Below are positions 1 to 64,000 of a stretch of 64,000 bases of DNA, in pieces. Position numbers and translations under genes: made by a program. Each line of letters starts with the position of its first letter. The first letter of the stretch is position 1. A model generated the notes under the pieces. It ran no database searches and was not told the DNA's origin. It saw nothing but the letters and a program-made list of their open reading frames with translations. The DNA comes from Paludibaculum fermentans. Its GTDB lineage: Bacteria > Acidobacteriota > Terriglobia > Bryobacterales > Bryobacteraceae. The stretch is taken from positions 6,649,501 to 6,713,500 of the forward strand of contig NZ_CP063849.1 in the NCBI RefSeq assembly GCF_015277775.1, in the 5' to 3' direction.

Positions 1-350
1 AGCTCCGCTTTCACTGCGGCAACACGCTCGCCTGCCTTGATCCGGGCGGCTTCAACCGCCTTGGCCTGCTGGTCGGCCAGACGTTTCCGTCCGGCTTCCT
101 GCTCTTTGTAGATCTCGGCACGGGCATCGGCCAGGGAGTTCTCGTAGGTGGCCAACTTCTCGTTCACCAAGGCAAGTGTGGCCTCGCTGGCTTCCACGGC
201 GCCTTCGGTCTTCTTGCGCCGTTCCTCAAGGACCTTTTCCATCGGCTGGAACAGGACTTTCTTCAGGAACCAATGAAGAAGAATGACGAGTGCGAACGTA
301 GGCAGGGCTCGGACGATGATCCCTTTAAGGGTTTCGAAAATCTGTTCCAT
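1..350 (-). CDS. atpF: ATP synthase F0 subunit b, 5' part (gene runs off the window start)
   Basis: The reverse strand from an ATG at 348-350 encodes about 116 residues with no stop before base 1. The N-terminus begins MEQIFETLKGIIVRALPTF, followed by one hydrophobic segment (about residues 10-32). A long charged helix rich in Glu, Lys, Arg and Ala follows, as expected for the b-subunit stator stalk that links the F1 head to the membrane ring. The family call rests on this architecture and the 'LFQPMEKVLEERRKK' region just after the membrane segment. Other atp genes would lie left of the window. A possible b' paralogue cannot be excluded because the C-terminal half is missing. Confidence 0.85.
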   Translation of the reverse strand, partial: MEQIFETLKGIIVRALPTFALVILLHWFLKKVLFQPMEKVLEERRKKTEGAVEASEATLALVNEKLATYENSLADARAEIYKEQEAGRKRLADQQAKAVEAARIKAGERVAAVKAE

Positions 351-431
351 GCTATCGGCGCCTTACCGGAGGATGTCTCGGTAATTCCGGGGGTGTGGAG
401 GCGGGGGAGTGACTCTTAACCCCAAGCTTGT

Positions 432-461
432 AGGCTAACACAACAATTTTAGGGGGGTCAA
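432..461 (-). promoter_or_regulatory. Possible sigma-70-like promoter for the ATP synthase b gene
   Basis: On the reverse strand TTGACC (456-461) and TAGCCT (432-437) are separated by 18 nt, about 80 nt upstream of the b-subunit ATG. The -10 match is imperfect and no other evidence supports it. The rest of 463-610 shows nothing I can name. Confidence 0.3.
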
Positions 462-610
462 ACTCGCAAGCGATTGAAATTGAACCAGTGACATGCCAAT
501 TCGTAGGATTTGCGGATACGTTCCTCTGAACTGAATCTGAATCAATATGCCATGGATGCTAAGGATATCCAAAGATAGCACTTTGAAGCAGAAAGTCCCG
601 CTGTCTGGAC

Positions 611-645
611 AAAAAAGGGCCCCACGCCGCGAACCGGCGTGGGGC
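611..645 (-). terminator. Rho-independent terminator of the first Oar-like receptor gene
   Basis: There is a perfect 11-bp GC-rich stem (619-629 with 635-645) and a 5-nt loop. Read on the reverse strand it is followed immediately by C-C-T6 (611-618). It starts 25 nt past the receptor stop codon. Confidence 0.9.
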
Positions 646-669
646 GTGAGAGTGTCGCGACGGACTGAA

Positions 670-3600
670 CTAGAAGTTCAGCCGCAGTGAGAGTTGGATC
701 TGACGGCTTGCGCCCAGGCCAACGTCCTTGGTGACGGTGGAGTTGGCGATGCCGAAGGTGCCGCCGGCCGCCGCCGCTGAGAAGGACTGGCCGGGTTGCA
801 ACTGATTCGCTCCGGTACCCAGCGCATTGTTCAGGCGCGCCGAGGGGCTGGCGAAGTTGGTTTTGTTGAAGAGGTTATACAGTTCGCCGCGGAACTCCAT
901 GTTCATCCGTTCGGTGAGCCGGAACCGCTTCTGGAGTGTCATGTCGAACTGGGTCAGGCTGGGGCCGTGCAACGCCCAGCGGCCCAGGTTGCCGAACGTG
1001 CCGGGCGTCGGGAAGGCGAAGGCGGCGGGATTCAGGAAGTAGCGGCTGTCGCTGCCGTGCAGGAAGGGATCGACGCCGGCCACGACATCCGGACGCCGGT
1101 TGTTGCGGAAGGCGCCGCCGTAGGGATTGTTGATCACCGGTGTGGTGAGTACCGTGGTCCCGGAAACGATCGGATTGGAGACAATCTGGCCCGTTGAGTT
1201 CACCTGGTAGGCGATGTCGTTGCGGGCGATGGTGAGGTCAATCGGCAGACCGGTGCGAGCGTTCAGGACGCCGCCCAGTTGCCAGCCGCCGGCCAGCAGG
1301 TTCACCAGCTTGCTGGAGTTGGCCAGATACTTCCGGCCGGTGCCGACAGGCAATTCATACAGCGCCGTGGCGTTGACGCTATGGCGGATGTCGAAGGCGT
1401 TGTTGCCGCGATCGGCATTGAAATTAAAGGGGTTCTGGGCTGTTTGGGCTTCGTTGGAGCCGCCGGTGTTGCCCAGCGAGTGGGCGTAGGTCCACTGGCC
1501 GCCGATCGTCAGGCCCTGATTGAAACGGCGCTGAACGGAAGTCTGCAGGGAGTTGTAGTTATCCGTGCCGCCGCTGGTCTTGTAATCGATCTGGCCAAAC
1601 CGGGAGCCGAACTGGAGTTGCGGATTCCCAACCCCTGTCGTCGGGTTCATGGTGAGGCCGACGATACCGTTGGTCCAGGACCGCAGGAAGAGGTTGCGCC
1701 CCTGGCTGCCCACGTAGGCGACGGTCATGACGGTGTTGCCCGGCAGTTGCTGCTGAATGGAAGCGGTGTAGCTGAGGACCTTCTCCGGCAGGGTGTAGTT
1801 CGCCGAGTAAGCGCGGGGGGTGAAGCCGGACAGATTGCTCGGGTTGGTATTGGCGATGATCTGCTGGCTGTTGACGGGGAAGGCGGAACCCGCGGGCGCA
1901 TTGACGGTAATGCGGTCGCTATCAATGGGTTGGACCTGATCTTCGGTCTGGCCCGGGCCGAAGAAGTAGCCGGCGCCGACGCGCAGAACCGTCTTGTTGT
2001 TGAAGCGGCTGGGTGACCAGCTCAGGCCCAGGCGGGGCCCCCAGTTGTTCTTCGAGCTCTTGTACCACGGCGTGCCGGCCGGGGCGATGTCCCCGCGCTC
2101 CACCTGGAACAGGGTGTAAAGGTTTTGGTCCTCATGCATGACCGAATAGTATTCGTAGCGCAACCCATAGTTAATGGTGAGGTTGGGCCGGAGGCGCCAC
2201 TCGTCCTGAGCGTAGAACACATAGTAGGCCTGCTTCAGGAAGCGGTTGGTGGCGATGCCGTTATGCAGCGGGTTGGGGGCGCTGACGTCACCCAGGATCT
2301 GGATGGTGGTTGGCTTGTTAGCCAGCAGGTCGGTCAGATTCGAAAAAGTGTAAGTGGTGCCGCCCAGGCGATCGGTGTAGAGGCGGATCGGCCGGACCTC
2401 CGCTCCAAACTTGAAGGTGTGGTTGCCTTTCAGGTAGGAGAGGTTGTCGATGAACGACATGGTGTAGTTGGTGTAGGGCTGCGCACGGCCGTTCTGCGAG
2501 CTGTTTGAGCGGATGAGTCCGCCCAGGCGGGCCGCGCCGGCCGAGGCGCCCTGGCCGCCAATGCCCGGGATGGCTACGGCGCCGGTGAAATCGATCGAGA
2601 TCGGCGAGAAATCGATGCCGTTCACGGTCGGGGCGATGCCGTTCAGGCGAGTCTTGGAGCCGTTGTAGCCGAGCTTGGTTTCATTGATCAGATTGGAGGT
2701 CAGCACCTGCTGCAGGCTGATCATGCCGTTCTGAGGCACGGCCGTAGTCCGCTGTTGGCTGCCCGTAACATCCATGGGGCTAGTGAGATAGCCTTGGTCG
2801 CGGACATAGCGCGCGGAGAGCGAATACTTTGGACTGAAGGCGTAGTCAAACCGGATGCTGCCCGAATACTCATCCAGGCTGGTGGACGCGTTCAGTTGGG
2901 CCAGGTCCAGATCCGGGTTGGCGGTAGTCTGGGTGCCGACGGGGAAAGCGTTCACGACAGGGGCGATGGTTGGGACGGCCCGCTGCCGGGCTGCGGCGCT
3001 GGGTACAGAACCCAGCAGGTTGATGCCGGCTCGCTGGCGCAGCGTCTCCATGCTGGCGAAGAAGAACGCCTTGTCCTTCTTAATAGGACCGCCCAGGGAA
3101 CCGCCGAACTGATTCAGGCGGAGCGGCGATTTGGTGGTGTCGAAGAAGTTGCGAGCGTCGAACGAGTTGTTGCGGACGTACTCGAAGAGGGAGCCGTGGA
3201 TCTGATTGGAGCCGGACTTGGTGACGACCGAGATCTGGCCGCCGGTGCCGGTTCCGAACTCAGCCGGATAGTTGCTGGACTCTACACGAAACTCCTGGAC
3301 GGTCTCCAGGCTCGCCTGCAGGCGGAAGCCGGTAGAGGACTCGCCGTTCAGGTTTCCAGGGGAGGCATCAATAATAGATGAGGCTTCGACGCCGTCAAAC
3401 CGCACTGCATTCTGCTGATTGGCGCGGCCGCTGAACCGGATGTTGTCGTAGCTGCCGCCGCCGGCGGTCTGGGCGCCGGGCACCATTAAATAAAGTTGGG
3501 AGAGCTGGCGGCCGTTCAGGGGCATGTTGGCCACTTCCCGCTCATTGATATTGGCGCCGACGCGAGCAGAGCTGGTATCGATCACCACCAAATCGCCGCT

Positions 3601-3942
3601 GGCAACTGTAACAGACTGTTGCATTTCCGCCGGCGCGAGGATGATGGCGAGGGTACGCTCCTGGCCAGCGGTGAGGGTGACTTGGCGATACTGAGCGGAC
3701 GCCATGCCATTCGCCGAGGCATCGATGGTGTAGACGGAGGGAGTGAGATTCGAGGCGACAAATGAGCCGTTGTCGGCCACGGTGACTTCACGGACTGCTG
3801 CCGTTTTCTCGTTTTTAATCTTGATGATAGCGCCAGGAATGACAGCGCCGGACGCGTCGGTCACCGTACCGGTGATGCGAGCTGCGTCGCCTTGAGCGAA
3901 CAACATACTGGCAGACAGTGCCAGAGTGAAAAGAAACCTCAT
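670..3942 (-). CDS. Oar-like TonB-dependent outer-membrane receptor with carboxypeptidase-regulatory domain
   Basis: This 1090-residue protein opens with a signal peptide (MRFLFTLALSASMLFAQ). A CarboxypepD_reg-like beta-sandwich follows (about 20-105, 'ITGTVTDASGAVIPGA'). Next is a plug region with a 'MPLNGRQLSQL' motif (about 130-250), then a long Tyr/Asn-rich beta-barrel ending in a terminal Phe (LRLNF), the usual outer-membrane assembly signal. Acidobacteria carry many such proteins. They are thought to take up large substrates with energy from TonB-ExbBD, but the ligand cannot be read from sequence. The gene stands alone, divergent from the ribosomal cluster, with its own terminator. A small hairpin (3948-3964) lies close to the start codon. 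Confidence 0.9.
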   Translation of the reverse strand: MRFLFTLALSASMLFAQGDAARITGTVTDASGAVIPGAIIKIKNEKTAAVREVTVADNGSFVASNLTPSVYTIDASANGMASAQYRQVTLTAGQERTLAIILAPAEMQQSVTVASGDLVVIDTSSARVGANINEREVANMPLNGRQLSQLYLMVPGAQTAGGGSYDNIRFSGRANQQNAVRFDGVEASSIIDASPGNLNGESSTGFRLQASLETVQEFRVESSNYPAEFGTGTGGQISVVTKSGSNQIHGSLFEYVRNNSFDARNFFDTTKSPLRLNQFGGSLGGPIKKDKAFFFASMETLRQRAGINLLGSVPSAAARQRAVPTIAPVVNAFPVGTQTTANPDLDLAQLNASTSLDEYSGSIRFDYAFSPKYSLSARYVRDQGYLTSPMDVTGSQQRTTAVPQNGMISLQQVLTSNLINETKLGYNGSKTRLNGIAPTVNGIDFSPISIDFTGAVAIPGIGGQGASAGAARLGGLIRSNSSQNGRAQPYTNYTMSFIDNLSYLKGNHTFKFGAEVRPIRLYTDRLGGTTYTFSNLTDLLANKPTTIQILGDVSAPNPLHNGIATNRFLKQAYYVFYAQDEWRLRPNLTINYGLRYEYYSVMHEDQNLYTLFQVERGDIAPAGTPWYKSSKNNWGPRLGLSWSPSRFNNKTVLRVGAGYFFGPGQTEDQVQPIDSDRITVNAPAGSAFPVNSQQIIANTNPSNLSGFTPRAYSANYTLPEKVLSYTASIQQQLPGNTVMTVAYVGSQGRNLFLRSWTNGIVGLTMNPTTGVGNPQLQFGSRFGQIDYKTSGGTDNYNSLQTSVQRRFNQGLTIGGQWTYAHSLGNTGGSNEAQTAQNPFNFNADRGNNAFDIRHSVNATALYELPVGTGRKYLANSSKLVNLLAGGWQLGGVLNARTGLPIDLTIARNDIAYQVNSTGQIVSNPIVSGTTVLTTPVINNPYGGAFRNNRRPDVVAGVDPFLHGSDSRYFLNPAAFAFPTPGTFGNLGRWALHGPSLTQFDMTLQKRFRLTERMNMEFRGELYNLFNKTNFASPSARLNNALGTGANQLQPGQSFSAAAAGGTFGIANSTVTKDVGLGASRQIQLSLRLNF

Positions 3943-4166
3943 GCTGACAAGCCTTACAGGCTTGCGTTACGATTCCATAAATCTTGAGTGAACGTTGTGC
4001 AACCCGGGCAAGAATAATTCGATAGCTTTACAATTCGAAGAATAGCCCTCGCAACCACGTGTAGGTGGGGGCGGAAGGGCAAGCACCAGCCATCTGGGAA
4101 GATTCAACAGAATCTAGGGGTTGGCTGCAGCCCAAGGTGCATGTTTTGAAGATTTTGTGCTTCCAG
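3943..4166. other. Spacer between the receptor gene and the str promoter
   Basis: This non-coding divergent spacer must carry the receptor promoter. I cannot place it with confidence. The only structures I see are the 6-bp hairpin CAAGCC-TTACA-GGCTTG at 3948-3964 in the receptor 5' region and an AT-richer stretch at 4010-4045. Confidence 0.4.
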
Positions 4167-4196
4167 TTGACAGCAATTCATTAGGGTGTGTATCCT
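4167..4196 (+). promoter_or_regulatory. Sigma-70-like promoter of the str-S10-spc-alpha cluster
   Basis: A perfect TTGACA (4167-4172) is followed after 18 nt by TATCCT (4191-4196). This is the only good match in the spacer before rpsL. It predicts a start near 4203 and an untranslated leader of about 300 nt. Confidence 0.65.
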
Positions 4197-4202
4197 GGGA
4201 AG

Positions 4203-4500
4203 GTTTGAGGAGTTAGCTCTTCCTCTCTCAGCTACCCTTCCTGTGCCTGGCTAGTCCGGGCGAAACGGCGGGAAGCCGGCTGAGAGGCCGCCCCGAGGTT
4301 CCTTCAGACATAGCGCTGAACGGAGCATGGGCGTGTCCGAAGTGACCCTCTTGATTGGCGGGCACAGTGCCCGCTGCAACGGTTGATTTTTCGAGGTTTT
4401 CGCCGGTTGACCTCTTCCGCGAGCAGGATCTGCGCGCGGATATTTGTTGTGTTCGCCGGTTGAGACTACGCTTCACATAGCTGCCCAAAGAGGATAGTTC
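4203..4500 (+). promoter_or_regulatory. Long structured leader of rpsL
   Basis: About 300 nt lie between the predicted transcription start and the rpsL GTG. They hold a GC hairpin (4358-4363 with 4369-4374) followed 12 nt later by T5. A 12-bp direct repeat TTCGCCGGTTGA occurs at 4399-4410 and 4452-4463, with a third CGGTTGA core at 4380-4386. Ribosomal leaders are often autoregulatory. Whether this one binds S7, S12 or anything else is inference. Confidence 0.45.
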
Positions 4501-4905
4501 GTGCCCACTTTCAATCAGCTTGTCCGTAAGGGACGCAGGCCCACCCGATATAAGACTGCCAGCCCCGCGCTGCAATCTTGCCCGCAGCGCCGCGGCGTTT
4601 GCACCCGTGTTTACACCACCACCCCTAAGAAGCCGAACTCGGCTCTCCGCAAAGTGGCCCGTGTGCGCCTGACCAATGGAATTGAAGTTACGACCTATAT
4701 TCCCGGTGTCGGCCACAACTTGCAGGAGCACTCGATCGTGCTGATTCGCGGCGGCCGCGTGAAGGATCTGCCCGGTGTGCGTTATCACGTAGTTCGCGGA
4801 ACGCTGGACACGGCTGGTGTGACCGGCCGTATGCAGAGCCGCTCGAAGTACGGTGCCAAGCGCCCCAAGGCGGGTGCCGCCAAAACCGCACCTAAGAAGA
4901 AGTAG
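4501..4905 (+). CDS. rpsL: 30S ribosomal protein S12 (uS12)
   Basis: The 134-residue protein of the decoding centre starts at GTG, with AGAGGA at 4489-4494 as ribosome binding site. The diagnostic stretch [12 protein letters not shown] (41-52) contains Lys43 and Lys44, the lysine pair whose substitution gives streptomycin resistance in other bacteria. [10 protein letters not shown] (about 87-96) is the second decoding-site loop and includes the Asp that is often methylthiolated. The tail is about ten residues longer than in E. coli and rich in Lys and Ala. It is first in the str operon, but rpoB and rpoC are not upstream as in many bacteria. Confidence 0.98.
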
Positions 4906-4929
4906 TAGTAAGGATCTGAAGAGGAACGT

Positions 4930-5400
4930 ATGCCCCGCAGAAGACGCGCTGAGATCCGCGAAATTCAGCCCGACGGCGTTTACAACTCGACGCTGGCCGA
5001 GAAGTTCATCAACTCGATGATGTGGGAAGGCAAGAAGACCACGTCCCAACGGATCTTCTATACCGCCATGGAAACGATCAAGGACCGGTCGAATGACGAT
5101 CCCTTGAAGCTGTTCAAGAAGGCGGTAGAGAACTGCAAGCCTTTGCTGGAAGTTAAGACCCGCCGCGTCGGTGGTGCCAACTACCAGGTCCCGATCGAGG
5201 TTCCGAACAATCGCCGCACTTCGCTGGCGATCCGCTGGATCCTCACCGGAGCCCGCGCGCGGACTGACAAGAGCATGGCCGAGAAGTTGGCCAATGAACT
5301 GATGGATGCCGCCAGCCTTCGCGGCGCCGCGATCAAGAAGAAGGACGACGTTCACCGCATGGCGGAAGCCAACAAGGCCTTCGCTCACTACCGCTGGTAA
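4930..5400 (+). CDS. rpsG: 30S ribosomal protein S7 (uS7)
   Basis: The 156-residue S7 is the primary binder of the 3' major domain of 16S rRNA and nucleates assembly of the small-subunit head. The start is [19 protein letters not shown]. The conserved segments [11 protein letters not shown] and '[10 protein letters not shown]' are present, and the protein ends at HYRW without the longer tail seen in some enterobacteria. It follows rpsL by 24 nt with GAGGA before the ATG. In E. coli S7 represses the str operon, which makes it a candidate regulator of the long leader here. Confidence 0.98.
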
Positions 5401-5448
5401 CTAAAAGGAGAATCGTAAGCTCAGCCGCCGCCGGAGCGACGACTAAAT

Positions 5449-7539
5449 ATGCCTCGCACCATCGCACTCGAGAAGATGAGAAATATCGGCATCATGGCCC
5501 ACATTGATGCCGGTAAGACCACCACGACCGAGCGCATCCTCTATTACACCGGCCGCACCTATAAGATCGGTGAAGTTCATGAAGGCACCGCCACCATGGA
5601 CTGGATGGTGCAAGAGCAGGAGCGTGGTATCACCATCACCTCCGCCGCGACGACCTGCTCCTGGAACGATTACCAGATCAACATCATCGATACACCCGGC
5701 CACGTGGATTTCACGGCTGAAGTGGAGCGTTCGCTCCGTGTGCTCGATGGCGCCGTGGCGGTATTCGACGCCGTGGCTGGTGTGCAGCCGCAGTCGGAAA
5801 CGGTTTGGCGGCAGGCGGACAAGTACGCCGTTCCGCGCGTGTGCTTCATCAATAAGATGGACCGCGTGGGCGCTGACTTCTTCCACGCCGTCGCCACGAT
5901 TGAAGATCGCCTCCATGCTCGTGCGGTGCCGATCCAATTGCCGGTCGGTGCTGAGGACCAGTTCAAAGGCATCATCGACCTGGTCACGATGAAAGCGCGC
6001 ATCTGGCGGGATGAAACCCTCGGGGCCGCATTCGACGACGTCGACATTCCTGCCGACCTGCTGGATCAGGCCAAGGAATACCGCGAAAAGATGGTGGAAG
6101 CGGCTGCTGAAGCCGACGACATCCTCATGGAGAAGTACCTGAACGGTGAGACGCTTACGACCACGGAGATCATCTCCGGGTTGCGCAAGGCGACCATCGC
6201 GCAGACGATCTTCCCTGTGATCTGCGGCACGGCTTTCAAGAACAAAGGCGTCCAGAATATGCTGGACTCCGTGGTGGACCTCCTGCCCTCGCCGCTCGAC
6301 ATCCCGCCCATCAAGGGTTACGACGTCGACGACCGGAGCATTGAGCTGGTCCGTCATGCGGATGACAGCGAACCATTCTCGGCGTTGATCTTCAAGATCA
6401 TGACCGATTCGTTCGTCGGGCAGTTGGCCTTTATCCGGGTTTACTCGGGCAAGCTCAACACGGGCGACACGATTCTCAACGTCAGCAAGGGTCGGCGTGA
6501 ACGCATTGGCCGCCTGGTGAAAATGCACGCCAACAAGCGTGAAGAGATCACCGAGATCTACGCCGGCGACATTGCTGCCTGCGTGGGCCTCAAATCGGTG
6601 ATCACGAGCGATACGATTTGCAGTGAAGAGCATCCGATCTCACTGGAAGCAATTGAGTTTGCCGCCCCGGTGATCCAGTTGGCCATCGAACCCAAAACGA
6701 AGGCCGATCAGGAAAAGCTCGGTATGGCGATTGCGAAGCTGGTGCAGGAAGATCCGACGCTGAAGGTGAACACTGACCCCGAGACGGGACAGACGATTCT
6801 GTCCGGTATGGGTGAGTTGCACCTGGAAATCATTGTCGACCGCCTTCAGCGCGAATTCAACGTGGGCGCCAATGTCGGCAAGCCGCAGGTTGCTTACCGC
6901 GAAACGATTCGCAAGAAGAGTGATGGCGAAGGCCGGTTCGTGCGCCAGACAGGTGGGCGTGGCCAGTACGGTCACATCAAGCTGCACCTCGAGCCGAATC
7001 CGGAAAAAGAGTACGAGTTTGTCAACGGAATCGTTGGCGGCACGGTTCCGAAGGAATATATCGGACCGGCTGAAAAGGGTATTGTCGAGGCCCTCGAGGG
7101 CGGCATTCTGGCGGGCTTCCCGATGGCCAATGTCAAAGTGACGATCTACGACGGTAGCTACCACGACGTCGACTCCTCGGAAATGGCTTTCAAGATCGCC
7201 GGATCGATGGCATTAAAAGATGCCGCTCACAAGGCGAAGCCGGTTCTTCTGGAGCCGGTCATGAGCGTGGAAGTGGTCGTTCCGGACGAGTACATGGGTT
7301 CGGTGAATGGTGACCTGATCAGCCGCCGCGGGCGTCTGGAAGGCATGGAGCTGAAGGGCAACACGCAGATCATCAAGGCGATGGTGCCGCTGTCTGAAAT
7401 GTTCGGCTACGCGACGGAAATCCGTTCGCGGACGCAGGGCAGGGGTAGCTTCACGATGCACTTCGGTCGCTATGAAGAGGCTCCTCAGTCAGTTACCGAG
7501 GAAGTAATCAACAAGATGAAGGGGCAGAGCCCCAGCTAG
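5449..7539 (+). CDS. fusA: Elongation factor G
   Basis: The 696-residue translocase uses GTP hydrolysis to move tRNAs and mRNA after peptide transfer and also helps recycle ribosomes. G1 is [16 protein letters not shown]2 lies in [14 protein letters not shown]3 is DTPGHVDFT and G4 is NKMDRVGAD. They are followed by the domain II barrel, domains III and V, and domain IV with [15 protein letters not shown]. Length and motif order match canonical bacterial EF-G. The 48-nt gap after rpsG contains an extra AAGGAG with no start codon near it. The ATG at 5449 has GGAG about 12 nt upstream. Confidence 0.98.
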
Positions 7540-7566
7540 TTTTGAGCGCGCAGGAGACAGAAGGTC

Positions 7567-8757
<1,191 letters not shown>

Positions 8758-8813
8758 TTAGCCCGATAGGCGGCGGGCCGGCAAACGCGCCCGCCGCCAG
8801 GGAAATAAAGAAG

Positions 8814-9140
8814 ATGCTCACGAAACGTATTCGAATTCGGTTGAAGGCCTACGATCACCGCTTGCTCGATCAGAGCACGACCGAGATCGTGGAAACGGCC
8901 AAGCGGGCTGGTGCCCGCGTGGCGGGGCCCATTCCACTGCCCACAGTGCGGAACAGTTACACCGTGAACCGTTCGCCGCACGTGGATAAAAAGTCCCGCG
9001 AACAGTTTGAGATCCGGACGCATAAGCGTCTGCTGGACATTCTCGAGCCGACGCAGGACACCGTGGACGCGCTGAGCAAGCTGGATCTGCCGGCGGGCGT
9101 GGACGTGGAAATCAAGGCCTACCACAAAGGGGCGAAGTAA
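8814..9140 (+). CDS. rpsJ: 30S ribosomal protein S10 (uS10)
   Basis: The 108-residue S10 sits in the small-subunit head and elsewhere doubles as the NusE antitermination factor. Conserved segments are [14 protein letters not shown] near the start, GPIPLPT in the middle and '[17 protein letters not shown]'. It follows tuf by 56 nt with no terminator, so the str and S10 operons appear fused. The 108-nt spacer after it, up to rplC, holds only short GC-rich self-complementary stretches and no start codon of a credible gene. Confidence 0.98.
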
Positions 9141-9248
9141 GCGATCGTCGCTTACCCAGCCTGAGTGAGGACGCGAGATTAGACCGCTGGACCGGGCCGA
9201 AGCTGCAAGCAGCGGCCGCTGGAGGCGGGTGCAGGGAACTGAGGGAAT

Positions 9249-9875
9249 ATGAGCCCAGGAATTATCGGCAAAAAGATTGGGATGACACAGGTCTTCCGGC
9301 CCGACGGGCAGGTGGTGCCCGTGACTTTGCTCAAAGCGGGACCCTGTGTGGTGGTTCAGCGCAAGACGCCGGCCACCGACGGTTATGACGCCGTTCAATT
9401 GGGTCTGGTCGAATTCGCGAAGAAGCCGAACAAGCCGACGGCCGGCCACCTGAAGAAGGCCAATGCCGAAGGCGTGAAGTACACTCGCGAATTCAAGCTC
9501 CGGCCTGGTTCGGGCGACCCGAAGCTGGGCGACCGCGTCCTGGTGGATCAGTTTAAACCCACGGACAAAGTGGACGTGACCGGCGTAAGCAAGGGCCGTG
9601 GATTCGCCGGCGTCATGAAGCGCCACGGATTCGGCGGCGGCGACAACACGCACGGTTCGATGTTTCACCGCGCACCGGGTTCAATCGGCGCGTCGAGCTT
9701 CCCGTCCCGCGTTTTCCCCGGCACCCGGATGGGCGGCCAGATGGGCGACGTGAACGTGACGGTGCGGAATCTCGAAGTGATCGATGTCGACACCGAGGAC
9801 AACGTACTGATGGTCAAGGGGGCGGTGCCCGGACCGAATGGCGCTTACGTCATTGTGCGCCGCGCGAAGAGGTAA
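9249..9875 (+). CDS. rplC: 50S ribosomal protein L3 (uL3)
   Basis: The 208-residue L3 is an early 23S rRNA binder whose long loop reaches the peptidyl-transferase centre. The start is [16 protein letters not shown]. The central loop has the [16 protein letters not shown] and [18 protein letters not shown] segments, where the Gln methylated in other bacteria lies. It ends with RRAKR. Six bases separate its stop from rplD. Length and motifs are canonical. Confidence 0.98.
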
Positions 9876-9881
9876 CGAGCC

Positions 9882-10508
9882 ATGCCAAAAGTTGACGTTG
9901 TTGATCTGAAAAATACGAAGGTGGGCGAGCTCGAACTGGCTGATGCTGTGTTCGGCGCCCCCGTCAACGAGAATCTTATTTACGAGAGCGTGCGCCATCA
10001 TCTGGCGGGCGTCCGCAGCGGCACGGCCAAGACGAAGGTTCGTCGTGAAGTGGCAGGCTCCGGTAAGAAGCTGTGGCGGCAGAAGGGTACCGGTCGCGCT
10101 CGCGTCGGTTCCGTCCGTTCTCCGCTGTGGCGCCATGGTGGTACGACGCACGGCCCGGTGCCGCGCGACTACTCCTACCGGCTGAACAAGAAGATGGTGC
10201 AGGGCGCGCTGCGCTCGGCCCTGACGGCCAAGCTGCGCGACGGCGAATTGAAGGTTGTGTCCGAGTGGAATCTTGCCGACGCCAAGACGAAGGTCATGGC
10301 GGAAGCGCTGAAGAATCTGCAGGCCGACCGCAAGGTTCTGCTGGTGAGCACGAACGACGCGAACCGCAACCTGGAGCTCGGCAGCCGCAATCTGCCCGGG
10401 GTCAAACTGGTGGCGACGCAGGACGTGACCACTTACGACCTGCTGGCGCATAAACACGTTGTTTTAAGCGAGGCAGCCGCGAAAAAGCTGTCGGAGGCGT
10501 TGGCCTAA
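9882..10508 (+). CDS. rplD: 50S ribosomal protein L4 (uL4)
   Basis: The 208-residue L4 lines the polypeptide exit tunnel. In E. coli it also represses its own operon. The tunnel-loop region is visible at about residues 48-82 (LWRQKGTGRARVGSVRSP), including the basic tip where macrolide-resistance changes occur in other species. The C-terminus ends KKLSEALA. Its TAA overlaps the rplW ATG by one base (TAATG), a sign of coupled translation. Confidence 0.98.
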   Translation: MPKVDVVDLKNTKVGELELADAVFGAPVNENLIYESVRHHLAGVRSGTAKTKVRREVAGSGKKLWRQKGTGRARVGSVRSPLWRHGGTTHGPVPRDYSYRLNKKMVQGALRSALTAKLRDGELKVVSEWNLADAKTKVMAEALKNLQADRKVLLVSTNDANRNLELGSRNLPGVKLVATQDVTTYDLLAHKHVVLSEAAAKKLSEALA

Positions 10509-10795
10509 TGAACCGCTACGAAGTCATTGTGCGCCCCATTGTTACGGAAAAGGGCGTCGGGAAGAAGGACACGGAGAGCACTCTGTGTTTCCAGGTTCAT
10601 CCCGAAGCGACCAAGACAGACATCAAGGGTGCGGTGGAATCCCTCTTCAAAGTGAAGGTGGAAGACGTCCGGACCGCAACGTTTGAAGGCAAACTGCGCC
10701 GCCGGGGCCGTTACGCCGGCTACCGCGGCGATTGGAAGAAGGCCTATATCCGCCTGAAGCCGGGCCAGAAGATGCCGGAGTACGCGGAGCTCTAA
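10508..10795 (+). CDS. rplW: 50S ribosomal protein L23 (uL23)
   Basis: The 95-residue L23 lies at the tunnel exit and forms the main docking site for trigger factor and SRP. The tig gene is also in this window (28140). The start MNRYEVIVRPIVTEK is typical of the family. The basic loop GKLRRRGRYAGYRGDWKKA is present. The start codon shares a base with the rplD stop. Confidence 0.98.
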   Translation: MNRYEVIVRPIVTEKGVGKKDTESTLCFQVHPEATKTDIKGAVESLFKVKVEDVRTATFEGKLRRRGRYAGYRGDWKKAYIRLKPGQKMPEYAEL

Positions 10796-10813
10796 AGGGA
10801 GGCCGAATCAACC

Positions 10814-11647
10814 ATGCCGATTAAATCATTTCGTCCTACCACTCCCACCAAGCGTTTCCAGACCGTCGTCACCCGTGACGAAGTTACGAAGCAGACTCCC
10901 GAGAAGTCGCTGACCACGGGTACGGTTGCAAAGTCCGGCGGCCGCAATAACAAGGGTCACCTGGTGATCCGGTTCCGTGGCGGCGGACATAAGCAGACCT
11001 ACCGCATCATCGATTTCAAGCGGAGCAAGCACGGCATTCCGGCGAAGGTTGCTGCGATCGAGTACGATCCCAACCGGACCGCGCGCATCGCACTGCTGCA
11101 CTATGTGGATGGCGAGAAGCGCTACATCCTGTGCCCCGTGGGCCTGGAAGTGGGCCGCACCATTATGTCCGGCCCGGCGGCTGACATCCTGGTAGGCAAC
11201 GCACTGCCGCTAGAGAACATCCCGGCCGGTACCGTGGTTCACAACATTGAACTGCGGCCGGGCAAGGGCGGCCAGATGGCGCGCTCGGCTGGTGCATCCG
11301 CTCAGTTGGTCTCCCGCGAAGGCGGAATGGCGCTACTGAAGCTGCCTTCGGGCGAAGTGCGCCGGGTGATGACCTCCTGCTACGCGACGATCGGCCAGGT
11401 GGGCAACCTGGATCACGAGAACGAGTCGCTGGGCAAAGCCGGCCGCAACCGTTGGAAGGGCGTAAAGCCTCACAACCGCGGCGTCTCGATGAACCCGGTG
11501 GATCACCCCCATGGTGGTGGTGAGGGCCGTACCTCCGGTGGCCGTCACCCTGTGACGCCCTGGGGCCAGCCGACACGTGGTTTCAAGACGCGCAACAACA
11601 AGCGGACGGATCAGTACATTGCCACGCCGCGGTCGAAGAACAAGTAA
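10814..11647 (+). CDS. rplB: 50S ribosomal protein L2 (uL2)
   Basis: The 277-residue L2 is needed for subunit association and for the peptidyl-transferase site. Conserved features are [18 protein letters not shown] near residue 43, [11 protein letters not shown] near 155, and the C-terminal [20 protein letters not shown] segment with the functionally important His. Length is as expected. It follows rplW by 18 nt. Confidence 0.98.
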
Positions 11648-11666
11648 GCGATAGGGATTTAAGACC

Positions 11667-11951
11667 ATGAGCCGTTCACTGAAAAAAGGGCCGTTCACCG
11701 ATGGGCACCTCCTGACGAAGGTGGTGGCGATGAACGAGAAGAACGAGAAGAAGGTTGTCCGGACCTGGTCTCGGCGTTCGACGATCAGACCGGAATTCAT
11801 CGGCCACACCCTCGCCGTTCACAACGGCAAGAAGTTCATCCCCGTGTACGTCACGGAAAACATGGTGGGGCACAAGCTGGGCGAGTTCTCCCCCACCCGC
11901 ACCTTTAAGGGGCATGCCGCGAAGGCCGACAAGTCCGGCAAGCCGTCCTAA
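11667..11951 (+). CDS. rpsS: 30S ribosomal protein S19 (uS19)
   Basis: The 94-residue S19 pairs with S13 in the head of the small subunit near the A-site tRNA. The start [19 protein letters not shown] and the internal [20 protein letters not shown] are family hallmarks, and [13 protein letters not shown] closes the fold. It lies between rplB and rplV as in the conserved S10 order. Confidence 0.98.
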
Positions 11952-11984
11952 AGAGCGCCGCGGGAAGGGAAAGGAATCAAGGAT

Positions 11985-12347
11985 ATGGAAGCGAGAGCGG
12001 AAGCCAGATTCATTCGAGTGTCGGCGCAGAAGGCGCGGCTCGTAATCGACCTGATCCGCGGCCGAAAGGCCGGGGACGCGATTACGATCCTGCGGACCAC
12101 CAACAAGCGCATTGCGCCAACGGTGGAAAAGGTTCTGCGGTCGGCCATTGCCAATGCGGAAAACCGCAATACTGACCTCGATGTCGACACCCTGTTTGTC
12201 ACCGAGGCCTATGTCAACGAAGGGCCGCGCCAGAAGAGGGTGCGCCCGGCACCGATGGGCCGCGCCTACCGGTATCAACGCCGGACTTCCCACATTGTGG
12301 TGAAGGTTGGCGAAAAGAACGCCGAAGCGGCGCTGAGTCAGAAATAA
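11985..12347 (+). CDS. rplV: 50S ribosomal protein L22 (uL22)
   Basis: The 120-residue L22 has a long beta-hairpin that reaches into the exit tunnel. Present are the [18 protein letters not shown] helix-turn region and the hairpin with [19 protein letters not shown], followed by SHIVVKV. The first residues ([15 protein letters not shown]) match the usual start. It follows rpsS by 33 nt. Confidence 0.98.
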
Positions 12348-12366
12348 GCGGAGATACGAGAAGCGC

Positions 12367-13290
12367 ATGGGTCAGAAAGTTCATCCCTACGGTTTCCGGT
12401 TGGGCGTCACCAAAAACTGGCGCTCTCGCTGGTTCGCCACCCAAGATTACGCAAAGCTCCTCCATGAGGACCTCGAGCTGAAGGAGTCGCTCCGCGAGCG
12501 GCTGAAGGCTGCGGGCGTCAGCTCGGTGGAAGTGGAGCGCCCCGGCGGCTCCAAACTCCGCATCACGATCCACACGTCCCGACCTGGCCTGATCATCGGC
12601 CGCAAGGGCGCGGAGATTGAGAAGTTGAAGACGGAGCTGGCTCAGAAGACGAAGCGCGAAGTCTTCATTGATATCCAGGAAGTTCACAAGCCTGAGATGG
12701 ACGCGCAGCTGGTGGCGGAGTCGATCTCCCTGCAGCTCGAAAAGCGCGTAGCGTTCCGGCGTGCGATGCGTAAGGCGGTTGAAAGCGCCCTGCGTTTCGG
12801 CTGCAAGGGTATCAAGGTTCGCGTCTCCGGCCGCCTGAACGGCGCTGAGATTGCACGCAGTGAGTGGTATCTGCAGGGGCAACTGCCGCTGCACACCCTG
12901 CGCGCCGACATCGATTACGGATTTGCCCAGGCTTACACGACCTACGGTGTGATTGGTGTAAAGTGCTGGGTCTACAAGGGTGAGGTTTCGACCGATGGGT
13001 TCTCGCGCCGTACGCGGACGGATGAGCCCCGGCGGAATCCGCGCGGCGACCGTGGGGATCGTGGTGACCGCGGCGATCGGCGTGAACGTCGGCCGTCCGG
13101 TGATCGTGGCGACCGCGTGGAGCGGAACAACGCTCCGGCGCCGATCACGGTGAGTGCGGATGCGGCTCCGGTGCAAGCGGCACCGCCTGTTGCGAGCAGT
13201 GTCGTGCCCCCGGTGGCGCAGCCCACGGCTCCCAGCTGGAAGCCGGAACCTGAGGCCCAGACCCCGGCTGCCGACACCGCGGCCGAGTAA
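12367..13290 (+). CDS. rpsC: 30S ribosomal protein S3 (uS3) with a long C-terminal tail
   Basis: S3 forms the mRNA entry channel and contributes to ribosomal helicase activity. Residues 1 to about 210 are canonical: [18 protein letters not shown], the KH domain with [16 protein letters not shown], and [21 protein letters not shown]. The protein then continues for about 95 residues beyond the usual end. First comes an Arg/Asp/Gly-rich tract of tandem GDR units (about 225-250), then an Ala/Pro/Val-rich stretch ending in ADTAAE. At 307 residues it is much longer than the roughly 210-240 of most bacteria. The tail is probably disordered and its role is unknown. Confidence 0.97.
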
Positions 13291-13323
13291 GGGACACGAG
13301 TTTAGTCAGGGAGATTACGACCC

Positions 13324-13743
13324 ATGTTGATGCCGAAGAAGGTTAAGTATAGGAAGCAGCAGCGCGGCCGTCGCGCCGGCAAGGCGTGGCGCGGCTCAAC
13401 GCTGTCATTCGGCGATTTCGGCCTGAAGGCCATGACGGTGGGCTGGGTGACGGACCGGCAGATTGAAGCGGCTCGTATTGCAATGACACGCTTTATCAAG
13501 CGTGGCGGCAAAGTATGGATTCGCCTCTTCCCGGACAAGCCAATCACGAAGAAGCCTGCTGAAACGCGTATGGGTAAGGGCAAGGGCGCACCGGAGCAGT
13601 GGGTGTGCGTCGTTCGCCCTGGCAAAATCATGTTCGAGATGGAAGGCGTGACGCAGGAACTGGCCGCCGAAGCAATGCGTCTTGCGGCAATGAAGCTGCC
13701 CATCCGTACGAAGCTGATTACCCGCGAGGACACGGTTGGTTAA
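13324..13743 (+). CDS. rplP: 50S ribosomal protein L16 (uL16)
   Basis: The 139-residue L16 helps position A-site tRNA on the large subunit. Family marks are [14 protein letters not shown] at the start, [20 protein letters not shown], and [18 protein letters not shown], where the Arg hydroxylated in E. coli lies. The start shown gives MLMPKK. The more usual start would be the Met two codons later, at 13330. Confidence 0.97.
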
Positions 13744-13782
13744 TCCGGGTGAAAGGCTAAGCCGGAACAAGGAACTATCGCT

Positions 13783-13992
13783 ATGAAAGCGGAAAAGATT
13801 CGGGAACTCGACGAGAAGGAATTGGCCTCCAAGGTCAAGGAAATGGAAGAGCAGCTCTTCCGGCTCAAGTTCCAGATGTCCATGGGGCAGATGGAAGGCC
13901 TGAAGAAGTACCGCGAGCTGAAGAAGGACCGGGCACGCATCAACACGGTGCAGCGCCAGCGCCAACTGAAAGCCGCCGGGGAGGCAAAGTAA
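13783..13992 (+). CDS. rpmC: 50S ribosomal protein L29 (uL29)
   Basis: The 69-residue two-helix protein sits beside L23 at the tunnel exit. The sequence is almost entirely charged helix. It contains IRELDEKELASKVKEMEEQLFRLKFQ, shown in parts as IRELDEKEL and LFRLKFQMSMGQ, followed by a KKDRARINTVQRQR segment. It fits between rplP and rpsQ, and only 3 nt separate it from rpsQ. Confidence 0.97.
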   Translation: MKAEKIRELDEKELASKVKEMEEQLFRLKFQMSMGQMEGLKKYRELKKDRARINTVQRQRQLKAAGEAK

Positions 13993-13995
13993 CTC

Positions 13996-14286
13996 ATGGC
14001 CGAAGTGCAAGCCAACCACAAAAACGAGAAGGTGGGCGAGGTCGTTTCGACCAAGATGGCCAAGACCATCGTGGTGCAAGTGACTCGACGTGTGCCGCAC
14101 CCCCTGTACAAGCGAATTGTGTCGAAGCGCAACAAGTTCTACGCGCACGACGAGAACGGGACGGCGAAGGTGGGCGACGTGGTGCGCATCATCGAGAGCC
14201 GGCCGTTGAGCAAGTTGAAGCGCTGGACCCTGGGCGAGATCGTTCGCCGCGCGGTGGACACCAGTGTTGCGGGACTGGCGGAGTAG
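13996..14286 (+). CDS. rpsQ: 30S ribosomal protein S17 (uS17)
   Basis: The 96-residue OB-fold protein is an early 16S rRNA binder. The core has GEVVSTKMAKTIVVQVTRR, HPLYKRIVSKRNKFYAHDE and VGDVVRIIESRPLSKLKRW in the expected order. A short hydrophilic N-terminal extension (MAEVQANHKNEK) precedes it. It starts 3 nt after rpmC. Confidence 0.97.
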   Translation: MAEVQANHKNEKVGEVVSTKMAKTIVVQVTRRVPHPLYKRIVSKRNKFYAHDENGTAKVGDVVRIIESRPLSKLKRWTLGEIVRRAVDTSVAGLAE

Positions 14287-14329
14287 CCGCAGGCCGGCAA
14301 GGTTTTAAAAGGGAAACGAGGATACTGCC

Positions 14330-14698
14330 ATGATTGGAATGAGAACAATCCTCGAGGTGGCCGACAACAGCGGCGCCCGCAGGCTGAGCTGCATTCTGCC
14401 CCGCGGTGGCGATAAGGGCCTGCAAGCGGGCCTGGGTGACGTAATCACCGCGGCTGTTAAAGAGGCCGCCCCGGACTCCAACATCAAGAAGGGGAAGGTC
14501 GTCCGTTGCGTAATCGTACGCATGCGCAAGGAAACACGGCGCAAGGACGGCACCTATATTCGCTTCGATTCGAACGCGGCTGTGCTGGTCAACGACCTCG
14601 GCGAGCCTGTCGGCACCCGCGTCTTCGGTCCCGTCGCGCGTGAGTTGCGTGACAAGAAGTTCATGAAGATTGTTTCGCTCGCTCCGGAGGTAATCTAA
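14330..14698 (+). CDS. rplN: 50S ribosomal protein L14 (uL14)
   Basis: The 122-residue L14 sits at the subunit interface and is the docking site for the silencing factor RsfS. Recognised by [18 protein letters not shown], the central [13 protein letters not shown] and [22 protein letters not shown] (positions about 52-73). Family length is normal. It is followed two bases later by rplX. Confidence 0.98.
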
Positions 14699-14700
14699 CC

Positions 14701-15078
14701 ATGGCGGGCCGTCTGGCAAACCGGCATAACGAGCCGAAAGAAGTAGTTAAGATCCGCATCCGCAAGAACGACACCGTGAAGGTGATTGCGGGGCGTGACA
14801 AGGGCAAGGTTGGCCGTGTTCTGGAAGTGAACCGTGAGACCGGCCGGATTCTGGTGGAAGGTGTGCAGATGTCCAAGAAGCACATCAAGCCGAATCCGGG
14901 CCAGGGCATCAAGGGTGGCATTGCCGAGCGCGAAGCGCCCATTCATGCTTCGAACGTCATGATCGTAACCAACGACGGGCATACGTCCCGGATTGGGGTC
15001 AAGGTGGAGACGGTTGGCGGCAAAACCCGTCGTGTTCGCATCGCACGCAAGACCGGCGAGACCCTCGACAAGAAGTAG
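14701..15078 (+). CDS. rplX: 50S ribosomal protein L24 (uL24)
   Basis: The 125-residue L24 initiates 50S assembly and borders the tunnel exit. The KOW motif is clear ([20 protein letters not shown], about residues 24-43), followed by [21 protein letters not shown] hydrophilic N-terminal leader of about 20 residues ([17 protein letters not shown]) precedes the KOW domain and is a little longer than in E. coli. Confidence 0.97.
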
Positions 15079-15110
15079 GGCGAGGAAACGCTGAGAGGAA
15101 GCTTCAAGCA

Positions 15111-15662
15111 ATGGCAACGAAGGCGAGACTGAGAGAATTATACGTGACCACTGTGGTCCCGGCACTGACGAAGGAGTTTAACTACTCCAACGTGATGGCC
15201 GTCCCGAAGCTGGAAAAAGTCACGGTGAACATCGGGCTGGGCGAGGCAACGCAGAATCCCAAGATGGTTGACGGCACCGTCAACGAACTGGGCGCGATTG
15301 TTGGTCAGAAGCCGGTAATCACCAAGGCACGCAAGTCCATCGCAGCGTTCAAGTTGCGCGAGGGCATGTCGATTGGGACCATGGTGACGCTGCGCGGCGA
15401 CCGGATGTACGAATTTCTGGACAGGTTGCTCAATGTGGCACTGCCCCGCGTTCGCGATTTCCGGGGCGTGTCAACGAAGAGTTTCGATGGCCGCGGCAAC
15501 TACACGCTTGGGATCAAGGACCAGTTGATCTTTCCTGAGATCGACTACAACAAGGTCGAGAAGACCAAGGGTATGAACATCTGCATCACGACCACGGCAA
15601 AGACCGATGCCGAGGCCAAGGCGCTGCTGAAGTTGCTGGGGATGCCGTTCCGGCAAAACTAG
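15111..15662 (+). CDS. rplE: 50S ribosomal protein L5 (uL5)
   Basis: The 183-residue L5 binds 5S rRNA and contacts P-site tRNA. The segments [37 protein letters not shown] and the C-terminal [20 protein letters not shown] are typical of the family. AGGAAGC precedes the ATG. The length matches bacterial L5. Confidence 0.98.
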
Positions 15663-15689
15663 GCCAGGCGAATAAGGAGCTAGATAAGA

Positions 15690-15875
15690 ATGGCGACCAC
15701 GGCGAAAATTGCCAAGGATAACAAGAAGCCGAAGTTTGCGATCCGGCACCGCAATCGCTGCAAGCGCTGCGGCCGGCCCCGGGGCTACATGCGCAAGTTC
15801 GAACTTTGCCGCATCTGCTTCCGCCTGCTTTCGCTCGCCGGGGAAGTCCCGGGCGTGACGAAGTCGAGCTGGTAG
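15690..15875 (+). CDS. rpsN: 30S ribosomal protein S14, zinc-binding (C+) type
   Basis: The 61-residue short form of S14 carries a four-Cys zinc site. Two pairs are visible: Cys24-x2-Cys27 and Cys40-x2-Cys43, in [13 protein letters not shown] and CRICFR. The longer zinc-free form seen in E. coli is about 100 residues, so this is the ancestral 'Z' type. The 103-nt spacer before rpsH includes a GCGCC...GGCGC pairing around a TTGGATCCAA palindrome (15876-15905) but no gene. Confidence 0.97.
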
Positions 15876-15978
15876 GCGCCCTCCGTTGGATCCAATCGGC
15901 GCAGCTGGCTGGTAGAGAACCCGCCAAAGCACGCCGGAGTGAAAGCAATAGCTAAGGACGACAGGAAGAGTTTAAGTC

Positions 15979-16374
15979 ATGGTTTCCGATCCCATCGCCG
16001 ACATGCTCACGCGCATCCGGAACGGCATGAAAGCTAAGTTCCCGAAGGTGGACGTACCGGCCTCGAAGCTGAAGACCGAGATTGCCCGCATTCTTAAGGA
16101 TGAAGGCTACATCCTCAACTACAAGATTGTGGATGAAGGCAATCACAAGGCGATCCGCGTGTACCTGAAGTACACTGCGGCCAATCAGCCGGTGATTTCC
16201 ATCATCGAGCGGGTTTCCCGCCCCGGCTGCCGCGTGTACGTCGGTAGTGACGAGATTCCGAAGGTGCTAGGTGGTCTGGGTATCAACATCCTGACCACGC
16301 CGAAAGGCCTCCTGACGGGTAAGGCCGCGCGCAAGGAAGGCGTGGGCGGCGAAATTCTCTGCCAGGTCTACTAG
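15979..16374 (+). CDS. rpsH: 30S ribosomal protein S8 (uS8)
   Basis: The 131-residue central-domain 16S rRNA binder regulates the spc operon in E. coli. Marks are DPIADMLTRIRNGMKAK at the start, VISIIERVSRPGCRVYV in the middle and GLLTGKAARKEGVGGEILC at the end. The C-terminal rRNA-contact loop is intact. Confidence 0.98.
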   Translation: MVSDPIADMLTRIRNGMKAKFPKVDVPASKLKTEIARILKDEGYILNYKIVDEGNHKAIRVYLKYTAANQPVISIIERVSRPGCRVYVGSDEIPKVLGGLGINILTTPKGLLTGKAARKEGVGGEILCQVY

Positions 16375-16439
16375 GCCGGCCGGATTTATTCAAGTCTGGA
16401 AATCTACAGGTTTCCTGGAAAGCGGACTGGAGTTAAGGA

Positions 16440-16976
16440 ATGTCACGAGTTGGAAAAAAGCCTATCCCGCTGCCAACCGGCGTCAAAGTGACGCTGGGCG
16501 CGGAGATGAAGGTGGAAGGTCCGAAGGGTAAGCTCACGGTACCGATTCCGCACGGCGTGCGCATCGAGAAGAACGATGCGGTGCTGGATATCAAGCGGGA
16601 CGGGGACCAATACGCTGCCCTCCATGGTTTGACGAGGGCATTGGCTTCGAATGCGGTAACCGGCGTGAGCGCTGGATTTACCCGCGAGCTGGACATCGTC
16701 GGCATCGGCTACCGCGCTGAAGTAAAAGGTAGCGTTATTGTATTCGTGCTGGGCTATTCGCATCCGATCGAATTCCTGTTGCCGCCCGGCATCGACTGCA
16801 AAGTGGACAAGAATACGCACCTGGTGCTGACCAGCATCGACAAGCAGGCACTGGGCCAGGTTGCGGCAAACATCCGCGCGTTGCGCCCACCGGAGCCCTA
16901 CAAGCAGAAGGGTATCCGTTACACGGGTGAGGCTGTTCGCAAGAAGGTCGGCAAGACCGGCGCGGGCGGAAAGTAG
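16440..16976 (+). CDS. rplF: 50S ribosomal protein L6 (uL6)
   Basis: The 178-residue L6 has two similar domains near the sarcin-ricin loop, where translation GTPases bind. The start [17 protein letters not shown] is typical. The conserved C-terminal segment [20 protein letters not shown] (about 151-170) is complete. GGAG lies 7-10 nt upstream of the ATG. Confidence 0.98.
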
Positions 16977-16996
16977 TCGCGGGAGGGTATTGAGAA

Positions 16997-17356
16997 ATGA
17001 AGCGCTCCATCGATAAAGATTCGCGCCGCCGGCGGATTCACGTCCGGATCCGCGAAAGGGTGAAGGGTACGCAGGAGCGGCCCCGCCTAGCGGTATTCCG
17101 CAGCATCAAAAACATCTACGCGCAGGTGATCGACGACCGCGCTGGCCGCACCATCGTCTCGGCGTCAAGCTCCGAAACGAATGCGACCGCGACTGGCGGC
17201 AACCTCGCCGGAGCCAAGGAGATCGGCAAGCTCGTCGCCGAGCGCGCCAAGGCACAAGGCGTCAGCAAAGTGGTCTTCGACCGCGGCGGTTATCTGTACC
17301 ACGGGCGCATCAAGGCTTTGGCCGATGCTGCCCGGGAAGCCGGACTGGAGTTCTAA
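16997..17356 (+). CDS. rplR: 50S ribosomal protein L18 (uL18)
   Basis: The 119-residue L18 binds 5S rRNA together with L5. The Arg-rich N-terminus ([19 protein letters not shown]) leads into [20 protein letters not shown]. It ends with the canonical [19 protein letters not shown]. It abuts rpsE, with 2 nt between stop and start. Confidence 0.98.
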
Positions 17357-17358
17357 CC

Positions 17359-17871
17359 ATGGCAGCCGTTCCTGTTAAGAAAATCGATCCGAAGGCGTTC
17401 AACCTGAAAGAACAGGTTGTCAGCATCAACCGCGTGACTAAAGTGGTCAAGGGCGGTAAGAACCTCAGCTTCTCGGCCTTGGTGGTGGTGGGCGATCCGG
17501 ACCAGCGGGTGGTTGGATTCGGCACCGGCAAAGCGAAGGAAGTTCCTTCGGCCATCAAGAAGGGTATCGAGGCGGCCAAGAAGAATCTGCACCACGTCAA
17601 CACCGTGGGCAGCAGCATCCCCCACGTTGTGCTGGGCAAGTTCGGCTCGGGCGCTGTACTGCTCAAGCCGGCTCCCGAAGGTACTGGTGTCATTGCGGGC
17701 GGCCCTGTCCGCGCCGTCATCCAGGCAGCCGGAATTCACAACGTGCTCACCAAGTCACTCGGCACGCACAACCCTCATAATGTTGTGAAGGCGACCATCG
17801 CTGCTCTGGACCAGCTCCGCGACAAAGCGGCCGTCGCCGAGTTGCGTGGCTTGGCCGTGGAGAATCTCTAA
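17359..17871 (+). CDS. rpsE: 30S ribosomal protein S5 (uS5)
   Basis: The 170-residue S5 helps set decoding accuracy and lines the mRNA entry. The dsRNA-binding-like part is visible as [40 protein letters not shown] and the C-terminal [19 protein letters not shown] follow. The loop in which spectinomycin-resistance changes occur elsewhere (VVKGGK) is unaltered. Confidence 0.98.
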
Positions 17872-17872
17872 C

Positions 17873-18055
17873 ATGGCTGCCACTATTAAAATCATGCTGA
17901 TTTCCAGCCCGATCGGTAGCCCCGAAAAGCACAAGCGGATTGTGCGGGCGATCGGACTGCACAAGATCAACCAAGTGGTCGAAAAGCCGGATACGCCGAG
18001 CTTTCGCGGGATGGCGATCAAGGTGCCCCATCTGCTGAAAGTCGTCTCCGAGTAA
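17873..18055 (+). CDS. rpmD: 50S ribosomal protein L30 (uL30)
   Basis: A 60-residue protein starts at the ATG at 17873, one base after the rpsE stop. The frame stays open further upstream inside rpsE, but this Met gives the normal L30 length. The core IKIMLISSPIGSPEKHKRIV and the strand-turn VVEKPDTPSFRGMAIKVPH match L30. It is absent from some bacterial phyla but keeps its standard spc position here. Confidence 0.96.
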   Translation: MAATIKIMLISSPIGSPEKHKRIVRAIGLHKINQVVEKPDTPSFRGMAIKVPHLLKVVSE

Positions 18056-18070
18056 GGGAATAGGATTGCC

Positions 18071-18544
18071 ATGAACCTCAGCGAAGTTAGACCGCCAAAG
18101 GGGCAAGTCAAGACCCAGCGCCGCGTCGGGCGCGGTATGGGCAGTGGTCGCGGTAAGTACTCCGGCCGCGGTGCCAAAGGCGCCAAGTCGATCAGCGGCT
18201 ACTCCAAGATGCGCGGTTTTGAAGGCGGCCAGATGCCGCTTCACCGCCGTCTGCCGAAGCGTGGCTTCTCGAATGCCATCTTCAAGAAGGATTTTGCCGT
18301 CATCAACGTGGGAACCCTCGAGAAGCTGGAAGGCGACAGCTTTACGCCTGCCAGTCTCAAGGCCTCCGGCATCATCAAGAAGTTGGGCGATGGTTTGAAG
18401 GTCCTGGCTAATGGGGAATTGAAGCGCGCCATCACGGTGGAAGCGCACCTCTTCTCGGAAGCAGCCCAGGAGAAGATCAAAGCCGCCGGCGGCACCGTCA
18501 CGGTGATCCCCCCCAAGGTCCGCCAGGAAAAGCCCGCTAAGTAA
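18071..18544 (+). CDS. rplO: 50S ribosomal protein L15 (uL15)
   Basis: The 157-residue L15 is a late-assembly 23S rRNA binder. The Gly/Arg-rich N-terminal extension (RRVGRGMGSGRGKYSGRG), which threads into rRNA, is followed by the globular domain with FEGGQMPLHRRLPKRGF. It sits immediately before secY, as in the conserved spc operon. Confidence 0.98.
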   Translation: MNLSEVRPPKGQVKTQRRVGRGMGSGRGKYSGRGAKGAKSISGYSKMRGFEGGQMPLHRRLPKRGFSNAIFKKDFAVINVGTLEKLEGDSFTPASLKASGIIKKLGDGLKVLANGELKRAITVEAHLFSEAAQEKIKAAGGTVTVIPPKVRQEKPAK

Positions 18545-18606
18545 TCGTTTCGGGAAGCGCCGCGTGCCGGGAGCATGGCGGCGCATTCGCATCAGCAAGG
18601 CAGCCC

Positions 18607-20010
18607 ATGCAAAAGTTTTTCGAAGCTCTGGCCAACATCTTCCGGGTACCCGATCTGCGGAACCGCGTGTTGTTTACGCTCGGCCTGCTCGCAGTCTACC
18701 GGTTGGGAGCGGCGATCCCGATCCCAGGCGTGGACGCGATCAAGTTCGAAGAGTTCTTCCGGCGCAATCAGGGGACACTCTTCGGATTCCTGGATTTGTT
18801 TTCCGGCGGTCAGTTCCGTAAACTGACGATCTTCGCTCTCGGCATCATGCCGTACATCACGTCCTCGATCGTCCTGCAATTGCTGACGATCGTGGTGCCT
18901 ACTCTGGAGAAGCTCCAGAAGGAAGGCGAACTGGGACGCCGGAAGATCACGCAGTGGACTCGTTACCTGACCGTTGGCTTGGGCCTGATGCAGTCGCTGT
19001 TCATCGCGACGGCTCTCCAGGGGCAGGGCAATTTCGTTGTGAATCCCGGCTTCGGGTTCATTTCCCTGACGATGTTGACGCTGACCACGGGTACGGCTTT
19101 CATCATGTGGCTGGGTGAGCAGATCACTGAGCGCGGTGTCGGCAACGGCATGTCGCTCATCATCTTCGCCGGCATCGTGGCCGGTTTGCCCGCCGCCATC
19201 GGCAACGTTTATCAGAATACGTTCGTCACGAACACCTGGCACCCGCTGCAGTTGCTCATCATTCTCATCATGATGGTGGCCGTGGTTGCCTTCATCGTCC
19301 TTGTGGAGCGTGGTGAAAGGCGCATCCCGGTTCAGTACGCCAAGCGCGTGGTCGGGCGGCGCATGATGGGTGGCCAGTCCACCCACCTGCCCCTGAAGGT
19401 GAATGCCGGCGGTGTGATCCCTGTCATCTTTGCGAGTTCGCTGCTGGCGTTCCCGCTGACGATGCTGAACATCCCGTTCATCGCAAACAACAAGTGGCTG
19501 TCCGGTTTCCTGAGTTCGATCCGCAGTGGTGAACCGCTGTACATCATCCTGTTCATCACGCTGATCATCTTCTTCTCGTTCTTCTACGTCAGCATCATCT
19601 TCAACCCGAACGAAGCAGCCGACAATATGCGTAAGTACGGCGGCTTCATCCCGGGTATCCGGCCGGGCAAGAACACGGCCGACTACATGAACAAGATCCT
19701 GACTCGCATCACTGTCGTTGGCGGTCTGTACCTTGCTATCCTGTCGCTCATCCCGGAACTGATGATTGGCGGCATCAAGCTGCAGCACCTGCCCCCTGCC
19801 ATTCTCGGGAACTGGATTGATGCCAATTTCCCGCGCTGGTTGCTGGATGGCCTGGGCGTCACGTTCGTGTTCGGCGGCACCTCGCTGCTGATCGTCGTGG
19901 GCGTCGCCATGGACACGGTGAATCAGGTGGAAGCGCAGTTGATCATGCGCCATTATGAAGGGTTTACTCCGCGCGCGGGCCGCATTCGTGGCCGGCGTAG
20001 CGGGACGTAG
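18607..20010 (+). CDS. secY: Protein translocase channel SecY
   Basis: This 467-residue inner-membrane channel exports unfolded proteins and inserts membrane proteins with SecE and SecG. About ten hydrophobic segments are visible. The first follows FRVPDLRNRVLFTLGLLAVYRLGA. The plug region is near FLDLFSGGQFRKLTIFALG. The cytosolic loop with PVQYAKRVVGRRMMGGQSTH (about 239-258) is the SecA/ribosome contact. It is a little longer than E. coli SecY (443), with the extra residues mainly in the loops. GGCAGCCC precedes the ATG, a weak ribosome binding site. Confidence 0.98.
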   Translation: MQKFFEALANIFRVPDLRNRVLFTLGLLAVYRLGAAIPIPGVDAIKFEEFFRRNQGTLFGFLDLFSGGQFRKLTIFALGIMPYITSSIVLQLLTIVVPTLEKLQKEGELGRRKITQWTRYLTVGLGLMQSLFIATALQGQGNFVVNPGFGFISLTMLTLTTGTAFIMWLGEQITERGVGNGMSLIIFAGIVAGLPAAIGNVYQNTFVTNTWHPLQLLIILIMMVAVVAFIVLVERGERRIPVQYAKRVVGRRMMGGQSTHLPLKVNAGGVIPVIFASSLLAFPLTMLNIPFIANNKWLSGFLSSIRSGEPLYIILFITLIIFFSFFYVSIIFNPNEAADNMRKYGGFIPGIRPGKNTADYMNKILTRITVVGGLYLAILSLIPELMIGGIKLQHLPPAILGNWIDANFPRWLLDGLGVTFVFGGTSLLIVVGVAMDTVNQVEAQLIMRHYEGFTPRAGRIRGRRSGT

Positions 20011-20082
20011 TCATGGAATTCGTTTCGGGCTCCTCCCAGTTTGAGGAGAGCGCCCGCCGAGGCGTTCAGCAATAGGGTGCGT

Positions 20083-20760
20083 ATGCGGCAAACGGGCGGG
20101 AAACTCCCGAAGGCATTGATTTTGTTCGGACCTCCGGGATCGGGGAAAGGCACCCAGGCGGCTCTTTTGAAAGAGCAGCTTAAGGTACCCCATATCTCCA
20201 CGGGGGATATGCTCCGAGAACGGATCGCCACCGGTGACCCCCTGGGGTTGCAGGTGAAGGATCTGATGCAGGCAGGCCGGCTGGTGCCAGACGAAGTCGT
20301 CAACCGGCTGGTGAACGACCGGATCTCTTTGCCGGATTGTGCTGGCGGATTCATCCTGGATGGATACCCCCGGACGATTCAGCAGGCAGAAGTTTTGGAC
20401 GGTGAATTGCGGGCACGCGGATTTGAGCCGGTGGTGATCCACCTGAAAGTGGATTACAATAGGATAATCGCGCGGATAGCGGGCCGCCGGCAGTGTCCTG
20501 TCTGTGGCGCATTGTACAGCCTCACTTCGCACCCGCCCAAGTCCCCCGATGTCTGTGACAACGAGGGCAGCCGGTTGGTGGTTCGAGAGGACGACAGGGA
20601 AAGCGTGATTCGCGAGCGGTTAGAGGCTTACGACCGCCAGACCAGCCCATTGTTGGCGTACTTCGCCGCATCTGGTGATGCGTTCTACGAGGTGGATGGC
20701 AGCGTAGGGAGTCCGCAGGTGATCCTGTCGGGTGTTTGTGCGGTATTGAGTTTGGAATGA
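20083..20760 (+). CDS. adk: Adenylate kinase with a Cys3-Glu lid
   Basis: The 225-residue enzyme interconverts AMP plus ATP with two ADP. The P-loop is GPPGSGKGT (16-24), the AMP site includes STGDMLRERIA, and DGYPRT follows. The lid carries CPVC (138, 141) and VCDNEG (Cys158, Glu161). In zinc-lid adenylate kinases the fourth ligand is Cys or Asp, and here it is Glu. The frame stays open upstream to a TTG at 20041. I chose the ATG at 20083 because it gives the usual N-terminus. A 20-codon reading frame (20013-20075) ends just before it, and no strong ribosome binding site is seen. It overlaps map by ATGA. Confidence 0.95.
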   Translation: MRQTGGKLPKALILFGPPGSGKGTQAALLKEQLKVPHISTGDMLRERIATGDPLGLQVKDLMQAGRLVPDEVVNRLVNDRISLPDCAGGFILDGYPRTIQQAEVLDGELRARGFEPVVIHLKVDYNRIIARIAGRRQCPVCGALYSLTSHPPKSPDVCDNEGSRLVVREDDRESVIRERLEAYDRQTSPLLAYFAASGDAFYEVDGSVGSPQVILSGVCAVLSLE

Positions 20761-21527
20761 TTATCCGGAAGAGTCCAGCTGAACTTGAAAAGATGAGGCG
20801 CGCCGGCCTGCTGGTGCACGCGATCCTTCAACAGGTTTCTGGAATGGCCCAGGTGGGCGTTTCGACGCACGACCTGGAGGTCGTGGCCGAAAAAATGATG
20901 AAGGACGCAGGGGCAAAGCCTGCGTTCAAAGGTTATTACGTGCCTGCGGCGGGGAGTAAGTTCCCCTTTGTTCTGTGTACTTCAGTCAATGATGAAGTTG
21001 TGCACGGGATGCCTTCTGCCAAGCGGGTATTGAAGTCGGGCGACATCGTTTCGATCGACACAGGGGTCAGCCTGGAAGGGTACTTCGGTGATTCGGCGGT
21101 GACGGTTCCGGTAGGTGATGTGAGTGACGAGGTGAAGAAGCTGTTGCGGGTGACCGAGGAGTCGCTGCAACTGGCCATTGGGCAGATGAAGGCCGGTAAC
21201 CGGCTGTTTGACGTCTGCAGTGCCGTCGAGCGGCACGTCACTTCGAACGGATTTTCGATCGTTCGCGAGTTTGTGGGGCATGGGATCGGGACTTCGCTGC
21301 ATGAGGAGCCGCAAGTGCCGAACTATGTGGACCGCCGCAACGAGAATCCGAGACTGAAAGAGGGCATGGTGCTGGCCATCGAGCCGATGGTCAATGCGGG
21401 CCGGCCCGAAACCAAGGTTTTGTCCGACCGCTGGACTGCGGTTACGAAGGATGGCAGCAATGCGGCCCACTTCGAACACTGTGTAGCGGTCACCGCCAAC
21501 GGCCCATGGGTTCTGACCCGTCCGTAA
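20757..21527 (+). CDS. map: Methionine aminopeptidase, type I
   Basis: The 256-residue metalloenzyme removes initiator methionine from nascent proteins. The five metal ligands can be placed: Asp in SIDTGVSLEGYFGDSAV (two Asp), His in FVGHGIGTSLHE, Glu in LAIEPMVN and Glu in HFEHCVAVT. There is no N-terminal zinc-finger extension. The ATG at 20757 overlaps the adk TGA (ATGA), which argues for translational coupling. The spc-operon position next to adk and infA is conserved across bacteria. Confidence 0.97.
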   Translation: MIIRKSPAELEKMRRAGLLVHAILQQVSGMAQVGVSTHDLEVVAEKMMKDAGAKPAFKGYYVPAAGSKFPFVLCTSVNDEVVHGMPSAKRVLKSGDIVSIDTGVSLEGYFGDSAVTVPVGDVSDEVKKLLRVTEESLQLAIGQMKAGNRLFDVCSAVERHVTSNGFSIVREFVGHGIGTSLHEEPQVPNYVDRRNENPRLKEGMVLAIEPMVNAGRPETKVLSDRWTAVTKDGSNAAHFEHCVAVTANGPWVLTRP

Positions 21528-21748
21528 GTGCGGTCCGCGGGCCTGGCGCCAGCGGTGAAGTGGTGGGGATTTTGCCGGCTTCGACTTATCTGGTGGAGCT
21601 GGCGGATCGTCGGCGGGTGGTTGCCCATCTGGCTTCGGCGGTTCAGCGTGGGTTTGTGCGGCTCCGGCTGCGGGATCGAGTCGAAGTGGAATTGACCTTC
21701 AGCGACCCAAACCGTGGACGGATCGTAAAAGTTCTGAAGAACGACTAG
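21506..21748 (+). CDS. infA: Translation initiation factor IF-1, divergent
   Basis: This is an 80-residue OB-fold protein. GEVVGILPASTYLVELADRR, VVAHLASAVQRGFVRLRLRD and RVEVELTFSDPNRGRIVKVL align by eye with the IF-1 strands, including the RGRI ending. It differs from the highly conserved canonical form: the usual HISGKMR segment reads HLASAVQRG. It also has a Gly/Pro/Ser-rich N-terminal extension of about ten residues. The start overlaps the last 22 nt of map in another frame and lacks a clear ribosome binding site, so the true start could be later. Position between map and rpmJ supports the assignment. Confidence 0.88.
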   Translation: MGSDPSVSAVRGPGASGEVVGILPASTYLVELADRRRVVAHLASAVQRGFVRLRLRDRVEVELTFSDPNRGRIVKVLKND

Positions 21749-21760
21749 AAGAGGCACGAG

Positions 21761-21874
21761 ATGAAAGTTCGGGCGTCGGTCAAAAAAATGTGCGATAAGT
21801 GCAAGATTATCAACCGCGAAGGTGTGGTTCGGGTGATTTGCACGAACCCCAAGCATAAGCAGCGGCAGGGCTAG
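21761..21874 (+). CDS. rpmJ: 50S ribosomal protein L36, zinc type
   Basis: A 37-residue protein reads [19 protein letters not shown] and ends KHKQRQG. The zinc ligands Cys11, Cys14, Cys27 and His32 are all present. It is too short for routine gene finders but is placed exactly between infA and rpsM as in the conserved order. GAAGAGG precedes the ATG. Confidence 0.97.
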
Positions 21875-21894
21875 TAGGAGAATCGAGGAAAGCT

Positions 21895-22278
21895 ATGGCG
21901 CGTATCGCAGGTGTGGATCTGCCGGCTCGCAAGCGGGCTGAAATTGGCCTTACTTACATTTATGGGATCGGGCGCACCCGTGCGAAGTCGATCCTGCACC
22001 GGGCTCATATCGACCCGAACAAGAAGATCGCGGATTTGTCTGAAGAAGAAGTAGCCCACATCCGTCAGATCCTGGAAGACGAAGGGGCCGTGGAAGGCGA
22101 TCTCCGCAAGGAGATCTCGATGAACATCAAGCGGCTCATCGAGATGGGTTCCTACCGAGGCCTGCGCCACCGCCGCAGCCTGCCGGTGCGCGGTCAGCGC
22201 AGCCACACGAATGCCAGAACGCGGAAGGGTCCGCGCCGTGGCACTGTGGCCAACAAGAAGAAAGCCGGAGTGAAGTAA
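21895..22278 (+). CDS. rpsM: 30S ribosomal protein S13 (uS13)
   Basis: The 127-residue S13 forms bridges to the large subunit and contacts tRNA with its tail. The start [20 protein letters not shown], the helix-hairpin-helix [14 protein letters not shown], and the C-terminal [19 protein letters not shown] are present. The tail is basic (NKKKAGVK). GGAG lies 13 nt upstream of the ATG. Confidence 0.98.
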
Positions 22279-22315
22279 GCGGAGCTCGAGCGCAGGATAG
22301 GAGTGGACGTTCAAG

Positions 22316-22723
22316 ATGGCGAAACAGCAAGCTAAGGCCAGTAAGAAGAAATCCTTCAAGAAGAAGGAGAAAAAGAGCGTACCGGTTGGCTACTGCCACA
22401 TCCAGGCCACGTTCAATAACACGATCGTCACGTTCACCGACCCCATCGGCAACACGCTGGCTTGGTCCAGTTCTGGTTCCCTCGGGTTCCGTGGTTCGCG
22501 CAAAGGCACGCCTTTCGCCGCTCAGCAGGCTTCCCTCACCGCCGCCAATAAGGCGAAGGAAAGCGGTCTTCGCCAAGTGGAAGTGCGGGTTGCCGGTCCC
22601 GGCTCCGGCCGTGAGTCCGCGATTCGCGCCCTGGCTACCGCCGGCATTGAAGTTCGCACCATCCGCGACACAACGCCTATCCCGCACAACGGCTGCCGCC
22701 CGCCCAAGAAGCGCCGCGTCTGA
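22316..22723 (+). CDS. rpsK: 30S ribosomal protein S11 (uS11)
   Basis: The 135-residue S11 sits on the platform, next to the Shine-Dalgarno helix. After a very Lys-rich N-terminus (about residues 1-22) come [37 protein letters not shown] and the conserved ending [14 protein letters not shown]. The unusual part is the lysine content of the first 22 residues. Confidence 0.98.
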
Positions 22724-22937
22724 TCGTGGAGTGTCTTCGGGCTGCTGTGTTTCCCGCAGTTGGCGAGAAACGTGCAGGCGGCGCATGAAGGGTGTAATAT
22801 TGTAGATGGCCTTCATATGGCCAGGAATTGAGGACCGGGCCTTGCGCCCGGCGTCCTCATGTTAAGCAGGATGAAGGAGTGCTTCCCCAGCATTCCGTAA
22901 ACTGCACCTCATCCGCAGGTAGTTCGAAGGAGGTCCT
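22724..22937 (+). promoter_or_regulatory. Structured spacer between rpsK and rpsD, candidate S4 leader
   Basis: This is a 214-nt spacer in a cluster where most gaps are under 60 nt. Three foldable elements follow one another: TGGCC/GGCCA (22806-22823), a 12-bp GC-rich stem with a 2-nt bulge (22829-22840 with 22846-22859), and GGATG/CATCC with GTGC/GCAC just before the ribosome binding site (about 22869-22914). S4 autoregulates the alpha operon in other bacteria. That this spacer is the target is inference. It could instead hold an internal promoter. Confidence 0.4.
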
Positions 22938-23570
22938 TTGGCTCGTTACATTGGTCCCGTTTGCCGGCAGTGCCGGCGCGAGGGCATGAAACTCTTCCTA
23001 AAAGGCGCACGTTGTTTCAGTGAAAAGTGTGCCATCGAAAAGCGCAATTTCCCTCCAGGACAGCATGGTAAAGACCGTAAGCCGAAGATCGTCGGCTATG
23101 GCCTGCAGCTTCGCGAAAAGCAGAAGGCGAAGCGGTTCTACGGCGTCGGAGAAATCCAGTTCCGCAATCTGTTTGAGAAGGCCGTCCGCCAAAAGGGCGT
23201 TACCGGCGAGAACTTGCTCAGCATGCTGGAACGCCGTTTGGACAACATCGTCCATAAGATTGGTTTTGGCACGTCGCGGGCGATGGCCCGCCAGTTTGTC
23301 CGTCACGGACACATTGCCGTCAATGGCCACAAAGTTGACATCCCTTCGTATATCTTGAGGCCCAACGACGTTGTTGAGGTGCGCGAGAAGTCGAAGCAGA
23401 ACTCGGCTATCCAGGGTGCCATCGAGGCAACTGCCCACCTGCCCGCCCCCAACTGGATCGAGGTAGATCGTGAGAATCTGAAGGCGCGCGTGTTATCCCA
23501 ACCGAAGCGCGAAGATCTCGTCCAGATCAAGCTCGAAGAACAGCTGATCGTCGAGTTGTACTCGAAGTAA
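22938..23570 (+). CDS. rpsD: 30S ribosomal protein S4 (uS4), zinc-binding type
   Basis: The 210-residue S4 binds the 5' domain of 16S rRNA early in assembly. It starts at TTG, with a perfect AAGGAGGT upstream at 22927-22934. Upstream in-frame starts are not credible, so the rare start looks real. A four-Cys zinc ribbon is visible at residues 9, 12, 26 and 31. The S4 RNA-binding domain follows ([20 protein letters not shown] to [19 protein letters not shown]). It ends ELYSK. Confidence 0.97.
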
Positions 23571-23582
23571 GAGGAGCGTGCG

Positions 23583-24626
23583 ATGTTCAAAGGATTCCAG
23601 AAACCCAAGCGGCTGGTCGCAAATACCGAAACTCTGACCGAACGGTATGGCATGTTCACCGCGCAGCCGTTCGAGCGCGGTTTCGGGACGACCATCGGCA
23701 ACGCGCTGCGCCGCATCCTGCTGAGCTCCATCGAGGGGGCCGCGATTACCGCGGTCCGCATCGACGGCGTCGAGCATGAGTTCAGCCCGATCCCCGGCGT
23801 GGTGGAAGACGCCACGGACATCATCCTGAACCTGAAGCAGGTTCCGTTCAAGATGATGGACGATAGTGTCAAGACCATCACTCTGCGCGTTGATCAGCCC
23901 GGCGAAGTTACGTCGGCGATGATTGAAACGGGACCCGACATGGAGGTCCTTGACCGGAACCTCCATATTGCAACTGTCTCGGCCGCTGGCAAGCTCCACA
24001 TCGAAATGCGCATGAAGCAGGGTCGTGGCTACATCAGCCGGGACCGCAACTTCGATGAAGACCTGCCCGTCGGCTATATCCCCATCGACTCCGTTCACTC
24101 TCCTGTCCGCAAGGTAAAGTACACCGTCGAGGCAGCTCGTCTAGGCCAGATGACGGACTACGACAAGCTGATCCTCGAGTTGTGGACGAACGGCGCAGTT
24201 TCTCCCCAGGATGCGGTTGGCATGGCCGCCAAGCTCCTGAAGGACCACATGGCGATCTTCATCAACTTCGAGGAAACCCCCGATGTGGTGGAAGAGCCGG
24301 TGGAACGCGCCGCTGGCCATATGAACGAGATTCTGAACCGCTCTGTTGAAGAGCTCGAGTTGAGTGTCCGTTCGTACAACTGCCTGAAAAACGCGAATAT
24401 CCAAACGATCGGCGATCTTGTCCAGAAGACGGAAGCCGAAATGTTGCGGACGAAGAACTTCGGCCGCAAGTCGTTGAATGAAATCAAGGAGATCCTCGCC
24501 GGGCTCGGACTCTCCTTCGGCATGAAAATCGACGCGTCCGGCCGTCTGATCGGGCCCAGCGGTTCGCCTAGCCCGATTACCGGCGACGACGAAGAAGACG
24601 AGAATGCCCAGTTGGCGGGTGAGTAA
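23583..24626 (+). CDS. rpoA: RNA polymerase alpha subunit
   Basis: This 347-residue protein dimerises to nucleate RNA polymerase assembly. The N-terminal domain shows [20 protein letters not shown] (about 32-51) and the insert domain with '[19 protein letters not shown]'. The C-terminal DNA- and activator-binding domain has [20 protein letters not shown] and [15 protein letters not shown] (about 260-305). An acidic tail ends [14 protein letters not shown]. Position between rpsD and rplQ is standard. Confidence 0.98.
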
Positions 24627-24655
24627 CACTCGCAGGAGAGCCAAGGAGAAGCGAA

Positions 24656-25120
24656 ATGAGACACAAGAGAGCTGGTTTTAAGTTAAAGCGGGACACGAGC
24701 GCCCGCCGTGCCCTCCTGCGCGGGTTGGTCACCAGTGTGATTGAGAGCGAAGGCGAGCGGATTGTTACTACCATTCCCAAGGCCAAAGCGGCCAAGCCGT
24801 TGCTTGAAAAGATGATCACTCTTGCCAAGCAGGACACGCTTCATACCCGTCGCCAGGCTGCATCGTTCCTGATGACGCCGGCTTCGGTCAAGAAACTGTT
24901 CGACAAGCTGGGGCCCCGTTTTGCCCAGCGCAACGGGGGCTATTCGCAGATCGTTCGTGTGGGTTGGCGCAAGGGCGATGGTGCGGAGCAGGCTATCCTG
25001 CAGCTCGTCGGTTCGCAGCTGATCAAACGTGCCGAAGATCGGGCCAAGCGCCGCGAAGAACGCCTCAAGGCTATGCGCGAAGGGCGCGAAGCTGAAGAGG
25101 GCGGCGAAGCAGCCGAGTAG
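24656..25120 (+). CDS. rplQ: 50S ribosomal protein L17 (bL17)
   Basis: The last gene of the cluster encodes 154 residues. The first 30 (MRHKRAGFKLKRDTSARRAL) and the region TTIPKAKAAKPLLEKMI with the C-terminal FAQRNGGYSQIVRVGWRKGD match L17. A charged extension of about 30 residues (RREERLKAMREGREAEEGGE) lengthens it beyond the usual 120-130. A strong terminator begins 33 nt after the stop. Confidence 0.97.
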   Translation: MRHKRAGFKLKRDTSARRALLRGLVTSVIESEGERIVTTIPKAKAAKPLLEKMITLAKQDTLHTRRQAASFLMTPASVKKLFDKLGPRFAQRNGGYSQIVRVGWRKGDGAEQAILQLVGSQLIKRAEDRAKRREERLKAMREGREAEEGGEAAE

Positions 25121-25152
25121 TTTCAACCACTTACAAATAGTTCGAGCATGAA

Positions 25153-25183
25153 GCGGGCGCTCTTCGGAGCGCCCGCTTTTTTT
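25153..25183 (+). terminator. Rho-independent terminator closing the ribosomal cluster
   Basis: A perfect 10-bp stem (25153-25162 with 25167-25176) with a TTCG tetraloop is followed by T7. It is the first convincing terminator on the plus strand after the promoter at 4167, so the cluster could be read as one transcript of about 21 kb. Confidence 0.95.
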
Positions 25184-25255
25184 GTATATGCAGGACGTTG
25201 ACTTGGCCTCCGGCGAAGGCGTCCAGGAATATGAGCGAAAGGGACTAATATAGTA

Positions 25256-25284
25256 TTGACAGGAACTGCAATAGATCGTATATT
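25256..25284 (+). promoter_or_regulatory. Near-consensus sigma-70 promoter of hsp20
   Basis: TTGACA (25256-25261), exactly 17 nt, then TATATT (25279-25284). The start codon is 38 nt downstream. No CIRCE-type inverted repeat is present, so heat-shock control by HrcA is not indicated by the sequence. Confidence 0.85.
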
Positions 25285-25321
25285 TGGATTGTAAGAAGTT
25301 CTTGATAGGAGATCAGTAGAT

Positions 25322-25777
25322 ATGAGCAACCTCACTCGTCGTAACCCCTTCGCCGCTTTCGAGACCTTCCCCGCGGCTGGTCTCTCCCTCTTCGAGGACA
25401 CCCTCAATCGATTCCTCTCCGAGTCGCCTACGTCGCGCCCCTGGTCGCCCGCTGTCGATATCGCTGAGAATGAGAATGAGCTCACCCTCACCGCCGATAT
25501 CCCGGGCGTCAAGCTCGAGGAGATCGACATCAAGATCGAGGACGGTACCCTCAGCCTCAGTGGCAAGCGGGAGTTTGAGAAGAAACAGGAGAAGGGCGGC
25601 TACCACCGCATCGAGCGGAGTTACGGAGCCTTCCAGCGCGTCTTCAGCCTGCCTGAGACCGTCGACGTCGACAAGGTTTCCGCGCAGTTCGACAGCGGCG
25701 TCCTGAAAGTCACCCTGCCGAAGAAGGAAGTGGCTAAGCCGAAGAGCGTCAAGATCTCAGTCGGCACCGCCAACTAA
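25322..25777 (+). CDS. Small heat-shock protein, Hsp20/alpha-crystallin family
   Basis: This 151-residue ATP-independent holdase keeps unfolding proteins soluble. An N-terminal arm (1-45, NPFAAFETFPAAGLSLFED) leads into the alpha-crystallin domain (about 46-140). That domain has PAVDIAENENELTLTADIPG, the GTLSLSGKRE loop, YGAFQRVFSLPETVD and the GVLKVTLPK ending. The C-terminal I-x-I/V anchor may be VKISV. It is monocistronic between a strong promoter and a hairpin terminator. Confidence 0.95.
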   Translation: MSNLTRRNPFAAFETFPAAGLSLFEDTLNRFLSESPTSRPWSPAVDIAENENELTLTADIPGVKLEEIDIKIEDGTLSLSGKREFEKKQEKGGYHRIERSYGAFQRVFSLPETVDVDKVSAQFDSGVLKVTLPKKEVAKPKSVKISVGTAN

Positions 25778-25805
25778 GTTGACCCTGATTCTGTACTTTC
25801 CGGTA

Positions 25806-25839
25806 GCCGGTTGCCTCTCGCGGGGCAACCGGCTTATTA
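25806..25839 (+). terminator. Terminator of hsp20
   Basis: A perfect 10-bp stem (25806-25815 with 25824-25833), 8-nt loop, then TTATTA. The T-run is interrupted, so efficiency is uncertain. The cupin start codon follows only 11 nt after this element. Confidence 0.7.
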
Positions 25840-25849
25840 TCATTGAGCC

Positions 25850-26212
25850 ATGCCCCAACTCATCGCCGCGCCCACTCGCATTGAATCCGCCGGAACTCTG
25901 CCCAAGCTGATTGATGAGTATGTTGGATGCGTGAACTCGGGTGACCCTGCAGTCTCGGTCGCGCACATGCGTTCACCGGGCGGTTGGCTGGAACCTGGAC
26001 AGCGGCCCGATTTCGACGAGTTCACCGTCGTACTGAAAGGTATGCTGCGGGTTGAGTTTGAAGGCGGAGCGCTCGATGTGGAGGCCGGCCAGGCCGTACA
26101 CACGAGGGTGGGTGAATGGATCCGCTATTCCACGCCAAGGCCGGAGGGCGCCGAATACATCGCCGTCTGTCTCCCTGCCTTCACGCCGGACACAGTCCAC
26201 CGCGACCAGTAG
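25850..26212 (+). CDS. Small cupin-domain protein
   Basis: This 120-residue single-domain cupin_2-type beta-barrel has the shape GGWLEPGQRPDFDEFTVVLKG (positions about 44-64) followed by LDVEAGQAVHTRVGEWIRY. The first cupin motif has no clear HxH pair: Asp and Glu appear where a metal site would be, and one His is present in the second motif. The ligand and reaction cannot be inferred. The start lies 16 nt after the hsp20 terminator stem with no visible ribosome binding site, so expression may depend on read-through or a leaderless message. Confidence 0.75.
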   Translation: MPQLIAAPTRIESAGTLPKLIDEYVGCVNSGDPAVSVAHMRSPGGWLEPGQRPDFDEFTVVLKGMLRVEFEGGALDVEAGQAVHTRVGEWIRYSTPRPEGAEYIAVCLPAFTPDTVHRDQ

Positions 26213-26224
26213 GTCCCCCTGGGC

Positions 26225-26611
26225 TCATTGGCGGAAAGTGATCTCGACCTTGGCGCGGACCGGGACCAGTTGCCCGTCCTTCCTGGCGGGCCGAAATCTC
26301 CACTGACCCACCGCGCCGATAGCGGCCTGATCCAGTCCCATCGGATCGGAAACGAGTTTGCCTCCGCGTTTCTTCTTCAGCTGCCACCGTTCGACCTTGA
26401 TCTGCGCAGGGACGCCGGTCTCATCCACGACCAACGTGAGGAAGACCGTACCATTGATGCGGGCCGCACGGGCAGCCTGGGTGTACACGGGTTCCTCCCG
26501 GACGATGGGAATGGGAGTCGAAACATCGCCTCCAACTTTGCAAGGCTGCTGCACTGAGGCTGCATTGCCCCAGGTCAATAAGGCAAACAAAGGAAGAATG
26601 ATTCGCACCAC
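26225..26611 (-). CDS. Secreted protein with a TonB C-terminal domain
   Basis: The protein has about 128 residues. It opens with a signal peptide (VRIILPLFALLTWGNA). A TonB_C-type domain follows, with PIVREEPVYTQAARAARING, TVFLTLVVDETGVPAQIKV and the closing GQWRFRPARKDGQLVPVRAK. The membrane anchor and Pro-rich span of true TonB are absent, so it cannot couple to ExbBD in the standard way. The frame is open further upstream. I chose the GTG pair at 26606-26611 because GGAGGT sits 4-7 nt before it and the signal peptide starts there. Stand-alone TonB_C proteins are common in Acidobacteria, with unknown function. Confidence 0.75.
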   Translation of the reverse strand: MVRIILPLFALLTWGNAASVQQPCKVGGDVSTPIPIVREEPVYTQAARAARINGTVFLTLVVDETGVPAQIKVERWQLKKKRGGKLVSDPMGLDQAAIGAVGQWRFRPARKDGQLVPVRAKVEITFRQ

Positions 26612-26719
26612 GGAGACCTCCACCGTCAATCCTAACTTTAGACCTCCGTCGGCCGTTCCTCCACTCACCCCTCATTTCTCACCATTCAGCCGGGCCGATC
26701 CCCCTTTACTCCCCGGTCA

Positions 26720-26749
26720 TTGACGCTATTGAAATTCGTCCGCTAGACT
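26720..26749 (+). promoter_or_regulatory. Probable promoter of metK
   Basis: TTGACG (26720-26725), 18 nt, TAGACT (26744-26749). This leaves an untranslated leader of roughly 75 nt. I looked for a SAM-sensing riboswitch in that leader and do not see one. Confidence 0.55.
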
Positions 26750-26829
26750 GGCTGTGGAACCCCGAAACGCCCGTGGCCTGCTTCGCAGAGCCCCCGGGAG
26801 CAAACTGACATTCCCAGGAGGGATTTGCA

Positions 26830-28023
<1,194 letters not shown>

Positions 28024-28092
28024 ACCGTGCGAAACTATTAGTTCAGGCTCATTCGCGCCGAAACGATCAACTGGCAAATTCAGCCACTACTG

Positions 28093-28117
28093 GGCGGGCC
28101 TTTGAGGCCCGCCTTTT
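28093..28117 (+). terminator. Terminator of metK
   Basis: An 8-bp GC stem (28093-28100 with 28106-28113) with a TTTGA loop is followed by T4. It lies 23 nt before the tig start codon. Confidence 0.75.
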
Positions 28118-28139
28118 GGTGTGTGGAGGTTCTTGGAAA

Positions 28140-29435
28140 TTGGCACTCATCGAAGGTTGTAAGCACTCTCTTGACATCCATATCCCGGCCGACGCCGTCG
28201 CCGCGGAGATCGAGAAGGTAGTCGAGAAGGTTCGCGCCAAAGCGCACATTCAAGGTTTCCGTCCGGGCAAAGCTCCGGCGTCGATCATCCGCTCCAAGTT
28301 CATGGGCGACATCCGGCAGGAGGCTCTCGAGAACCTCATCCCGAAGTACCTGGACAAGGAATGCGAGAAGGAGAACCTCCACGTCGTCAGCCGGCCAAAC
28401 GTCAAGGATCTTCACTTCCACGAAGGCGAAGCGGTCCACTTCAAGGCTGAGTTCGAAGTCGCGCCCGAGTTTGAGCTGAAGGAAACGCGCGGGCTGACCG
28501 TCGAATACGCTGAGCCCGTCGTCGAAGAAGCCGACATCGACGCCCGCATCGAAGAGATCCGTGAGAGCAAGGCCGAGTTCGTCAACGTCGACCCCCGCCC
28601 CGCTCAGGATGGCGACCACTGCCTGGTTTCGCTCCGCTCCATTGAAGGCATCGACGGCGAACCCATGACGCAGGACGACATCAATATTGAAATCGGCGGC
28701 AAGGACACGTTCCAGGCCTTCAGCGACGCCCTGCGCGGTGCTGAGCCCGGCGATGTGAACGACGCCGAGATCACCTACCCGGCCGATTACGCGGCCGAGC
28801 GCCTGGCCGGCAAGACGGTCAAGTTCGCTGTCACCTTGAACCAGATCCGGCTCAAGGAAGCACCCGAGCTCAACGACGACTTTGCGAAGGACCTGGGCGA
28901 CTTCCAGAACATCGCCGAACTACGCGAAGAGATCCGCAAGGCCATCTTCCGCGAGCGCGAGTTCGCCGCCCAAAACGAAGCCAAGAACAAGCTCATCGAC
29001 AAGCTTGTCGACATGCACGACTTCCCGGTGCCCGACGCGTACGTCGACAATCAGATCGAAAACACGGTGGAGAGCCAGATGCGCCAATGGCAGGCGCAGG
29101 GCATCGATACCAGCAAGATCAAGCTCGATTGGACCAAGCTCAAGGACACGCAGAAGGATAAGGCCCGCCGCGACGTGATGGCCTCCCTGCTGCTGGGCAA
29201 GCTGGCCACCACCGAGAGCATTGGTGTGACCAACGAAGAGATGGATGCAGAAGTCCAGCGCATTGCCCGCCAGAAGCGCGAACCCGTCGCCGCGGCCCGT
29301 ATGCGCATGGAGAAGGACGGCTCCCTCTCCCGGATCGCCAATCGCATCATCACGGAGAAGACGCTGAACTTCCTCTTTGAACACGCCGTGAAGGAAGCCC
29401 CGACAACCCCTCCGGAGCCCGCACCGGCCGAGTAG
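28140..29435 (+). CDS. tig: Trigger factor, ribosome-associated chaperone and prolyl isomerase
   Basis: This protein of about 431 residues binds L23 at the tunnel exit and shields nascent chains. The N-terminal ribosome-binding domain contains the signature FRPGKAP (about residues 41-47). A PPIase (FKBP-like) domain begins near residue 150 (PAQDGDHCLVSL), and a long helical C-terminal chaperone domain follows. The frame is open upstream, but the TTG at 28140 with GGAGG at 28125-28129 gives the conserved beginning (ALIEGCKHSLDIHIPADAV). The tail ends in an Ala/Pro-rich stretch. One base separates its stop from kdsD. Confidence 0.95.
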   Translation: MALIEGCKHSLDIHIPADAVAAEIEKVVEKVRAKAHIQGFRPGKAPASIIRSKFMGDIRQEALENLIPKYLDKECEKENLHVVSRPNVKDLHFHEGEAVHFKAEFEVAPEFELKETRGLTVEYAEPVVEEADIDARIEEIRESKAEFVNVDPRPAQDGDHCLVSLRSIEGIDGEPMTQDDINIEIGGKDTFQAFSDALRGAEPGDVNDAEITYPADYAAERLAGKTVKFAVTLNQIRLKEAPELNDDFAKDLGDFQNIAELREEIRKAIFREREFAAQNEAKNKLIDKLVDMHDFPVPDAYVDNQIENTVESQMRQWQAQGIDTSKIKLDWTKLKDTQKDKARRDVMASLLLGKLATTESIGVTNEEMDAEVQRIARQKREPVAAARMRMEKDGSLSRIANRIITEKTLNFLFEHAVKEAPTTPPEPAPAE

Positions 29436-29436
29436 C

Positions 29437-30411
29437 ATGCTGCCGGCCGCCCGCCATCTTTTGGAAACGGAAGCCCGCGCCATCGCGCGGGCTTCCGAAC
29501 GTCTGGGCGACGATTTCGAACGTGCCGCCGGCCTCATCCTCGAGGCCGAAGGCCGAGTCATCACCACGGGCATGGGCAAGAGCGGCTACGTGGCCCGCAA
29601 ACTCGCCGCAACCCTCTGCGCCACCGGTACGCCCGCCTCATTCCTGCACCCCGCGGAGGCCGTCCACGGCGACCTCGGCCTCGTACAATCCGGCGATGTC
29701 CTCATCCTCATCTCCAAGAGCGGCGCGACGGAGGAATTAATCCGCCTCGTGCCCCGCCTCCAGCAGGCCGGTGTGGCCTGCATCGGTATCCTCGGCAAGA
29801 CCGACAGCCCGCTGGCTCGTGTCTGCCAGGCCGTGCTCGACGCCCAGGTCGATCAGGAAGGCGACCTTCATAATCTCGTGCCTGCCGCCAGCGCGATTGT
29901 CGCCGCAGCCCTGGGTGATGCCCTGGCCGTCTCGCTGATGAAGGCCCGCCAGTTCGGTCCGGAGGACTTCGGCGTCTTTCACCCGGCAGGCCAGTTGGGC
30001 CGCAACCTTCGCCTTCACGTGCGCGACGCCATGCACACCGGCGATGCAGTTGCTTGGGTGACGCCCGAAACCACCGTGCGCGAGGTCGTCATCGCCATGA
30101 CCCAGCGATCGCTTGGCGCCGCCTGCGTGCTGAATCCAGACCGGTCGCTAGCCGGCCTCATCACCGATGGCGATCTGCGCCGTGCCCTGGAACATCACGA
30201 CGACATCCGGACCCTGCGTGCCGCCGACGTCATGACAGCCCGTCCGCTCACCGTGCAGCCCGCGGCCACCCTCCGCGAGGCGCTGGTGCTGATGGAGAGG
30301 CGTCCACGCCAGCTTTCCCTCCTGCCTGTGGTCGACCCCCATGGCTGCGCCCTGGGCATCCTGCGCCTGCACGATGTCTATCAGGCCGGGCTCGGCAAAT
30401 CCCAGCCCTAA
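29437..30411 (+). CDS. kdsD: Arabinose-5-phosphate isomerase (KdsD/KpsF family)
   Basis: The 324-residue protein should convert ribulose-5-phosphate to arabinose-5-phosphate, the first step of Kdo synthesis for lipopolysaccharide. The SIS domain covers about residues 30-165. It shows RVITTGMGKSGYVARKLAAT, SFLHPAEAVHGDLG and ILISKSGATEE. Two CBS repeats follow (about 205-262 and 270-320: MHTGDAVAWVTPE..., VMTARPLTVQPA...). Gene order tig-kdsD with a 1-nt gap suggests co-transcription. The presence of this enzyme supports a Gram-negative outer membrane. Confidence 0.95.
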   Translation: MLPAARHLLETEARAIARASERLGDDFERAAGLILEAEGRVITTGMGKSGYVARKLAATLCATGTPASFLHPAEAVHGDLGLVQSGDVLILISKSGATEELIRLVPRLQQAGVACIGILGKTDSPLARVCQAVLDAQVDQEGDLHNLVPAASAIVAAALGDALAVSLMKARQFGPEDFGVFHPAGQLGRNLRLHVRDAMHTGDAVAWVTPETTVREVVIAMTQRSLGAACVLNPDRSLAGLITDGDLRRALEHHDDIRTLRAADVMTARPLTVQPAATLREALVLMERRPRQLSLLPVVDPHGCALGILRLHDVYQAGLGKSQP

Positions 30412-30415
30412 CCGA

Positions 30416-31888
30416 TTATCTGGATCCGGCCCACACAATCGACCGGTGCAGCAGATTCCGGAACCACGGGCTCTCGTGCGCTTCGCGTCCATGCCCCAGC
30501 AGGATCACCGCCACACGCGACTTCTCGTACGGGCTGATCCACGCCAGTTCCCTGTCCGATGTCTTCTCGTCGGTCGTCAATAGCGGCTGGATGCCCGGGG
30601 CATGCCACACGTTCTTGTACGTTTCATCGAACACGCGCATCTGCGGCAGGCCCTTTGTGATTGCGTGCGTGCCCACCGGGGTCGCCACCATCTCCACGTC
30701 ATGGAGGTAAGAAGAGGCCGGATACTCACCCGCTGCTTTCTCGAAATAGTGGCCGCCCACGACGTCTTTCCACCACCATTGCCAGGACTGGAAGCTCACC
30801 ACCGCATGGTGCAGCACAATCAACCCTTTGCCTGATTCCACATAGTCCTGCAGGTTCTTTCGTTGCGCCTCCGGCAGGTCCTGGATCATGTCGTAAAGCA
30901 CCACCACGTCGTACCGCTTCCGCAGATCGCCTCGGAATGCCGCCGGATGCGGATCCACGTTGACCTTCACATCGCGCCAGCCCTCGAACGCACCGTACAG
31001 CGACGTTTCGTGATCGTGCCCGCCCGCCACCAGCAGCACGCGTAGCGCGTCCTTGTTGACCGGATGCAGATTCAACTGCGCAGGCAGCGTCACTGCCCTT
31101 GTTGCGGCCCATTCCACGCCGCGCGCATAGCTGGCGGTGAAGCCTGGCGACTGCATCGCATCCAGATCGTGGCCCAGCGCCGTATGGAAGACACGGCCGG
31201 CGCCGTAGGCGTTGGTCCACAGCAGCGGCTCCTCCTTGCCATTGCCACCGATGGTGGGCGAATCGAAAGCCGTAGCCAGAATGTGTACGGCCGGCTTCAA
31301 TCGGAAGTTGTGGTACAGCTCATCGCTCAGCAGGAATGTGGGCGCCATCCCCGCCGCGACCGGATGCCCCGCATCCTGCCACTTCACCTGGTAAGCATGC
31401 CGCTGGGCATGGCCGGTCTTCGGATCCTTGTCCGACCATACGGCTCCGACCATCGCGCCCCAGGCGGTCCACGCCGGCTGGTAGACATCGGTCCGGCCCA
31501 TCTTCTCGCTCAGGACCGCCGTCTCGCCAAAGGGATAGCTGCCCGCATGCACCACCACCAGGCCCTTGCCGCCCTTTACGAACTCTTCCACGGCCTTTTC
31601 GGCCTGCACGCCCCAGCGTGGTCCGCAGTAGTTGGACACCAGCACGTCGTAGGGTCGCAGTGTCTCAGCCGTCAGGCCCGATGGCTCTTCCGTCACGCGG
31701 ACATCGAAACGGCCCGTGACCTCTAAAACCTGCCTCAGATACGGAGTGGTTGTCCGCCAATCGTGGTTGTTCCGTCCCGTCAGGATCAGGACACGGATCT
31801 TGCCCTCTTCGAAAAAGAACTTGTCGGGAACCTGAGGAACCTGCGCCACGGCAGTCAGGCAGAGAAGGAACAAAACGGCACGGAACAT
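30416..31888 (-). CDS. Secreted protein with two ThuA-like domains
   Basis: A 490-residue protein with a signal peptide (MFRAVLFLLCLTAVAQ). Two copies of a ThuA/class-I-glutamine-amidotransferase-like fold follow. The first is at about 32-260 (IRVLILTGRNNHDWRTTTPY ... VVVHAGSYPF ... DELYHNFRL). The second is at about 275-485 (ALRVLLVAGGHDHETSLYGAF ... LIVLHHAVVSFQ ... WISPYEKSRVAVILLGHG). ThuA domains occur in trehalose or other sugar utilisation loci and in many uncharacterised periplasmic proteins of Acidobacteria and Planctomycetes. Function is not established. It converges on kdsD with a 4-nt gap and no evident terminator. Confidence 0.85.
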   Translation of the reverse strand: MFRAVLFLLCLTAVAQVPQVPDKFFFEEGKIRVLILTGRNNHDWRTTTPYLRQVLEVTGRFDVRVTEEPSGLTAETLRPYDVLVSNYCGPRWGVQAEKAVEEFVKGGKGLVVVHAGSYPFGETAVLSEKMGRTDVYQPAWTAWGAMVGAVWSDKDPKTGHAQRHAYQVKWQDAGHPVAAGMAPTFLLSDELYHNFRLKPAVHILATAFDSPTIGGNGKEEPLLWTNAYGAGRVFHTALGHDLDAMQSPGFTASYARGVEWAATRAVTLPAQLNLHPVNKDALRVLLVAGGHDHETSLYGAFEGWRDVKVNVDPHPAAFRGDLRKRYDVVVLYDMIQDLPEAQRKNLQDYVESGKGLIVLHHAVVSFQSWQWWWKDVVGGHYFEKAAGEYPASSYLHDVEMVATPVGTHAITKGLPQMRVFDETYKNVWHAPGIQPLLTTDEKTSDRELAWISPYEKSRVAVILLGHGREAHESPWFRNLLHRSIVWAGSR

Positions 31889-32078
31889 GGTCGGACCTCG
31901 ATACTGCTCTTAATCAATCCTCTCCAGCATACGCGCGTGCCAACGCCTCCGCCTCCAGGGCTCTTTTTGCCGATAACCTCGGGCTCGTCCGCGCGTCCAA
32001 CTCTGGGAACGAATGAACCCGAAATTTTGGCGAACTCGCCCGGCCAAGGCGCGAGTGGCTCAGGTTAGACTGTAGGCT

Positions 32079-32645
32079 ATGCTCTCGTCAGACGTGACTC
32101 AACTGCTGAGAAGTTGGCGCGACGGCAATAAGCAGGCCCTCGACGAACTCCTGCCCCTCGTCTACACGGAGCTCCGCGGGTTGGCTGAGCGCGCGCTGCG
32201 CCACGAGCGGCCCGGCCATACCCTCCAGAGCACGGCGCTCGTCCATGAGGCCTACCTCCGCCTAGTCCAGCAGGACAATGCGGAGTGGCAGAATCGGGCG
32301 CACTTCTTTGCCATGGCGGCCCGCATGATTCGCCGCATCCTGGTTGATCATGCCCGCGCCCGCCACGCCGCCAAACGGGGCTCCGGCATGCCGAAACTGG
32401 CGCTGGATGAGGCGCTCGGCGTCGCCGAAAAGAACGATTGGGAAGTACTCGCGCTCGACGACGCCCTGAACCGCCTGGCCCAGATGGACGAGCAGCAGGC
32501 GCAGGTCGTCGAGATGCGCTTCTTTGCCGGACTCACGGTGGAGGAGACCGCTGAAGCCCTCGGCATCTCCACCGCCACCGTTAAGCGGGATTGGGCCACG
32601 GCCAAGGCATGGCTCTTCCGGGAGGTCAGCCGCGCCGGGGCATGA
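32079..32645 (+). CDS. ECF-type RNA polymerase sigma factor (Sig-70_X6-like)
   Basis: This is a 188-residue sigma factor with regions 2 and 4 only. Region 2 shows LVYTELRGLAERALRHERPG, then VHEAYLRLVQQD and AHFFAMAARMIRRILVDHAR. Region 4 ends with QVVEMRFFAGLTVEETAEAL and STATVKRDWATAKAWLFRE. The wording of region 2 is typical of the sigma family found in Acidobacteria and Planctomycetes next to serine/threonine kinases. Its stop overlaps the start of the kinase gene (ATGA), so both are probably translated together and the kinase is a likely regulator of the sigma factor. Confidence 0.92.
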   Translation: MLSSDVTQLLRSWRDGNKQALDELLPLVYTELRGLAERALRHERPGHTLQSTALVHEAYLRLVQQDNAEWQNRAHFFAMAARMIRRILVDHARARHAAKRGSGMPKLALDEALGVAEKNDWEVLALDDALNRLAQMDEQQAQVVEMRFFAGLTVEETAEALGISTATVKRDWATAKAWLFREVSRAGA

Positions 32646-35137
32646 AGAGCGAGCAGTGGGCCGTCGTCAAAGAGATCCTGTACGAAGCGCTTGAGCGGCC
32701 CTGCGAAGCGCGCCGCGAGTATGTCCTGCAGGCCTGCGGACCCCAGACCGAACTGGCCGAAGAAGTCTTCTCCCTGTTGAATGCGCAGGACGAGAATGCG
32801 GGTTTCCTTACCGTCCATCCCCCCGCTGAAATCGTCCCCGTGCCCGACCTCGAACCGGGTGACCGCATCGGTCCCTACCGCATCGTGGAGGAGATCGGTC
32901 GCGGCGGCATGGGCAGCGTCTATCTCGCCGTACGCGACGACGGCGCGTACGAGCAGCAGGTCGCCATCAAGCTCGTCAAACGCGGCATGGACACCGACTT
33001 TGTCCTGCAGCGCTTCCGCTATGAGCGCCAGTTGCTGGCCTTCCTCAGCCATCCCTACATAGCCCGCCTGCTCGAAGGTGGTAGCACCTCCGAGGGCCGG
33101 CCGTACTTCGTCATGGAGTTCGTGCCCGGCCGGCCGATCATGCACTACTGCAGCGAGGCGCGCGTCGATCTCCAGGGCCGCCTGCGCATCTTCCGCCAGG
33201 TGTGCGAGGCGGTCGACCACGCCCACCGCAATCTCATCGTCCATCGCGATTTGAAGCCGGCCAACATCCTCATCACCGAGGACGGCATTCCGCGCCTGCT
33301 CGACTTCGGCATCGCCACCCTGCTGCTGCCGGACGCTCCCGAAATGGCCGCCGCCCGCACGGGCGAAACGCGCATGTTGACGCCGGATTACTGTAGTCCG
33401 GAACAGTTCCGCGGCGAGCCTGTCACCACCGCCGCCGATGTCTACTCCCTCGGCACGGTGCTCTACGAACTGCTCACCGGCCACAAAGCGCACAAGTTCC
33501 AGTCGAAGGTCCACTCCGAGCTCGAGCGCGTCATCTGCCTCGAGGATCCGGTGAAGCCCAGCGACATTCTCACCGACGAGGTGGTGCACGCCACCATCCA
33601 GCCCAAGGCGTTGCGCGGTGACCTCGACCGCATCGTCCTCAAGGCCATGCACAAGGAGCCCGCCCGACGCTATTCGTCGGTCGAGCAACTGTCCGAGGAT
33701 CTGCGCCGCTACCTGGAGGGCCGGCCCGTCCTCGCCCAGCCCGACTCTTTGTCCTACCGCTGGTGCAAATTTGCCGCGCGGAACAAAGCCAGTGTCGCGG
33801 CCGGAGCCCTGGCCGTGCTGAGCCTGATCGGCGGCATCGTGGCTACCTCGTGGCAGGCCCACATCGCCCGGGTTCAGCGGGATCGGGCGGAGCGCCGTTT
33901 TGAAGACGTGCGCCGCCTGGCGACCTCGTTTCTCGTCGAGAACGACACGCTCGCCACGCTGCCTGGCGGCACCGGCATCCGCGGCAAGCTGATTCAGCGC
34001 TCGCTCGAGTATCTCGACGGGCTGGCCAAGGAAGCGGCTGGAGACCTGGGCCTGCAGCGTGAACTTGCCATGGCCTACGAGAAGATGGGCGACGTCCAGG
34101 GCCGTGCCGACGGCCCCAATGTCGGGGACACCGCCGCCGCCCTCAGCAGCTACCGCAAGGCCTTGGCCATCCGCGAGTCCATGCAGGCGGCCGATCCCGG
34201 CAACGTCGACAATCAACGCCACCTGGCGGTCTCGCTCTCGCGCATGAGCGGCGTACTCAAGATCGCCGGTGAATACCAGGCCGGTCTCGAGTTGGACCGG
34301 CGCTCCCTCGGCATCCGCGAACGCCTGCTGGCCGGCGACCCCGCCAATCGCGGCCTCCAGCGCGAAGTGGCCGCCAGCTACACCACGCTTGGCGGCAGCC
34401 TGTTCCAGGTGGGCCAGTGGGCCGGCGTCCTGCCCGCCCGCCGGAACGCCCTGAAGCTCTACAGCGCGCTCACGCAGCAGAAGGATGCGGCCTCGGAGGA
34501 CTGGCATGGCCTGGCTCTCGCGAACCTGCGCATGGGCAGCATCCTGCGCCATTCCAAGGAGCCTGTCGAGTCCGAACGCCACTACCTGGATGCCCTGAAG
34601 GCGGCTCGTGTCGGCCTCAAGTTGTGGCCCTCCAACCTCGGCCTGCGCCAGATGGAGGCTTCGGCCGCCAGCGGCCTGGGCAGTCTCCAGCTCGAACAGG
34701 GCCACCTCAATGCGGCCCTCCGCAACTATCAGACAGCACAGGGGATCTACGAGGATTTGGAGCGCGCTGACCCGGACGATGTGCGCCTCCGCAGCCTCAC
34801 CGCCACCGAGCACTATCACATCGGCCGCGCCTTGCTGAAGCAGCATCAGGCCAGCCAGGCGATGGAGGAGTTCCGGCAGTCGCTCTCGCTGCGCGAATCC
34901 GTCGCCGCCAGGAACCCGCTCAACGCCGGAGCCAAGGGCGAGGTGGCTGAGTCGCTGGCCGGGCTCGGCGACACGCATGCCGCCGCCGGCAACCGGAGCG
35001 AGGCGATGATCTGGTACGGTCGCGCCCTGACGGTGCTCGACGACCTCAACAGACAGAAACGGGCCAACTCAGCGAGCTTGACTGAGTTGGCCCGTGTCAC
35101 GGCGGAGATGGCGAAATTGACCGCCAACGGCCGTTAG
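32642..35137 (+). CDS. Membrane-anchored serine/threonine protein kinase with TPR-rich C-terminal region
   Basis: The protein has 831 residues. The kinase domain (about 78-358) shows IGRGGMGSVYLA, catalytic Lys110 in VAIKLV, HRDLKPANIL (201-210) and DFG (221-223). One membrane segment (about 383-404) follows. The long helical C-terminal half looks like tetratricopeptide repeats (LSSYRKALAIRESM, LRNYQTAQGIYEDL, YGRALTVLDDLNRQ). It should face the periplasm and sense a ligand or partner. The start ATG at 32642 overlaps the sigma stop. An upstream open stretch is inside the sigma gene and was rejected. The 3' end contains a 14-bp inverted repeat that may serve the convergent gene. Confidence 0.93.
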   Translation: MKSEQWAVVKEILYEALERPCEARREYVLQACGPQTELAEEVFSLLNAQDENAGFLTVHPPAEIVPVPDLEPGDRIGPYRIVEEIGRGGMGSVYLAVRDDGAYEQQVAIKLVKRGMDTDFVLQRFRYERQLLAFLSHPYIARLLEGGSTSEGRPYFVMEFVPGRPIMHYCSEARVDLQGRLRIFRQVCEAVDHAHRNLIVHRDLKPANILITEDGIPRLLDFGIATLLLPDAPEMAAARTGETRMLTPDYCSPEQFRGEPVTTAADVYSLGTVLYELLTGHKAHKFQSKVHSELERVICLEDPVKPSDILTDEVVHATIQPKALRGDLDRIVLKAMHKEPARRYSSVEQLSEDLRRYLEGRPVLAQPDSLSYRWCKFAARNKASVAAGALAVLSLIGGIVATSWQAHIARVQRDRAERRFEDVRRLATSFLVENDTLATLPGGTGIRGKLIQRSLEYLDGLAKEAAGDLGLQRELAMAYEKMGDVQGRADGPNVGDTAAALSSYRKALAIRESMQAADPGNVDNQRHLAVSLSRMSGVLKIAGEYQAGLELDRRSLGIRERLLAGDPANRGLQREVAASYTTLGGSLFQVGQWAGVLPARRNALKLYSALTQQKDAASEDWHGLALANLRMGSILRHSKEPVESERHYLDALKAARVGLKLWPSNLGLRQMEASAASGLGSLQLEQGHLNAALRNYQTAQGIYEDLERADPDDVRLRSLTATEHYHIGRALLKQHQASQAMEEFRQSLSLRESVAARNPLNAGAKGEVAESLAGLGDTHAAAGNRSEAMIWYGRALTVLDDLNRQKRANSASLTELARVTAEMAKLTANGR
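35059..35095 (-). terminator. Perfect 14-bp inverted repeat inside the kinase 3' end, candidate terminator for the convergent gene
   Basis: ACGGGCCAACTCAG (35059-35072) and its exact reverse complement (35082-35095) flank a 9-nt loop. Read on the reverse strand it lies 38 nt past the stop of the BsuPI-domain gene, and GTTTCTGTC follows. The T-run is short. On the plus strand it is coding for the kinase. Confidence 0.5.
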
Positions 35138-36084
35138 GCCGCCGGCCGGGTGTACAGTTCCACGGCGGCCGAAGACGCGAACTTCGGCCCGTCGCCGGTT
35201 GTCAGCCAGGCCTCGATCGTATACATCCCATCCTCCAGGCCGGCCGCCGCCGCGGCGTCGATTTCGCCCTCGATCAGATAAGTTCTGCGGCCCCCGATGG
35301 TCTCTTCCGCCACCGCATCCGTGAATCCCTTGCCGTCGGACCAGCGGTATACAACTGCGCCGGCCGGATTCCGAAACACCATCTCATACCGCTGGGAAGT
35401 GGGGAACCGGACCGCCACGCCCACGGCCGACACCGTGTCGATATGCAAACGCGCCTGCAGGTGCAGGGCTTCCGCGGCCGTGTTGCGCTGGAACGAGTTC
35501 TCCGGCACGCTCACCCGGACAATCACACTCGGCCCGGCGCTGAACGTGAACTTTCCGACTCGCGCTGCGACCAGATCGTACTGCACCGGGCCGGCCAGGG
35601 TGTTGACCACCCGGCGCACCAACCCGATGTTCTCGATGTAGGTCTCCTCCGAGAAACCGGAGTCGGCGCACGCCCCCGGTCCGTAGTGGACCGTCTGCGC
35701 CGCCGGGAAGATTCCAACCGGCCCGGCATACTCACCGCGCTTGGCTGACGCCTCACCGGTCTGTTGGCAGCCGCTGAGTGGGGATTCCCACTGCTTGCCT
35801 GGTTCGAAGCTGGTAACCGGCGACTCGATGCCCGTTTCCAAATCCACCTGGACAAGATTCCCTTCGGCCGTCCTCCGCAGGAAGTTCCGCGCCGTGCCGT
35901 AGCCCTTCACAGAGTAGTAGATCTGACTATTTAGCTGGTAGGGTGTCCCGACGGCGATCGTGAATGTTTCCGCGGATTTGTCCGACCGGTAAGTCCAATA
36001 GTTGCCATCGCCCAGGGGGAGGTAGTCCTGGGCGAATAACGACGGGCACAACAGTACCGCGAACAGGGCCGTAGTGGTTCTCAT
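35134..36084 (-). CDS. Secreted protein with a C-terminal BsuPI-like domain
   Basis: A 316-residue protein with a signal peptide (MRTTTALFAVLLCPSLFAQ). The first 190 residues form an unclassified region opening DYLPLGDGNYWTYRS, which recurs in secreted acidobacterial proteins. Two Cys (about 105 and 138) could pair. Residues about 200-310 match the intracellular-proteinase-inhibitor BsuPI fold by eye: VAVRFPTSQRYEMVFRNPAG, VVYRWSDGKGFTDA and GMYTIEAWLTTGD. Whether it inhibits a protease is unknown. Its TAA and the kinase TAG share the four bases TTAG, so the two genes overlap tail to tail. Confidence 0.75.
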   Translation of the reverse strand: MRTTTALFAVLLCPSLFAQDYLPLGDGNYWTYRSDKSAETFTIAVGTPYQLNSQIYYSVKGYGTARNFLRRTAEGNLVQVDLETGIESPVTSFEPGKQWESPLSGCQQTGEASAKRGEYAGPVGIFPAAQTVHYGPGACADSGFSEETYIENIGLVRRVVNTLAGPVQYDLVAARVGKFTFSAGPSVIVRVSVPENSFQRNTAAEALHLQARLHIDTVSAVGVAVRFPTSQRYEMVFRNPAGAVVYRWSDGKGFTDAVAEETIGGRRTYLIEGEIDAAAAAGLEDGMYTIEAWLTTGDGPKFASSAAVELYTRPAA

Positions 36085-36440
36085 GCCCTACACGCGGACA
36101 ATGGCAGGGAGAAAGATCAAACTCTTGCAATAAGTTACAACTGGAACCGAAGAACGGGCGGGGTACCGGGGGCCTTGGCGGCGTCGACAGCCACCTGGAG
36201 GAGGAGGAAGCCAGCGGATGCCGCTCGGCCCCCGCCAGTGGAGGCGTATGGAGCCACGGGTAAGAGTCGGCCAGAACTCAACCAGTGGGCTACGCAGTGT
36301 TTCTAGGTTCCGAAGTCCCGCGAGCCAAACCATGCAACCAGAACAACGGCCGCAGATTCCACAGGCGGCCGGCGATGGAGCACCTCCCTGCAGAGAGTGT
36401 AGGCCTACCCGCGAGGATTGGGAAGCATAATTTGCGATTT
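36085..36440. other. Non-coding stretch upstream of the BsuPI-domain gene
   Basis: About 356 nt hold no gene I can support. Several short reading frames cross it on both strands, but none has a ribosome binding site or recognisable composition. The promoter of the minus-strand gene at 36084 should lie in the right part of 36085-36150 (an AT-richer stretch), but I cannot assign boxes. No repeat of note. Confidence 0.4.
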
Positions 36441-37229
36441 CTAACTGCCCGATTTTGGTAGGTTTTCCAGCGAATTAACGGAGAAGTACACTTCCGTCCA
36501 GCATTCCGGGCGGTGGGTGTCGTACACACCGTGGGGCGTCCAGCACCAGGCAGGGTGGGGCTGGACTTCCCTGCCTCCCGTCATCAGTTTTTCGAACCGC
36601 CCGAAGAACATCCGCCAAAGATCGCCGTCTTGCGGCGGCAGCGTCCGTCCGTTCGCCAGATGCCGCATGCCCTGCCACGGTAGGGATACCTCGGCCCACC
36701 AGCCCCGGGAGATCCGGGTGGTGTCGTTCAGCCGCCCCTCGATCTGGACGGACGTGCGCAGCCCTGGGAAGTCCCAATCCAGAAACGCCCAACGGATGCC
36801 GCGCGGATGCGTGCCGCGCCAGAACGACGCTCCGGTCCGGTCGTAGTCGCCTCCAAAGGTGAGGGCCCTCCGGCGGTGGACGTCAAACTCTTCGGACCGA
36901 TACTTTTCGTACGAATCCCGCCAGATGAAGAACACCTCGTAAATGGTGCCCAAAGCGTTCATTTCGAATTCGTAGTAGCAGTCCCCGCCGTCGATAAAGA
37001 CTTCGATATCGCTCTCCAGGAAGATGAGCGAATCGCGTTCTGTCAGCCCGGCCTCGATAAAGGGCTCCTCGCTCCAGAAGCGGATGTGCAGCGCCTCATC
37101 GTCCCAGACCGCAGCGGCGCGGGTGTCGAACAGTCCCGGTTCGCCCGAAACCATATCGACAAAACGCGGCGAAACGGGCACGCGGCTCCAGTCGACGGGG
37201 CTGTCCGCGCGGTAGCAGGTGTAGCTCAC
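36441..37229 (-). CDS. Carbohydrate-binding family 9-like protein
   Basis: A 262-residue protein without a signal peptide. The segments AAAVWDDEALHIRFWSEEP, LIFLESDIEVFIDGGDCYYEFEMN (seen as DIEVFIDGGDCYYEFEMN) and RWAFLDWDFPG belong to the CBM9/DOMON-type beta-sandwich seen in family-9-like proteins. GWWAEVSLPWQGM is another recurring motif. Similar proteins in Acidobacteria and Bacteroidetes are annotated only as carbohydrate-binding family 9-like. Lack of an export signal makes the ligand unclear. Its start overlaps the DUF1015 stop by 4 nt. Confidence 0.8.
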   Translation of the reverse strand: MSYTCYRADSPVDWSRVPVSPRFVDMVSGEPGLFDTRAAAVWDDEALHIRFWSEEPFIEAGLTERDSLIFLESDIEVFIDGGDCYYEFEMNALGTIYEVFFIWRDSYEKYRSEEFDVHRRRALTFGGDYDRTGASFWRGTHPRGIRWAFLDWDFPGLRTSVQIEGRLNDTTRISRGWWAEVSLPWQGMRHLANGRTLPPQDGDLWRMFFGRFEKLMTGGREVQPHPAWCWTPHGVYDTHRPECWTEVYFSVNSLENLPKSGS

Positions 37230-38386
37230 GGCTCTAGTTCCAGCATCACCAGGCCTGAGCCCATCTTCGGGTAGAAGTAAGTCGATTTCTGCGGCAGCAC
37301 CTGGCCGCCGAACGAGACCCTGGCCATCCCGTCGATGGGCAGGTCTTCCAGCAGAAAGGTGATCTGTGCCCGGCCTTCCTTCACCTCGGCCAGCGCCTCT
37401 TCCCGGGTCCGCTTGTAGCGCAGGTTCGTGCCCGCCGTCACTACCTCGGGCGTAATGCCCAGCAGCGGGGTGAGAATGGAATCCTGGAGCACGGCGACGT
37501 TCAACGCTCCTTCGTTTGCCGGCACATCGCAGTGGAAGGCGCCGTTCTCCATGACCACTCCGAAGCGGATGGCGCCCGCGGGCGAAACCAGGGGCTCGAT
37601 CCCGTCGCCCACGTTCGGCAACTTGGCGAGGAAGGCCTCCGGCTGGAAGTCTTTCAATGAATGTACGATGCGGTGCGTTGCAAAGCAGCGCAGGCCCGGC
37701 GAGTCCAGGCTGACGAAGGTCATCAGCGTCCTGGGCTGTCCCATGCGCAGAGCCGTTTCATAGCGGTGGTGGCCGTCCGCGATCAGCAGCGGCCGGTCGC
37801 TCATCAACGCCTGCATCGACGAGCTCCAGGCCGCATCCGCCACGCGCCACAGCTTGTGCTGGGTCTGTTCATGGTCGGAGTAGACCAGATCGGGTTCCGT
37901 CGCGCAGACCGCGGCCAGCTTCGCTTCCACCGTGCCGCTGGGATCCGGGAACAGCATGAAGATCGAATCGAACTGAACCTGCGTGGCCTGCAGCAGGCGG
38001 AAACGGTCTTCCTTGGGTCCGCTCATGGTCCACTCATGGCGGAAGACGTTCGTCCCGTAATCCTCGGTGTCGCCCAGCCCGACGAAGCCGCGGCGGGTCA
38101 GGATCTCACCCGTACCTGGAGCCGGAAACGTCTGCTCGTACACGAAGAAGGCCTCTTCCGGATCCCGGGCCACGATCCCCTCTTGCTTCCATGCCGAGAG
38201 CCTGGCGGCGGCGCCCGCATAGTCGCCCTGCGGCAGGATCAGGTGCGCGAAGTTATACGGGCTGCGCGACTTATAGTCCGCCTCCAGCGCTGGGGGGATC
38301 ACGTCGTAGGGCAGGGTTGCCAGTTCCGCGATATCTCCGGCGGCAGGCGTATAGCGCAGGGCGTGCAGAGGATGAATGTTGGCCAT
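37226..38386 (-). CDS. DUF1015-family protein
   Basis: The 386-residue cytoplasmic protein is recognised by the N-terminal HALRYTPAAGDIAELATLPYDVI, by SPYNFAHLILPQGD, and by the central LLIADGHHRYETALRM (about 195-210), the family's most conserved motif. The family is widespread and has no established biochemical function. Members are often found near amino-acid or serine metabolism genes, and here ald lies two genes upstream. The start is the Met at 38386. The gap to the aldolase is 41 nt. Confidence 0.9.
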   Translation of the reverse strand: MANIHPLHALRYTPAAGDIAELATLPYDVIPPALEADYKSRSPYNFAHLILPQGDYAGAAARLSAWKQEGIVARDPEEAFFVYEQTFPAPGTGEILTRRGFVGLGDTEDYGTNVFRHEWTMSGPKEDRFRLLQATQVQFDSIFMLFPDPSGTVEAKLAAVCATEPDLVYSDHEQTQHKLWRVADAAWSSSMQALMSDRPLLIADGHHRYETALRMGQPRTLMTFVSLDSPGLRCFATHRIVHSLKDFQPEAFLAKLPNVGDGIEPLVSPAGAIRFGVVMENGAFHCDVPANEGALNVAVLQDSILTPLLGITPEVVTAGTNLRYKRTREEALAEVKEGRAQITFLLEDLPIDGMARVSFGGQVLPQKSTYFYPKMGSGLVMLELEP

Positions 38387-38427
38387 GGTAAGCGGCGAAG
38401 CCTTCCCGCTAGTGTATCGACCCGCCG

Positions 38428-39231
38428 CTAGTATTGCGAGCGCGTGGCCGGGTTTGGCGCCGAGATCCCAACCGAGTCCAGCAACTGCCTTGCGCCGGCT
38501 TCCATGAGTCCGATCTCCGTCGGCAACTGGAACAACAGAAAGCCCTTCTGCTGGAACGCCTCCACTTGCGCCGCATTGCCGGCGGGCCGGCCCAGGAACT
38601 TACCGTGCTTCTGTGCGGCGGCGGCAATCTTGTCGATCGCCTCCAGTAGTTCGGGCGCATCCTGGCGGCCGCGCAGCCCCAGTGAGAACGACAGGTCGCT
38701 GGTTCCGATGAAGATGATGTCGACGCCTGGCGTCGCGCAGATCTCGTCGATATGCTCCAGCGCGGCCGCCTCTTCCACCACGCACATCACGGCTACGTTG
38801 CGGTCGGCTGAATCGTAGTAGTTGCCCGGCTCCGGCCACGTGCGGACCGCATTGCCGGCGCCCGATCCACGCCGTCCCAGCGGCGGATAGTGGCATGCGT
38901 CGGCCGCGCGTTGAGAGAGTTCCGGCGTCGTCGTAAACGGGAAGATCACCCCGGTCACACCCTGATCCAGCACCCGCTTGGCCGTCCAGTATTCGATGAC
39001 AGGCACACGGGCAAAGACCTGCGCCGGCAGGCCGCGCGTACCCAACACCATGACTCGCAAAGTCTCCAGGGTAATGGGCGAATGCTCCATCTCGATCCAG
39101 AGGAAATGGAAGCCAAGGTTGGCCAGATGGGCCGCGGCCTCGACCGATGGAGTAGTGATGGTGGCCGCAAAAACGGGCTGGCCCGCACGAAGGCGGGCCA
39201 GTACGGGAAATGGATGAGAAGAAGACGTCAC
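38428..39231 (-). CDS. HpcH/HpaI-family aldolase
   Basis: A 267-residue class II aldolase of the HpcH/HpaI family, which cleaves or forms 2-keto-3-deoxy acids with pyruvate and a divalent metal. Visible motifs are [11 protein letters not shown] near residue 42, [24 protein letters not shown] and the metal-binding [14 protein letters not shown] followed by [13 protein letters not shown]. The exact substrate (HKHD, rhamnonate or other) cannot be told apart by sequence alone. Overlaps the ald stop by 4 nt, and both make or use pyruvate. Confidence 0.9.
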
Positions 39232-40340
39232 AGCAACGATTGTAAATCGGTGCAGGGGATGTTCTGGCTTTCGGCGACACCAGGATACGTGACATGCCCC
39301 TTGTAGGTGTTCACACCCAACGCGAGGGCGGGGTTCTCCGCAATCGCTTTGGCGACGCCCTTGTTCGCCAACTGCAGCAAATACGGTAGCGTGGCGTTAT
39401 TCAGGCCATAGGTGGACGTGTGGGGCACGGCCGCCGGCATGTTCGACACGCAGTAGTGCAGCACGTTGTCGACGTAGTAGACCGGGTCGGTGTGCGTCGT
39501 CGCATGGGAGGTTTCGCAGCAACCGCCCTGGTCGATCGCGACGTCGACAATCACCGCGCCGCGCTTCATGAGCGGCAGCATGTCGCGCCGCACGAGGCGC
39601 GGAGCGGAGGCGCCGGGGATCAGCACAGCGCCGATGACCAGGTCAGCCGTGCGCAGGGACTCGCGGATCGTCCAAAGGTTCGAAGCCAGCGTGATGACGC
39701 CGCCATTATAGATGTCGTCCAGCTCGCGCAGCCGGTTCAGGTTGCGGTCGATGATGGTCACGTTCGCGCCCAGGCCGAAAGCCATCTTGGCCGCGTTATG
39801 GCCGACGATGCCGCCGCCCAGTACCACAACATTGGCGGGAGCCACGCCCGGGATGCCGCCCAGCAGCACGCCGCGGCCTCCGTTCGGTGCTTCCAGATAC
39901 TGCGCGCCGATTTGCACGGACATGCGGCCGGCCACTTCGCTCATCGGCGTCAGCAGCGGCAGCGAGCCGTCCTTTTCCTGGATGGTTTCATACGCGACGC
40001 CGGTGACCTTGGTCTCCACCAGTTTCTGCGTAAGATCCGGCAGCGGAGCCAGATGCAAGTATGTGAAGAGCGTCAGCCCTTCGCGGAAAAAGCCGTATTC
40101 CGAGCTCTGCGGCTCCTTCACTTTGGTGACAATGTCCGCCTGGTTCCAGACATCGGCCGCGGTGGGCACAATGCGTGCCCCGGCTTCCACATACTCTTCG
40201 TCGGTAATCGACGAGAGGTGTCCGGCGCGGGTTTGAACGATCACCTGATGACCCGATTCCAGCAACGCGGTAACGCCGTGAGGAACCAGGCCGACCCGGG
40301 ATTCATGGTCTTTTACTTCACGAGGAACGCCAATGATCAT
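39228..40340 (-). CDS. ald: Alanine dehydrogenase
   Basis: The 370-residue NAD-dependent enzyme interconverts L-alanine and pyruvate plus ammonia. The start [20 protein letters not shown] is diagnostic. [14 protein letters not shown] carries the substrate-binding His. The Rossmann motif is [17 protein letters not shown] (about 170-186). [19 protein letters not shown] and [20 protein letters not shown] complete the match. It starts within the last 4 nt of the peptidoglycan-binding protein gene and overlaps the aldolase gene, so three genes are translationally chained. Confidence 0.97.
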
Positions 40341-40918
40341 GGGAGTTTTCCTTCTGTTGCCGCCTTGGGCTGAACCGGAGCCGCGGTCTGTGGCGGAGGT
40401 TCCCGTTTTGGACCGAGCCCCAAGGCGATTAGCGTGAGCGAATCAAGCTTGCCCCGTCCGGACATATTGTTGATGTTCTGGTCTTCCTGGAACTTCTTCA
40501 ATGCTTCCGTGGATTCAGGACCCCAAACGCCGTTTACATCGACGTTGTAGCCCTTCTCCGTCAGTGCCTGTTGAATCTCCCGGACGCGGTCTTCACCGGG
40601 CTGCTGCTGCGTCATCCGTCTAGGTGCGACGGCCTTGCGCTGGGCCAGCGTCCCTTTCTTGCCGGAGGCAGACTTCGTGGCAGCCGACTTCGATGCGCCG
40701 CTCTTGGCCGCCGGAGCTTTGGAAGCAGCGGACTTCGACGGTGCAGTCTTACCGGCCGCAGCCTTGCCCGCCGGCGTTTTGGAGGCCGGAGCCTTGGCTA
40801 CTGGTTTCTTCTGCGCGAGGGAGAAATCCGGAAAGCTGATGGAGAGAAGCAACGCAAATGGGATGAACAGCAAACGAGGCGGCTTCACGATTGAAGGATA
40901 GCAAAGAGAATCGAGCAT
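40337..40918 (-). CDS. Exported protein with Lys/Ala-rich linker and peptidoglycan-binding domain
   Basis: About 193 residues from the chosen ATG at 40918. The frame is open further upstream, but this Met precedes a signal-like segment ([16 protein letters not shown] ending SLAQ). A low-complexity tract of about 60 residues with repeated A-K-S/T-P units follows, as in [23 protein letters not shown]_binding_1 domain (about 100-165) ends the ordered part: [21 protein letters not shown] and [14 protein letters not shown]. It probably anchors to the cell wall or acts as a cell-wall sensor. A GTG at 40888 is an alternative start. A perfect TATAAT and a 12-bp inverted repeat lie upstream. Confidence 0.75.
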
Positions 40919-40967
40919 GGACACCACAAAGAAAGCATCCCCTGCCGCGGGTGCCAGGAGTTTAGGG

Positions 40968-41035
40968 GGAGCGGGAGGGGGGCGGATGGGGGAATATCCC
41001 TCCCGCTCCTGGCGGGTGGTGGAGCCTCTATTATA
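40968..41035 (-). promoter_or_regulatory. TATAAT box and leader hairpin upstream of the peptidoglycan-binding gene
   Basis: On the reverse strand TATAAT occupies 41035-41030, with no good -35 box at the right distance. The predicted leader contains a perfect 12-bp inverted repeat, GGAGCGGGAGGG at 40968-40979 with its complement at 40998-41009. A second pairing, CCAGGAG/CTCCTGG (40954-40960 with 41006-41012), would compete with it. Mutually exclusive hairpins suggest attenuation, but this is inference. Confidence 0.4.
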
Positions 41036-41159
41036 CGCAGATCGATATCGCTCTGAAAGAGTCAAAATGAGACGAAAGTGATAAAAAACTCCCGAATTCC
41101 TGGCTCACGACGGAATGGCCGTACCAAAACGTACGGTATTGGTCCTGGCCGGCCCTTCG

Positions 41160-41927
41160 CTAGTTTTCTGGCGAAGGCATACCGGGCAGAGGGAGCGTCG
41201 GATCGGCCACAAATCTCATGTAGGCCGCGCATGCTTCTTGTGCTGGAGCATCCATCAACAACTGGCCGTGGTGCAGCCAGATCGCCCGGTCGCAAAACTC
41301 CAGAACCGTCTCCGGGCTGTGCGACACGCAAAGCAGGGTTTTGCCCTCGTCCCGGAGTTCGGCGATGCGCGTATGGCATTTGCGCTGGAACGCGGCGTCG
41401 CCCACTCCTAACACCTCGTCAATGATGACGATAGCCGGATCGCAGTGCACGGCGATGGAGAACGCCAGGCGCAGCGACATGCCCATGGAGTAGGTGCGCA
41501 ACGGCTCGTGGATGAACTCGGCAATCTCAGAGAACTCGAGGATGGAATCGTAACGCTGGCGCACCTGGGCTTTGGTCATGCCCAGCATAGCGGAGTTCAG
41601 ATACAAGTTCTCATGGCCCGTCAGGTCCATATGGAAGCCGGACCCGAGTTCGAGCAGGGGCGCAATGGATCCATGAACTTCGACGGAGCCTTCGTCGGGT
41701 TGGGCGAGACCGCAGACCAGGCTGAGCAGCGTGCTCTTGCCCGCGCCGTTGGCACCGATCAGCGCAATGCTCTCTCGCGCCTCGACTTCGAATGAGACAT
41801 TTCGCAGTGCATAGAAGCCCTCTTTGCCGGGCTTCGAGGTGAACTGGCGAAGCCGGTCCCTCAGCACCATGCGCGGTTTGCGGTGCTGGAAGATCTTCGA
41901 TGCGTTCTTGATGCTGATCAGGCTCAT
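41160..41927 (-). CDS. ABC transporter ATP-binding protein, polysaccharide export (Wzt-like)
   Basis: A 255-residue ATPase with Walker A GANGAGKST (58-66), signature YSMGMSLRLAFSIAV and Walker B AIVIIDEVLGVGD. The 'YSMGM' signature and an N-terminal extension before the core strand (KIFQHRKPRMVLRDRL) are typical of exporters of O-antigen, capsule or teichoic acid. The C-terminal carbohydrate-binding domain of some Wzt proteins is missing, so chain-length recognition may lie elsewhere. It follows the permease by 1 nt and the pair forms the exporter. Confidence 0.92.
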   Translation of the reverse strand: MSLISIKNASKIFQHRKPRMVLRDRLRQFTSKPGKEGFYALRNVSFEVEARESIALIGANGAGKSTLLSLVCGLAQPDEGSVEVHGSIAPLLELGSGFHMDLTGHENLYLNSAMLGMTKAQVRQRYDSILEFSEIAEFIHEPLRTYSMGMSLRLAFSIAVHCDPAIVIIDEVLGVGDAAFQRKCHTRIAELRDEGKTLLCVSHSPETVLEFCDRAIWLHHGQLLMDAPAQEACAAYMRFVADPTLPLPGMPSPEN

Positions 41928-41928
41928 G

Positions 41929-42690
41929 CTACAGGTACTCGTAGAAACGCTTCTCCGCCCGCCGGAAGATGGTGAAGCCCAGCCCCATCGAGACGGCGGA
42001 GACCAACGCGAGCTTGATGAGCAACCGCGCGGAAGGGGCGGCGCCGCCCAGAATGATTGTCTGGGTCGCCAGGATCAGGGCGGCCACCGGGTTGTACTGA
42101 TAGAGATCCCGGAAGTCGACAGGCACGTTATCGAAGGTGTAGACGATGGGCACAATCCAGAAGAGCAATAAGTTGATTGATTCCACTACGTAGCGGACGT
42201 CGCGCACGAACAGGTTCATCGCCGACGAGGCCAGCCCCAGGCCGATGAGGAACATGATCTCCAGCCCCCACACCACGGGCAGCCAGAGCCAGTTGATGTT
42301 CACGGACAGGCCGGAAATGAGCACGAAGAATAACAGCAACCCCAACTGAATCAATAGATGCGTCAGGTTGGAGAGGATCGAGGCGATGGGGATGATCTCG
42401 CGCTTCATGGGGATGCGCTTGATGATGGCCACATTCTCGATCAGCGAGTTGGTCGCCGAGAGCCAGGCTATCGTGAAGAAATTGAACGGGATGAGCCCGC
42501 ATAGGAGATGGACGCTGAAGTGTGGCAGCGGCCTTGCCAGAATGCGGGTGAACACATACGTGTACACCGCCATCATCACCAGCGGGTTCAGCAGCGACCA
42601 GAAAACGCCCAGCGACATGTTGCGGTAGCGGACCTTGAAGTCCTTCGCCACCAGCTCACGCAGCAGAAATAGGTAGTCGCCGTTCCACAT
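41929..42690 (-). CDS. ABC-2 type polysaccharide export permease (Wzm-like)
   Basis: A 253-residue inner-membrane protein with about six hydrophobic segments. The N-terminal LLRELVAKDFKVRYRNMSLGVFWSLLNPL (seen as VKDFKVRYR-like AKDFKVRYRNMSLGVFW) is the family hallmark. LLFWIVPIVYTFDNVP and YQYNPVAALILATQTI fit the last helices. Works with the adjacent ATPase to move a lipid-linked glycan to the periplasm. Glycosyltransferase genes are not adjacent. galE upstream could supply UDP-galactose for the glycan. Confidence 0.92.
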   Translation of the reverse strand: MWNGDYLFLLRELVAKDFKVRYRNMSLGVFWSLLNPLVMMAVYTYVFTRILARPLPHFSVHLLCGLIPFNFFTIAWLSATNSLIENVAIIKRIPMKREIIPIASILSNLTHLLIQLGLLLFFVLISGLSVNINWLWLPVVWGLEIMFLIGLGLASSAMNLFVRDVRYVVESINLLLFWIVPIVYTFDNVPVDFRDLYQYNPVAALILATQTIILGGAAPSARLLIKLALVSAVSMGLGFTIFRRAEKRFYEYL

Positions 42691-42731
42691 GAAGTTACAA
42701 GAGGTTGCCGAATTCAGGTTAGCGCAGGCAA

Positions 42732-42763
42732 GCAGCGGCCAGCTATCCGAAGCTGGCCGCTGC
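42732..42763 (-). terminator. Perfect 13-bp hairpin after galE
   Basis: GCAGCGGCCAGCT (42732-42744) pairs exactly with 42751-42763 across a 6-nt loop, five bases beyond the galE stop. On the reverse strand the bases after it are TTGCC, so there is no real T-run. It could be a weak terminator or an mRNA-stabilising stem between galE and the exporter genes. Confidence 0.55.
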
Positions 42764-42767
42764 CTCT

Positions 42768-43754
42768 TTACGCCAACTGCCTGGGCAGATGCTGGTGCTG
42801 CCAGGCCCAGGCGCTTCCGACGATCTGCTCCAGCGATGAGAGCTGCGGTTTCCAGCCCAGCAGGTGGGCGGCGCTGCTGGCGTCGGCCACCAGGGCGGCT
42901 GGATCACCGTCCCGGCGAGGCGCCATGCGGACCGGCACCCGCAGTCCCGAGACCTGCTCCACCATATCCACCATCTGGCGGACGCTGAGCCCGCAGCCGG
43001 TGCCGAGGTTCAGTTTCATCGAGCCGTTGCCGCTCCCCAGTTTGTGCAGGGCCAGCACATGCGCCCGGGCCAGGTCGCTCACATGGACATAGTCGCGCAG
43101 GCAAGTGCCATCCGGAGTGGGGAAGTCATCGCCGAAGACATGCAGGGCCTCGCGCTGGCCCATGGCCGCCTCGATGATGCTGGGGATGAGGTGCGTCTCG
43201 GGCGTGTGAAACTCACCCGTCTCGCCGTCGGGATCGCAGCCGGCGGCGTTGAAGTAGCGCAGGGCGGCGTAGCGAAAGCCGTGGCAAGCCGCAAACCAGT
43301 GCAGCGCGAGCTCGACCATCTTCTTCGACTCGCCATACGGACTCATCGGGTTCTGGGGCGCGTCCTCCCGGATGGGGAGGCTGTCCGGAGTCCCGTAAGT
43401 CGCACAGGAAGAAGAAAAAACTATGTCCTTGACGCCGTGATCCAGCATCACGCGCAGGAGATTCAGGCTGCCTTCCACGTTGTTGCGGAAGTAGCGCACA
43501 GGTTCGGTCATGGACTCGCCGACGTAGGCAAGCGCCGCGAAATGCATGACGGCCTGAGGTTGATGTGACCGGAAGACCCGGCGAAGCGCCGCTTCGTCAG
43601 TGAGGTCTGCGACCTCCAGCGGGCCCCATTTGGCGGCCCAATCGTGTCCCCGGAAGAGATTGTCCACGACTACGACTTCATGCCCCGCCTGACTGAGGGC
43701 CTTGGCGGCGTGGGAACCAACGTACCCCGCGCCCCCCGTTAGAAGTACTTTCAT
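42768..43754 (-). CDS. galE: UDP-glucose 4-epimerase
   Basis: The 328-residue extended SDR enzyme interconverts UDP-glucose and UDP-galactose using bound NAD. The start is the Met at 43754 (MKVLLTGGAGYVGSHAAKAL), which gives the Rossmann glycine motif GGAGYVGSH. The catalytic Ser/Tyr/Lys are in FSSSCATYGTP and SPYGESKKMVE. PDGTCLRDYVHVSDLARAH is a GalE hallmark. An in-frame upstream Met would add seven residues. The neighbouring Wzm/Wzt pair suggests use in surface glycan synthesis. Confidence 0.95.
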   Translation of the reverse strand: MKVLLTGGAGYVGSHAAKALSQAGHEVVVVDNLFRGHDWAAKWGPLEVADLTDEAALRRVFRSHQPQAVMHFAALAYVGESMTEPVRYFRNNVEGSLNLLRVMLDHGVKDIVFSSSCATYGTPDSLPIREDAPQNPMSPYGESKKMVELALHWFAACHGFRYAALRYFNAAGCDPDGETGEFHTPETHLIPSIIEAAMGQREALHVFGDDFPTPDGTCLRDYVHVSDLARAHVLALHKLGSGNGSMKLNLGTGCGLSVRQMVDMVEQVSGLRVPVRMAPRRDGDPAALVADASSAAHLLGWKPQLSSLEQIVGSAWAWQHQHLPRQLA

Positions 43755-43826
43755 CGGCGAGAAGACTCTACGCACCCATGGTAACCCGAAGGGGGCGTTC
43801 CGTTACGCCCATCTGTCCACAAAACA

Positions 43827-43862
43827 AAGGCCGCCGCATCCCGCGGGAGATGCGGCGGCCTT
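43827..43862 (-). terminator. Terminator of the M20-EamA-HtrA operon
   Basis: A perfect 14-bp stem (43827-43840 with 43849-43862) with an 8-nt loop lies 21 nt past the htrA stop. On the reverse strand the stem ends in TT and TGTTTT follows. T4 on the plus side means it could work in both directions. Confidence 0.88.
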
Positions 43863-43883
43863 TTCTGCGTCGGCTGGAAAAGC

Positions 43884-45497
43884 CTAGTTCTGGGGGACAG
43901 TGCCCGGCAGGTAGATGCCTGCCCAGCTGATATCCGTTCGGTTGCCCGGAGCGGAAGTGGGCCTCATTACCCGGAAAGCGACCGGAGCGCCCGGTTTCAG
44001 ACTGCTGAGAATCGCCTTCACGTCTTCGAAGCTGGACACCGGCCGGCGATTGATGCTGGCCAGGACGTCCTTCTCCTTGATCCCGATCTCCTCGGCGGCC
44101 GAACCGTCTTCCACGGTGGTGACCATGACGCCGCTGGGGAAGTCGTACTTCATCTCCTTGCGCTCAGCCGGGGTGAGGGATCTCACACCGAAACCAAAGC
44201 GAGGCGTGGTCATGGAGGGTTTTTCGGCGCCAGGTTCGGTCATCTCACGACGCAGGCCGGCGAGTTGCGGGTCGTCCTTGAAGACCTCCTCTCGGTCGCC
44301 AATGACCACTTTCTTGTCCATCTTCTGGCCTTCGCGGTCGAGACCGATGGTCACTTCCGTGCCGGCCGGCATCTCGGAAACGCGGCTCACCAGGTCGTCG
44401 CCATCCTTGATCGGGTGGCCGTTCAGCGAGAGCAGCACATCTTCACCCTTCAGTCCGGCTTTCTGCGCCGGGCCGTTGGTGGTGACGGACTCGATAATGA
44501 CGCCGTTCTTGAAGCCCAGAGCCTTCAGCGTCATTTCCATGGACGTCTGGTTGCGCGGGAACTTGATGCCGATGGAGCCGCGCGAAACTTTACCAGACTG
44601 GATGATCTGGTTGTAGCTGCGGACAGCCGTATTCACAGGCAGGGCGAAACCAATGCCCTGGTAGCCGCCCGAGGAGGTGGCGATCATCGTATTGATGCCG
44701 ATGACGTCGCCGTTGATGTTCACCAGCGGGCCGCCGGAGTTGCCGGGGTTGATCGCCGCGTCGGTCTGGATAAATCGTTGGAACTGCTGGGGTGAGATGT
44801 CGCGGCCGGTGGCCGATACGATGCCGGCGGTCACCGAGGTCTCGAGCCCGAACGGAGCTCCGATGGCCACGGCCCAATCGCCTACCTGGACGCTCTCTGA
44901 GTTGCCGACCTTGATGGCCTGCAGCGGCCGGCCGGCGTCGATCTTCAAAACCGCGATGTCGATTTCCGGATCGGAGCCGATGAGCTTCGCCTTGTAATCC
45001 GTCTTATCGCCGGTGAGGCGAACCTTGATGTGATCGGCCTGCTCCACGACGTGCAGGTTCGTCATGATGTAGCCGTTCTTGTCGACGATGAAACCGGAGC
45101 CGGAGCCTTCCCGCTTGCGCGGCGCTTCGCCTCCGAAGGGGGAGCCGAAGAAGCGCTGCAACGGATCGGCCTGGCTGTTGCTGTCTTCATCATCGTCCTG
45201 CGGCGCGACATGGGGATTGCGGCGCTTATTGGATGTTTGCGTCTGCTTTGGCGTGTAATCGGTGGCGATGAAGACCACCGACGGCTCTAGCATCTGCGCC
45301 AGTTTGGTGAATTCATTGGACAACTTCTTCACCGGGGGCAGAGCGAGCGGAGTCGCGTCCGGCGCCACGGCCTGTCCCTTGGCGGCGCTGACGCCAACGG
45401 TCAGCGCATTGCCGACAAGGACGAGGGCGGCGACGGCAAGCAGTGCCATGTTCATCGTAAAGAGCTTTTGCTGGCGGAACTTGTCAAACCAACGCAT
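43884..45497 (-). CDS. HtrA/Deg-family periplasmic serine protease
   Basis: The 537-residue protein is anchored by one hydrophobic segment (about 14-38, NMALLAVAALVLVGNALTVG). The trypsin-like domain has His149 (TNLHVVEQ), Asp180 (DPEIDIAVLKI) and Ser254 (NPGNSGGPL). Two PDZ domains follow (about 335-400, KAGLKGEDVLLSLNGHPI; and about 440-530, AAEEIGIKEKDVLASINRRP). An acidic, Gln/Ser-rich loop (about 82-120) precedes the protease core. Such proteins degrade or refold damaged envelope proteins. It is third in a minus-strand run with the EamA transporter and M20 peptidase, 37 nt behind the former. DegP, DegQ and DegS types cannot be told apart with certainty. Confidence 0.95.
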   Translation of the reverse strand: MRWFDKFRQQKLFTMNMALLAVAALVLVGNALTVGVSAAKGQAVAPDATPLALPPVKKLSNEFTKLAQMLEPSVVFIATDYTPKQTQTSNKRRNPHVAPQDDDEDSNSQADPLQRFFGSPFGGEAPRKREGSGSGFIVDKNGYIMTNLHVVEQADHIKVRLTGDKTDYKAKLIGSDPEIDIAVLKIDAGRPLQAIKVGNSESVQVGDWAVAIGAPFGLETSVTAGIVSATGRDISPQQFQRFIQTDAAINPGNSGGPLVNINGDVIGINTMIATSSGGYQGIGFALPVNTAVRSYNQIIQSGKVSRGSIGIKFPRNQTSMEMTLKALGFKNGVIIESVTTNGPAQKAGLKGEDVLLSLNGHPIKDGDDLVSRVSEMPAGTEVTIGLDREGQKMDKKVVIGDREEVFKDDPQLAGLRREMTEPGAEKPSMTTPRFGFGVRSLTPAERKEMKYDFPSGVMVTTVEDGSAAEEIGIKEKDVLASINRRPVSSFEDVKAILSSLKPGAPVAFRVMRPTSAPGNRTDISWAGIYLPGTVPQN

Positions 45498-45534
45498 AGA
45501 ACTTCCTTGTTGAATCTTTCCAGTGGTGCGACCG

Positions 45535-46434
45535 TTACCCCTCTTGATGTCTGGAGGGTGGCGCGGGTTTCACTTCTACCAATACGATACCTGACAAGAT
45601 CAGGCCTGCACCGGTCAACGACCGCACCGTCCAGGCTTCGCCGGCCGCTACCCAGGCCGTGAGGCCCGCGAAAACGGGTTCCAGGGCAAAGATCAGTGCG
45701 GCGCGGGTGGCCGATGTATGCTGCTGAGCCCAAGTATAAAGCAGAAACGAGAGCGCAGTCGCCAGGACGGCCGTGACGATGACGCCGAATAGCAGCCGGG
45801 GCGACCAGGCAATATGGGGTGTCTCCATGGTGGCGGCGGCCAGCCAGGAGAAAGCGGCCACGCCGGCGACCTGAAAGAGACTCAAACGCTCGTAGTCCAT
45901 CTTCCTCGTATAGTGCGCCACCGATAGCATGTGCGCCGTGAAGGCCACCGCGCAGCCTACCGTGAGAATATCTCCTGCATTTAGATGGAGATCCCAGTCG
46001 CCGGACGTCATCAGGGCCGTGCCGGCGGTAGCCGCGGCCGCGCCGGCGATCTCCGCCAACCGCGGCATACTCCTATTGACGAGAGAAGCGCCCAAAGGTA
46101 CCAGCACGATGTACAACCCGGTGATGAAGGCCGACTTGGAGGCGGTGGTCAGGCGCAGGCCCGCCGTTTGCAGGGCATAGCCGAGAAAGAGCAGGAAGGC
46201 GCATTGCACCCCGCCCACCCAGTTGACGGGCTGCTTGCGGGTGAGCCGGCCGCGCAACACGGCGGCCAGGATGATGCCGGCGAGACTGAAGCGCAACGCC
46301 AGGAAAAGAAAAGTCGAAGAGTCCAGCAGTGCCTCTTTGACAACGACAAACGTAGCGCCCCAAATGAATGCGATGCCGGCTAATGCCAAATCGGCCCGCA
46401 CATGGCGGGCTGGTCCGGACTTGGCGGTCTTCAT
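45535..46434 (-). CDS. EamA/DMT-family membrane transporter
   Basis: A 299-residue inner-membrane protein with ten predicted hydrophobic segments in two EamA repeats. The repeats are about 14-143 (LALAGIAFIWGATFVVVKEA) and about 158-290 (GCAVAFTAHMLSVAHYTR ... FALEPVFAGLTAWVAAGEAW). The end FALEPVFAGLTAW is typical for the second repeat. Drug/metabolite exporters of this family move amino acids, nucleotide sugars and other small molecules, and the substrate here is unknown. The start overlaps the M20 peptidase stop by 4 nt, so an amino-acid or peptide product is possible. Confidence 0.9.
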   Translation of the reverse strand: MKTAKSGPARHVRADLALAGIAFIWGATFVVVKEALLDSSTFLFLALRFSLAGIILAAVLRGRLTRKQPVNWVGGVQCAFLLFLGYALQTAGLRLTTASKSAFITGLYIVLVPLGASLVNRSMPRLAEIAGAAAATAGTALMTSGDWDLHLNAGDILTVGCAVAFTAHMLSVAHYTRKMDYERLSLFQVAGVAAFSWLAAATMETPHIAWSPRLLFGVIVTAVLATALSFLLYTWAQQHTSATRAALIFALEPVFAGLTAWVAAGEAWTVRSLTGAGLILSGIVLVEVKPAPPSRHQEG

Positions 46435-47720
46435 GCGGCAGGGGCGCTATCGGCCAACAAGAGGCACATCAAGAGGAAAGCGCGGCGCAATCCGAGGTCG
46501 CGGCCTTCCGGCGAGTACCATTCATTGACGGTGTGGGCGCCGCCGCCCTGGCCGCCGGCGCCGATCGAGATGGCCTGTAAGCCCATGGAAAGGGGGATGT
46601 TGGCGTCGGTGGAGGCGCAATCGAGATGCGATTTGATGCCGAGATGGGCGTCCACTGCCTCGACAAACCCGCAGATGGGGGATCCTTCGGCGAGGCGGCC
46701 GCCGGGCCGGGCTCCGGTTTCCTTCAGGCGGCCGGTGACGCGGCCGGAGACAGCGCGTTCGTTCTCGGCACGCAAAGCCCGCTCCAGGATGGCGGCCAGC
46801 GACTCGGAGAGCTCATCGAGGTCGCGGGCGGCTTCGGCCCGCAAGTCAACCTTTACCCGTGCGCTGGCGGGAATCGCATTGACGGTGGAGCCGCCTTCGA
46901 TGACCCCGAAATTCCAGGAGGACGGGCGCTGGCGCGGCGGCTCCTCCAGCCGGGTATCCGCATACCAGGTGATGGCGCGGGCCAGGGCGTGGATGGGATT
47001 GGCCGCACCGTGGTCCGACCACGAATGCCCGCCCGGGCCGGTGACCGTAATCTCAAACCGGCGGCAGGCCAGGGCTTCCACTGTGATGTGGTTGGTGCTG
47101 GGGCCGTCGAGCACCAACACGGCCCGCAGGCGCGAGGCGAATGGCGACTGGCGGCAAAGGAAACGCATCCCGCTGAGGTTGCCCTCGCCCTCTTCACCGA
47201 CGTTGGCGACCAGCAGCAGGTTGCCGAGCGGCAACTGGGGCTTGGGCTCCGTGGCGAGCGCTTTCGCGATGGCCAGCAGGGCGGTGAGGCCCGTTCCGTT
47301 GTCGGCGACACCGGGACCGCAGAAACGATCGCGGGCCTCGACGCGGATGTCTTCCGGGGTGCGCGGCGCGAGAACGGTATCCAGATGGGCTGTGACCGCG
47401 ACCAGGGGCGTGTTCTTTTCCGCCGGGCCCAGTTGGGCGGTGACGTTGCCGGCGCGGTCGATCTTCGCCTCCCAGCCGAGGGCATTGAACTGGGCGGCCA
47501 TCCACTCGGCGCGTTTCTGTTCCTGGAAGGTGGGCGCCGCGATTCGGCAAAGGGTGAGGTGCTGTTCGTCGATCCAGCGGCGTTCGCGCGCGAAGAAACG
47601 GAGCACTTCCCGCACGCCGGGACTGTTGGCCAGCCATTCGAGGGATTCGACGGCAGGGGGCAGGGCGTGGGTCTTTGCCGCCGGATTGCGCTTGCGCGCC
47701 AAGTCGATGGGACCCAGCAT
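46431..47720 (-). CDS. M20-family metallopeptidase
   Basis: A 429-residue two-zinc peptidase or amidohydrolase. Zinc ligands are placed in AVTAHLDTVLAP (His, Asp), GVADNGTGLTALLAIA (Asp), VANVGEEGEGNLSG (catalytic Glu and ligand Glu), and GGGAHTVNEWYSPEGRD (final His). The dimerisation domain includes RRFEITVTGPGGHSWSDHGAANP. This resembles peptidase T and related tripeptidases. No signal peptide is seen. It heads the minus-strand run with EamA and HtrA and is divergent from motA. Confidence 0.9.
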   Translation of the reverse strand: MLGPIDLARKRNPAAKTHALPPAVESLEWLANSPGVREVLRFFARERRWIDEQHLTLCRIAAPTFQEQKRAEWMAAQFNALGWEAKIDRAGNVTAQLGPAEKNTPLVAVTAHLDTVLAPRTPEDIRVEARDRFCGPGVADNGTGLTALLAIAKALATEPKPQLPLGNLLLVANVGEEGEGNLSGMRFLCRQSPFASRLRAVLVLDGPSTNHITVEALACRRFEITVTGPGGHSWSDHGAANPIHALARAITWYADTRLEEPPRQRPSSWNFGVIEGGSTVNAIPASARVKVDLRAEAARDLDELSESLAAILERALRAENERAVSGRVTGRLKETGARPGGRLAEGSPICGFVEAVDAHLGIKSHLDCASTDANIPLSMGLQAISIGAGGQGGGAHTVNEWYSPEGRDLGLRRAFLLMCLLLADSAPAA

Positions 47721-47789
47721 TCCATTCCAGTGTACATTGCCTGCTCAAACGCGCCTGAATGCGGCTTGAGAATGCGCGGTCCGGCGGGT

Positions 47790-47816
47790 TCAAGATCGGC
47801 GGGAACGGGCCGATAC
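47790..47816 (+). promoter_or_regulatory. Sigma-28 (FliA)-like promoter of motAB
   Basis: TCAAGATC (47790-47797), exactly 11 nt, then GCCGATAC (47809-47816). The -10 matches the flagellar consensus GCCGATAA at 7 of 8 positions and the -35 matches TAAAGTTT at 5 of 8. The motA ATG is 39 nt downstream. Confidence 0.7.
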
Positions 47817-47855
47817 GGTTACCGGAAGCCCGCCCAGAGGGGGCCCAAATCACAT

Positions 47856-48722
47856 ATGTTTGTACTCATTGGAGTCGCGATCGTAATCGGCGCGATCATC
47901 GGCGGCTACCTCATGGAGCACGGCAAGCTGATGGTGCTCATGCAGCCGGCGGAACTGGTGATTATTGGAGGCGCTGCACTGGGCACGATCTTTGTCGGCA
48001 ACCCGCTGCACACCATCATTGGAATGGCAAAGGCGGTACTTGGTGCGCTCAAAGGCTCTCCATTCACCAAAGCCTTTTATTTGGAGCAGTTGAGGATGCT
48101 GAACGACATCTTCGTCTACGCCCGCAAGAACGGCATGGCGAAGCTGGAGTCCGACCTGGACGAGCCCGAGAAGAGCGCAATCTTTACGAAGTATCCGAGT
48201 TTCCTGAAGAACCACCATGCCCTGGATTTCTTCTGCGACACGGTGCGCATGTCCATCTCAGGTGGTGTGGGTCCCTTTGAGCTCGACCAGTTGATGGAAC
48301 TGGACATGGAGGTGCAGCATCACGAAGGCTCTGAGCCGGCATCGTCCTTGACGACTGTCGCGGACGCGCTGCCCGGCCTGGGCATTGTGGCGGCGGTCTT
48401 GGGCGTGGTGATCACGATGGGGGCCCTGGGCGGGCCGCCTGAAGAGATCGGCCACAAGGTGGCCGCGGCCTTGGTGGGCACATTCCTGGGCATCCTGCTC
48501 TGCTACGGGTTCCTGGGGCCGCTGGCGTCCAACATTTCAAAGATCAATGACGGGCACGCGCAGTATATGGGTTTCCTGCGTATGGCCATTCTGGCGTTTG
48601 TGAAGGGGACGGCTCCTTCCCTGGCGGTGGAGTTTGCGCGACGGGCGATTCCGACCCATCTGCGTCCTGGCTTCAAAGAGACCGAGGCGATCATCAAGGG
48701 CGGTGCGGCCAAGCCCGCTTAG
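47856..48722 (+). CDS. motA: Flagellar motor stator protein MotA
   Basis: A 288-residue protein with four membrane segments forms the stator ring around MotB and couples ion flow to rotor torque. The start MFVLIGVAIVIGAIIGGYLM and VILMQPAELVIIGGAALG-type second helix (seen as LMQPAELVIIGGAALG) are typical. The cytoplasmic loop (about 65-165) carries the charged rotor-contact residues. ADALPGLGIVAAVLGVVITM contains the conserved Pro. The frame is open far upstream but the ATG at 47856 gives the family start. motB follows by 26 nt. Confidence 0.96.
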   Translation: MFVLIGVAIVIGAIIGGYLMEHGKLMVLMQPAELVIIGGAALGTIFVGNPLHTIIGMAKAVLGALKGSPFTKAFYLEQLRMLNDIFVYARKNGMAKLESDLDEPEKSAIFTKYPSFLKNHHALDFFCDTVRMSISGGVGPFELDQLMELDMEVQHHEGSEPASSLTTVADALPGLGIVAAVLGVVITMGALGGPPEEIGHKVAAALVGTFLGILLCYGFLGPLASNISKINDGHAQYMGFLRMAILAFVKGTAPSLAVEFARRAIPTHLRPGFKETEAIIKGGAAKPA

Positions 48723-48748
48723 CGGCGGCATGGACGGGAGGGAATGGC

Positions 48749-49555
48749 ATGGGTAGCACAACAACTCCGCCGCCGATCATTGTGGTCCGCAAGAAGAAGG
48801 GCCACGGCGGCCATCACGGGGGCGCCTGGAAGGTCGCCTATGCGGACTTCGTCACGGCCATGATGGCTTTGTTCATAGTCCTCTGGCTGCTCTCCAGCGA
48901 CGAAAAGGTCAAGAAGGCAGTAGGCGGATACTTCATGGACCCGACTGGAAACGGGCGCATGGTGGGTTCCAACATGGCGGGTGCCGGGACGGGTATCGAG
49001 CTGACCACGGAAAACATGAGCAAGCTGAAGGAGAAGATCGAAGCGGCCATGAAAGAGCTGCCGAAGTTCGAGCAGATGAAGAACAACGTGCAGGTGACGG
49101 TTACGAATGAAGGTCTTCGCATTGAACTACTGGAAAAAGAGAGTGGGATGTTCTTCGAGAGCGGAAATGCGAAGCCATCGCCACAGGGCACGGAACTGAT
49201 CAGGATGTTGGGGGAGCAACTGAGCCAGTTGCCGAACAAGCTTCTGATTGAAGGGCACACGGACGCAAAGCCTTACGCCTCCGAGGCGGGTTATACGAAT
49301 TGGGAGCTGTCCGCCGACCGGGCGAACTGTGCGCGGCGCGTGTTGCAGGAATCCGGCATCGCGGTGGACCGGGTGGCCCAGATCCGTGGTTTTGCCGATC
49401 AGCACCTGCGCAACAAAACCGACCCGTTCGACCCTGCCAACCGGAGGGTGTCCGTGCTCGTCCAATACCGCGAGGTCCCGGCAGCGCCAAAACCCGCAGC
49501 CGAGCCGGCTAAAAGCGAAGCAGCGCAGCCTAAGGCCGCGGAGCCTCACCACTGA
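48749..49555 (+). CDS. motB: Flagellar motor stator protein MotB
   Basis: A 268-residue protein with a short basic cytoplasmic start (IIVVRKKKGHGGHHGG) and one membrane helix, WKVAYADFVTAMMALFIVLW, whose Asp34 is the ion carrier. A plug-like amphipathic segment and an OmpA-type peptidoglycan-binding domain follow (about 135-240, LLIEGHTDAKPY and NWELSADRANCARRVL). The tail is Ala/Pro/Lys-rich and ends in PHH. No residue unambiguously separates proton from sodium use by eye. Its last 26 nt overlap the convergent HAD gene. Confidence 0.96.
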   Translation: MGSTTTPPPIIVVRKKKGHGGHHGGAWKVAYADFVTAMMALFIVLWLLSSDEKVKKAVGGYFMDPTGNGRMVGSNMAGAGTGIELTTENMSKLKEKIEAAMKELPKFEQMKNNVQVTVTNEGLRIELLEKESGMFFESGNAKPSPQGTELIRMLGEQLSQLPNKLLIEGHTDAKPYASEAGYTNWELSADRANCARRVLQESGIAVDRVAQIRGFADQHLRNKTDPFDPANRRVSVLVQYREVPAAPKPAAEPAKSEAAQPKAAEPHH

Positions 49556-50192
49556 GAAACCGGGCGATCTCTGACCAGCGGCGAAATGGGTGAAATGACA
49601 CACCGCTCCGCTTGAGGTTGTTCGCCAGCCACCCGGTGGCAAAGCGCAATTCGGCGTCGACCAGCAGGGCGGGCTTCTCATCGGGGGGGCCATTGCCGGC
49701 GAAGGCTACACGGTCGTAGTGCTTCAATGCAGTGCGAACAACGGCCGACTTGTCAATTCCGTACTCGGGACTGTAAAAGGGCGATCCGACAGGCGGCTGC
49801 AGCACCAGGCCGGAGCCTTCCACATAATGGCCCGGGTTCGAGTGGACCTCCAGGTGGCCCAGCCCCAGGCCGGAGAGAAGTTGGTCGATGTACCAATTGG
49901 AGCCGTTGGACACGATCACGACATCCCAGCCGGAATCATGGAGTTGCGCCACAGCTGCGGGCAGTCCCGGATCTACTTCCATCAGCGGCAGCAGGGCTTG
50001 CAGTTCCGCTTCGGAACAACGGATCTGTCCGAAAATGCCGGCCATCGCTTCAAAGTGCGTCAGGCGGCCGGTGGAGTAGCCTTGCCAGAAGTCGGGCACC
50101 GAGCCTTTGGAGCAATGCGGCAGGGCCAGTTCGTAGAAATCCAGACGCGAAATCGTGCCGTCGAAGTCAGTGATGAGAACCGAGGAGGGCAT
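49530..50192 (-). CDS. HAD-superfamily phosphatase (MtnX/SerB-like)
   Basis: A 220-residue haloacid-dehalogenase-type phosphatase. Motif I is ITDFDGTIS with Asp9 as nucleophile and Asp11 as acid/base. Motif II is VVIVSNGSNWY. Motif III/IV lies in FAGNGPPDEKPALLVDAELRF. The fold with a helical cap (DFWQGYSTGRLTHFEAMAGI) resembles the MtnX-type phosphatase of methionine salvage. Other MtnX-pathway genes are not adjacent, so the substrate is unproven. It overlaps the 3' end of motB by 26 nt in the opposite direction. Confidence 0.85.
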   Translation of the reverse strand: MPSSVLITDFDGTISRLDFYELALPHCSKGSVPDFWQGYSTGRLTHFEAMAGIFGQIRCSEAELQALLPLMEVDPGLPAAVAQLHDSGWDVVIVSNGSNWYIDQLLSGLGLGHLEVHSNPGHYVEGSGLVLQPPVGSPFYSPEYGIDKSAVVRTALKHYDRVAFAGNGPPDEKPALLVDAELRFATGWLANNLKRSGVSFHPFRRWSEIARFLSGEAPRP

Positions 50193-50260
50193 GGGGCGAT
50201 CCGGTGAGGGTGAAATTGCCCCCGCCCTTGAATGATAATTTATCTAGGAAACACGCGTTT

Positions 50261-50680
50261 ATGTCACAGGTTCAACACATTGCACTGGCGCCGGAACGGC
50301 AGGCGCTGCGGGAAGCGAATCAGCTCAGAATCGTCACCGCCCAGGAAGAGGGGACAGCCATCCGGCATCTGCCGAATGGAGTTTACGGTTTCACCGGCGC
50401 TCCGGCCACCAACGAGATCCCGTTGTTCATCAAGCCCATTTTTGAGTGCTTTGAGGTACACAAACGAGCCGACGGCGAAGTGATCTTCATCGGCTATGTC
50501 ACTGAAAAAGAAAAGCAGTTGATCGAACAGGGGCTGGAGCCAGTGGTGGCTGATCTCTACCCGGAACCGCATGGCGAGGCCTTGACACTGGTGGCGATCT
50601 CCGGCACCCGCGTGGACCGGCGCCGCCCGCCGACGCGCGACAATGGCAACTCGATGAAGGTCGATATCGGCCCGCGCTAG
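50261..50680 (+). CDS. Conserved-looking protein of unknown function
   Basis: A 139-residue protein from the ATG at 50261. The frame is open to 50204, but the upstream part has no start signal. No signal peptide or membrane segment. The sequence has two blocks, LRIVTAQEEGTAIRHLPNGVYGF and the strand-like ADGEVIFIGYVTEKEKQLI. A basic tail ends VDIGPR. I do not recognise the family. It converges on the ferredoxin gene, with which it shares four bases (50677-50680), and is divergent from the HAD gene. Confidence 0.7.
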   Translation: MSQVQHIALAPERQALREANQLRIVTAQEEGTAIRHLPNGVYGFTGAPATNEIPLFIKPIFECFEVHKRADGEVIFIGYVTEKEKQLIEQGLEPVVADLYPEPHGEALTLVAISGTRVDRRRPPTRDNGNSMKVDIGPR

Positions 50681-50961
50681 TTGAGCAGCCCGAGGCGCAA
50701 CAGTTCCAGCTTGAGCCGCATGCGGCTCATCCATCCCATGACCCGGCCGTCCTCCACCATGGCGGGAGCGGCCTGGCAGCGGTGGAGGCATTTCGACTCG
50801 CTGATGCGCAGGTCGCCAGTGGCGTGTTCGTGGTGGTGCTTCAAGTCGTGGAGTAGTTCCGCGGCGCCGGCGTTCTTGCAGGATTCCCCGGTACAGACCA
50901 CCATCACGTGGCGGTTGCGGCAGATATGGGGCGTTGGTTGATGGAGGGCTAGGCTTGCCAT
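50677..50961 (-). CDS. Thioredoxin-like [2Fe-2S] ferredoxin
   Basis: A 94-residue protein from the Met at 50961. The four cluster ligands are Cys23 and Cys28 (VVCTGESCKNAG) and Cys58 and Cys62 (SESKCLHRCQAAP). This is the C-x4-C...C-x3-C pattern of thioredoxin-like ferredoxins and of the NuoE/HydC subunits. A His-rich loop (KHHHEHATGD) sits between the pairs. The first 13 nt overlap the end of the radical SAM gene. It is thus a good candidate electron donor for that enzyme, though this is inference from position. Confidence 0.88.
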   Translation of the reverse strand: MASLALHQPTPHICRNRHVMVVCTGESCKNAGAAELLHDLKHHHEHATGDLRISESKCLHRCQAAPAMVEDGRVMGWMSRMRLKLELLRLGLLN

Positions 50962-52145
50962 GGTGCTCCGATGGCCTCCTTCCGCTGGGGATTCGGCTCG
51001 TAGATGCAGAAGGGCTCTTCGGCGTGATAGTCGCCGGTGACGCCGAACGCGCGCGCCCGGCAACCCATACAAACCTGTTTAAATTCGCAATAGCCGCACT
51101 TCCCGTCCAGATTGTTCAGGTCGCGCAGGTCCTTGAAGAGTTCGGAACCGCTCCAGACCTCCTCAAAAGTCTGGCGGCGGAGGTCGCCGGCCTCCAGGGG
51201 CAAGTAGCCGCAGGGCTGGACGGAGCCGCGGTGCGAGATGAAACAGACGCCGGAGGCGGCGAGGCAGCCGCGGGTCATCTGATTCAGATCTGTGGGGTGG
51301 CCGCCCTTTTGGGGATGTCCGGCGTGCTGGGGGTGCGGCATCTGGGCGGGTACGGCCTCCCCGGCGCGGCGGGATTCGGCCCGGCGCTGGCGGGCGATGC
51401 GGTAATACTGCGGAGCGCAGGTCGCCTTCATCTCCATGCCGGAGTCCAGATTGCGATCGTAGAACCAATTCAGAATGCGCTCGGCGTCGGCGCCGGTGAC
51501 CGACTGGTCTTCCGCGATGGTGAGCCCGCAACCCACGGGAACCAGCAGGAAGAGGTGGAAGGCGTCGACCTTCAGGCTCTTGGCCAGTTCAACCATCTCG
51601 GGCAGTTGGTGGGCATTGTGTTTGGAGACAGTGGTGTTGATCTGGGTGGAAATCCCCAGGTTCTGCAGGTGCTTGATGCCGCGGATTGCTGCGTCATAAG
51701 CCCCATCGTGACCACGAAAGGCGTCGTGGGTGCCCTGGTCGGCCCCGTCGAGACTGATGGCGACGCGAACGATGCCGGCATCCTTGATGCGATCGGCCAT
51801 GGCTTCGTCAACGAGGGTGCCGTTGGTGGCGAGGGCTACGCGGATGCCGTGGGAGACCGCTCGCTTAGCAATATCAAAGACATCGCGGCGCCAGAGGGGT
51901 TCACCGCCGCTGAGGACCAGGATGAATGGGGCATATGCCGCAAGTTGGTCGACGATGTCCAAACATTCCTTGGTGGAGAGGTCGTCTGGGCTCATCAATT
52001 CAGTAGCACTGGCGCGGCAATGGATGCAGCGGAGGTTGCATCCGGTGGTGAGTTCCCAGAAGACCAGCCTTGGATTCGCGATGGAGGGGATGGCTGGCGC
52101 GGTCATACAGTTTTGTATGCAATTCGGGGACCACGCAACAGCCAT
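50949..52145 (-). CDS. Radical SAM/SPASM enzyme, AhbD/NirJ-like
   Basis: A 398-residue enzyme. The SAM-binding [4Fe-4S] cluster uses Cys36, Cys40 and Cys43 (CNLRCIHC). A SPASM-like C-terminal part has CFISHRGSVQPCGYLPLEAG, GKCGYCEFKQVCMGCRARAF and FCIYEP. This pattern is close to that of AhbD, the heme synthase acting on Fe-coproporphyrin, and to NirJ. A substrate-side insertion is rich in His and Pro (PHPQHAGHPQKGGH, about 285-298). The ATG at 52145 and a Met 13 codons later (MTAPAIPSIANP) are both possible starts. Downstream lies a [2Fe-2S] ferredoxin. No other heme genes are in the window. Confidence 0.85.
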   Translation of the reverse strand: MAVAWSPNCIQNCMTAPAIPSIANPRLVFWELTTGCNLRCIHCRASATELMSPDDLSTKECLDIVDQLAAYAPFILVLSGGEPLWRRDVFDIAKRAVSHGIRVALATNGTLVDEAMADRIKDAGIVRVAISLDGADQGTHDAFRGHDGAYDAAIRGIKHLQNLGISTQINTTVSKHNAHQLPEMVELAKSLKVDAFHLFLLVPVGCGLTIAEDQSVTGADAERILNWFYDRNLDSGMEMKATCAPQYYRIARQRRAESRRAGEAVPAQMPHPQHAGHPQKGGHPTDLNQMTRGCLAASGVCFISHRGSVQPCGYLPLEAGDLRRQTFEEVWSGSELFKDLRDLNNLDGKCGYCEFKQVCMGCRARAFGVTGDYHAEEPFCIYEPNPQRKEAIGAPWQA

Positions 52146-52240
52146 TTAAATTCAATAGTTTAGCGGCATAGGGAGCGCGAGTGGGGGATTACCCCCACCT
52201 CAGCAGTGCGTCTGACAGTGTCGTCCCACCCACTCCACCT

Positions 52241-52281
52241 CTCAAACGAAAAACGGGATACCCCCGGTGAGGGGTATCCCG
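52241..52281 (-). terminator. Rho-independent terminator of the second Oar-like receptor gene
   Basis: A perfect 11-bp stem (52254-52264 with 52271-52281), 6-nt loop, followed on the reverse strand by T5 and then CGTTTG. It sits 24 nt past the receptor stop. Confidence 0.9.
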
Positions 52282-52304
52282 CAAGTGAAGGGGCCAGTGT
52301 TGAA

Positions 52305-55300
52305 TCAGAAGTCGTAGCGGAGTGCCATCTGATAAATACGAGGACTCCCCGTGGTGGCGCTGATCCTGCCGAAGTTGGCCAGTGCGGTCAGGGACACACT
52401 GGGGTTGGCGAAGTTGACGTTATTGAGCGTGTTGTAGCCTTCGGCACGGAACGTGACCACGTGGGTTTCAGAGATCCTGAACCGCTTCACCAGGGACATG
52501 TCTATGTTGAAGTAGCGAGGCCCGCGGAAGGCGTTTCTGCCGCTGCTGCCGAGTTCGCCGGCGACGGGGAAGGAGAAGCGCCCCGCTTCCTCACTGGTGA
52601 GGAAGAAGACACCTCCTCCGCGCCGGTCGATGCTGCCGATGTTCCGGCTGCCGGTGTAGTTGGCCCAGGTGTTGACTGCGCCGTTGGTTGTCGTGCGGGC
52701 GGAGCTAACGGTATAGACCGAGCCGCTTTGCCAGATCATCAGGCCACCCAGCTCCCAGCCACCGACGGCGGTATCGAGCCACCGGGGCATGTCGGTGCCG
52801 AAGCGCTTGCCCTTGCCGAACGGGACGATGAAAGTGGCGGAGGCATTGAACGAGTGGGGCCGGTCGAAGTCGCTGCGGGCGCGATTGAGCGCCAGGTTAA
52901 AGCTGTCGATCGGAGCGGTGTAGCCATTCCCTTCAGCGGAACCGTTGTCGATGCTCTTGCTGAAAGTGTAGTTGGCGAACACCTGCAGGGCGCTCATCTT
53001 GCGGCGCACGCTGAATTGGAAGGAGTTGTAATAGGAGCGGCCGTTGTTGGTGCCTTGCCGGAGTTCGATGTACTGCGGGTAGTTGCGCAGGTAGAAGTCT
53101 GACACACCGGCGGCGCTGTAGCGGTTATTGAAGTTGCGGTCCAGGTTGCTCGCAGCGGTGCCGACGAGGCCCTGAGTGAAATTGGCGGCACCCAGGCTGG
53201 AGATTGCGGAGGCGGGGGTGCCGAAAATCCTGACCAGTGTGTTGTTGGCCGAGATCGGCGCGGACGAATTGGTTTGGAATGCCTGCAGCTCCTTGAAGGC
53301 GCTGAGGAAGTCACCGTACACCCGCTGCTGATTCTGGTTTACGTTCATGAACAGCTTGATGCCGCTGCTGCCCACGTACGCGACTTCGACGATGGTGTTG
53401 CGCATCAGTTCACGCTGCACATTCAGACTGAACTGGCTGGTGTATCCGGTGCGCAGATTGGGATCGAAAACTGAGATCGTGTTCTGGCGGTTATTGGGGA
53501 GCACGAGATCCGGGGCGGAGGGCTGGGTGGCCAGCGGGATTCCGTCCGCCAGGCGAACGTCTGTGCCGTTTGCATTCGGGGTGGTCAGCCCAGTCTGCGA
53601 GAAGCCGGGTGTGGCCCCGTCGACCGAACTGGTGGTGGCGCCGATGATGCGATCAAAGAAGATGCCGTAGCTGCCGCGAACGGCGGTCTTGCCATCGCCC
53701 TTCACGTCCCAGGCGAAACCGAAGCGGGGTGCGAAGTTATTGAAATCGTTGTTGTACCAGGCGCCCGACTTGGCCACGGCGAAGTTGGCGATCTGGCTGA
53801 CCGAGTTGATTTTGGCTGCCTGATCGATAATTCCCTGCTGGCCGTTGGCCTCCGACGGAACGCTGGAGTATTCCCAACGCAAGCCGAAGTTGAGGGTCAG
53901 GTTGCGGCGAATCTTCCAATCGTCCTGGGCGAAGTAGCCCTGTTCGTTGAAGTTGAAGGTGCGGACCCGGGGCGTGCCAGGCTTCTGGAAGGTGGTCAGA
54001 TCGCTATAGTACGTCTGAATGACCTGATTCATCCGGCCCAGGACGTCGTTGTAGAGACTCTCGAAGGTCTGGCGGTTGCCCGAGGAGATGGCGCCGCTGG
54101 CGACTGTCGGTCCAATGTTGGCGGGCACCGTATTGCCGAGGGTGGTCGCGGTGGTGACATTCGGGTAGATGCCCTGGTCGTTGTAACCCCACTGCTTGGT
54201 ACGGCGGTATTGGCCGCCGAACTTGAAGGTGTGGTTGCCCATCACCTTGGTCAGGTTGTCGGTGACCTCATCCACGGGGGCATTGCGGCCCTGGGCAAAG
54301 CCGGCGTTATAGGGATCCGTGAACAGGTTGGAGATGATGGTAGGACCCTGAAGACGCCCGGGCCGCAGAAAGTCGGAGTTGGCGCTCTGATGGCCGACGC
54401 GCAACTCGTTCACCAGTGTCGGGGTCAGCACCCAATCCGAACCGGCCGAGAAGCCCCACCGCACGCCGCCCTGGGCGCCCTGGGGGAAGCCGGGAAATGT
54501 GGCGTCCGCGGAGTTCAGGGAGTCGATGGAGTAGGTGCGAAACCAGCTATAGCGGAAGAAGAGGTGGTGATTCTCCGTCAGGTTGTGGTCCACCTTACCG
54601 GTGTAGGCATTGTTGCGGCTGCCGGCAGGATTATTGAACCGGAATCCCGCGGTGTTTAGGCCGTCACCGGTATCAAAGTTGTTCGGGTCGGGCAATATCT
54701 TGAAGATCTTAGCCATCTCAGAGTCGACGCCCTTGCCGCGCGGGTCGTTCTGGGCGATGTTGAAGGACGAGATCGCAGTGCTGTTGGGGGCGCGCCAACG
54801 GAAAATGCCGGCCTTGGCTTCAGGAGTGAGGACCGTGCGGTTGCGGACTACTTCCTGGGAGACGCGGCTGCCCTGGTAGTTGAAGAAGAAGAACGTTTTG
54901 CCCTTCTTGACCGGTCCGCCGAAGGAGCCACCGAACAGATTCTGGATGTACTTCGGCCGCGCGACGCCGGATGTGTTGTTAAAGAAATTGTTGGCGTTGA
55001 GCTTGGTGTTGCGGAGGTAGTCGAACAAGTTGCCATGGAACTGGTTGTTGCCGGAGCGGGTGATGAGTTCCACCTGGCCACCGGCGTTGCGGCCATACTC
55101 AGCCTTGGCGCCGTTTGTGATGACACGGAATTCGCCGACGGAGTCGGTATTGTTCGCCGTCATGGATAAGCCAAGACGCGGCGTCACGGCGTCGTTTACG
55201 TCGATGCCGTCCAAGGTGGTGTTGTTGCTGCCTTGGCGCGTGCCGTTGACACGGGAAAACGTCGTGTCGCTGGGATCGATCTGGACGCCGGGCTGAAAGA

Positions 55301-55760
55301 CTGCGAGAGCCACCGGGCTGCGGCCCAATTGGGGCAGTGTGTCAATGTCGCGCATGGTGATGGAGCGACCCATCTGCGCATCTGTTGTCTGGACACGGGC
55401 GGCTTCAGCCTCCACGACCACGCTCTCGGTCACCTGGCCGACTTCAAGTTTGAAGCGCTGGGTGGTGGCCACAGAGACGTTCAGCTCGACACCGCTGGCG
55501 ACCGCCTTGCGGAAGCCGGGGGCCTCGACGCTGATGGTGTAGATTCCGGGCTGGAGTGAAGGGAAGATGAACAGACCGTCGGGACTGGTGACCCCATCGG
55601 CGCGCACCTGCGTCTTCTCGTTAAGAACGACGATTTTCGCACCGGGAACCACGGCCCCACTCTCGTCCTGGACAGATCCGTCCAGTCGAGAAGTTGCCAC
55701 CTGTGCGGAGCTCAGCACTGCGCAGAGCGCTAGAGACAGAAATACCCTCAGTGTTGACAT
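52305..55760 (-). CDS. Oar-like TonB-dependent outer-membrane receptor with carboxypeptidase-regulatory domain
   Basis: A 1151-residue protein. The signal peptide (MSTLRVFLSLALCAVLSSAQ) precedes a CarboxypepD_reg domain (about 25-110, SRLDGSVQDESGAVVPGAKI). The plug is at about 130-265 (DIDTLPQLGRSPVALAVFQPG, GQVELITRSGNNQFHGNLFD) and the barrel ends in ALRYDF with a terminal Phe. It has the same architecture as the protein at 670-3942 but with low residue identity outside the plug motifs, so the two are paralogous families rather than a recent duplication. No accessory surface lipoprotein is adjacent, so the ligand is open. Confidence 0.9.
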   Translation of the reverse strand: MSTLRVFLSLALCAVLSSAQVATSRLDGSVQDESGAVVPGAKIVVLNEKTQVRADGVTSPDGLFIFPSLQPGIYTISVEAPGFRKAVASGVELNVSVATTQRFKLEVGQVTESVVVEAEAARVQTTDAQMGRSITMRDIDTLPQLGRSPVALAVFQPGVQIDPSDTTFSRVNGTRQGSNNTTLDGIDVNDAVTPRLGLSMTANNTDSVGEFRVITNGAKAEYGRNAGGQVELITRSGNNQFHGNLFDYLRNTKLNANNFFNNTSGVARPKYIQNLFGGSFGGPVKKGKTFFFFNYQGSRVSQEVVRNRTVLTPEAKAGIFRWRAPNSTAISSFNIAQNDPRGKGVDSEMAKIFKILPDPNNFDTGDGLNTAGFRFNNPAGSRNNAYTGKVDHNLTENHHLFFRYSWFRTYSIDSLNSADATFPGFPQGAQGGVRWGFSAGSDWVLTPTLVNELRVGHQSANSDFLRPGRLQGPTIISNLFTDPYNAGFAQGRNAPVDEVTDNLTKVMGNHTFKFGGQYRRTKQWGYNDQGIYPNVTTATTLGNTVPANIGPTVASGAISSGNRQTFESLYNDVLGRMNQVIQTYYSDLTTFQKPGTPRVRTFNFNEQGYFAQDDWKIRRNLTLNFGLRWEYSSVPSEANGQQGIIDQAAKINSVSQIANFAVAKSGAWYNNDFNNFAPRFGFAWDVKGDGKTAVRGSYGIFFDRIIGATTSSVDGATPGFSQTGLTTPNANGTDVRLADGIPLATQPSAPDLVLPNNRQNTISVFDPNLRTGYTSQFSLNVQRELMRNTIVEVAYVGSSGIKLFMNVNQNQQRVYGDFLSAFKELQAFQTNSSAPISANNTLVRIFGTPASAISSLGAANFTQGLVGTAASNLDRNFNNRYSAAGVSDFYLRNYPQYIELRQGTNNGRSYYNSFQFSVRRKMSALQVFANYTFSKSIDNGSAEGNGYTAPIDSFNLALNRARSDFDRPHSFNASATFIVPFGKGKRFGTDMPRWLDTAVGGWELGGLMIWQSGSVYTVSSARTTTNGAVNTWANYTGSRNIGSIDRRGGGVFFLTSEEAGRFSFPVAGELGSSGRNAFRGPRYFNIDMSLVKRFRISETHVVTFRAEGYNTLNNVNFANPSVSLTALANFGRISATTGSPRIYQMALRYDF

Positions 55761-55823
55761 AACCTAAGTCCCCTCTGAAGCCAAGGTAATCGATAGATCC
55801 CTGGCTACCTTTTGATAGGTAAT

Positions 55824-55852
55824 ACTCTACGAAGATCTGTGACTTCTGTCAA
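55824..55852 (-). promoter_or_regulatory. Promoter of the second Oar-like receptor gene
   Basis: On the reverse strand TTGACA (55847-55852), 17 nt, then TAGAGT (55824-55829). This puts the transcription start about 55817 and leaves a leader of about 57 nt. The remaining spacer to 56171 holds no gene I can support. Confidence 0.7.
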
Positions 55853-56045
55853 TACTTTTTGGTGCAGTTGTAGACTCCCGCAGACATAGACGTTGCTTGT
55901 TAATAGGCTGTAAGTGAATGAGTAATCTGAATTTAGGAGCGCTACTGGGATTCAGGTGATTCGCAGTGAAGCAAGTTAGCTGTAAACGCCGACGGCTCAG
56001 GCTGACGACTCTCTTGCATTCATGCTTGATGGGCAGGTCCCTCCA

Positions 56046-56097
56046 TTCAACCGGTCCACCAGAATCGAACCATTCACCCGGAGTCCATCCGGTTGAA
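56046..56097. repeat. 9-bp inverted repeat upstream of the UxuA-like gene
   Basis: TTCAACCGG (56046-56054) and CCGGTTGAA (56089-56097) are exact inverted copies 34 nt apart, 75 nt before the UxuA-like start codon. The spacing is long for a protein operator half-site pair but would suit a looped RNA stem or a regulator dimer. Function is unknown. Confidence 0.35.
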
Positions 56098-56171
56098 CAG
56101 TCAGGCTTTCGCGCCTTGGGTCGGGTGTGCCTCGGCGGTATCGAAATCCGGATATGATGCTTACGACAACA

Positions 56172-57257
56172 ATGAAGCGGCGCACACTCCTCCTCTCTTC
56201 CGCGGCTCTGGCGGCGGCTCAGCAGATTCCGGCCCTTGCTGCTCCCGCGGCTAAGAAGCTGCCTATGCTGATGAAGCTGGGGACCCAGAACAACTCGGAT
56301 CCGGCTTATCTGCGGATGATTGCTCCGCTGGGGATCACTCATATCTGCAGTACGCTGCCGTCGCGGAAGCTCGACGAGAAGTGGAGCGTGGATTCGCTCA
56401 AACGGCTCAAGGAGAGTGTTGAGGCTACCGGCATTCAATTGGCCATGGTGCCGCTGCCGCTCAGTTCCAGCGTCATCGAGAAGGCGGAGTACCCCAGCCT
56501 CCTGCTGGGGCAGTCCCCTGCCCGCGAGAAGGCCGTGGATGAGATTTGCCAGATGATCCGCAATTGCGCACTGGCCGGCATCCCCTCTGTGAAATACAAC
56601 ATGAGTATTCTCGGCGTGGTGCGGACCGCGCCTACTACCGGCCGGGGCGGGGCGCAGTACAGCACCTTCAAGTACTCGGAGGGGAAACAGGATCCTCCCA
56701 GCGCGGCGGCTCCGATGTCGGCCGATCTGTATTGGGAGAGGATTACCTGGTTCCTCGACCGCGTGGTGCCGGTCGCGGCGGAGCACAAGGTCAAGATCGC
56801 CTGCCATCCCCACGATCCCGGGATGCCGAAGGGCAAGGGCTTCAAGGGCGTCGAGACTGTGCTGGGTTCCGTGGATGGTCTGAAACGGTTTGTCTCGATC
56901 CGCGAGAATCCGTATCATGGCCTGAACTTCTGCCAGGGTACGGTGACTGAGATGCTCGAAGACCCCAATCGCGAGATCGGCGACGTCATTAAGTACTTCG
57001 GTACCCGCAAGAAGATCTTCAACGTGCACTTCAGGAACATCCAAGGCAAGTTCCTGGACTTCCGCGAGACCTTCCCGGATAACGGCGACGTGAACTTCCT
57101 GAATGCGATCCGGGCCTATCGGGATGTGGGCTACGACGGGATGCTGATGCCGGATCACGTACCGCACATCGAGGGGGACACGGGCGGGTTGATGGCGTTC
57201 GCGTTCTGCTATGGGTATATCCGCGCACTGATGCAGGTGCTGGAGCGGGAGGGTTGA
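56172..57257 (+). CDS. Exported UxuA-like (mannonate dehydratase family) protein
   Basis: About 361 residues from the Met at 56172, chosen because it starts a Tat-like signal (MKRRTLLLSSAALAAAQQ). The C-terminal half matches mannonate dehydratase UxuA by eye: KIACHPHDPG, FCQGTVTEM, 'FNVHFRNIQGKFLDFRE' (shown in part: NVHFRNIQG), DGDVNFLNAIRAYRDVG-like and GYDGMLMPDHVPHIEGD. UxuA dehydrates D-mannonate to 2-keto-3-deoxygluconate with Fe/Mn and is normally cytoplasmic. The export signal argues for a divergent periplasmic relative, perhaps an isomerase of the same TIM-barrel superfamily. Activity should not be assumed. Confidence 0.8.
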   Translation: MKRRTLLLSSAALAAAQQIPALAAPAAKKLPMLMKLGTQNNSDPAYLRMIAPLGITHICSTLPSRKLDEKWSVDSLKRLKESVEATGIQLAMVPLPLSSSVIEKAEYPSLLLGQSPAREKAVDEICQMIRNCALAGIPSVKYNMSILGVVRTAPTTGRGGAQYSTFKYSEGKQDPPSAAAPMSADLYWERITWFLDRVVPVAAEHKVKIACHPHDPGMPKGKGFKGVETVLGSVDGLKRFVSIRENPYHGLNFCQGTVTEMLEDPNREIGDVIKYFGTRKKIFNVHFRNIQGKFLDFRETFPDNGDVNFLNAIRAYRDVGYDGMLMPDHVPHIEGDTGGLMAFAFCYGYIRALMQVLEREG

Positions 57258-57332
57258 GGGTTGGCGCGCCTGTAGAAGCTGAATGGGGACGCATCAAGGC
57301 TATCCGCTCACTCACGTTCGCGGCTCTGTATG

Positions 57333-58124
57333 CTAGAGCGACTTCACGACGTTGACCACGAATTCAGCGCAGTACTGACCGGCGATCTTCTCGAAGGTGG
57401 GGTGTTCCCATTCGGTGTCGGAGATGATGCGGATGGCCAGGAAGGGTACGCCCATGGCGAGGGCGGCTCCAGCGGAGTAGGCGCTTTCCATGTCCTCTGA
57501 GTCGGTGCCGTAGGTTCTGTGCAGCCAGTCGATGTGGTCGATCTGGCGATTGAACTGATAGGCGGAACCGACGTTGCCTCGGACGACCCGGCCGCGCGGG
57601 TTCTGGATTCTCTCCGCCACGGAAAGCAGGCGGGCGTCGCCGATGAATGAGGGGAACGCGACGGGGTCGCCGCCGTTGGCCCGGATGCGGTGCGGGACGG
57701 GCTTCCAGTTGGCCGGATTTTGGCCTTGGCCGGGGTCGGCGTGCACGGCGCTGAAAGCCGCATAGTCGGTGGTCTTCTCGCCCAAGACGATGTCCCAGAG
57801 CTTGAGGCTGCGATTGTGGCCGCCGGCCGTGCCCTGGTTGATGATGGCGCGAGGCTGGAACTCGCGGATCCCCAGCGTGGTGACGGCGGCAGCGTTGATG
57901 GGTCCCATATCGGTGCGCGAAAGGACGAGGTTCTGGCGGCCGATGCGGCCGGTCCAGAAGGTCCAGGCATGTAGGCGGACCTCCCTGCGGCCCACAAGGG
58001 ATTCGAGCAGGGGGCCGAGCTCGCTGTCGAGCGCGCCCTGGATGAGCAGGTCCGGCGAGGACTTGGCGGAGGCGGCGGCGCCGCCGGCCAGCGCGGCCAG
58101 CAGGGTGCGGCGAGTGACTGTCAT
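57333..58124 (-). CDS. Exported MTAN-like purine nucleosidase
   Basis: A 263-residue protein from the Met at 58124. It opens with a Tat-like signal (VTRRTLLAALAGGAAASA). The nucleosidase fold is visible in PRAIINQGTAGGHNRSLKLW and DSEDMESAYSAGAALAMGVP, followed by FLAIRIISD, which matches the catalytic Glu-Asp region of 5'-methylthioadenosine/SAH nucleosidases. Usual MTANs are cytoplasmic. Its long N-terminal open frame to 58334 lies inside the permease gene and was rejected. Two bases separate it from the upstream NCS2 permease. It may release adenine or another base outside the cytoplasm for uptake. Substrate is inferred. Confidence 0.82.
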   Translation of the reverse strand: MTVTRRTLLAALAGGAAASAKSSPDLLIQGALDSELGPLLESLVGRREVRLHAWTFWTGRIGRQNLVLSRTDMGPINAAAVTTLGIREFQPRAIINQGTAGGHNRSLKLWDIVLGEKTTDYAAFSAVHADPGQGQNPANWKPVPHRIRANGGDPVAFPSFIGDARLLSVAERIQNPRGRVVRGNVGSAYQFNRQIDHIDWLHRTYGTDSEDMESAYSAGAALAMGVPFLAIRIISDTEWEHPTFEKIAGQYCAEFVVNVVKSL

Positions 58125-58126
58125 GG

Positions 58127-59434
58127 TTATCCCTTTCCGAGATAGAAGAACCGCAGCAGAAACAGAGCCGTCAGGACGTAGACGAGCCAGTTGACCTTGC
58201 GCCACTCGCCGGCGATGACGCGCAGCAGGGTATGCGAGGTAAAGCCGAAGGCGAGACCGTTGGCGATGCTGAACGTGAGCGGAATGGCGGCCAGCGTGAG
58301 GAAGGCGGGGATGGCCACGACGGGTTTGTTCCACTCGATGTCTTCTGTGTGGGTGAGCATGAGCGCGCCGACGATGATGAGCGCCGGGGCGGTGGCCTGG
58401 GCCGGGATGACGCCGAACAGCGGCGCGATGAAGAGGGCGACCAGGAAGAGGAGGCCGCAGACGACGGCCGTAAAACCGCTGCGGCCTCCAGCCACGACTC
58501 CGGCCGCGCTCTCGATGTAGCTGACGACGGTGGAGGTGCCGCAGAGGGCTCCGGCGGTGGAGGCGATGGCATCGGCGGTGAGGATGCGATTGACGCGGGG
58601 GATGTGGCCGTCGCGATCAAAGAGACCGGCGCGTGTCCCGACGGCGACGAGGGTGCCAATGTTGTCGAAGAGGTCGACGAACAGAAAGACAAACACAATC
58701 TCGAGGAGGCCGAGTTTCATGGTGCCGGCGAGGTCGAGTTGGAAGAACGTCGCGGAGAGGTCGGCCGGCGAGTAGGCCTGCGGGTTCCAGCGGACCAATC
58801 CGGTGAGGGCGCCCAGCAGGGTGGTGGCCAGGATCCCGATGAGCATGGCGGCGCGCACGCCCCACGTCATGAGTCCGGCGATGAGGATGAGTCCGAAGAG
58901 GGCGACGAGGGTGCCGGGGTCGCGGAGGTTGCCGAGACTCACGAGGGTGGCCGGATCGGCCTTGATGATGCCTGCGTTGCGGAAGCCGATGAAGGCGATG
59001 AAGAGGCCGATGCCGACGGCGACGGCTGCGTAGAGTTCGCGTGGGATCGATTCGAGGATCAGTTGCCGGATGCCCAGCGCGGTGAGCAGCAGGAAGATGA
59101 TGCCGGAGAGGAAGACCGCGCCGAGGGCGACCTGCCAGGGCACGTGCATGCCGAGGCAGACGGTGTAAGTGAAGTAGGCGTTGAGGCCCATGCCGGGTGC
59201 GAGGGCGATGGGATAGCGGGCGACGATGCCCATCAGCAGGCAGCCGATGGCGGCAGCAAGGCAGGTGGCTGCGGTGACAGCCGTGGCGGGCATGCCGGTC
59301 TCATGCAGGATGGAGGGGTTGACGAAGATGATGTAGGCCATAGTGACGAAGGTCGTCACACCGGCCAGGATCTCGGTGCGCCAGTTCGTACCGAGTTCCT
59401 GAAATTGGAAGTATTGCTCCAGGCGGGCCCGCAT
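58127..59434 (-). CDS. NCS2/AzgA-type nucleobase permease
   Basis: A 435-residue inner-membrane protein with about 12-13 hydrophobic segments. AzgA-type features are TFVTMAYIIFVNPSILHETG near the start, ALAPGMGLNAYFTYTVCLG (about 78-96), LFVDLFDNIGTLVAVGTRAG (about 250-269) and GTSTVVSYIESAAGVVAGGRSG. These match proton symporters for adenine, guanine and hypoxanthine. It is translated 2 nt ahead of the exported nucleosidase. The start is the Met at 59434. It ends FYLGKG. Confidence 0.93.
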   Translation of the reverse strand: MRARLEQYFQFQELGTNWRTEILAGVTTFVTMAYIIFVNPSILHETGMPATAVTAATCLAAAIGCLLMGIVARYPIALAPGMGLNAYFTYTVCLGMHVPWQVALGAVFLSGIIFLLLTALGIRQLILESIPRELYAAVAVGIGLFIAFIGFRNAGIIKADPATLVSLGNLRDPGTLVALFGLILIAGLMTWGVRAAMLIGILATTLLGALTGLVRWNPQAYSPADLSATFFQLDLAGTMKLGLLEIVFVFLFVDLFDNIGTLVAVGTRAGLFDRDGHIPRVNRILTADAIASTAGALCGTSTVVSYIESAAGVVAGGRSGFTAVVCGLLFLVALFIAPLFGVIPAQATAPALIIVGALMLTHTEDIEWNKPVVAIPAFLTLAAIPLTFSIANGLAFGFTSHTLLRVIAGEWRKVNWLVYVLTALFLLRFFYLGKG

Positions 59435-59470
59435 CGAGTAAACAGGATACCAATGTCGGGTGGCTAAGGA

Positions 59471-60133
59471 TTACTCGGGCAGGACGATGTACGCGCGGAC
59501 CGGGAAGGTGGCTCCGCCTTTCCAGGCAATGGGCACGGCGTGGAGGCGGCCTTCGTTGGTGGCGACGGCTTCCAGATTGGTCATGTGTTCGCAGATGGGG
59601 ATGCCATTGCCGAGCAGGACCGTGTGGGCGGGGCGGCGCAGATCGCCCATGTCGTCGATGTTGACGGAGTCGATTCCGACGAAGACTGCTCCGGCCTCGA
59701 CCAGGTAGAGGCACGCATCCTCGTTGAGGAAGGGATTGGGCTCGAAGTATTCTTCCTTGTTCCAGTGCTGGTCCCAGCCGGTCTGCACGAGGACGGCCTT
59801 GCCTTGCAGATCGAGATCCTGAAACAGGTGGGGGCCGATGCCGCGGCCCAGGTTCTGGCGTGCGTCGACTTTGACGATTTCGAGGTCGGCCAGACGGTCG
59901 AGCGGCAGTTCGGAGAGGTCCGGCGCATCGGGAAAGCGGTGGTAAGGGGAGTCGACGTAGGTGCCGGTGTTGCCGCAGAGGTGCAGGGAGGCGATGAGGA
60001 ACTCCGACTGATTCTTGTACTTGCGGCGCGAGCCGGCGTGGTCGAAGAGGAGGACGGCCTGCGGGCCCGGCAGGCCGGGAAAGGTCTTCATCCCTTCGAT
60101 GATGGGATGGCTGAGTTCGATAAATCGGGGCAT
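59471..60133 (-). CDS. Cyclase-family protein with a variant metal motif
   Basis: A 220-residue protein of the cyclase/kynurenine-formamidase superfamily. The consensus metal motif HxGTHxDxPxH reads NTGTYVDSPYH at 55-65, so the first His is Asn and the second is Tyr, while Asp61 and His65 remain. His51 nearby could help. CEHMTNLEAVA and the ending GATFPVRAYIVLPE are typical. The same substitution is known in a subgroup of the family. Without the two His the usual metal centre may be weakened. It sits within the minus-strand salvage-like run, 36 nt before the permease. Confidence 0.85.
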   Translation of the reverse strand: MPRFIELSHPIIEGMKTFPGLPGPQAVLLFDHAGSRRKYKNQSEFLIASLHLCGNTGTYVDSPYHRFPDAPDLSELPLDRLADLEIVKVDARQNLGRGIGPHLFQDLDLQGKAVLVQTGWDQHWNKEEYFEPNPFLNEDACLYLVEAGAVFVGIDSVNIDDMGDLRRPAHTVLLGNGIPICEHMTNLEAVATNEGRLHAVPIAWKGGATFPVRAYIVLPE

Positions 60134-60140
60134 GAGCCGG

Positions 60141-60392
60141 TTAGGTCTTTAATTTTTGCAGTTCTTCGTCGAGAAAGGCTAACTCACGCTCCAGTTGCAT
60201 GCGAAAACGTGTGTTGCAGGCGGTGATCATCTCCTGCTGGATACGGGTCCGGCTCAGCTGCAGTTGGTTGTACCGGGCCTGGTGTTTACGCTCTTCGTCT
60301 GTCATAGGTGGGGTGTCAGCGTGGCCGGAGCGCCGTTTGCCGACGTCCTCCATCTGGGATTCAATCGATTTACTCTCCCAGCCTCGAGCCAT
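60141..60392 (-). CDS. Small coiled-coil protein of unknown function
   Basis: An 83-residue hydrophilic protein. The first 30 residues are unstructured-looking and the rest is a single charged helix pair (TDEERKHQARYNQLQLSRTR, RMQLERELAFLDEELQKLKT). No signal peptide or metal motif. Spacing (7 nt before the cyclase gene, 55 nt after tenA) and codon use fit a real gene. A Met at residue 30 (MTDEERK) is an alternative start, which would leave just the helical part. I do not recognise a family. Confidence 0.6.
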   Translation of the reverse strand: MARGWESKSIESQMEDVGKRRSGHADTPPMTDEERKHQARYNQLQLSRTRIQQEMITACNTRFRMQLERELAFLDEELQKLKT

Positions 60393-60447
60393 GCCCTCAT
60401 TGTAGGCCCGTTAAACCGGGAGTAAAATGTCCTGTTTGTTCGCGGAG

Positions 60448-61161
60448 TTACGGCTGCCACTGTTCGCGGCGCCAGGCCATGTCCCAGAAGAGGTATTCGT
60501 AACGGGCGCTGCGGACGAATAACCGCAGGGCTTCCCGGCGCTGATCGGGCGATGCCTGGGACGCCGATTCGTTCATCATGGCGAGCACCTGGCGGACCGT
60601 GGTGGCGTACTCCTCGCCTGCGTAATTGTCGATCCAGCGCTGGTAGTCTTTGTTTCGCGAGCCCTGGCGCACCAGTTGCTTGCCCACTTCCCAATAGATC
60701 CAGTAGCAGGGGAGCATCGCGGACAGACCCTCGGAGAAAGTGAGGCGCTGGACGGCAGCCAGCAGGTGGTTCGTGTAGGCGGCATTGGTGGGGGCCATCT
60801 CCGCGGCGGCGGCCATGGCAGGGGTGACGCCATAGGAGGCCAGCACCACCTGATGCATACGGCGCTCCTCTTTGAGGGTGTCAATGGAGTGCTGGGCGAG
60901 GGTGAGCGACCAGTCCTCGCGGGGCGCCTTCGCGGCTAGAAGATTCAAGGCCTGCGCGAATGCGCGCAGGTAGAGGCTGTCCTGGATGAGGTAGAACTGG
61001 AAGCACTCCCGCGGCAGGGTTCCGTCGGAGAGGCCCTTAAGGAACGGGTGGGCGAGGGTTTTTGCGTAGATCTGCCCGATGGCGGACCACTGCTCGGTGG
61101 TGAAGTCCGCCGCGCGGCAGGGCAAGGCAGCCAGCATAAGAAGGAGGGAGCGGCGTGTCAT
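60448..61161 (-). CDS. Exported TenA/thiaminase-II-like protein
   Basis: A 237-residue protein with a twin-arginine-like signal (TRRSLLLMLAALPCRA). The TenA helical fold begins LWSAIGQIYAKTLAHPFLKG-like (seen as IYAKTLAHPFLKGL). The catalytic Cys is Cys152 in LPCYWIYWEVG. FQFYLIQDSLYLRAFAQALN gives the substrate-binding Asp61. YEYLFWDMAW near the end holds the catalytic Glu. TenA normally hydrolyses thiamine breakdown products in the cytoplasm, so the export signal is unusual. The start overlaps the UDG stop by 4 nt. Confidence 0.88.
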   Translation of the reverse strand: MTRRSLLLMLAALPCRAADFTTEQWSAIGQIYAKTLAHPFLKGLSDGTLPRECFQFYLIQDSLYLRAFAQALNLLAAKAPREDWSLTLAQHSIDTLKEERRMHQVVLASYGVTPAMAAAAEMAPTNAAYTNHLLAAVQRLTFSEGLSAMLPCYWIYWEVGKQLVRQGSRNKDYQRWIDNYAGEEYATTVRQVLAMMNESASQASPDQRREALRLFVRSARYEYLFWDMAWRREQWQP

Positions 61162-61832
61162 GCCACCAGCCTCTGAGCACGCTCGAACACGGCACGCAGC
61201 ATGGGTTCCGTGAGTTTCCCCGTGGAGGTGTTCTGCTGGCTGGGGTGATAGGAACTGATCAGGATGGGCTCACCCGCACCGAGATGGAATTCGCCGTCAT
61301 GCTTGAACTCGAATTTCGAGCGGCGCTTGCCAAGGTAGTTGTCAAAGGCCAGGCGGCCGAGAGCCACCACGACTTTCACCTGCTTTATCAGGACGAGTTC
61401 CTGGTCGAGATACACACGGCAGGCGACGATCTCCTGCGGAGTGGGTTTGTTGTCTGGCGGCGCGCAGCGGACACTGGCGCTGACCCAGGCGTTGGTCAAC
61501 TGGAGGCCGTCGCCGCGATGGTCGCTGGAGGGCTGGTTGGCGAAACCGGTCTGGTGGAGGGCGCGGTAGAGCCAGTAGCCGGAGCGGTCGCCGGTGAAGA
61601 CGCGGCCCGTCCGGTTGGCGCCGTGGGCAGCGGGCGCGAGACCCAGGATGAATACCTGGGCGCGCGGATCGCCGAAGCCGGGTACTGGCCGCCCCCAGTA
61701 GTCCCAATCAAGATAGGCGCGGCGTTTGACGCGCGCGACTTCCTGGCAGTATTCCCGCAAGCGCGGGCAGTGCTCGCACTGGATGATCTCTTGTTCGAGC
61801 TGGGCCAGCCCCTTCGGCATCGCGGCTTTCAT
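61158..61832 (-). CDS. Uracil-DNA glycosylase, family 5 (UDGb)-like
   Basis: A 224-residue iron-sulfur glycosylase that removes uracil and other deaminated bases from DNA. The motif GLAPAAHGANRTGRVFTGD (about 64-82) is diagnostic for family 5: it has Ala-Asn rather than the usual catalytic Asp/Glu. Cluster ligands are Cys19, Cys22 and others (QCEHC, RCAPPDNK, VACRVY). SSYHPSQQNTSTGKL is motif 3. The start is the Met at 61832 or the one four codons later. It is divergent from the DegT gene with only 43 nt between. Confidence 0.92.
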   Translation of the reverse strand: MKAAMPKGLAQLEQEIIQCEHCPRLREYCQEVARVKRRAYLDWDYWGRPVPGFGDPRAQVFILGLAPAAHGANRTGRVFTGDRSGYWLYRALHQTGFANQPSSDHRGDGLQLTNAWVSASVRCAPPDNKPTPQEIVACRVYLDQELVLIKQVKVVVALGRLAFDNYLGKRRSKFEFKHDGEFHLGAGEPILISSYHPSQQNTSTGKLTEPMLRAVFERAQRLVA

Positions 61833-61875
61833 GGCTGTTTCTCATTGTGAACGATTGGCGCTAGGATGATTAGCC

Positions 61876-63102
61876 ATGAGTACGCGAGTGAGTCGCAGAG
61901 CCTTGATGGCCAGTGCCATGGCGCCCAATGAGCGTCCCTCCTGGCCTGTTTTCGGCCCGTTGGAAGAGTCGTCTGTCCTGGAAGCCCTGCGCAGCGGCCG
62001 TTGGAGCCGGTCGTCGGGTGGACGCAAGGTGTTGGATTTTGAAGAGAAGTATGCGGCGCTGACGGGCGCCAAGTATTGCCTGGCCACGATGAACGGGACC
62101 AGCGCGCTGATTGCGGCGCTGAACTCCATCGACGTCGGGCCGGGCGATGCGGTGCTGCTGCCCCCGTATACGTTTGTGGCTACGTTGAACGTGCTGCTGA
62201 TGCAGCATGCCCTGCCCATCTTCGTCGACTCTGATATCGAAACCTTCCAGATGGACGCGACGAAGCTCGACACGGCGTACACGCAGGAGTGCATCGCCGT
62301 GATGCCTGTGCATCTGGGCGGCGCTGCCGTGGACCTGGATGCAGTCATGAACTTTGCGCGGAGGCGGAACCTGAAGCTGGTGGAGGACGCCTGCCAGGCG
62401 CACCTGGGTGAATGGAAGGGCCGCAAGGTGGGGTCGTTGGGCGATTGTGGATGCTTCAGCTTCCAGGCTTCAAAGAACCTCAATTGTGGCGAAGGCGGAG
62501 CGCTGATCACGAACGACGAAGAGCTGGCGAATCGCGCCTACGCGTTTCACACGAATGGCCGGCCGAAGGAAGTGGGATCGGGCCTGGCCTACTCGCGCAA
62601 CGGCGCGAACCTGCGGATGACTGAGTTCCAGGCAGTAATCCTGCTGGCGCAGATGACGCGCCTGGAAGCGCAGTCGCGAGTCCGTGAGGAGAATGCGCGC
62701 TATCTGGCCGGGATGCTGGCGAAGATTCCGGGCGTACAGCCTGCCCGGCTGCACGAGGGCTGCACCAGGAATGCCTGGCACCTGTTCATGTTCCGGTATC
62801 TGGAAGACGCTGGCGTACCGCGGGCCCAGTTCCTGAAGGCGCTGGGCGGCAAGGGCGTCTCGGCGTCCAGCGGGTATACCCCGCTGAACAAGGAGCCGTT
62901 CCTGCTGAAGATGATGGAGGGCCGGCACTACACGCGCATCTACGGGCAGAAGCGCATGAAGCAGTGGCTGGAGCAGAATGAATGCCCGGTGAACGAGCGG
63001 CTGTGCCGTGAAGCGGTATGGCTGCCGCAGACGGTCATGCTGGGGTCGCGCAGCGAGATGGAACGTATCGCCGAGGCGGTGGCGCAGGCCCGCAAAGGCT
63101 GA
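61876..63102 (+). CDS. DegT/DnrJ/EryC1/StrS-family PLP aminotransferase
   Basis: A 408-residue protein. PLP enzyme features: the lysine that forms the Schiff base is Lys200 in FSFQASKNLNCGEGG, Asp171 is in LVEDACQAHLG, and GTSALIAALNSID binds phosphate. It should transfer an amino group to a keto-sugar, as in surface-glycan or antibiotic sugar synthesis. The N-terminus (STRVSRRALMASAMAP) resembles a Tat signal but lacks a full hydrophobic stretch and may be a decayed one. The partner sugar genes are not adjacent. It converges with the M1 peptidase gene, with 2 nt between stops. Confidence 0.92.
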   Translation: MSTRVSRRALMASAMAPNERPSWPVFGPLEESSVLEALRSGRWSRSSGGRKVLDFEEKYAALTGAKYCLATMNGTSALIAALNSIDVGPGDAVLLPPYTFVATLNVLLMQHALPIFVDSDIETFQMDATKLDTAYTQECIAVMPVHLGGAAVDLDAVMNFARRRNLKLVEDACQAHLGEWKGRKVGSLGDCGCFSFQASKNLNCGEGGALITNDEELANRAYAFHTNGRPKEVGSGLAYSRNGANLRMTEFQAVILLAQMTRLEAQSRVREENARYLAGMLAKIPGVQPARLHEGCTRNAWHLFMFRYLEDAGVPRAQFLKALGGKGVSASSGYTPLNKEPFLLKMMEGRHYTRIYGQKRMKQWLEQNECPVNERLCREAVWLPQTVMLGSRSEMERIAEAVAQARKG

Positions 63103-63104
63103 GG

Positions 63105-64000
63105 CTACTTGCGGAAGGCGAGGACTCCGGCTCCGGGTGCAAGCTCCACCTTTGTCGGCGCGGCCTTCAACTTCATGGTGAACGTGGTGGGGTCCGGCCC
63201 GGTGCGGATCCACTTCACAATGGGCTGCGCCTGGCCGGGGATCCGGACTTCGACGGGTAAATCGACGCCAAACTCATCGGTGACTCCGGTTTGCCTGACA
63301 GTGACGGAGAGCTGGATCTGGGGTGCTTTGCCTTTCACGCTGCTGGAGACCTCGAGAGTGGGCACTCCGGTGGAATAGACCCAGTTGTCGAAGAAGTTGT
63401 CGAGTGTGGAGTCGGGTATGCCTTTGGGCGAGAACTCGGCTGCGATGAGCCTGAACTGATCGGTATTGAACGGCTGGTATGAGTAGCGCTTGCGAATGGC
63501 GCCCATCATTGCGAGGAAGTTCGTGTCGCCCATGCGGCGGCGCAGCATGTGGAGAATCCAGGAGCCTTTGTTGTAGACGATGATCCGCCAGGGATCCAGC
63601 GGCGCATCGGTGCGCATGCGCATGCCCCAGGTAATGGGGCCGGTCGATTCCACCGGGATGGCCGATTTGCCTGTGCCCGATAGCATCCGCATTTCGGCTT
63701 TGTACTCGTCCAACGTCGTTTCCAGCGCCTTGGGGCCTTTCTTGCGCTCCAGGATCAGCAGGGCGGAGTAGTTCGCGAAAGCCTCCATCAGCCACTCATC
63801 GTGATAAGTGGCGGCGGTGACGAGATTGCCCCACCATTGATGGGCGGTCTCGTGGGCGTGCAGGATTTCGGAGTAGAACGTGTGCTGCCTCTCGCTTTGC
63901 AGACTCGCCGGGCGCTCCTTTTCGCTCAGGAAGGAGATGGTGGAGAGGTACAGCAGGCCCGGGAAGCCTTGTCCGAAGTTGCCGGGAATGGGGGAGGCTG
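63105..64000 (-). CDS. M1-family metallopeptidase, C-terminal part (runs off the window end)
   Basis: The reverse frame is open from the stop at 63105 to the window edge, giving the last 297 or so residues. The gluzincin zinc site is HETAHQWWGN, and the third ligand Glu is in DEWLMEAFANYSAL 18 residues later. AFANYSALL and a conserved Tyr-rich region follow. The C-terminal 90 residues form a beta-sandwich (TPTLEVSSSVKGKAPQIQLS). M1 aminopeptidases trim N-terminal residues from peptides. The GAMEN exopeptidase motif lies upstream and cannot be seen here. Confidence 0.9.
   Translation of the reverse strand, partial: ASPIPGNFGQGFPGLLYLSTISFLSEKERPASLQSERQHTFYSEILHAHETAHQWWGNLVTAATYHDEWLMEAFANYSALLILERKKGPKALETTLDEYKAEMRMLSGTGKSAIPVESTGPITWGMRMRTDAPLDPWRIIVYNKGSWILHMLRRRMGDTNFLAMMGAIRKRYSYQPFNTDQFRLIAAEFSPKGIPDSTLDNFFDNWVYSTGVPTLEVSSSVKGKAPQIQLSVTVRQTGVTDEFGVDLPVEVRIPGQAQPIVKWIRTGPDPTTFTMKLKAAPTKVELAPGAGVLAFRK

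What the first reader, a model, noticed from the sequence alone, without database searches (positions are those of the whole stretch)
57333..59434. Nucleobase permease and exported nucleosidase encoded 2 nt apart
The NCS2/AzgA-like permease stop and the exported MTAN-like start are separated by two bases, so they are likely translated together. An exported nucleosidase would free a purine base in the periplasm, and the permease could import it. That would be salvage of extracellular or envelope-shed nucleosides, unlike the textbook cytoplasmic MTAN.
Basis: inference. Interest (0 to 1): 0.6.

Follow-up and report, generated by a model that had tools for sequence, protein, structure and literature searches.

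The report
Exported nucleosidase paired with adenine permease
Some soil acidobacteria carry, back to back, a gene for an enzyme sent outside the cell membrane that should cut adenine off nucleosides and a gene for a pump that should bring that adenine in, which looks like a two-gene device for scavenging adenine.

Summary
In detail: permease stop (58127) and nucleosidase start (58124) are two bases apart. The pair is conserved: of 151 genomes (own included) 9 carry a full-length orthologue, and in all 9 it lies directly behind the same permease. A wider scan makes 13 distinct genomes. The nucleosidase is patchy: the permease is in 107 of 151, and a sister species keeps only a scar of the nucleosidase gene.

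The enzyme belongs to a known exported family whose solved member is the periplasmic MTAN of Aeromonas hydrophila (41% identity, Z 37). Of 81 members aligned, 69 have Asn where MTANs have the catalytic Asp; the permease-linked clade has Asp. The permease is closer to adenine (AdeP/AdeQ) than to guanine/hypoxanthine transporters. A different clade of the family, which lost its signal peptide, sits beside a nucleoside transporter (NupC) instead, as the model predicts, though this is one evolutionary event.

Best reading: periplasmic release of adenine from MTA/SAH/5'-deoxyadenosine-type nucleosides, then adenine import. No activity was tested. A new variant of a known kind.

The parts
57333..58124 (-). 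exported MTAN-type nucleosidase, 263 aa plus stop
   Evidence: PF01048 E 2.5e-33; best PDB relative the periplasmic MTAN of A. hydrophila, Z 37.3, rmsd 1.2 over 240 residues
58065..58124 (-). N-terminal export signal, Tat-like (TRRTLL plus hydrophobic stretch)
   Evidence: read from the sequence; export-type N-termini of differing kinds in the linked relatives; no predictor available
58020..58022 (-). codon of Glu35 (E. coli MTAN Glu12)
   Evidence: E in 81 of 81 aligned sequences; position from the alignment with 3dp9, E. coli numbering recalled
57486..57488 (-). codon of Glu213 (E. coli MTAN Glu174)
   Evidence: E in 81 of 81
57417..57419 (-). codon of Asp236 (E. coli MTAN Asp197); Asn in most of this exported family
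   Evidence: 12 D and 69 N among 81 sequences
58125..58126 (-). two-base gap between permease stop and nucleosidase start
58127..59434 (-). AzgA/AdeP-like nucleobase permease, 435 aa plus stop
   Evidence: PF00860 E 3.1e-43; 44/43% to E. coli AdeP/AdeQ, 35/36% to GhxP/GhxQ; AZG1 in PDB, E 5.7e-64
59471..60133 (-). cyclase-family hydrolase upstream, same strand, 36-nt gap (context)
   Evidence: PF04199 E 2.4e-21
60141..60392 (-). 83-aa protein of unknown family upstream (context)
   Evidence: no Pfam match; found upstream of the permease in genus members
60448..61161 (-). TenA (thiaminase II) with an export-like N-terminus (context)
   Evidence: TIGR04306 157.5 bits over cut-off 130; N-terminus read
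61158..61832 (-). uracil-DNA glycosylase-superfamily protein, overlapping tenA by 4 nt (context)
   Evidence: PF03167 E 1.6e-26

Best explanation
The two genes form a translationally coupled adenine-scavenging unit. The nucleosidase is exported and, in the periplasm, hydrolyses adenine nucleosides with a missing or changed 5'-hydroxyl (5'-methylthioadenosine, S-adenosylhomocysteine, 5'-deoxyadenosine; perhaps adenosine), freeing adenine. The AdeP-like permease imports the adenine, presumably by proton symport, and cytoplasmic adenine phosphoribosyltransferase turns it into AMP. Shown here: gene order, conservation, predicted fold, catalytic residues, permease subtype, and the presence of genes for APRT, MTA phosphorylase and SAH hydrolase. 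Inferred: export, substrate, direction of transport and physiological use.
For: Linkage: 9 of 9 full-length orthologues among 151 genomes follow this permease; 13 distinct genomes in all. In 6 of those 13 (L053-L056, L059, L062) none of the window's other tested neighbours was found within the fetched flank, so the pair is the conserved unit. On a tree of 35 permeases, presence of the nucleosidase needs 8 changes (at least 3 forced by starred branches). Export: all 13 linked enzymes have export-type N-termini by reading, of differing kinds: Tat-like RR, Sec-like, two lipoprotein-like (L050-L052 fell under my hydrophobicity cut-off). Catalysis: Glu35, Glu213 and Asp236 match the catalytic residues of classical MTANs; model pLDDT 92, Z 37.3 to periplasmic MTAN. 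Asp-to-Asn mutants of two classical MTANs were solved with MTA bound, by the titles of 1z5o and 4p54. Permease: closer to adenine (AdeP/AdeQ) than guanine/hypoxanthine transporters, with the AdeP-type Asn in GLNAYF where GhxP/Q have Thr. Cytoplasm: MTAP, SahH and APRT over their cut-offs, and no canonical MTAN over cut-off among the six of seven PF01048 genes scanned with NCBIfam (L005 not scanned). Compartment logic: the 11 loci with a NupC-type gene directly downstream all encode enzymes without a hydrophobic N-terminus.
Against: No activity, localisation or transport was tested. The nucleosidase is missing from most permease-bearing relatives (permease in 107 of 151, nucleosidase in 9) and was lost in sister G002, so it is dispensable. 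Scores are under the equivalog cut-offs for MTAN (90.7 of 169; 54.1 of 73.8). Linkage with Asp, and NupC with signal loss, amount to one independent contrast each, so neither correlation can be tested statistically. Support for the linked clade is weak (65/9). Outside Acidobacteriota, none of 68 family loci has an adjacent NCS2 gene. The nearest solved relative has Asn, not Asp, at the catalytic position.
Confidence: 0.7

Rival explanations
1. The enzyme is a broad purine nucleosidase that cuts ordinary adenosine (and inosine) from decaying RNA, DNA or ATP, rather than 5'-modified adenosines; the permease still imports the base.
For: It is far from classical MTANs (41% to the A. hydrophila periplasmic enzyme, 19-27% to the other bacterial MTANs listed) and has extra residues in the middle of the chain relative to 3dp9, so the 5' pocket may differ. 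Adenosine is probably the commoner extracellular substrate (general knowledge). Plants use extracellular NSH3 on adenosine and inosine, with import of the base (PMC4158802, passages).
Against: Fold and catalytic set are those of MTANs. Asp236 argues against a 6-oxopurine preference (recalled from PNP work, no call). The 5' pocket was not modelled with ligands.
Confidence: 0.2
2. The nucleosidase removes extracellular MTA or SAH as toxic or signalling molecules; adenine uptake is incidental.
For: [quoted passage not shown]
Against: Cytoplasmic MTAP and SahH already exist. It would not explain the tight coupling to an adenine-type permease.
Confidence: 0.05
3. The permease is part of an upstream module with exported TenA and a formamidase-like cyclase that scavenges thiamin pyrimidine fragments; the nucleosidase is an add-on.
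For: TenA with an export-like N-terminus and the cyclase lie upstream on the same strand with small gaps. TenA is also upstream in the linked loci L050-L052, and the cyclase in L049.
Against: Of 20 permease regions without the nucleosidase (6 of them cut short by contig ends), TenA was found in 3 and the cyclase in 2. The permease is AdeP-like with the purine-binding motifs.
Confidence: 0.03
4. The neighbourhood is an accident of inheritance and the enzyme is decaying or has another job.
For: Patchy presence; a decayed remnant in G002.
Against: In 13 genomes the catalytic residues, export-type N-terminus and adjacency persist at down to 44% identity, while the tested outer genes were not found in 6.
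Confidence: 0.02

Closest known systems
Periplasmic MTA/SAH nucleosidase of Aeromonas hydrophila (PDB 5B7G/N/P/Q; entry titles seen, article not found)
   Same: same subfamily: 41% identity, Z 37.3, rmsd 1.2 over 240 residues; periplasmic by its title
   Different: Asn at the catalytic Asp position, here Asp; in six Aeromonas loci an NCS2 gene lies about 2.6-4 kb downstream, not adjacent
Borrelia burgdorferi Bgp and MtnN, exported MTANs with proposed adenine salvage (PMC7557402, passages)
   Same: exported MTAN activity thought to supply transportable adenine; AzgA-like BBB22/BBB23 exist in that organism (PMC11527162 passage)
   Different: the Borrelia MTAN in the PDB, 4l0m, is more distant (Z 28.8, 23% identity; which of the three it is was not checked); linkage to a permease there was not examined
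Plant extracellular NSH3 nucleoside hydrolase with base import (PMC4158802, passages)
   Same: same logic: cut the nucleoside outside, import the base; AtAzg1/2 are AzgA-family adenine/guanine transporters
   Different: a plant enzyme described there as a nucleoside hydrolase, not an MTAN; co-encoding with a transporter not examined
E. coli AdeP/AdeQ adenine transporters
   Same: 44/43% identity, same motif-2 Asn
   Different: no nucleosidase gene in the two stretches viewed; adeQ lies beside adeD, adenine deaminase

Membership tests
Canonical MTAN (TIGR01704 / PRK05584) | NCBIfam equivalog score cut-off | tested here: not met
   54.1 of 73.8 bits; 90.7 of 169 bits
Canonical MTAN (TIGR01704 / PRK05584) | catalytic Glu12, Glu174, Asp197 (E. 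coli numbering, recalled) | tested here: met
   Glu35, Glu213, Asp236
Canonical MTAN (TIGR01704 / PRK05584) | hydrolysis of MTA and SAH | not testable with these tools
   needs an enzyme assay
A. hydrophila-type periplasmic MTAN subfamily | sequence and fold closest to 5B7x | tested here: met
   E 1.1e-52 against 1.7e-14 for the next protein; Z 37.3 against 32.2
A. hydrophila-type periplasmic MTAN subfamily | export signal | tested here: inconclusive
   hydrophobic Tat-like N-terminus by reading; no trained predictor
A. hydrophila-type periplasmic MTAN subfamily | Asn at the Asp197 position (common in the family, not a defining feature) | tested here: not met
   Asp here; Asn in 69 of 81
AzgA-like purine permeases | motifs 1 to 4 of PMC11527162 | tested here: met
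   motifs 1, 3 and the start of 4 exact; motif 2 exact but for its last position, Cys for Val; the rest of motif 4 was not visible in the passage
AzgA-like purine permeases | adenine (AdeP/AdeQ) rather than guanine/hypoxanthine type | tested here: met
   44/43% against 35/36% identity; Asn in GLNAYF
AzgA-like purine permeases | adenine transport | not testable with these tools
   needs an uptake assay

The most novel reading that the evidence does not exclude
A co-encoded adenine-mining unit in which the enzyme's compartment and chemistry evolved to fit its transporter. In an old exported family that mostly carries Asn at the catalytic Asp position, the branch that joined an adenine permease carries Asp, while another branch that joined a nucleoside importer (NupC) lost its export signal. 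In the genus of the window the same gene run adds an export-type TenA, hinting at a general periplasmic N-heterocycle salvage operon.
Probability: 0.25. Interest if true: 0.7.

Novelty: new variant of a known kind. Interest (0 to 1): 0.5.

Why it matters
If true, it gives free-living soil bacteria a dedicated route to extracellular adenine nucleosides, of the kind proposed for Borrelia. It also makes the periplasmic MTAN family testable: the natural Asp/Asn difference and the swap of transporter (AdeP-like with exported enzyme, NupC with signal-less enzyme) predict substrate and compartment.

Tried and rejected
Neighbourhood by accident: not favoured, because the tested outer neighbours were not found in 6 of 13 loci while the pair stays. 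The pair as a general acidobacterial trait: rejected. Only 9 of 151 genomes (own included) and 2 of 396 phylum genomes (own included; only six candidates per genome were scored) have the nucleosidase, and the second of those two, G419, has no permease in its 1.5-kb flanks. Co-transfer of the pair: not resolved; presence is scattered on the permease tree (8 changes, 3 forced). Independent contrasts (NupC against signal loss, linkage against Asp) gave one pair each, too few for a test. A tree rooted on E. coli MTAN joined two long branches (E. coli MTAN and L127, which also has Asp), so whether Asp was regained or kept depends on a doubtful root. The G064 match (33%, residues 25-119) was left out as another protein. 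Six Aeromonas loci with NCS2 2.6-4 kb downstream were not counted as paired. The neighbour table used a simple ORF caller of my own: it failed to call the nucleosidase in 4 of 80 loci (L049, L054, L097, L115) and miscalled some GC-rich genes, so neighbour counts rest on 76. Literature: nine searches showed no paper on an NCS2-MTAN pair in their listings, nor the article behind PDB 5B7x; the library is open-access only, so this is weak. That Asn/Asp at this site separates 6-oxo- from 6-aminopurine specificity in PNPs is recalled, not from a call.

Full report
WHAT IS THERE. On the minus strand a 435-codon permease gene (59434-58127) is followed after two bases by a 263-codon nucleosidase gene (58124-57333). 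The permease matches PF00860 (E 3.1e-43) and the nucleosidase PF01048 (E 2.5e-33), both over their cut-offs. AAGGGA lies near the end of the permease gene, so coupled translation is likely. Four more genes lie upstream on the same strand with gaps of at most 55 nt: cyclase family, an 83-aa protein, TenA and a UDG-superfamily protein.

THE ENZYME. It is below the NCBIfam cut-offs for canonical MTAN. Its closest solved relative is the periplasmic MTA/SAH nucleosidase of Aeromonas hydrophila: E 1.1e-52, the next protein 1.7e-14; Z 37.3, rmsd 1.2 over 240 residues, next Z 32.2. The model is good (pLDDT 92, pTM 0.88, 34 sequences). The catalytic residues of classical MTANs (Glu12, Glu174, Asp197; numbering recalled) correspond to Glu35, Glu213 and Asp236 (alignment with 3dp9).

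THE FAMILY. A scan of one genome for each of 84,980 species found 484 loci encoding relatives, of which the tool kept the best 80: Bacillota, Vibrionaceae, Shewanella, Aeromonas, Desulfoluna, Fusobacteria, Spirochaetes, Acidobacteriota and others. By a hydrophobicity count of my own 64 of 80 have an export-type N-terminus. The 16 below the cut-off are the 11 NupC-linked loci, two Desemzia (L087, L106) and L050-L052; the last three have a twin arginine and look exported on reading. Many Gram-positive members look like lipoproteins. Glu35 and Glu213 are invariant in 81 of 81 sequences (80 loci and the window), but the Asp236 column holds 69 Asn and 12 Asp. Asp occurs in the window, the 10 permease-linked loci of that set and L127. 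L010 and L016, not in that count, are two more linked genomes with Asp. Solved classical MTANs with Asp changed to Asn at this site were crystallised with MTA bound (titles of 1z5o, 4p54), so the natural Asn enzymes may be slow or have another substrate, while the linked clade should be active on adenine nucleosides (inference).

THE PAIR IS CONSERVED, THE GENE IS NOT. Among 151 genomes (own included) 10 have a match and 9 are full-length; the tenth (G064, 33% over residues 25-119) is another protein. All 9 lie directly behind the permease. Two further acidobacterial loci of the same clade, L057 and L058, are not linked and carry Asn; there the nucleosidase overlaps the next gene, an aroD-aroE fusion, by 4 nt. 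In L053-L056, L059 and L062 none of the window's other tested neighbours was found in the fetched flanks. Outside Acidobacteriota 0 of 68 loci have an adjacent NCS2 gene. The permease itself occurs in 107 of 151 genomes, so most have it alone. In the genus, G002 has a 99% identical permease and, at the nucleosidase's place, some 20-30 bases resembling its start with the ATG changed, then a jump to the next gene: a loss. On a tree of 35 permeases (13 with, 22 without the nucleosidase) its presence changes 8 times, 3 forced. Among 396 genomes drawn from the phylum 2 had a match (six candidates scored per genome); the one other than the window's, G419, has no permease in its 1.5-kb flanks.

THE PERMEASE. 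It is 44% and 43% identical to E. coli adenine transporters AdeP and AdeQ, and 35% and 36% to guanine/hypoxanthine transporters GhxP and GhxQ; XanQ did not match. AzgA motifs 1, 3 and the start of 4 are exact, motif 2 but for its last position (motifs from PMC11527162 passages; test). The Asn proposed to bind purine (N131 of AzgA; its place in motif 2 is my inference) is Asn here and in AdeP/AdeQ but Thr in GhxP/GhxQ. The genome has a second PF00860 match, weaker (39 bits, over the cut-off of 27), which I did not follow.

THE REST OF THE PATHWAY. The genome encodes an MTA phosphorylase (323 bits, cut-off 275), an SAH hydrolase (636.5, cut-off 497.6) and an adenine phosphoribosyltransferase (223.6, cut-off 185.9). 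The 8 PF01048 matches are 7 genes (L007 and L008 are one). Besides the window gene and the MTA phosphorylase (L002), L001 is a PNP, L007 is HpnG-like but under cut-off, L004 and L006 are unassigned, and L005 was not scanned with NCBIfam. None scanned is a canonical MTAN over cut-off. So MTA and SAH made inside have other routes.

A NATURAL CONTRAST. In 11 of the 76 loci whose neighbours could be called (nine Shewanella, two Vibrio) the next gene on the same strand is of one cluster, 42-218 nt downstream. The two members scanned (L092, L110) are NupC-type nucleoside transporters by Pfam, and L092 by TIGR00804 (463 bits, cut-off 442). In all 11 the enzyme has no hydrophobic N-terminus. Two Desemzia enzymes also appear to lack one, without NupC. 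So a signal-less enzyme goes with an importer of whole nucleosides, and an exported one with an importer of bases. Each linked group is one side of one branch (NupC 98/89; NCS2 only 65/9), so this is a consistent pattern and not a statistical test.

HOW IT PROBABLY WORKS. Periplasmic hydrolysis frees adenine; the AdeP-like permease imports it; APRT makes AMP. The sugar part would stay outside. Export, substrate and direction are inferred.

COMPARISON. Exported MTANs that supply adenine were proposed for Borrelia (PMC7557402, passages read). Plants cut nucleosides outside with NSH3 and import bases, and AtAzg1/2 are of this permease family (PMC4158802, passages). In the listings of nine searches I saw no paper on the two genes as a unit.

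Noticed in passing
60448-61161 (-): TenA (thiaminase II) with an export-like N-terminus here and in G002 and G004, but not clearly in G037; an exported TenA upstream of a nucleobase permease seems unusual.
   Followed up: partly
L006:1384-2142 (own genome C1:8120680-8121282): A second PF01048 protein with a Tat-like N-terminus, over no NCBIfam equivalog cut-off.
   Followed up: partly
L138 (G002), around 5890-6072: Scar of a deleted nucleosidase gene beside a 99% identical permease.
   Followed up: yes
L057:1529-3888 and L058:6001-8234: Exported nucleosidase overlapping an aroD-aroE fusion gene by 4 nt in two other Acidobacteria (Pfam run on L058 only); in Fusobacterium L104 the next gene is a class II dehydroquinase.
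   Followed up: no
60141-60392 (-): 83-aa protein without Pfam match, found between UDG or TenA and the permease in genus members.
   Followed up: no
L102 and Photobacterium loci L112, L113, L118: Inosine-uridine nucleoside hydrolase-like genes near the exported nucleosidase (cluster 11; Pfam run on L102 only).
   Followed up: no
G000:C1:6372108-6373055 (L159): A second, weak PF00860 match in the own genome (39 bits, 566-aa frame), not identified.
   Followed up: no
L051: Contig filed under Arcobacter carries Bryobacteraceae-like genes; probably a mis-binned metagenome contig.
   Followed up: no
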